DNA from: Spirochaetota bacterium | GTDB lineage: Bacteria > Spirochaetota > UBA4802 > UBA5550 | NCBI GenBank assembly: GCA_003246895.1 | Contig: QKCL01000056.1 | Location: 1-42,396, forward strand | DNA length: 42,396 nt | Reading direction: 5' to 3' | Shown: one piece after another, positions 1 through 42,396 of the stretch | Layout: each line of letters opens with the position of its first letter | Position numbering within the stretch: the first letter of the stretch is position 1 | Made by a program: the position numbers and the translations under genes | Notes under the pieces: generated by a model | What the model was told of the DNA's origin: nothing | The model's database searches: none | What the model saw: only the letters and a program-made list of their open reading frames with translations

Positions 1-660
1 GCTGAACCCGGCAGAGGATTTGCCCTTGCCATGAAGACATTTTCCAGAACAAGGCCGATAATAGGCGCTTTCGCTGTCGGTGCTGCAAGATCCGCCATGG
101 AATATGCTATAGATTATGCAAAGAAAAGACGTGCTTTCGGAGCAAAGATTGGAAATTTTCAGGCCATACAGTTTAAAATAGCGGAAATGTATCAGAAAGT
201 TGAAACATCCCGATTGCTCGTTTATAAGGCAGCATGGGAAGCAGACAGCGGATTTGATCCAACAATAGATGCATCAATTGCAAAATTTTATTCTACAGAA
301 TCTGCGCTTGAAGTGGTAAACAGTGCACTGCAGATTGCCGGAGGGTATGGTTATACAAAATATTATCCTTTTGAGCAGCTTCTCAGGGATATCAGGCTTT
401 ATATGATTTATGAGGGGACAAGTGAAATTCAGAGAATGGTTGTATCTGAATTTGCCATGAATATGTATAAACCGGTAATGCCTTCACTTGAGGATCTTCC
501 TGTTACAAGAGATTTTGATCCTCTTGATAAAAAGAACAGTGACAAGAAAGTGTGGAGATGCAGAATCTGCGGACATGTTCATAGCGGAGATGATGCACCC
601 GATGAATGTCCGGTATGTTTCTTCCCGAAAAGTGCATTTAAAGAAATAACTTTCAGTTGA
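1..660 (+). CDS. Acyl-CoA dehydrogenase with C-terminal rubredoxin-like domain (5' end outside window)
   Basis: The frame is open from base 1, so this is the C-terminal part (219 residues visible) of a longer protein; the ATG at 31 is internal. The visible part is the helical C-terminal domain of the acyl-CoA dehydrogenase flavoprotein family, which performs alpha,beta-dehydrogenation of acyl-CoA. It includes the family signature YEGTSEIQR, whose Glu is the catalytic base position in medium-chain-type enzymes, and the preceding GGYGYTKYYPFEQLLRD block. After this domain there is an extra tail with paired CxxC motifs (CRIC and CPVC), a rubredoxin-type iron site. Ordinary enzymes of about 380 residues lack this tail. 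I infer that the fused iron site passes electrons onward, as in some anaerobes. A bidirectional terminator follows the stop codon directly. Confidence 0.9.
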   Translation, partial: AEPGRGFALAMKTFSRTRPIIGAFAVGAARSAMEYAIDYAKKRRAFGAKIGNFQAIQFKIAEMYQKVETSRLLVYKAAWEADSGFDPTIDASIAKFYSTESALEVVNSALQIAGGYGYTKYYPFEQLLRDIRLYMIYEGTSEIQRMVVSEFAMNMYKPVMPSLEDLPVTRDFDPLDKKNSDKKVWRCRICGHVHSGDDAPDECPVCFFPKSAFKEITFS

Positions 661-675
661 TCGGAAAGTAGTTAT

Positions 676-700
676 AAAAAAGCCCTGAAAGGGCTTTTTT
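676..700. terminator. Bidirectional rho-independent terminator
   Basis: An 11-bp stem (AAAAAAGCCCT with AGGGCTTTTTT) closes a GAA loop, giving T-runs on both strands. It lies between the convergent acyl-CoA dehydrogenase gene and the rubredoxin/DUF2231 gene and touches the stop codon of the latter, so it can serve both transcripts. Confidence 0.85.
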
Positions 701-1256
701 ATTTTCCCGGAGTATAGGCGAACATCAATTTTATTCCTATTCTGGCAAGAATAATCTGAAGCAGTACAGCCGTGGTACTAAGTGCAGCGACCTCAACTAC
801 AGAGTTGTTCAGGCCTCTGATTATAATCAGGGCTGCAATTGAAAATGAAATAATTGCCAGCAGGCTTCCCAATATAGTCTTTTTTATAAGGTGCGGTGTA
901 TTTGTTTTCCTGAACCGGTTATGACCGTCGAAAATACCTGTAAAAATTGCCGCAATAACAGAAACAGGCAGTATGCAGCCAAGAACTTCAATGGTTGAAT
1001 ACAGTTTACCTGTCAGTACCGGCGAGGTGAAATAGTTTAGAATAACCAGCAATGGAATAAGTACAGAGATAGCCTGTGGAAAATGCAGTACAATTGGATG
1101 AATATCGAGTTCCATTATTATTCTGCGTCTGTTAGATATGTTGTATTTATAATCTTCAAATGCCGTTTCTGGAACTCCGCAGGCTGGACATTTATCCGGC
1201 GAGCCCTCTTTATCCATAATGTAGTTACAGACTTTGCAGCGCAAATATTCCTTCAT
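699..1256 (-). CDS. Rubredoxin-like/DUF2231 membrane protein
   Basis: The protein has 185 residues. I start it at the ATG at 1256, because GGGAGGA lies just upstream; a longer reading to 1310 has no ribosome-binding site. Residues 1-40 form a rubredoxin-like zinc/iron knuckle (CKVC and CPAC). This is followed by a DUF2231-type membrane region opening with DIHPIVLHFPQA and containing about four hydrophobic helices. DUF2231 proteins are membrane proteins of poorly known function, sometimes linked to redox or heme. The knuckle resembles the tail of the convergent acyl-CoA dehydrogenase (RCxxC, PDxCPxC, then an AF motif), suggesting the two use a similar electron-carrier module. A candidate promoter sits at 1309-1336. 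Confidence 0.8.
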   Translation of the reverse strand: MKEYLRCKVCNYIMDKEGSPDKCPACGVPETAFEDYKYNISNRRRIIMELDIHPIVLHFPQAISVLIPLLVILNYFTSPVLTGKLYSTIEVLGCILPVSVIAAIFTGIFDGHNRFRKTNTPHLIKKTILGSLLAIISFSIAALIIIRGLNNSVVEVAALSTTAVLLQIILARIGIKLMFAYTPGK

Positions 1257-1308
1257 TATTTCCTCCCGGTCCTGAAATTTAATATGACAGATGTTGGAAT
1301 ATTGTGCC

Positions 1309-1336
1309 ATATTATCATGTACTTAAAAAAAAGCAA
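1309..1336 (-). promoter_or_regulatory. Candidate sigma70-type promoter for the rubredoxin/DUF2231 gene
   Basis: Read on the minus strand there is TTGCTT, a 16-base spacer and an extended -10 (TGATAATAT). Transcription would start near 1302 and give a leader of about 46 bases. This is a match by eye to the consensus only. Confidence 0.35.
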
Positions 1337-1382
1337 TCATTTGTGAGTAAATAAAAAATGTATTTAATTCAGGTGTAACAGC

Positions 1383-1408
1383 ATGATTATCCGGATAAAC
1401 ATAATCAT
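1383..1408. promoter_or_regulatory. Operator-like palindrome
   Basis: A perfect 12-base palindrome, TTATCCGGATAA (1387-1398), is nested in an inverted repeat with arms ATGATTAT (1383-1390) and ATAATCAT (1401-1408). It lies upstream of the candidate promoter of the rubredoxin/DUF2231 gene and has no T-run, so a protein-binding site is likelier than a terminator. No regulator is identified. Confidence 0.3.
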
Positions 1409-1453
1409 ACTGCCTTTTGTTTTTAAAGATAAATTAGTATGTTTAGGGGATTG

Positions 1454-1480
1454 AAAAACCCGGCCTTGACCGGGTTTTTT
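1454..1480 (-). terminator. Rho-independent terminator of the MORN lipoprotein gene
   Basis: The stem AACCCGG/CCGGGTT closes a six-base loop and is flanked by A- and T-runs. On the minus strand it lies directly downstream of the MORN gene stop codon and ends in a T5 run. Confidence 0.75.
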
Positions 1481-1482
1481 AT

Positions 1483-2049
1483 TTATTGCTCTTTTACGAG
1501 TGCGTTGTTTTCAAAGATACCGTAGACTTTTGATCCGTCCGGCCAGGAAATAGTTCCCTTTCCGTTCAGTTTCCCGTCTTTCCACTGGCCTTCATATTTT
1601 ACACCATCTGACCATGTGTAGGTACCTGTACCGTTTGGAAGCCCATCAGTAAACTGTCCTTCATAGACATCACCGTTCTTCCAGGTATATTTACCGTTGC
1701 CGCTTTTCTTGTTTGAAACATAAGAGCCTTTGTATGCGTCTCCATTTGAGTATTTGTATTCTCCTTCACCGGCTCTTGTATTGGACTGAACTGCCCCTGT
1801 GTATTTTGAACCGTTGGACCAGGTTATAACTCCCTGACCCTCCATCTTGTTTTCTTTAAAGTCTCCCTCATATTGTGTTCCCTGAGGAAGCTGAAGTTTG
1901 CCCTTGCCGTTAAGACAATCTCCTGAAGTACAACTTGATCCGGTCCCGAAGGCCTTAACAACCGGAGTATCTTCTTTTTTTTCCTGAGAAGACTCACAAG
2001 ATACAAGCAGAAATAAAAGTGCGATAATTGCTAAAAATGCGTTTTTCAT
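1483..2049 (-). CDS. MORN-repeat lipoprotein
   Basis: The protein has 188 residues. The N-terminus is a lipoprotein signal (hydrophobic stretch followed by LVSC, lipidated Cys18) and a charged linker. The rest is about six MORN repeats of roughly 23 residues with the usual Y-x-G-x-(W/F/Y) and N/D-G spacing, from about residue 46 to the end. MORN repeats form an open beta-sheet ribbon and in bacteria are found in many surface or periplasmic proteins, notably spirochaete ones, without a uniform function. AGGAGGT lies seven bases before the ATG. The gene stands alone between two terminator-like hairpins, so it is probably monocistronic. Membrane anchoring is predicted from the lipobox; the ligand is unknown. 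Confidence 0.85.
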   Translation of the reverse strand: MKNAFLAIIALLFLLVSCESSQEKKEDTPVVKAFGTGSSCTSGDCLNGKGKLQLPQGTQYEGDFKENKMEGQGVITWSNGSKYTGAVQSNTRAGEGEYKYSNGDAYKGSYVSNKKSGNGKYTWKNGDVYEGQFTDGLPNGTGTYTWSDGVKYEGQWKDGKLNGKGTISWPDGSKVYGIFENNALVKEQ

Positions 2050-2099
2050 TGGTTACCTCCTGAAAATCAGGTTTTAGGATTAGTAATAATCAAATATTG

Positions 2100-2131
2100 A
2101 AAGCCAGCAGGGTAGTATCCTGCCGGCTTTG
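2100..2131 (-). terminator. Hairpin downstream of the OmpL47-type gene
   Basis: A 12-bp stem with one mismatch (AAAGCCaGCAGG with CCTGCcGGCTTT) and a seven-base loop lies just after the stop codon of the OmpL47-type gene. The T-run is only about three bases, so termination is likely but not certain. Confidence 0.55.
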
Positions 2132-2142
2132 TGTATTATAAA

Positions 2143-3306
2143 TTATTCAGTTACCATTTTAATGTTAGTGTTCGCAGGTATTACGTCAACAAATACATCA
2201 AGTACAGCAGTCTTGCTCACGTTGCCAACCTTATCCTTCGCAATGGCTTCAATTTTGTGATGTCCGTTTGAGGTGAACATTATTTCGCCAGTGTAAAGTA
2301 TGAATTCACTTTTGCTGTCAATTCTGTAATAGATGGATTTAACACCTGATTCTGTATCGGCAGCAGTAATTGTATATTTATAGGCTTTGGAGGCAATGTT
2401 GAGTTTCTCTTTTTTGTAGAATTCCTTGTCTGCCTTTATCTCAACAGTTGGTGCAGTTTTATCAACTGTGATTTTAATTTCTTCCAGGCTCTCTGAAAGG
2501 ATGTTTCCGTTCTCATCGATAATCTTTGTTTTATATTTTTTGGTTACATTTCCTACTTTGTCTTCTGACACTACGGAAATTTTTACCGGTTCAAGGGAAT
2601 TGATTGTGAATGGTTTTACATATTCTGTAAATTCTTTCCCTTCTGGAGCGTATTCAATGCTTGAAACACCGACAATATTATCTTTACCTTCAATTGAATA
2701 ACCGTAACTGAACTTGTCTGATGCATATATTACTTCTCCGGTTTTTGAGAAAGGAGCAGTAATGGTCACAGTGATTTCGGGAGCAGTTTTATCGACTGTC
2801 ACATTAAGGCTTTTTACTTCTTCTTTGTTGCCCATTTTGTCAACACTGTAGTAGTAGATAACGTGGTTTCCTTCTTCAGAAATTGTAAATGGCTCTGTAT
2901 ATTTCTGTTCTTTCCCTTCATCTATTTTATAGAATACAGTATCTTTCATTACATTATCAATATCAAAGAGTTCAAATTTAACCTTGTCATTAACATATGT
3001 ATTATATCCGTCAGTGTATGATCTTGGCTTCCCTTTTAATTTAGAAACTTCTTCTTTTTCATAAACCTTTTCTACATGGTTAATGTTTGAATCTTCCTTT
3101 GTTGCACTTTCATGCTCGGTCAGCTCTTTTTTAGCCTCTTCTTTTACTTCTGTCTTTACTTCTTCTTTTGTGTCATTTTTTACACTTTCTTCAGTTGTGT
3201 TAGTATTCTTGTCTTTTGTTGTACCTTCTTCCTGAGCCATCAGGGACGCTGTAAAAAGAAACAGTGCTGAAAGCATTGATAAGAATATCAGCGACAATTT
3301 TTTCAT
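2143..3306 (-). CDS. Secreted OmpL47-type Ig-like repeat protein
   Basis: I start the protein at the ATG at 3306, which has GGAGG upstream and opens a classic signal peptide (MKKLSL, hydrophobic core, cleavage after SLMA before QEE). The mature part begins with a Lys/Glu/Thr-rich, probably disordered stretch of about 75 residues. Three Ig-like repeats follow, each with a 'YRIDxG..YTEPFTISEEGNH.I.YYSVDKxGN' pattern, and two end in VDKTAP linkers. This pattern is that of OmpL47-type domains, described in spirochaete surface proteins that bind extracellular matrix. The length is 387 residues. I see no C-terminal barrel strand or anchor. Surface location is inferred from family and signal peptide. 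Confidence 0.75.
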   Translation of the reverse strand: MKKLSLIFLSMLSALFLFTASLMAQEEGTTKDKNTNTTEESVKNDTKEEVKTEVKEEAKKELTEHESATKEDSNINHVEKVYEKEEVSKLKGKPRSYTDGYNTYVNDKVKFELFDIDNVMKDTVFYKIDEGKEQKYTEPFTISEEGNHVIYYYSVDKMGNKEEVKSLNVTVDKTAPEITVTITAPFSKTGEVIYASDKFSYGYSIEGKDNIVGVSSIEYAPEGKEFTEYVKPFTINSLEPVKISVVSEDKVGNVTKKYKTKIIDENGNILSESLEEIKITVDKTAPTVEIKADKEFYKKEKLNIASKAYKYTITAADTESGVKSIYYRIDSKSEFILYTGEIMFTSNGHHKIEAIAKDKVGNVSKTAVLDVFVDVIPANTNIKMVTE

Positions 3307-3344
3307 TAGAAAACCTCCAAATAATTTATAAGCGGTATAATCCA

Positions 3345-3363
3345 AGATATCACGTAGATATCT
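3345..3363. promoter_or_regulatory. Operator-like inverted repeat upstream of the OmpL47-type gene
   Basis: Perfect 7-bp arms AGATATC and GATATCT flank ACGTA, and each arm contains the palindrome GATATC. The site is about 40 bases upstream of the start codon in an AT-rich gap (3307-3472). It may bind a regulator; none is identified. Confidence 0.3.
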
Positions 3364-3472
3364 AATATTATTATTCCGGATTAATTTTAATACTTATTCC
3401 ACATCTTATTTTTTTTAGCAATCAAAAAATCAATATATTTCATTATATTTTTCTGCTCTTCATGACATGAAG

Positions 3473-4528
3473 TCACTCTTTGTATCTTTTAAAATATCTG
3501 AATACTGTTGAAATTGTACCTTTTATATTTGAGTTTACCGATGATTTCAGCCAGATTTTACTCCCGACGTTTTCATTGTAGGTATTGCCACGGTTGTCAG
3601 TTGCAGTTATGGAATAGACTACATCTGTTTTTATGTTTCTCACTGTATCTGGTCTGCCTTTAAGGGTATCCGGATTTTCCTTGAAAAGTATATTTTTGCC
3701 TTCTCCCTTTGTCTTATATGGGCCCATTGTGACCCATTTCATGATATTGTATCTGTATTTTGTCATAAAAACAGGAACCTGTCTGAAAACCTGTTCCTGA
3801 TATTTCTCTGTGCGGTTTTCATATACGGGAACGTTTTTGTATATATCCTTGAAATATCCATTACCCATATCTTTTTTCCCGACCTTTACCTTGCGTTCTC
3901 CAACCTTGACCTTAACGTTTCTTGTTTTTGTAACGTAACCGTCGGGTACCTTGTTATAATGATGAATTGCCCTGAATGTGCTAACGGCTGAAGCCCCCTG
4001 GGGCAGAGACCATGATTCTTCCCTGATGTTTTTGTATTCTTCAAAGGCAAGGGAGGATTCATAGGAAAGTTTTGTTACTTTCATGTCTACATCAGTTTCC
4101 AGTGTGCTCAGTCCGGCCAGGATTATAAAGGCAGCGGCAATTGTACCTGCACCAATGAGCAGTTTTTTAAAAATACCCTTTGAAGGTTTTTGATTTGAGG
4201 AGATCTCCGGACTGTCACTTTGATCAAAATATGTTTCTTTTTCCTGGAGTTTTTTGTTGCCCTGATCTTCTGTAGTTTTGTTGCCGCAGGCAACGCAGTA
4301 TGAGTCAAATGCATTGTTCTGGGTAGAGCAGTATGAGCATATCCAGTCTGCGCCTGACATGGCTTCGTCTATGAGGGCCTGGTCTGTTATCTCCTCCGCG
4401 TTATCGGGCAGATAAAACTCAACATTATCCGGACGCGGTGAACCGCAGGCTCCGCAATAAGTGTTAGGCCCTCTGTTTCCCTTCTGACCGCAGGTTTTGC
4501 AGTCCCATTTCCCCTCTCTGATAGACAT
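3473..4528 (-). CDS. Double zinc-ribbon, single-pass membrane protein of unknown function
   Basis: The protein has 351 residues and AAGGAG upstream of the ATG. It has two N-terminal four-cysteine zinc ribbons (C10, C13, C25, C28 and C64, C67, C78, C81) of the WxCxxC...CxxCG type resembling RanBP2 fingers. A charged linker and one membrane helix (about 122-141) follow, then about 200 residues rich in Lys, Tyr and Val, including alternating KVKVGERKVKVGKK and repeated 'PVYENRTEKYQEQ' / 'VPVFMTKY' stretches. The zinc ribbons should be cytoplasmic and the C-terminal part outside the membrane. I do not recognise the C-terminal part. The gene lies 42 bases downstream of the helicase gene on the same strand with no terminator between, so cotranscription is possible. 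Confidence 0.65.
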   Translation of the reverse strand: MSIREGKWDCKTCGQKGNRGPNTYCGACGSPRPDNVEFYLPDNAEEITDQALIDEAMSGADWICSYCSTQNNAFDSYCVACGNKTTEDQGNKKLQEKETYFDQSDSPEISSNQKPSKGIFKKLLIGAGTIAAAFIILAGLSTLETDVDMKVTKLSYESSLAFEEYKNIREESWSLPQGASAVSTFRAIHHYNKVPDGYVTKTRNVKVKVGERKVKVGKKDMGNGYFKDIYKNVPVYENRTEKYQEQVFRQVPVFMTKYRYNIMKWVTMGPYKTKGEGKNILFKENPDTLKGRPDTVRNIKTDVVYSITATDNRGNTYNENVGSKIWLKSSVNSNIKGTISTVFRYFKRYKE

Positions 4529-4570
4529 GTTTTTCTCCTTCTTTTTAACTGCTATAAGTATATTCTTCGG

Positions 4571-6208
4571 TTAATTCGCTTTCTTTGGTTTTTTGCCTTT
4601 CTTTTTGTCTTTTTTAGGATTTGGGTTCGATGCCTTTAAAGGTGTTGCCCTCTGGATAAGGGGACCGTCCTCTCCTCCCGTAGCGAAATCTCTGAGTATA
4701 ATTTCAGCTTCCTTGAATGGGACCGAGAGGAAACTGAAACTGTCCATAACCTTCACCTCTTTGATTTTGGAGCCCGGGATTCCTGATCGGTTATTTATCA
4801 TTTTTACTAGTTTTTTCGGATTCATTGCGTCCTTTGTGCCAAGTCCAACAAACAGTCTTGTCTTTCCGCCGCTGTCATCCACATTGATCTGACGAATATC
4901 CCTGTAACGTGTCTCGTCAAGTTCATCTTCCATTAGGTATTTTAGCAGAGCGGCAACTACCTCAAGTTCATCGTGTCCCTGTGAGATCTGTTTTGCTGTG
5001 TCAATATATTCATTGTGATAGTTTTCTGAAATGATCCTTGAAAGTTCGTTTTTGATTTTTGACTTTTTGCTTTTAACAATCTCAGAAGCATTGGGAAGCT
5101 GTTCCTTGCGGATGGAAGTTTTTGCAATACTTGTAATGAACTTCATCTTTTTGTATTCTGAAGGGCTGATGAAAGTTATTGCGATACCTTTTTTGCCTGC
5201 ACGGCCGGTTCTTCCGATTCTGTGTACATATGACTCAGGATCCTGCGGCAGTGCGTAGTTGATTACATGACTCAGGTCAGACACATCAATACCCCTTGCT
5301 GCAACGTCTGTGGCAACGAGAATGTTAATTCTTTTATTTTTGAACTTTCCGAGAACCCTTTCCCTCTGATGCTGGGAAAGATCACCATGGAGCCCTTCGG
5401 CATCGTAGCCCCTGTCTATGAGTTTGTTTGCAAGTTCATCAACACCGACCTTTGTCCTTGTGAAAATTATACAGTAAAAGTTTTCGTTTATATCTATAAT
5501 TCGGCACAGTGCTTCAAACTTGTCTTCCGCAGGTATTTCAAAGTATATCTGGTCAGTGAGGTCTGCAGTGAGCTGTTTTTTCTGGGCAGCGAGTATTTTA
5601 TATTCCTTCATGTACTTTTTTGCTATGTCCATTATCCGTTCAGGCATAGTGGCGGAGAAAAGAAGAGTTCTTCTGCTGCTGTTGACATGCTGGAGAATTT
5701 CTTCAACCTCTTCCTGGAACCCCATGTTCAGCATCTCATCGGCTTCATCAAGTACAAGATGAGTAATCTTTGACAGATCAAGACTCTTCCTTTTGATGTG
5801 GTCAATTATTCTGCCCGGTGTACCAACAATAATATCAACATTTTTATTTAATCTTCTTAACTGGTCAGACATTGACTGCCCGCCGTAGATTGGAACTATG
5901 GAAAAGTTCTTTTTGCCCTTGAATGAGTTCAATTCTTCGGCAACCTGAATGGCTAGTTCACGTGTGGGAGCGAGAATAAGGCATTGAATGTTTTTGGTGA
6001 CTTTTTCAAGCTTTTCAATTATAGGAAGCCCGAAAGCGGCGGTTTTACCTGTACCGGTCTGGGCTTTGCCCACTATATCGACAGTTTCATTCAGCATTAC
6101 CGGTATTGTCATTGCCTGAATTTCTGTGGCCTCTTCAAAGCCTCTTTTTTTTATTATCTTAAGGGTTTCTTCTGATAACCCCAGGGATTCGAATCCGCAT
6201 GTATTCAT
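4571..6208 (-). CDS. deaD: DEAD-box ATP-dependent RNA helicase with DbpA-type RNA-binding domain
   Basis: The protein has 545 residues and all core motifs: Q motif (about residues 5-36), Walker A AQTGTGKT (49-56), PTRELA, GG, TPGR, DEAD (154-157), SAT (185-187), ARGID and HRIGRTGRAG (329-338). After the two RecA-like domains comes a linker, then a DbpA-type RNA-binding fold (about 452-520) and a lysine-rich tail. Length and order match the CsdA/DeaD group, which remodels RNA structure in ribosome assembly, mRNA decay and cold adaptation. AAGGA precedes the ATG. The upstream gap holds a 13-base palindrome (6257-6269). The family is certain; assignment to deaD rather than another DbpA-domain helicase is less so. 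Confidence 0.93.
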   Translation of the reverse strand: MNTCGFESLGLSEETLKIIKKRGFEEATEIQAMTIPVMLNETVDIVGKAQTGTGKTAAFGLPIIEKLEKVTKNIQCLILAPTRELAIQVAEELNSFKGKKNFSIVPIYGGQSMSDQLRRLNKNVDIIVGTPGRIIDHIKRKSLDLSKITHLVLDEADEMLNMGFQEEVEEILQHVNSSRRTLLFSATMPERIMDIAKKYMKEYKILAAQKKQLTADLTDQIYFEIPAEDKFEALCRIIDINENFYCIIFTRTKVGVDELANKLIDRGYDAEGLHGDLSQHQRERVLGKFKNKRINILVATDVAARGIDVSDLSHVINYALPQDPESYVHRIGRTGRAGKKGIAITFISPSEYKKMKFITSIAKTSIRKEQLPNASEIVKSKKSKIKNELSRIISENYHNEYIDTAKQISQGHDELEVVAALLKYLMEDELDETRYRDIRQINVDDSGGKTRLFVGLGTKDAMNPKKLVKMINNRSGIPGSKIKEVKVMDSFSFLSVPFKEAEIILRDFATGGEDGPLIQRATPLKASNPNPKKDKKKGKKPKKAN

Positions 6209-6256
6209 ATCATGTCCTTGTTATGTTTAGATTTTACCATGAATAATTCTTTTACT

Positions 6257-6269
6257 AATTGTGACAATT
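6257..6269. promoter_or_regulatory. Short palindrome between divergent genes
   Basis: AATTGT-G-ACAATT is a perfect dyad in the AT-rich gap (6209-6434) between the helicase gene and the divergent 6435 gene. It is operator-like in shape only. A TATAAT box at 6353-6358 on the plus strand could serve the 6435 gene, but I see no convincing -35. Confidence 0.2.
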
Positions 6270-6434
6270 GTTTTATGTAATGCTGAGTCATAATTATGCT
6301 GAATTTAAGATAACATAAGATCTATTTTTTTTTTATAAAAAAGGGACTAAATTATAATAAAAATTGATAGTTGCATGACATGTTGTTAGATTGAAGTTAA
6401 CAGAAATTTTAAATCAATCTGACAGGATGTTCTC

Positions 6435-6971
6435 ATGGAGTTGACAAAGGATGAAAAGAAATTATTAAGCTCGGAAAACCCGGACCAGTATATTGACCTT
6501 TCTGTTAAGCTTAAAATTTCCCGTGGAAGAAAAGCTTTTTTAAGCAGAATCTGGCAGGAGAATACCGGGTATACTGTTGAGGATATCATGTTTGCCCGCA
6601 ACAGACATCCATACTGGAAAGAGAAAAAACAGAAGAATCACAAGGAACGGACAAAGAAACGTCTTCTGGAGCATAACTACAGCCCCGGATTGCGTATTGA
6701 GTGGACAGATGATCTCATTGAAAAGTTTCTTGAGCTTAACAAAAAGAAAAATAACGGAAGATATGAGATTGAAGACCGTGTGCTTGCAAAGGAATTTAAA
6801 ACTACCATTCCTGGAATTCAGCATATGAGGCGTAAAATGAATTACGTAGTAAAAATACTTGATATGGAAGATAAAAAAGTTACCAGAAAGCGTATCATGG
6901 ATCTTATAAAACATTCCGAAGGAATACTCTACAGAATGCACAGAGATCTGAGCATCAGGGTAAAGAAATGA
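6435..6971 (+). CDS. Basic protein of unknown function
   Basis: This is a 178-residue, strongly basic, soluble protein without signal peptide or membrane segment. It has runs of Lys and Arg (for example KEKKQKNHKERTKKR, about residues 62-76) and two helical blocks. The second, 'IEWTDDLIEKFLELNKKK...RVLAKEFKTTIPGIQHMRRKM' (about 94-138), reads like a Myb/helix-turn-helix module, with tryptophan and a 'LAKEF..T..GIQ' recognition-helix-like segment. I infer DNA or RNA binding and do not recognise a family. The ribosome-binding site is weak (CAGGA). The fructokinase gene follows after 51 bases holding only a short TTACTT/AAGTAA hairpin, so this gene could be the first of the sucrose transcript and perhaps its regulator. 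Confidence 0.6.
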   Translation: MELTKDEKKLLSSENPDQYIDLSVKLKISRGRKAFLSRIWQENTGYTVEDIMFARNRHPYWKEKKQKNHKERTKKRLLEHNYSPGLRIEWTDDLIEKFLELNKKKNNGRYEIEDRVLAKEFKTTIPGIQHMRRKMNYVVKILDMEDKKVTRKRIMDLIKHSEGILYRMHRDLSIRVKK

Positions 6972-7022
6972 TTTAAAAAAAGTTACTTGAAAAAGTAATT
7001 CCGGTGAAATATAAATATTGAG

Positions 7023-7907
7023 ATGATTGTTGTCATAGGAGAAATATTATTTGATGTATTCCCCGGCTATAGAAAAATAGGTGGAGCGCCCTTTAATTTT
7101 GCAGTACACCTGAAAAGATTCGGCTTCCCGGTACGTTTTATCTCAAGGGTAGGTAATGATCAGGAAGGTCTTGAAGTTGCCGGACATGTCAGAAAGTACG
7201 GTCTGGATGCAAATGACATTCAGATTGATGACGTACTCCCCACAGGCAGGGTAATTGTAAGTCTTGATAAAAAGGGAGTGCCGGATTTTGATATAGTTAA
7301 AAATTGTGCCTATGATAACATTGACCTTTCCACTCCTGATCTAAAAGAAAACATAGACATGCTGTATTTTGGAACCCTCATACAACGTAGTTCCCGGGCG
7401 TTTCAGCGTTTCAGCGGTTTTCTTGAAGGGATTTCATCTGAACCCTTAAAGTTCTGCGATATAAATCTCCGCCAAAATTGTTATAATGAAAAAACAGTAC
7501 TCTACTCTATTGACCACAGTGATATCCTTAAACTTAACGTGGATGAGCTTGGATATTTGAGAACAGTTTCAGATCTTGCCGGTACAGACGAATCTGTGCT
7601 GCAGTCACTTTATGAAAAATATTCTCTCCATACGATTGCATTAACAAACGGTTCCGGTGAATCAATTATCTATGACGGAGAGTTCCACAAAAGAATTCCG
7701 CCAGGTTCAGTTACAGTAAAGGATACTGTGGGAGCAGGAGACGCATTTGCATCTGTTCTTGCCGCAGGTGTGATGACTGGCATGGATGGTTCCGCCATAT
7801 TGAGGGAGGCTGTTGATTTCGCATCGGCAATATGTTCAGTGGAGGGGGCTATCCCGGAGGAGACCGGTTACTACAGAGTAAAAGGATTTCAGAATAATGG
7901 TAAGTGA
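7023..7907 (+). CDS. PfkB-family fructokinase
   Basis: The protein has 294 residues and the full ribokinase/PfkB fold. It has the N-terminal GEILFDVFP substrate-side motif, the GGAPFNFAVHLKRFG glycine loop and, at about residues 234-242, DTVGAGDAF, whose Asp240 is the catalytic base. Members phosphorylate sugars with ATP. Fructose is inferred because the next two genes make and split sucrose, and fructokinase beside sucrose synthase is the known arrangement in several sucrose-making bacteria. The product, fructose-6-phosphate, is the acceptor used by sucrose-phosphate synthase. No clear ribosome-binding site precedes the ATG. The gene overlaps the next by 11 bases (ATGGTAAGTGA), implying translational coupling. 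Confidence 0.88.
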   Translation: MIVVIGEILFDVFPGYRKIGGAPFNFAVHLKRFGFPVRFISRVGNDQEGLEVAGHVRKYGLDANDIQIDDVLPTGRVIVSLDKKGVPDFDIVKNCAYDNIDLSTPDLKENIDMLYFGTLIQRSSRAFQRFSGFLEGISSEPLKFCDINLRQNCYNEKTVLYSIDHSDILKLNVDELGYLRTVSDLAGTDESVLQSLYEKYSLHTIALTNGSGESIIYDGEFHKRIPPGSVTVKDTVGAGDAFASVLAAGVMTGMDGSAILREAVDFASAICSVEGAIPEETGYYRVKGFQNNGK

Positions 7908-10086
7908 AGATGGTTATTATATTCAGCTTTTCAGCATACACGGCCTCATCCGCCATGAGAATCTTGAAATGGGCAGGGACGCAGACACAGGCGGACAGAT
8001 AAAGTATGTGCTTGAGCTTGCCATCCATCTCTCCCGAATGCCTGGTATTCGCAAGGTTGACCTCATAACAAGGCTCATAGATGACAAAACGGTTTCAGAG
8101 GACTATTCAGAGCCTGTAACTGTACTTAATGAAAAACTCCGCATTGTAAGGATAAGGTGCGGTGGGAAAAAGTACATACGTAAGGAGCTGTTGTGGCCCC
8201 ATCTTCAGGAATTTGTTGACAAGACTATAAAGTTTATCAAGCAGGAGAATGACATGCCCGATCTGGTACACGGTCATTATGCCGATGCAGGATTCGTGGC
8301 CAGGGAACTCTCCGTTATCTTCGGATTGCCGTTTATATTTACCGGGCATTCTCTGGGCAGGGAAAAGTTTGCAAAGCTCCTCAGGGACGGAATGAAAGCC
8401 GAGGATATTCAGAAAAGATACAGGACTGCAGCAAGAATACAGGCTGAGGAGGAGATTCTTGTTCATTCGGATCTTGTTGTCACAAGCACACATCAGGAGA
8501 TTGAGAGGCAGTACGGGATCTATGATAATGGAAGCTATCCGGAATTCATGGTTATTCCTCCGGGTATAGATATTGAGAAATTTTACCCATATTATCATGA
8601 TCTCATGAATGATTTTGTAAGGGATGAAATCCAGATGCATGCACAGGCTTCCGTCATGGGTGAACTGAACAGGTTTTTTATGCAGCCGGATAAACCGCTT
8701 ATTCTTGCACTCTGCAGGCCTGATAAACGGAAAAATATAACGGGACTCATACAGGCCTACGGTGAGGACTATGAACTTCAGGCAATTGCCAATCTTGCAA
8801 TTTTTGCAGGTATCAGAAAGAATATTGATGATAAGGAAGAGAACGAAAGAGATGTCCTCACTCAGATGCTTCTTGAAATGGACAGATATGACCTCTATGG
8901 GAAAATGGCAATTCCCAAGAAACATAATTTCGAATATGAAGTGCCTGAACTCTATAGAATGGCTGCCGCTTCCAAGGGGGTATTTGTAAATGCCGCGCTT
9001 ACAGAACCCTTCGGCCTGACTCTGCTTGAAGCAGGGGCATGCGGCCTGCCGATTGTTGCGACAAATGATGGCGGTCCAAGGGATATAATTAAAAACTGTA
9101 ATAACGGAATCCTTGTTGATCCCCATGATTCAAAGGATATTGCCAGGGCAATAAAAAAAATTCTTGTTCACAGGGAAGTCTGGAATGATTATTCCATAAA
9201 CGGAATATTCAATGTAAGAAAAAATTATACATGGCCATCACATGCTTCCACTTATGAAGATGAAATAAAAAAGATAATAAGAAAGAATAAACATTTAGAT
9301 ATCAGCAGTTCAAAGATAAAGGGAAAAGTTGGAAAGAGGCTTGCCGATCTGAATTACTTCATAATTACGGATATTGATAATACACTTATCGGAGATAATA
9401 ATGATGGTCTGAATGAACTCATTTCGTTTCTGAAAGAAAACAGCTCCAGAATCGGATTTGGTGTAGCAACGGGCAGAACCGTTGATTCAGCTGTTAATTT
9501 TCTGAAAAAGAACAAGCTTCCTGTTCCTGATGTGGTGATCTCATCGGTAGGTTCAGAGATTTATTACGGAGAGGAACTCGTATATGACAGGGGATGGGAT
9601 GCGCACCTTTCCCATAGATGGGACAGGGAAAGAATAATGAAATCACTTGATGATATAGGGAACATTCTCTACCAGGAGGATGAAACCCAGCGCAGGTATA
9701 AGGTCAGTTATTATATGGGGCCCAATTCCGACAAGCTCTCATTGATTGAAGAGAGGCTTAATTCTGAAAAGATAAAGTCCAATCTTATTTATTCACACGA
9801 TCAGTATCTTGACATACTTCCATACAGGGGGTCAAAGGGCAAGGCGGTCAGGTATATAAGCTATAAATGGGAGATACCTCTTGAGAATATTGTTGTCTGC
9901 GGAGATTCCGGCAATGATATTGAGATGTTAAGGGGGGAGACAATGGCAATCGTTGTTGCGAACTGCAGTCATGAACTTGAAAAGCTCAGGGGGCAGAGAA
10001 GAGTCTATTTTTCAAAAGGAGAGTGTTCATCGGGAATTCTTGAGGGACTTCAACACTATGAAATACAGGATAAACTAAACGGATAG
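7897..10086 (+). CDS. Bifunctional sucrose-phosphate synthase / sucrose-phosphate phosphatase
   Basis: The protein has 729 residues. Residues 1-465 are a GT-B glycosyltransferase (GT4). The N-terminal GRDADTGGQIKYVLELA loop is typical of sucrose-phosphate synthase, and the nucleotide-sugar site EPFGLTLLE carries Glu370 and Glu378. Residues 480-725 are a HAD phosphatase of the sucrose-phosphatase type: DxDxT nucleophile (Asp492, Asp494), ATGRT motif, a conserved Lys region, and GDSGNDIEM. All catalytic motifs of both halves look intact, so it should transfer glucose from UDP-glucose (or ADP-glucose) to fructose-6-phosphate and then release sucrose. Fused enzymes of this kind are known in cyanobacteria and some proteobacteria. 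It overlaps the fructokinase gene by 11 bases and is followed 11 bases later by sucrose synthase. Confidence 0.92.
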   Translation: MVSEDGYYIQLFSIHGLIRHENLEMGRDADTGGQIKYVLELAIHLSRMPGIRKVDLITRLIDDKTVSEDYSEPVTVLNEKLRIVRIRCGGKKYIRKELLWPHLQEFVDKTIKFIKQENDMPDLVHGHYADAGFVARELSVIFGLPFIFTGHSLGREKFAKLLRDGMKAEDIQKRYRTAARIQAEEEILVHSDLVVTSTHQEIERQYGIYDNGSYPEFMVIPPGIDIEKFYPYYHDLMNDFVRDEIQMHAQASVMGELNRFFMQPDKPLILALCRPDKRKNITGLIQAYGEDYELQAIANLAIFAGIRKNIDDKEENERDVLTQMLLEMDRYDLYGKMAIPKKHNFEYEVPELYRMAAASKGVFVNAALTEPFGLTLLEAGACGLPIVATNDGGPRDIIKNCNNGILVDPHDSKDIARAIKKILVHREVWNDYSINGIFNVRKNYTWPSHASTYEDEIKKIIRKNKHLDISSSKIKGKVGKRLADLNYFIITDIDNTLIGDNNDGLNELISFLKENSSRIGFGVATGRTVDSAVNFLKKNKLPVPDVVISSVGSEIYYGEELVYDRGWDAHLSHRWDRERIMKSLDDIGNILYQEDETQRRYKVSYYMGPNSDKLSLIEERLNSEKIKSNLIYSHDQYLDILPYRGSKGKAVRYISYKWEIPLENIVVCGDSGNDIEMLRGETMAIVVANCSHELEKLRGQRRVYFSKGECSSGILEGLQHYEIQDKLNG

Positions 10087-10097
10087 ACGGAGGTATA

Positions 10098-12497
10098 ATG
10101 CAGAATATTGAAAAACTAATAGTAAAGGAAGAGATATCTGTATTTAAAAATTTTGTATACTATTTAAGTCTTAACAGGAACGGTATTCTGCTTAGAAATG
10201 ACCTTATTATAATTTTCAAAAAGTTCTGTGAAAAAAACTCTCTTGATGAAAACTTTTATACACGCTCATCCCTGAGGTTATTCATAAATAAAATTCAGGA
10301 ACTGTTTTTTTCCATGGACTACCTGCTTATCATGTACAGGTATGATATAGCCAGATACCGTTTTTTCTGTCTCAGGGTTGACGGAGAAACCATGACTGAA
10401 ATAAAACTTTCAAAATTTCTGAAATACAAGGATCTCATTGTTGACAGGCAGCTCTCTGATGAGAAGAGTCTTGTTATCGATTATATACCCTTCTATAATT
10501 ACACTCCACTGATCAAGGATCCCAAAAAAATAGGCAATGGAACTACCTTCCTGAACCGTTACCTTTCAAGCAGAATATTCAACAATCCTTCGGAGTGGAA
10601 CAGTGAAATATTCCAGTTCATGAAAATGCATAAATATCAGGAAAAGCAGCTTCTCATCAATGGCGTAATTCTTAAGGATTTCAATACTTTCTATGAGGGA
10701 CTCGGGAATATGATTGGAACCCTCAGCCGGATTGGCAGAGATACGCCCTTTTCAGAAATTGAAAAAGATATGAAGAAAAGCGGTTTCGTGGCAGGATGGG
10801 GTAACTGTGCCGGACGAATTGTTGAAACAATGCAGCTGCTCATGGATCTCCTTAACGAGCCCGATGATATCCTTCTTGAAGAGTTTATTTCAAGGGTTCC
10901 AATGCCATTGATTTCAAAGGTTGCAATCATTTCTCCTCATGGATGGTTTGCCCAGGAGAATGTCCTCGGACGTCCCGATACCGGCGGCCAGGTTATCTAC
11001 ATACTTGATCAGGTGAAGGCACTTGAAAAGCATTTAAAAAAGGAGGCTGAACTTTCCGGTCTTAAAGTCATTCCGGCGATAGTTGTACTTACCAGGCTTA
11101 TTCCCGATTCAGAAGGCACAACCTGCAACATAAAAAAAGAAAAGATCTTCGGCACAGAAAACTGTTATATTTTAAGGATTCCATTTCGGGACAGGAATAA
11201 TAACGTTATAAACCAGTGGATTTCCAGATTTGAAATCTGGCCGTACCTTGACAGGTTTGCAGGAGATGCTGCAACTGAACTCACCGGTGAATTCAGGGGA
11301 AGGCCTGATCTCATTATAGGAAATTATTCAGACGGGAATCTTGTTGCCTCCATACTGTCAAGAAAACTTGATGTAATAATGTGTTCTATAGCACATGCAC
11401 TGGAAAAGACCAAATATCTCTTTTCAGACCTTTACTGGAAGAATTTTGAAAAGGACTATAATTTTTCACTGCAGTTTGTTGCGGATATGATATCCATGAA
11501 CAAGTCTGACTTCATAATAGCAAGTACACATCAGGAAATAATAGGCACTGAAGATACCATGGGGCAGTATGAGTCATATCAGTTTTTTACCATGCCCGGA
11601 CTCATGCAGGTGAGTGGCGGGGTTAATCTGTATACTCCGAAATTTAATGTTATTCCTCCCGGTGTGGATGAAAGTATTTACTATCCCTTCTATGAAAGAG
11701 AGAGAAGGGTCAACACAAAGACTGAGGTATGGGAAAAGCGTCTTTTTTACGATCAGAGTGATGATGTTTTCGGACATCTGGATAATCCTGAATTGAAACC
11801 TGTTTTTACCATGGCAAGGTTTGACAGAATTAAAAATATAACGGGACTTATTGAGGCTTTCGGAATGAGCAGTTACCTCCAGGAACGCTGCAATCTTGTC
11901 TTCGCAGCCGGCACAACAAAAGTTGAAAACTCTGGTGACAACGAGGAGCAGGATGAAATTCGAAGGGCATACTCCTTAATTGAAAAGTATAATCTCACTG
12001 GTAAGGTAAGGTGGCTGCCCAGTATAAGCAAAATAGATACAGGGGAAGTTTACAGAATTATTGCAGATAATGGCGGTATCTTTGTTCAGCCTGCACTCTT
12101 TGAGGCTTTCGGCTTAACTATCCTTGAGGCCATGCTTTCCGGACTTCCAACCTTCGGACCAATGTTTGGAGGGCCTCTGGAGATAATCGAAAACGGTAAA
12201 AGCGGTTTCCTGTTAAACACCAGTAAGCCCGAAATGATTTCCGAAGGACTTGAGCTTTTTTATAGGGGAATCGAAAATCGAAGTATTATCTGGGATGATA
12301 TTTCCAGAGCCGGTGTGGAAAGAGTGAGAACTACATTTACCTGGTCCCTTTACAGCGAGAAACTGATACGGCAGACAAAACTTTACGGATTCTGGAGATA
12401 CACAGAAACGGCTGAAGGCAAGATTGAAATTGACCGTTATAATGATATTATATACCATTTTCTTTTCAGGGAAAGGGCAAAACCCCTGTCTCTGTAG
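10098..12497 (+). CDS. Sucrose synthase
   Basis: The protein has 799 residues, the usual length. It has the long N-terminal regulatory region of sucrose synthases (about 1-270), followed by a GT-B catalytic part beginning ISPHGWFAQENVLGRPDTGGQ. Later signatures include the IAHALEKTKY segment, the STHQEI block and the sugar-nucleotide motif FEAFGLTILEA (Glu669, Glu677). The enzyme reversibly converts sucrose plus NDP into NDP-glucose plus fructose, so with the fructokinase and the synthase/phosphatase it closes a sucrose cycle. GGAGGT lies a few bases before the ATG, stronger than at the two upstream genes. The gene after it is convergent, and I see no clear terminator in 12498-12571. Confidence 0.94.
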   Translation: MQNIEKLIVKEEISVFKNFVYYLSLNRNGILLRNDLIIIFKKFCEKNSLDENFYTRSSLRLFINKIQELFFSMDYLLIMYRYDIARYRFFCLRVDGETMTEIKLSKFLKYKDLIVDRQLSDEKSLVIDYIPFYNYTPLIKDPKKIGNGTTFLNRYLSSRIFNNPSEWNSEIFQFMKMHKYQEKQLLINGVILKDFNTFYEGLGNMIGTLSRIGRDTPFSEIEKDMKKSGFVAGWGNCAGRIVETMQLLMDLLNEPDDILLEEFISRVPMPLISKVAIISPHGWFAQENVLGRPDTGGQVIYILDQVKALEKHLKKEAELSGLKVIPAIVVLTRLIPDSEGTTCNIKKEKIFGTENCYILRIPFRDRNNNVINQWISRFEIWPYLDRFAGDAATELTGEFRGRPDLIIGNYSDGNLVASILSRKLDVIMCSIAHALEKTKYLFSDLYWKNFEKDYNFSLQFVADMISMNKSDFIIASTHQEIIGTEDTMGQYESYQFFTMPGLMQVSGGVNLYTPKFNVIPPGVDESIYYPFYERERRVNTKTEVWEKRLFYDQSDDVFGHLDNPELKPVFTMARFDRIKNITGLIEAFGMSSYLQERCNLVFAAGTTKVENSGDNEEQDEIRRAYSLIEKYNLTGKVRWLPSISKIDTGEVYRIIADNGGIFVQPALFEAFGLTILEAMLSGLPTFGPMFGGPLEIIENGKSGFLLNTSKPEMISEGLELFYRGIENRSIIWDDISRAGVERVRTTFTWSLYSEKLIRQTKLYGFWRYTETAEGKIEIDRYNDIIYHFLFRERAKPLSL

Positions 12498-12571
12498 ATT
12501 CTGATTGGTACATGTTATTTTTACCGGTATAAGTTTTTTCAGCGGGCCATACTCTTTCGGTTTACCTGATT

Positions 12572-13546
12572 CTAAAAGTTGTTGAATGAGGTTTTTTCTA
12601 TAAAAGCATCAACATTATCAAGTATATAGGAAATGTTTTTTAACATCTCAAATGGTACTACTTTTATGTTTCTTTCTGCTATTTTTTGAAATGCCATGTA
12701 ACACCAGCTTATTGTTCCAAGCACTACCGTTCCTTCGAAAAGAAATGTCTTAAAGACAAATTCATCGTAGAAAACTTTTCTATCTGAAATACTATGGTAT
12801 ACCCGGAGAAATGAATTTTTTTCATTATCATTGAATACAAGGTATGATCCGTTAAGTCTGTTCGTTGGGGAGATGAAATGTGCAAGATCAAGATAAAAAT
12901 GAGACAAAACAGTTTTTTCCCAGTCAAGCAGGTAACATCTGTCACTATTTATGCTGAAGTCTGAAGATTTTACCTTTCTGTTAACAAGGCATACTTCGTC
13001 ATCCCTGAATATTTCTGAATTATCATTTACAATTTTTTCAGTTTTATCATAAAAATCCAGGAGCACTTTTTTTGCATAAAGATGCCTGCGGGAGATGTCA
13101 GGTACAGTAAAAAGTTTTGAATCATGCAGAAGGTCCAGGATTGTTACAGCTTCGATTCCTTCCGGTTTTTCAATTTTTAGACTGTGGAGCTTTGAAAAAA
13201 GGCCGGCTGCCTTATAGTTATCAAAACCGGGCTGAAGTTCATTTCCAGTAATCAATTCAGAGATGATCATTCCTCCGAGAAAATCTTTATCAAGGAAATA
13301 TGGTGCTGGAGAGATCTGGTTTCCGGCCAGCAATTTAAGTATGTTAAATTCGTATTCTGCACGATTGTTCTGTAAAAAATTTTCATTGGAATATGCCCTT
13401 AAACAATAGGTTCCCGTGTCACTCTGAATTTTAAGATTTGTTCTACCTGATGGAGAATCAAGAAGAGCGGTTTTAACAACATTCCCCGGTATTATATTCT
13501 TTACTGAATATTCCTTAATTTTCTGTGTAATTTTTTCCAGATCCAT
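12572..13546 (-). CDS. APH/CotS-fold protein with degenerate catalytic loop
   Basis: The protein has 324 residues and the order of the aminoglycoside-phosphotransferase (APH) fold: an N-lobe with YCLRAY, a hinge GGMIISELITG (91-101), LFSKLHSL (117-123), and the metal-binding LLDWE (206-210) followed by LDLAHF. At the catalytic loop, where active members read like LVHGDLHPGN, this protein has CLVNRKVKSSDFSI (186-199). The catalytic Asp is replaced by Lys191, the His by Asn189 and the Asn by Asp196. It may be a pseudokinase, a sugar/choline-kinase relative with a changed mechanism, or a binding protein. The ATG is preceded by AGGAA. It is the last gene of a minus-strand group and lies 126 bases after the flavoprotein gene, with no terminator seen between. 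Confidence 0.65.
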   Translation of the reverse strand: MDLEKITQKIKEYSVKNIIPGNVVKTALLDSPSGRTNLKIQSDTGTYCLRAYSNENFLQNNRAEYEFNILKLLAGNQISPAPYFLDKDFLGGMIISELITGNELQPGFDNYKAAGLFSKLHSLKIEKPEGIEAVTILDLLHDSKLFTVPDISRRHLYAKKVLLDFYDKTEKIVNDNSEIFRDDEVCLVNRKVKSSDFSINSDRCYLLDWEKTVLSHFYLDLAHFISPTNRLNGSYLVFNDNEKNSFLRVYHSISDRKVFYDEFVFKTFLFEGTVVLGTISWCYMAFQKIAERNIKVVPFEMLKNISYILDNVDAFIEKTSFNNF

Positions 13547-13672
13547 TAGATTTCCTGTTCAGTGAAATTCATAAACTGCCAAACCGCTGTTCTCTCTGTT
13601 TTATTGAATCTGCCTGACGCAGAATCAATTCATTGTATTCCTGAATAACAAATATATAGTCACTTCCTCGTA

Positions 13673-14779
13673 TTATTTCCAGGACTGGTAATCCTTTATG
13701 AACGCAAGATCTCTTCTGTTCCTGATAAAGTAAGGTATTCTCCCTGCAAATGTAAACCTTTCGGAAGTCAGTACTCCGCTGTTAAAACCTGTGTTGAATA
13801 TGTCAATTCTTCTGTTTTTGGGAATGTATTTTACCAGCTTCCCATGCTTTAAATGACTTATAATATTGTTGTAAACTGTTCTGTTCAGGGATTCCTTTTC
13901 ATAGGTTATTTCTGAAAGGAGAATTCCATCAACCTCAATGCAGCTTCCTACACCGAATATTGATGGATCAGTCCTACTCTGAAGAAAACTGTTAACCAAT
14001 AGTGAACCTTCATTACCAGTTGCCAGGTCCTGTTTTTTCAGAATTTCCGATGGTGCAGTATCTGAACAGTTGATAATAAGGTCGGCTTTGAATTTTGAAC
14101 TGTCAGTGTGAATGGTGCTGCCTGAAATTTTTTTTATATTCAGATTTTCAAGATAAACTATTTCCCTTTTATTTAATTCATTCATAAACCTGTTAACAGT
14201 GTTCTGAGGTTGCCGAGTCTCTGTTCGGGAATTACCAGACAGGGTAATGTGCATGCTCTTGTTGTTCTTGACGGCAAATTCCCTGAGATTGAGTGCATAT
14301 TCCATGGAATGAAATGATCCGCCAATTATAAAAATTTCAGAAGGAGATTTTTCCGGCAGTGACTTTATTGATTTAATCAGTCCTGAAATATTTGATGCGG
14401 GTTTAATATTTATGATATTGTTTTTTCTGCTGCGGAATTCATCTTTTAATCCGGAACCGAGATTAAGAGAAAGAACATCATATCCTATATTACGCCCTTT
14501 TTCTGTTACAATATATTTACTGCTCCAGTTTATCTCCTTCAGCAGGTCTTCGATGAAAATTCCGCCGTTTTTAATGGTCAGTGTTTTTATGTCTATTCGG
14601 CAGTTCTCTTCACTGTATGTTCCTGAAATCAGCCCAGGTATCATCTCGTAAAAGTAGTGAAACCGGTCCGGATTAATAACGGCTATCTCATATCCCATTT
14701 TGATCATTTCCGGAATTTTTTTGATAGTAAATAGATGACCTCTTCCTGCTCCTGCCAGTATAATTCTTTTCTTTATCAC
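13673..14779 (-). CDS. NDH-2-type FAD/NAD(P) oxidoreductase-like protein
   Basis: The protein has 368 residues with a GTG start that overlaps the stop of the upstream gene (GTGA), so the two are translationally coupled. The N-terminus has the FAD dinucleotide motif LAGAGRGHL (8-16) and the 'INPDRFHYFYEMIPGLISGTYSEE..IDI' block shared with NDH-2-like flavoproteins, including those sometimes fused to SelD. The second dinucleotide site is altered (IIGGSFHSMEYA instead of GxGxxGxExA). The usual GD of the C-terminal FAD motif reads FGVGSCIE, with Ser in place of Asp. So the fold is clear, but NAD(P) and FAD binding may be weakened. No membrane helix is evident. The partner and substrate are unknown; coupling to a cyclic-nucleotide protein suggests a signalling or redox-sensing unit. 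Confidence 0.65.
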   Translation of the reverse strand: MIKKRIILAGAGRGHLFTIKKIPEMIKMGYEIAVINPDRFHYFYEMIPGLISGTYSEENCRIDIKTLTIKNGGIFIEDLLKEINWSSKYIVTEKGRNIGYDVLSLNLGSGLKDEFRSRKNNIINIKPASNISGLIKSIKSLPEKSPSEIFIIGGSFHSMEYALNLREFAVKNNKSMHITLSGNSRTETRQPQNTVNRFMNELNKREIVYLENLNIKKISGSTIHTDSSKFKADLIINCSDTAPSEILKKQDLATGNEGSLLVNSFLQSRTDPSIFGVGSCIEVDGILLSEITYEKESLNRTVYNNIISHLKHGKLVKYIPKNRRIDIFNTGFNSGVLTSERFTFAGRIPYFIRNRRDLAFIKDYQSWK

Positions 14780-16683
14780 AGCGACCTTCCCGAAATAAGT
14801 TTTCTTTTCCTGTTTAGTTTTATCAGTGCTTTTTTGGCGGCATTCCGGACAAATTTATCTCCATCTTTTTTGGATACATCGCTAATTCGTTCAGTTATTT
14901 CACCTGGTAGATCATGATAGACCCATAACTGTTCAAGGCTGCTCACGGACAGTAAACGTACAGATTTTTCCCTGTCATTCAGTGATTTCAGTAGATAGGG
15001 TATTGCCTGTGCAGAATCTTTTCCAAGGCCTCCCAGTAGCCGTGCCGCTGTGCTTCTTACTTCGGAAGATTCATCCATGATTGATTTAATTAACAGACCG
15101 ATAATTTCAGATTTATTAATGGCATTAATTTCGCTTAATCCCGAAAGGGCAGAACTTCTCACAGAGCTTTCGCTGCTGTTAAGTTCCTCCCTGAAAAGTG
15201 CGATGCTTTCACCTGTTTCGAGAATATTGATCAGTGATCTGGCCGCATTTCTTCTTATGTTTTTAATCCTGTCACCCAGAAGAAGTTTCAGGTCATCAGC
15301 TGCATTCCTTGCTCTGTGGCCCAATGATCCGAGTTCAATGACTGCCTGGACTCTTGTCATGGGGTCTTCACTGTGAAGGTTCGGTATCAGGGACATTAAT
15401 TCCTTCTCTATTGCCACTGTGTTTTCTGCGCTGTCTATACCTGAAGTTTCTGTAAGGGCACTTTCCGGCCCATGCTGCCTCCGCATGGGAAGAGAAATAT
15501 GGTCTCTCTGTTTGTGTGTTTTTACTGTGGCGGCAAATTCCTTGATATTTGTAATTGTAATGTTGCCAAAATGAAAATTAAGATAGGGGTTATCAGTAAG
15601 TTCATCAATTATTTCATGATTGCTGCTGTAGGGTACTTCATTCATTTCCAGAAGTTCGTCTATTCCAAACTGAAAGGTATGTTTCATTTTGCTTTTCAGA
15701 GAGAAATGTTCCTCAAGAAGCTTGTTTTCCAGGAAAGCGTATAGACGTGTAACGGGTTTTCTGTATGACATGAGGTCAAGCCTCAGGTGATTAAACCACA
15801 GTCTCTGACTAATTGAAATGAATATCTTTTTTACAAGATCCGGTGAAGTTTTTATGAGGAGTTTCAGGTTGTTCCGGTCAACAGGCATGAGTTTAACTCC
15901 CCCTGAACTTATTGCTGTGGCACTTCTTGGAAATCGGGTAAGCAGTGCAAGTTCCCCGAAAATTTCGTCTTCACCAAGTACAGCAAGCATTATCTCCCGC
16001 TCCCTGTTCTGTTTAACAATTTTGACTTTTCCCTGTTTTATGTAGTAAAGCATGTCACCAGGTTCATACTCACAGAAGATTACAGAACCGTCAGGATAGT
16101 AGATGTTATTTTTGTCCTCAACAGGTTCATATCCTGAGGATACCTGTGCTGATGAGATTTCATTGAGAAAATTGTATGATTTGTCAGCGAGTTCATCGTC
16201 GGGGAAGAGCTCAACATATCTGCTGAATATATATTCAGGGATTACTTTTTTTCCCTGTTTCATGTAAAAGAGGCCCAGATTAAAGAGGTTAAGACTGTCT
16301 GGATATATGAGATTAATTGGTTTTATATTAAGCAGCAGTTTATCATAATTCTGAAGCATCATTGAAAATGAACCGAGTATTTTCATGGTCAGGTCCGGGT
16401 TGTCGATGAAATATTTGAAGAAATTGTCTCTTGTCAGTTCAACGAACAAGCAGTCCTCATCGGCAATGGCTGTACAGAGTCTGGGCCTCAGTGAAAAGGC
16501 GGAGATGAATCCGAAAAAATCTCCAGTGGATACACTTCTCATGTCACTGGAAAAAGTTCTGCAGGAACATTCCAGGCGGACTTTTCCGGTCTTTAAGAGG
16601 AAAAGATTTTCACTGTTCTCATCTCCTTCTATATAAATATGAGAACCTTTTTTTAGATGCTTTTCTGTATACCTGCCCGTCAT
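14776..16683 (-). CDS. Tandem cyclic-nucleotide-binding domains with HEAT-repeat C-terminus
   Basis: I use the ATG at 16683 (635 residues, AGGGG upstream); an in-frame GTG at 16716 abuts an AGGAGG and is less likely. The order is CNB1 (about 10-115), a TPR-like linker ('FNLGLFYMKQGK', about 130-170), CNB2 (about 195-310), a charged linker, and HEAT/armadillo-type repeats (about 425-630) with 'VRxxAxxxLG' signatures. CNB2 has a canonical phosphate-binding cassette (FGELALL...PRSAT; Gly243, Glu244, Arg253) and should bind cAMP or cGMP. CNB1 has FFGFISAF...PRLCT, which lacks the Glu, and may not bind nucleotide. No DNA-binding domain is present, so this is not a CRP regulator; HEAT repeats suggest protein contacts. 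A TATAAT box at 16820-16825 may belong to its promoter. Confidence 0.8.
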   Translation of the reverse strand: MTGRYTEKHLKKGSHIYIEGDENSENLFLLKTGKVRLECSCRTFSSDMRSVSTGDFFGFISAFSLRPRLCTAIADEDCLFVELTRDNFFKYFIDNPDLTMKILGSFSMMLQNYDKLLLNIKPINLIYPDSLNLFNLGLFYMKQGKKVIPEYIFSRYVELFPDDELADKSYNFLNEISSAQVSSGYEPVEDKNNIYYPDGSVIFCEYEPGDMLYYIKQGKVKIVKQNREREIMLAVLGEDEIFGELALLTRFPRSATAISSGGVKLMPVDRNNLKLLIKTSPDLVKKIFISISQRLWFNHLRLDLMSYRKPVTRLYAFLENKLLEEHFSLKSKMKHTFQFGIDELLEMNEVPYSSNHEIIDELTDNPYLNFHFGNITITNIKEFAATVKTHKQRDHISLPMRRQHGPESALTETSGIDSAENTVAIEKELMSLIPNLHSEDPMTRVQAVIELGSLGHRARNAADDLKLLLGDRIKNIRRNAARSLINILETGESIALFREELNSSESSVRSSALSGLSEINAINKSEIIGLLIKSIMDESSEVRSTAARLLGGLGKDSAQAIPYLLKSLNDREKSVRLLSVSSLEQLWVYHDLPGEITERISDVSKKDGDKFVRNAAKKALIKLNRKRKLISGRSL

Positions 16684-16900
16684 GGCTGCCCCTGAACTGA
16701 TTATAGTTACCAGCACCTCCTCAAAGCAGTATTTTAAATTATTTCGAAATACTCAATACAGCTTTTATCAGGAACTGTGCCCGTTAACGGATATCCATCT
16801 GGTACTGATTAGACATCCCATTATAATATACAGTATTTGTGCGGAAAGGCATAATATTTTGCAGAGGGAAGATCTGCCGGGAGAGGGCTGTTATGCATAA

Positions 16901-16931
16901 AAAAAGGGGGTACCTCATGGCACCCCTTTTT
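16901..16931 (-). terminator. Rho-independent terminator of the megasynthase gene
   Basis: On the minus strand GGGGTGCC pairs with GGTACCCC across a four-base ATGA loop, inside an A5/T7 frame that ends in a run of T. It begins just after the stop codon region of the 12-kb gene and separates it from the cyclic-nucleotide gene cluster. Confidence 0.8.
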
Positions 16932-16951
16932 AATCTGATTCTCTGTTATTA

Positions 16952-19900
16952 TTATTTGAGAAGTTTGTCTTTTATCTGAAATTCAGGAGCAACCTTGTCA
17001 ACCTTGACCATTTCAAATCTGTCAATGCTGATGTAGAGGTTTCCGTCCATATCTACGAGTTTCAGTGCATATGTGTTAGTGTCTGCACCGCGCTCGATCT
17101 TTTCAGTGAAGCAGTAGAATTCTTTATCTCTCTTGACCTCACTATAGAACTTCATTCCAGAAATTGTGTAGGGAAGAACAATCTCCGAAGTGTCCACCAT
17201 TTCATAAACTCCGCCGGTCTGGAACATTGAGTCTACTATGATACAGTTTGTCACAAAGTTCGGATCAGTCATTCCCTTGAAGAATTCATGGCTCCCTGAC
17301 TGTCTCATCTTTGTCACAAGCACGTCCTTGTCAAATGATAGGACATCTTCAATGGTTCTGAACGAATTATCCATGAATAGCTTGTGCGGATGATATATGA
17401 GCTCCTGAACATCCCCTTTAACTTCAATGTTTTTGAATTCAGGAATAGTAACTTTCGGCATAGCCTCGTATTTATCAGAGAAACCGTATGTTCCTTCATA
17501 GTGAAGGGTAGGATCTCCCATAACCATTCCTTTAGGATTTTTGAACTGTGAAATGATGTTACACTTAACCGTGCTTCCGTCAACTTTTACAGCACCGATT
17601 TCAAGTTCTTTAGGTCTTCCCTTGAGAATCTTGATTCCGTAAGGAATTCTGAAACCGTCAAGTGAAGTAATCACCTTTCCTTTACCCATGAGAACAGTTG
17701 CAGCTTCCGCCATTGTCTCAATACCTGTTGATCCAAGGAAGATAGGCACATCGAATCTGGCATGGTCATAGAGGAAGAGGTCTTTCTTCAGATCGAGTAC
17801 TCTCGTAAATGACATTGATTTGTCATCCTGTTTAAGTACAGGCCCAAGGAAAGGAGTTTCTTCATTTATGTCAGAGTCTCCGGGGAAGATGTTATCAGGG
17901 TCAAATGATTCTGTGATCCCTGTGAATATCATCTCAGGAGTTTCGCTGTCTCTAAGGTCATCGATGAAGTACTTGATACCTCTGTCAAGAGGAAGAAATT
18001 CAAGACCTCTCTCCTCGAGAACCTTTTTAACTGTTTCATTTGTTGCCATTCCAGCTCCGGCCCATGCTGTCCATGCATAAACTTTGTAGGCTCTGTCTTT
18101 GTGTGCAAGTTTTTCTTTAAGGAGAACCTTGCCGATGAAGTCGTTTGCACATGTATAGCCGATCTGGGCCTCATTACCGAATCTTGCAGTAACAGATGAG
18201 AAGGTAAGGAAGTATTTGTAATCCTTGTCTTTAAGTGCATCAAGGATGTTGTAAATTCCGTATACCTTTGTGTTAAACTCCCTGTTGAATGAATCAAGAG
18301 TCTTCTTCGGAAGAATCTGGCTCAGTTCAACACCCGCAGCGTGAAGGACACCATCTATCTTGTCATATTTGCTCAGGGCATCGCTTATTACTTTAGTGTC
18401 TGATACATCTGTAGCGTGATAGTAAACAGTTGCCTTTGTTTCAAGGTGCTTAACGTTTTCTATTTTCTGCTTAAGCATCATTCTGTATCCAACAGCGTTT
18501 TTGATTTCAAGAGGTTTTGCTCCTGTCATCTTTTCTTTCAGTGAAGCAAGAATCTGGGCTTCTGTTACTCCCGGAGCCTTGAATTCCTCTTCAAGTGTCG
18601 AAAGGTCGCTGTAGTCAAGAATTATAAGCTTAAGGTCCTTATAAGTATTACAAACTTCGTTCATGATTTCGAAGGTAATACCTCCGCCGCCGCCGGAAAC
18701 AACGATTGTGTCTCCGTCTTTTACGAAGCTTCCAGTCTCTTTGTTAGGCTCAATCTTCAGGTTGAGAGTATATTTCTCTCCTTCAGATGTGATACCAGTT
18801 TCAACTCTTCTGTCTCCGGATAGAAGTTCTGTTACATATGCTTTCGCAATTGCATCAGCATTATCTTTGGGCTTGTTCCAGTTGAAGTCCACAATCTTCA
18901 CAAGTGCATCTCTCAGCTCCTTGTTTACAGTCTTCATCATTCCTGAAAGACCTGCAAATACCGGAGTAATCTTGAGTTTTGCATTGTCACTGTACGGGAA
19001 TACAACCGAATCAAAAGACATTGACGTGATGATACTGTCTTTTGTCTTAACGTTTTCAAAGAGTGTGTTTATCATTATGAACATTGTCTTAACATAACGG
19101 TCAAGTGTTTTGAAATCGTTATCCTTGCCGCCGAAGTACATGTTAAGAGGTTCAAGGTGAAGTATACTGTTTATTGATGAATCTTTAGCAACAGCATCTT
19201 TCATCGCCTTTTCTACTGCGTCCATGTCTGTCAGGTCTGCAACAATGTCAGATCCCTTTTCTCCGACTGTTATTACCTTACCGTTAAGAGATTTGATCTC
19301 TTTAATAATCTTCTCTGCGAAACCATTTTTGTCTTTTGTTGCAATGAATGTTTTTCCTGAGAAATCACCGATTGCCTTGCCTATAGCTGTTTTCTTAACA
19401 CCAACTGTAAGCCTTTTTACTCTCTCTTCTTCTGCCGGTGCTGCAGCAGCTGCAGGAGCAGGAGTCGACACAGCCGTTTCTGCAGGAGCCGATGGGGCAG
19501 GGGCAGCAGTTGTGTTTGAAGCAATGTATCCGGCAAGTTTAGCAATTGTGTTCATTTCTGAAAGCTGGAGGTCTTCCGGTACATCAATACCGAAGTTTCC
19601 TGCAACCTTTCCGAAGATTTCGACCTGTTTAACAGTGTCGATTCCAAGATCAGCCTCAAGGTCAAGGTTTTCATCTAGCATGTCAGTAGTGTATCCTGTG
19701 AGCTCTGAGATGATCTCCTTCACTTTAGGAATCATGGAAGCAGGGCTTGCAGCCTGAACAGCAGCCGGTGCAGCTGAAGCCTGAGCTGGAGCGGCAGAGA
19801 CTGTTGTATTTGCGGCAATGTATCCGGCTAGTTTAGCAATTGTGTTCATTTCTGAAAGCTGGAGGTCTTCCGGTACATCAATACCGAAGTTTCCTGCAAC

Positions 19901-22900
19901 CTTTCCGAAGATTTCGACCTGTTTAACAGTGTCGATTCCAAGATCAGCCTCAAGGTCAAGGTTTTCATCGAGCATGTCGGTAGTGTATCCTGTGAGCTCT
20001 GAGATGATCTCCTTCACTTTAGGAATCATGGAAGCAGGGCTTGCGGCCTGAGCAGCAGCCGGTGCAGCTGAAGTCTGAGCAGGAGCTGCAGCGACAGTAG
20101 TGTTCGCGGCAATGAATTCAGCAAGTTTGGCGATTGTATTCATCTGTGAAAGCTGGAGGTCTTCGGGAACATCCATTCCGAAGTTTCCTGCAACCTTTCC
20201 GAAGATCTCAACCTGTTTGACAGTGTCAATGCCAAGGTCTGCCTCAAGGTCCAGGTTTTCATCGAGCATATCAGTAGTGTATCCTGTGAGCTCTGAGATG
20301 ATCTCCTTAACTTTTGGAACCATGGATGCAGGGCTTGCGGCCTGAACAGCAGCCGGTGCAGCTGAAGCCTGAGCAGGAGCGGCTGCGACTGTTGTATTTG
20401 CAGCGATGAATTCAGCAAGTTTGGCGATTGTGTTCATCTGTGAAAGCTGGAGGTCTTCGGGAACATCCATTCCGAAGTTACCGGCAACTTTTCCGAAAAT
20501 CTCCACCTGCTTGACAGTGTCTATTCCAAGATCAGCCTCAAGGTCAAGGTTTTCATCTAGCATGTCAGTAGTGTATCCTGTGAGCTCAGCAATGATCTCC
20601 TTAACTTTTGGAACCATGGAAGCAGGGCTTGCGGCCTGAACAGCAGCCGGTGCAGCTGCAGCCTGAGCAGGAGCGGTTGCGACTGTTGTGTTCGCGGCAA
20701 TGTATTCACCGAGTTTTGCAATTGTGTTCATTTCGGAGAGTTTCAGGTCTTCAGGAACAGCTACGCCGAAGTTACCGGCAACTTTTCCGAATATCTCCAC
20801 CTGCTTGACGGTGTCGATACCAAGGTCAGCCTCAAGGTCCAGGTTTTCATCGAGCATGTCAGTAGTGTATCCTGTGAGCTCAGCAATGATCTCCTTAACT
20901 TTTGGAATCATGGACGCAGGGCTTGCGGACTGAACAGCAGCCGGTGCAGCTGAAGCCTGAGCAGGAGCGGCTGCGACTGTTGTGTTCGCGGCAATGTATT
21001 CACCGAGTTTTGCAATTGTGTTCATTTCGGAGAGTTTCAGGTCTTCAGGAACAGCTACGCCGAAGTTACCGGCAACTTTTCCGAAAATCTCCACCTGCTT
21101 AACAGTGTCTATTCCAAGATCAGCCTCAAGGTCCAGGTTTTCATCTAGCATGTCAGTAGTGTATCCTGTGAGCTCAGCAATGATCTCCTTAACTTTTGGA
21201 ACCATTGATGCAGGGCTTGCGGCCTGAACAGCAGCCGGTGCAGCTGAAGCATGTACAGGAGCCGGCTGAACTGCAGGTGTACCCGGTTCTGCATCTATGC
21301 AGAGTGTATTGTTTCTTATTACAAGCTGCGGATTCTCCTTGTGTGCGATTCTCTGGAGCCAGCTGTAATATTTTGTATTGTTGCTTGTTGAATTCTCCTG
21401 GAGTCTTCTGATGAAGAGCATTCCGAAGTGAGATCCGAATCCGGCAGCAAAATGGAGTCCATACTCATAGTCTCCGCCTGTACCGCGATTGAATTTCAGG
21501 TCTGCAAATTCATCTGGGATCTCTCTCAGGTTTGCAATTGGAGGAGCCTGTTTCATCTGAAGGGCCTTAACCATTACCGGGTCTTCAATACCTGCACCAA
21601 GTGTATGGCCTGTGTAACCCTTTGTATTTGTAATAGTGATGTCTCTGTACTCGCCAGGGAATGTCTTCTTAAGAGCTTTCACTTCAGAGTCTGCACTTCC
21701 TCCCCTTGCCGGAGTATATGTCTCGTGAGACATGAAGAGTAGTTTCTTTGTGTACTGGCTTCTGTCAAGGTTGTGACGTTTTTCAGCCTTTCTGATGAAG
21801 TCGATCATAATATCAGAGACATGATCTACGTCAATTTTTGTGGGGTGGAATGCACTGTTTCCAATAAATGTACCCAGAATTTCAGCCTGTCCGTTCATAC
21901 CCCTGTCGTTAATTACGTCAGATCTTTCAATAACCATACCCACTGCACCGGCACCGATAATCATACCGTTTCTGTTTTTGTCAAATGGCAGTGCCGCTTC
22001 GGTTACAACCTTTTTAATAGTTGCAGCACCCACAGAAAGGAATCCTGAACCTACCCATGGAGTCTTGTACTTGGAAGTAGCAGATTCAGCACCGATGATG
22101 ATAACACGTTCACATCTGCCGGTTCTGATCCAGTCTTCAGCCATGCCCACTGCATGTGTAGTAGAAGCGCATGCACCCATTATCTGTGTAGCAGGGCCTT
22201 TAGCCTTGATTAACTGTGCAAACTGCGGAGCTCCTATCTGTGAAATATTAGTCACAAAGGATCTGTCGAATTTGAATTCCCTGTACTCCTGTTTTCTTTC
22301 CTTGATTTTGAAGAACCATTCTGTGATTTTTTCCTTAACAGCCTTGTCTTTTACAGACTCAAGAATGGCGTAGTAGACATCTTCAATTTCTTCATATGGA
22401 TTTACAAAGAATTTGTTATAGTAGAATTTGTTCATCTTGGAAATCAGTGTTTCCCATCCGGAGAAGAGTGATGTAAAGATTACACCGGTTGTATTCTGCA
22501 TCTCTTCAGGGAGGCTGAATCCGTCAGGAATCTTTTTGCCGGTTGATGTTGTCTTGTAGCTGAGAACAAGAGGAATATTTGCATCCTTAAGTGCTTCGAT
22601 ACCCGCTGCAATACCAAGAGAAATGTCCAGGTCCAGTTGAGCATCAATATCATACTCGTTCTTTAGGTTGAAGTGGCCAAGTCTTCCGGCAAGCTGAATG
22701 ACCTCGTCCTTATCTGTGATTTCAACAAACTGGGCAGAACCGTCCGGTTTTTTGAATACCTTTGTGATATTCATGGCCACCATTCTTTCCTTGTCCTCTT
22801 CTGTTAGAGGCTCAATCATGTTTGTTCCGCCGATGATTTTGTCGAAGTTGGAAGCATCGAATACCTTGTTTGCAGTACCCGGAAGTCCGATTGCAGTACC

Positions 22901-25900
22901 TGCAATGACTACTTTTTCAGTTGAGAAGTTGAAGTCCTCAAGAGCTTTGAGTGCTTTTTCTCTCTTCTCCTTCTGATATTCCTTGAAAAGTATTTCCTTT
23001 ATTTTGTCATCGTTACTGTTCAGAAAGTCCTGGAATCCTCTGTCATCAGACTGCGCTGAAATTGAAACAGAAGCATCAGCCTGTTTTGCAGCAGCTGCAG
23101 GTGCCGCATGAACCGGTACTGCTACAGGTACAGACTGTTTCACTGCAGGAGCTGCAGCGGTTTGTACCTGGCCTGCTGCCTGAATTCTTCCCTTTGATGC
23201 AAGGTAGTCAAGGAATGCCTGAAGTGATTCCTTCTGACCCTTTTTAGGTTCCTGGGAAGCCATTGCTGTAACTTCATTGATGTCTATCTTTCCAAGGAGG
23301 TTAGCAAGGAGTTTCTGAGGTCCCACCTCAATGTATTCCCGTACTCCCGCCTTATCAAGGAACTTGATTGATTTGATAAATTCAACAGGCAGAGTAAGCT
23401 GCTTTGTAAGGAGTTCCTTGATCTTCGCCTCATCCTGCGGATATGGTGTTGCAGTAACGTTTGAGATTACCTTTGTATAATCCACATTGTTGAATTTCAG
23501 AGTTTTGAGGAACTCATGGAATTTCTTTGATGCTTCCTCAAGGAGCGGTGTATGGAATGCACCTGACAGAGGAAGTTTTCTGAAGGAGATATCCTTACTG
23601 GTCAGGTACTCGCAGAACTGATTGATTTCAGCTGATTTTCCTGAAATTGCAGTCTGGCTTTCGCTGTTTTTGTTTGCCACCCAGACTCCTGAAATTCCGG
23701 ATTCCTTTATTATGCTGTTTGACTCATCTGCACTTTTGAATATTACCATTATCTGGCCCGGAATCCTGTCGAAGTCCTCCTTCATGAGCTCTGAACGTCT
23801 GATGATGAGTCTCAGTGTGTCCTCGAAGCTTAGTATTCCTGCACAGAAGAGGGCAGAACACTCTCCAAGGCTGTGACCAATAAAGTAATCAGGATCCTTA
23901 AATCCCTGTCTTTTTATTATTTCGTAAATAACTGCAGAGGCAAGGTATATTGCCGGCTGTGTGTTCTCTGTGAGATTGAGTTTCTTGTCCTGGTTGAACA
24001 TTATTTCAAGAAGAGAATATCCTCTCATCTCCCTGAATACTTTTTCACCCCTGTCAAAGTATTCCTTAACAAGTGCGTTTGAGTTATAGAGATCCTGCAT
24101 CATGTATGGGTACTGTGCACCCTGGCCTGTTACAAGAACTGCAAATGTTCCGGGCTTTGGATTTGCGACCTCTTCAGTAAAATCGCGTAGGTCATCAGCG
24201 GATTGAAGCTGTACATTTCCGATCCATTCAGGAAGTGTACTTATGGTCGCGTGACCTGCAGTTCCGCCGAGTCCTGCAAAGTTTATTCCCAGATGCATTG
24301 AACCCTTGGCTTTTGAAACAGCTTCCTTAAGCGGTGCAATCTTTGAATCCTTGCCTATGATGGAAGTCTTTTCATCATAGCTGAAGTTCGGAAGAATGGT
24401 TCTGTTTTTGCTCATGAGAATGAGTTTTGTAAGGGCAACAGACGGGTTTGCAGACCTGAAGTAGCCGGTTTCGCTCTTTATATTGCCTGCATGCACAGAC
24501 TGGCTGAAACTCTGGTCAATTGCGTCCCTTTCCCAGCTGTCAACGAGAGGGTGAGATGCTGCAAAAAGGTCAACATATTCGATGCTGTCTTTTCTTACGG
24601 GTATTTTGCTGTAATGCTTTTTAATTACCTTGCTCAGTGATGATGTTGTGGGGCTCAGAATGTTTTCATTTGCATAGTTGGAGAATGTTGCGCCGTTGAG
24701 CTCAGCCATAACATTCATTTTGTTTTCACGTGCCTGTTTGTATGTTGTGAGAACCAGTATGGCGCATCCTTCACTCATTACAAGTCCCTGTGCATCCTTG
24801 TCGAAGAACTTGTTATCTCCGCCGGGATTCAGAACCTTGATTCTGTCGTATGCCTTGAGTCTTGCAGGGCTCAGGTTCGTGTCAACACCGCCGCATAGAA
24901 TAAAATCTGAATGGCCGCATTTAAGCTCCTTCATGGCAAGAAAAACCGCTACACCCGATGAAGCGCATTCAGCCTCAACGGTATAGTTCAGTGCATTGAG
25001 GTTGTAGAAGTTGGCCATCCTTCCTGTTACAATGTTGGTTAGAAGTCCCGGAGTTGTATCCTCGTTGTTTTTCGGATATCTCGCCCTGATCTGTTCTTCA
25101 AGTTTTGCAGAAATTGTATCTGCCAGAGTCTTGTCGACACCCTCTGTTGAATTAATGATCTTTCTTAGATAGGGAGTTCTGACCCTGAAAATATTTTCAT
25201 AGTGTTTTTCACTTGTTGTGGTACCCACGATTGCTCCTATTCGGTTACCGTTTTGAGTGAGAAGATCCTTTATGCCTGCCTGTTCAATTGCCTGCTTCGA
25301 TGCCTCAAGTGCAAAAATCTGGTTTCTGTCAATAGACATGGCAGCTGCAGGAGGTATTCTGTACTGCAGGTTGTTGAATGTAAAGTCATGGAGAATGCCT
25401 GACTTTATTTTGGGCAGTTTAAATGCCGGATCTTTTTCATTTATATATGATTCTATATGGAATCTGGATTCAGGGATTTCTGAAATGACACTTTTTCCAT
25501 TTTTGATATTATTCCAGAATTCATCAATGGAAGTTGCACCTGGCAGCATTACTCCAAGACCGGCCACAACTATTCGGTTATCATTGAAGTTGTAGTTCAG
25601 ATCGCTGAAAATTTTTCTCTGAAGAGGTTTATAGCTTTCAGGACTGTAATCGGAAAGCACCAGGTGATAGTTTATTCCACCGAATCCGAATGAACTGATT
25701 GCGGCATATCTTGCCTTTCCGCTTTCTTTCTGCCACTCTGCAGCATCTGCTATTACACCGATTGATGTGCCGTCAAAGTTGAATCTCGGCGAAAGTTTGG
25801 CAAACTGTCCGTTTGGAGGAAGTGTTTTCTTGTCAAGAGCCATTGTGGCTTTGATGAAACCTGCCATACCTGCTCCGCCAAGGAGGTGACCGATTTGTGA

Positions 25901-28900
25901 TTTTACGGAACTTACACCGATTTTTGCCTTGCTCTTGCCGTAGAACTTTTTAATTGTTTCAACTTCAGCATAGTCTCCCATGAGTGTTGAAGTTCCATGA
26001 GCTTCAATGTATTCAATTTCGTCAGGACTTACTTTGTCCTTCATGTTTTCATATGCACGCTGGAGAGCTGTCATCTGACCTTCAGATTTTGGAGCAGCAA
26101 TTGCCTTTCCCTTTCCGTCAGAACTTGCTCCGACACCTTTTATGATTGCATGAATTTTATCTCCATCTCTAAGAGCATCCTTGACTCTTTTCAGAACAAC
26201 AGCTCCTGCACCTTCACCAAGGACAAAACCTCCTGCGCGTTCATCGAAGGGGAATGAACCATCAGCTGACAGTGCACCCATGCTTGCAAAACCAATGAAC
26301 GTCTCAGGACTCATGAGACTCTGAAGACCCCCTGTTACAACCATGTCCGCTTCACCCATGAGAAGGTCAATTACGGCATTGTCTACAGCTGTAAATGAAG
26401 TAGCGCATGCCGCATCCACTGTATAGGCTGCACCGTGTGCACCAATATGTTTTGCAATACGTGCTGCTTCGACGTTAATTGCCGCAGCGTCGGGATGTTT
26501 AGGCTCAGGCGCATTTGCAAGTGTGTTTTTCAGGTTTTCGAGAATTTTGTTTTTGTCATCTTCTGAAAGATTTTTGAATTCTTCAACCTGATCAAGATAA
26601 TGCTTCATTTCGGGATAGTAGTATTTTAAAATCAGGTCATCACTCAGTTCATTGCTGAGGCAGCTTCCAATAATAACAGATGTCCTGTTTCCCGGGATCA
26701 TCTTTTCGTCTTTATTGTATCCGGCATTTTCAACAGCCTGTACTGCTGCTTCAAGAATCATCTTCTGGCTTCTTGACATTACCAGAGATTCCTCTTTTTT
26801 ATATCCGAATTTTTTGAAATCGAACTTGTAGTCTTTAATTGTTGCTGAAATTTCAGTGTATGATTTATCTTCTGCTTTCTTGTCCTTGTCAAAGTAAAGA
26901 GAACTGTCAAATCTGTCCTGGGGAACAACATCTATTGAGTACTTTTTATCAAGGATGTTGTTCCAGAAAGTGTCAGTATCAGGAGCATCGGGATATACAC
27001 AGCCGATACCGATTATTGCTACTTCATCATTCATCTCGCATTGAGGAGAGGTGAATACTTCAAGTTCGTTCAGCTTTCTGTGCAGTTCAGCTTTGAGGTC
27101 GATTATTTTTGAATGTATATCTTTTATGGTAATTACTTCGTTGTGAAATGCTATGGAGTCACCGGTCATGTAGTTTCCGCGCTGGAACTGTTCCTCATTA
27201 TTGAGTTTCTGAAGGGTTATATTGCCGTCTTCACCTTTCACAGGGGTAAATCCCTTTCCTGCAATCAGAAGCGCACCGATGTTGTTCTTCTCAAATGCCT
27301 CTTTTCTGTCTTTCAGAGACATTCCCTGCTTTATTCTTTCCTGCTCTTCCTGAATTGTCCTCAGAGAGAAAGGTGATTCAATAGTTCTGGAGGAGAGGCC
27401 CACAGAGTTACCCATTACAGTTGTTGTTGTAGGTTTCAGCATTACGTCCCTGTAAAGCTTCTGAATAGCCCCTGTCTCAACAATTTCTTCTGTAAACAGA
27501 TATGGAGTTCCAAGCTGAACACCTATCTTCATTCCCTTGCTTGCAAGGATTGATGTCATACCTGAAATAAAGTGAGATGAGTGGCATGAAGAAATTCCCC
27601 CTGCAAAGATCATGGTATGACAGCTCAGGTTATCCTGACCAAGACTCATGAATGCCTCAATAGCCTTTTCCCATAGAACCATGCTTGTGAGAGTACCGAT
27701 GTGACCGCCTGCTTCATTACCTTCGAAGATAAATCTTGTACAGCTGTTCTTTATGGCGTTTTCAAGCATCTGTATTGAAGGAGTATGGAGATATGTCTTT
27801 ACTCCATTTTTTTCCAGCTCATTTACCTGTGCAGGAATACCTCCGGCAAAGAGGGCAAATGGGGCCTTATATTTTTTTGCAAGGTCAATGTGTTCCTTTG
27901 CGCACTTGTTGAATGCTTCAATCCCCACAAGTCCGGCGCCGAATCTTGAAACTTTTTCAGATCCCTTTTTTAGAATGTCCTCTGCGAGGTGAGTTGGAAG
28001 GCTGCCCAGTGCAAAGAAGGGGAGGGCTCCCTGTTCATTTACAAGTTTAGCAAATTCCGCAGTATCACTTACATTAGCCATGGGACCCTGAATTATCGGG
28101 TATTTTGTACCATGTTCAAGAGCCAGGGCTGTATCAGCCTTCATGGGATCAAATTCATCAACGGCGGCAATATATGAACCAACATTTGCAAAGAGTTCAT
28201 TTATCATGCCCTTTACTGTAGAGGAATGCCTTGCAAAGTGTTTAGCAAAAATACCGTCCTGTCCCATGTATACAAGGGCCTGAAGGGCCTGAACGGAACT
28301 GTCATTTACAAAGTTGATATTCTTTTTTATTTCATCATAGAGCTTCTTGTCTGATGCTTCACTTTTATCGAGGCCCGCCTCAGTTTCTTTCAGGTCCTTG
28401 ATAATTTTAGTGCCGAGTTTTTTGAAGAAGCTGTAGCTTACTCCCATGTATCTGCCGACAATCGCTGAATCTCCTTCATCGAGAGTCCTGATGAGAGCCT
28501 TGAAGTTATCCGTCACTGGACAGTCATCTGCCAGATAGAGCTGGTTATCAAGGACGATACCTGACGCACCTGCAGCAAACATACCGGCAGATGTATGCAT
28601 TCCCACACCGCCGTGTACAAAAACAGGCAGATCCGACTCTTTGAGGTACCACTGCATGAGGACAAATGAGGTAATGTTTGAAACCTTTCCCGGTCCCTCA
28701 ATACCCTTGACTATAATCGCATCGGGAGAGAGCTTCTCGATCTTTTCCAGTATGCCGACATCAGTAGCTTCTATAAAGAGTTTTGCATCACCGCTGTGTA
28801 CTGATACATTGTCAAGTTCTTCAGGATAAAAGTATGTAAGTATAATGGCATTAAGATTTACTGCTGGGTTTTCCTTTATGTAACTGAGTATCTCTCCGTT

Positions 28901-42396: not shown

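What the first reader, a model, noticed from the sequence alone, without database searches (positions are those of the whole stretch)
19493..21211. All six ACPs have threonine in place of the phosphopantetheine serine
Each ACP reads LGIDTVKQVE, where PUFA-type ACPs read LGIDSIKRVE. The Thr codon is ACT in most units and ACC in unit 2, and all six are Thr, so it is fixed rather than a single error. Phosphopantetheinyl transferases normally modify Ser. Either Thr is accepted by the neighbouring transferase, or the array works without the usual arm. I recall similar DTVKQ motifs in other large bacterial synthases but could not verify this.
Basis: partly seen in the sequence, partly recalled or inferred. 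Interest (0 to 1): 0.8.

Follow-up and report, generated by a model that had tools for sequence, protein, structure and literature searches.

The report
Lipid-synthase carriers with threonine attachment site
A family of giant lipid- or polyketide-making enzymes spread over many bacteria and some archaea carries its growing chain on a threonine where carrier proteins normally use a serine, and comparative evidence (not yet chemistry) says the partner enzyme loads that threonine, although the same change kills the E. coli carrier.

Summary
In detail: six tandem ACPs (window 19509-21268, minus strand) all read LGIDTVKQVE, with Thr at the phosphopantetheine site (codons ACT x5, ACC x1). It is neither an error nor peculiar to this genome. 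The same Thr marks a synthase family found in Spirochaetota, Desulfobacterota, Chloroflexota, Elusimicrobia, Acidobacteriota, Myxococcota, Actinobacteria and archaea. The modelled ACP puts the Thr at the start of helix II, where the Ser sits.

Three comparisons say the Thr carries the arm. (1) In 33 Poseidoniales archaeal genomes the only detected PPTase has only Thr carriers as detectable substrates; in seven Heimdall-class synthases the PPTase is fused to the array. (2) Ser and Thr have exchanged naturally at this very site: a Ser clade lies inside Thr Poseidoniales (support 100/100), a Deltaproteobacterial ACP swapped, and one archaeal array reads Ser-Thr-Ser. (3) The neighbouring PPTase is an intact Sfp-type enzyme (Z 19.5 to the Sfp complex).

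E. coli ACP S36T is used as an unmodifiable control, so a specialist would be surprised. No biochemistry exists here; mass spectrometry on Thr is decisive. The published Type R synthases are the closest described; the papers I could search do not mention the Thr.

The parts
16952..29107 (-). Multidomain synthase, order ER - KS1 - CLF-like KS - AT - KSC - ACPx6 - KR - DH; ATG at 29107
   Evidence: TIGR02813 (PfaA) 1005.7 bits, just under the curated cut-off 1010.1
27191..28213 (-). Enoyl reductase domain (FabK/nitronate monooxygenase-like)
   Evidence: TIGR03151 match at residues 335-594; found in relatives
25781..27043 (-). KS1, ketosynthase with Cys motif DAACATS
   Evidence: PF00109/PF02801 at residues 695-1102; motif position
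24311..25618 (-). CLF-like second ketosynthase (boundaries set by hand)
   Evidence: PF00109 has three stretches; found in close relatives only
23276..24148 (-). Acyltransferase domain, GHSLG motif
   Evidence: PF00698 at residues 1660-1937
21311..22813 (-). KSC, third ketosynthase (GACAST) directly before the ACP array; shared by the Thr-ACP synthases mapped
19509..21268 (-). Six tandem ACPs, all with LGIDTVKQVE
21104..21106 (-). Attachment-site Thr codon ACT, ACP unit 1
20810..20812 (-). Attachment-site Thr codon ACC, ACP unit 2
20516..20518 (-). Attachment-site Thr codon ACT, ACP unit 3
20222..20224 (-). Attachment-site Thr codon ACT, ACP unit 4
19928..19930 (-). Attachment-site Thr codon ACT, ACP unit 5
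19634..19636 (-). Attachment-site Thr codon ACT, ACP unit 6
18011..19423 (-). Ketoreductase domain
   Evidence: PF08659
16961..17893 (-). Dehydratase domain (PS-DH)
   Evidence: PF14765
29320..30063 (-). Sfp-type phosphopantetheinyl transferase, same strand, upstream of the synthase; motifs IDVE ... FTIKEAFMK
   Evidence: PF01648 31.6 bits, cut-off 25; model pLDDT 84.8, Z 19.5 to 4mrt_A; the only PF01648 hit in the genome

Best explanation
The six domains are working acyl carrier proteins of a PUFA/FAS-like iterative synthase in which Thr, not Ser, is the residue that takes the 4'-phosphopantetheine arm. The Sfp-type PPTase encoded just upstream (29320-30063) transfers the arm from CoA to the Thr hydroxyl; malonyl and acyl chains then ride on it through AT, KS, KR, DH and ER. 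Shown by computation: Thr occupies the Ser position in sequence and in the modelled fold; it is conserved in a synthase family across phyla; the partner PPTase is intact; in many archaea the single PPTase has only Thr carriers to act on; Ser and Thr have exchanged at this site in evolution. Inferred: the covalent Thr-O-phosphopantetheine bond, that this PPTase makes it, and the lipid or polyketide product.
For: Position: the Thr aligns with the Ser of PigH ACPs and is residue 1 of helix II in the model (mean pLDDT 88.0), which matches solved ACPs at Z up to 11.6, top row the AcpS-ACP complex 4dxe. Alternative site: across 35 diverse ACPs the invariant columns (G, E, L, G, D, K, E) hold no Ser. 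Poseidoniales, 60 genomes: PF01648 in 37, never more than one each; PF00550 in 38; both in 35, neither in 20, Fisher p 8e-11. 34 of the 38 carrier-bearing genomes have Thr-only arrays and 4 Ser-only; 33 of the 34 have exactly one PPTase. One, G263, is essentially one 2.06-Mb contig. PPTase lies in the synthase locus in 17 of 19 Poseidoniales loci. Heimdall class: PPTase fused to the synthase in 7 of 7 examined. Exchange: four Ser synthases form a clade (100/100) inside Thr Poseidoniales (100/99); L127 Ser ACP and L124 Thr ACP fill the same slot, 62% identical over 69 aa; G436 array reads Ser-Thr-Ser beside a fused PPTase. Transferase: Sfp-like fold, Z 19.5.
Against: No biochemical or mass-spectrometric data. 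E. coli ACP S36T is reported as not modified by 4'-PP and non-functional (PMC3340395, passages), so Thr is not accepted by every PPTase. A carrier-like domain or PPTase below Pfam thresholds could be missed: G262's PPTase was missed by Pfam and found with a narrower model. Two Poseidoniales genomes have a PPTase and no carrier, three a carrier and no Pfam PPTase hit. Some Heimdall-class genomes also hold stand-alone Ser carriers, and G258 has a Ser ACP beside a KS. The window genome has three Ser carriers and one detected PPTase, so that PPTase may serve Ser too, or an AcpS is missing from the assembly.
Confidence: 0.85

Rival explanations
1. The Thr ACPs carry no arm. They are scaffold or decoy domains, and chains ride on a separate Ser ACP such as AcpP.
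For: E. coli ACP S36T is unmodifiable and dead (PMC3340395). The window genome has Ser carriers elsewhere: L195, L196, L203.
Against: 33 Poseidoniales genomes and Heimdall G253 show no detectable Ser carrier yet keep a PPTase beside or fused to the Thr array. Unarmed spacers would not be expected to keep D-T-V-K-Q so strictly, nor to switch to Ser.
Confidence: 0.06
2. The arm sits on another residue of the ACP or linker.
For: Conserved Ser residues exist near the N-terminus of each window unit (S18, S21 and S80).
Against: No Ser is conserved across the family, and the invariant columns around the site are those of the canonical motif. The Thr is replaced by Ser, and by nothing else among 318 distinct family ACPs (304 T, 14 S; two further rows are false alignments; set biased towards Thr).
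Confidence: 0.03
3. The Thr arrays are modified by a general host PPTase, and the neighbouring PPTase is coincidental or serves other carriers.
For: Several bacteria with Thr arrays hold two or three PPTases. In G249 and G260 no PF01648 hit lies on the contig with the Thr array.
Against: Fusion in 7 of 7 Heimdall-class synthases examined and in G250 and L124; single PPTase in Poseidoniales. In the window genome it is the only PF01648 hit.
Confidence: 0.15
4. Ser and Thr are simply interchangeable for any promiscuous Sfp-type PPTase, so the Thr is a neutral difference of no consequence.
For: Natural exchange in both array types; the mixed arrays G436 and G250 with a cis PPTase.
Against: Thr is nearly fixed over a very wide distribution with all four codons and travels with V and Q: 34 of 34 Thr sites and 35 of 35. 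A neutral site should drift back to Ser often.
Confidence: 0.25

Closest known systems
Type R secondary lipid synthases (Shulse and Allen 2011, PMC3098273)
   Same: One pfaA-like protein with KS-MAT-CLF-ACP(3-6)-KR and a PPTase gene; reported from Acidobacteria, Elusimicrobium and Roseiflexus. The PPTase motifs reported for Type R (P1a xGxP, P1b' hShxH) can be read in the window PPTase (KGAP, ISISH). A locus titled Elusimicrobium minutum has KS-AT-KSC-ACP4-KR-DH with four DTVKQAE ACPs and a PPTase (L056/L229).
   Different: Window synthase adds an N-terminal ER, an extra CLF-like KS and a C-terminal DH; its PPTase is upstream, not downstream. The paper's main text holds neither 'threonine' nor 'serine'.
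PUFA synthase PfaA (TIGR02813)
   Same: KS, AT, tandem ACPs and KR in one protein; 1005.7 bits.
   Different: Misses the curated cut-off 1010.1; PUFA-type ACPs read DSIKR; those mapped here (L221, L228) lack the KSC domain before the array.
Sfp-type PPTases (4mrt, 2cg5)
   Same: Fold of the neighbour, Z 19.5; D-x-E and KE motifs.
   Different: Weak sequence similarity (19-21% over the aligned part; no PDB sequence hit at E 0.01); predicted to act on Thr.
E. coli AcpP S36T
   Same: The same Ser-to-Thr change at the same site.
   Different: Laboratory mutant reported as not modified and non-functional (PMC3340395).

Membership tests
Carrier proteins (Pfam PF00550) | Score over the family's gathering cut-off | tested here: met
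   35.2-37.7 bits per unit against 20.8
Carrier proteins (Pfam PF00550) | ACP helical fold with the attachment residue at the start of helix II | tested here: met
   helix 42-56 begins at the Thr; Z up to 11.6
Carrier proteins (Pfam PF00550) | Serine at the attachment site | tested here: not met
   Thr in all six units
Carrier proteins (Pfam PF00550) | Carries 4'-phosphopantetheine | not testable with these tools
   needs mass spectrometry
PfaA PUFA synthase (TIGR02813) | Score over the curated cut-off | tested here: not met
   1005.7 against 1010.1
PfaA PUFA synthase (TIGR02813) | DSIKR-type ACP motif as in the PUFA-type arrays compared | tested here: not met
   window DTVKQ; DSIKR in G028, G244, G249, G250
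Type R synthases (Shulse and Allen) | KS, AT and a second KS/CLF before 3-6 ACPs, then KR | tested here: met
   with extra ER, CLF and DH; paper section read
Type R synthases (Shulse and Allen) | PPTase gene downstream of the synthase | tested here: not met
   PPTase is adjacent but upstream
Type R synthases (Shulse and Allen) | Place in the published KS tree | not tested
   published Type R sequences were not fetched by name; only an E. minutum-titled MAG was placed
Sfp-type PPTase | Two-subdomain fold and metal-binding/KE motifs | tested here: met
Sfp-type PPTase | Transfers phosphopantetheine to a carrier | not testable with these tools
   needs enzyme assay

The most novel reading that the evidence does not exclude
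Threonine phosphopantetheinylation is an ancient, natural modification: a synthase family spread over many bacterial phyla and several archaeal lineages uses Thr-anchored swinging arms, installed by cognate PPTases that tolerate or prefer Thr. The Thr may make the arrays unreadable to AcpS and so set them apart from housekeeping fatty-acid synthesis.
Probability: 0.6. Interest if true: 0.82.

Novelty: new variant of a known kind. Interest (0 to 1): 0.76.

Why it matters
The attachment residue of carrier proteins is taught as an invariant serine, and Ser-to-Thr is used as the dead control in E. coli. A large natural family built on Thr would widen the rule, explain how some archaea run PUFA-like synthases with a single PPTase, and offer a carrier and transferase pair that might work apart from host enzymes. 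Annotation that demands a Ser would wrongly call these carriers inactive.

Tried and rejected
Sequencing or assembly error: rejected, because the Thr recurs in unrelated genomes with all four Thr codons.

Strict coupling of Thr with Val and Ser with Ile as compensation for one methyl group: looked perfect at first (34 of 34 T-V and 6 of 6 S-I, after dropping G018, whose codon is a stop, and G190 S-M, not verified as an ACP; 35 of 35 T-V and 1 S-I; 72 T-V and 8 S-I, one of the 8 with an X beside the motif). Heimdall-class arrays break it: 36 T-V, 8 T-I, 2 S-I in 19 distinct loci (my count from the printed domains), and G258 has one S-V. It is a tendency, not a rule. The 303 of 304 figure is inflated by the search pattern.

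A residue in the PPTase that tells Thr from Ser: within Poseidoniales one column is Q in 27 of 27 Thr-type and S in 3 of 3 Ser-type proteins (L253 was put in the Ser group by likeness only, since its genome showed no carrier). The window PPTase has M there, as Sfp does from recall, so it is no general determinant.

Weak PF00550 hit in G247 (C51): lies in a phosphoglycerate kinase frame, so chance; the G302 hit is of the same length and position and was not read. Conserved neighbours that could name the product: other than the PPTase, only an acyl-CoA dehydrogenase-like fragment (name from recall) at 31-660 matched two loci. Finding the PPTase in viral contigs gave nothing; one viral-contig stretch holds the motif (L134, not followed). 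PDB sequence search with the PPTase gave nothing.

Literature: searches (open-licence PubMed Central only) showed no paper on a Thr attachment site in this family in their listings; 'LGIDTVKQ' had 0 papers and 'DTVKQ' 3 unrelated ones. Subscription papers were not searchable.

Tree caveat: two KSC slices (L226, L218) were cut too long through weak extra hits; 922 of 2135 columns were kept. The KS1-only tree in the same call also puts the four Ser rows inside the Thr Poseidoniales, with weaker support (80/54 for the Ser group, 94/90 and 81/89 around it).
Full report
WHAT IS THERE. On the minus strand, one ORF (16952-29212, likely start ATG 29107) encodes a synthase of about 4,050 residues. Domain searches give ER - KS1 - CLF-like KS - AT - KSC - six ACPs - KR - DH. 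The ACPs form a 294-bp tandem array at 19509-21268, 95% identical at protein level. All six read LGIDTVKQVE; the Thr codons are ACT five times and ACC in unit 2. A PPTase gene lies upstream on the same strand (29320-30063). The window probably lies in a Spirochaetota genome: a genome of its family, G012, shares a contig length and motif places with the record titled Spirochaetes bacterium RBG_16_49_21; the organism of the window itself is not named.

THE THR IS AT THE ATTACHMENT SITE. The best PDB sequence match, PigH tandem ACPs, aligns a Ser with the Thr in both of its domains. The AlphaFold model (mean pLDDT 88.0) starts helix II at the Thr and matches solved ACPs at Z up to 11.6, the top row being an ACP in complex with AcpS. 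Across 35 diverse ACPs of Thr and Ser type the invariant columns hold no Ser that could serve instead.

IT IS A FAMILY TRAIT. With patterns open to Ser and Thr, 247 genomes of the window's phylum gave 34 Thr and 6 Ser sites (plus one unverified Ser-Met site and one stop-codon match, both dropped) in 13 genomes with a match, and 100 genomes of the class of G251 (Anaerolineae) gave 35 Thr and 1 Ser site. Three of 15 chosen genomes held a Ser array and a Thr array side by side: G249 (Desulfocicer vacuolatum), G250 and G260, as did G028. The two kinds therefore coexist in one cell. Thr sites went with V and Q, PUFA-type Ser sites with I and R or K.

ARCHAEA AS A NATURAL TEST. In 60 Poseidoniales genomes a PPTase (PF01648) was found in 37, always one, and a carrier (PF00550) in 38. 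Both occurred in 35, neither in 20; the exceptions are G268 and G315 (PPTase only) and G262, G289 and G292 (carrier only); Fisher p 8e-11, genomes treated as independent although they are related. A narrower model found the missing PPTase of G262 beside its synthase. Of the 38, 34 have Thr-only arrays and 4 Ser-only arrays (30 genomes read, the other eight from the matches listed). Thirty-three of the 34 Thr-only genomes have exactly one PPTase; two chance or unread hits in 422-residue frames were set aside. G263 is essentially one contig of 2.06 Mb, so incompleteness does not explain its lack of Ser carriers. In 17 of 19 Poseidoniales loci the PPTase is in the synthase locus. In Heimdall G253 the only two carriers are Thr and the only PPTase is the C-terminal domain of the same 3574-residue protein. 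Six further Heimdall-class synthases have the same fusion. Some other Heimdall-class genomes do hold stand-alone Ser carriers, so the test is clean only where these are absent.

SER AND THR HAVE EXCHANGED HERE. In a KS1+KSC tree of 38 synthases the four Ser synthases of Poseidoniales form one clade (100/100) inside an eight-row clade with Thr synthases (100/99), itself inside Thr Poseidoniales. Their ACPs keep the family's K-Q-A-E and read DSIKQAE in every readable unit. In Deltaproteobacteria UBA2385 (L127/G250) the ACP between AT and KSC has Ser, while the ACP in the same slot of L124 has Thr (62% identity over 69 residues); the same L127/G250 protein has two Thr ACPs and a fused PPTase. In G436 (contig of 3.3 Mb) one array reads Ser-Thr-Ser next to a fused PPTase. 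Exchange with Ser, and no other residue seen at the site in verified family ACPs (304 Thr, 14 Ser, a Thr-biased set), is what is expected if the hydroxyl is used.

THE TRANSFERASE. The window PPTase scores modestly (31.6 bits, cut-off 25), but its model (pLDDT 84.8) matches Sfp in complex with CoA and a carrier at Z 19.5, and the D-x-E and KEA motifs are conserved in the alignment. It is 32% identical to a PPTase of G030 and 26% to that of G016, two genomes with the same array type. It is the only PF01648 hit in the genome, although the genome has three Ser carriers. Either it serves both residues or an AcpS is missing (completeness 95.7%).

WHY IT IS SURPRISING. In E. coli, ACP S36T is used as an unmodifiable negative control: it cannot complement loss of acpP and is described as not modified by 4'-PP (PMC3340395, passages); acpP S36T also fails as a suppressor (PMC9456370, passages), and S36T loses the interaction with IscS (PMC13343975, passages). 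The closest described cluster, Type R (PMC3098273, passages and one part of section 3), was defined by domain order without mention of the residue in the main text. Ten literature searches found no report of a Thr site in this family; the library holds open-licence papers only.

WHAT IS NOT SHOWN. No covalent modification, no enzyme assay, no product. Whether Thr gives any benefit, such as keeping AcpS off these carriers, is speculation.

Noticed in passing
window genome G000: Only one PF01648 PPTase is found although three Ser carrier domains exist; no AcpS seen. Either the window PPTase is bifunctional or AcpS is missing from the assembly.
   Followed up: partly
window 30416-32083 (-): DUF6909 protein (PF21850) of unknown function next to the PPTase; not found in the eight relatives' loci compared.
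   Followed up: partly
window 34260-37270 and 13673-14779 (-): SelD-like, cysteine desulfurase-like and TusA-like genes (recognised from sequence, recall), plus a disulfide oxidoreductase matching TIGR03169 'Nterm_to_SelD' below its cut-off, suggesting selenium metabolism.
   Followed up: no
L218, L344-L349 (Heimdall class): Single-protein archaeal synthases of about 3,300-3,600 residues with KS, AT, KSC, ACPs, KR and a fused PPTase (most also with ER and DH); striking for archaea.
   Followed up: partly
L217, L295-L312 (Poseidoniales): About two thirds of the Poseidoniales genomes sampled (38 of 60) hold carrier arrays of a PUFA-like synthase, usually with its PPTase beside it; the product is unknown.
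   Followed up: partly
L313 (G258 contig C43): A second short KSC-ACP fragment with DSVTQVE beside the six-Thr synthase of the same archaeon.
   Followed up: no
L134 (viral contig): One IMG/VR contig holds a DTVKQ motif stretch; may be a mis-binned or host-derived piece.
   Followed up: no
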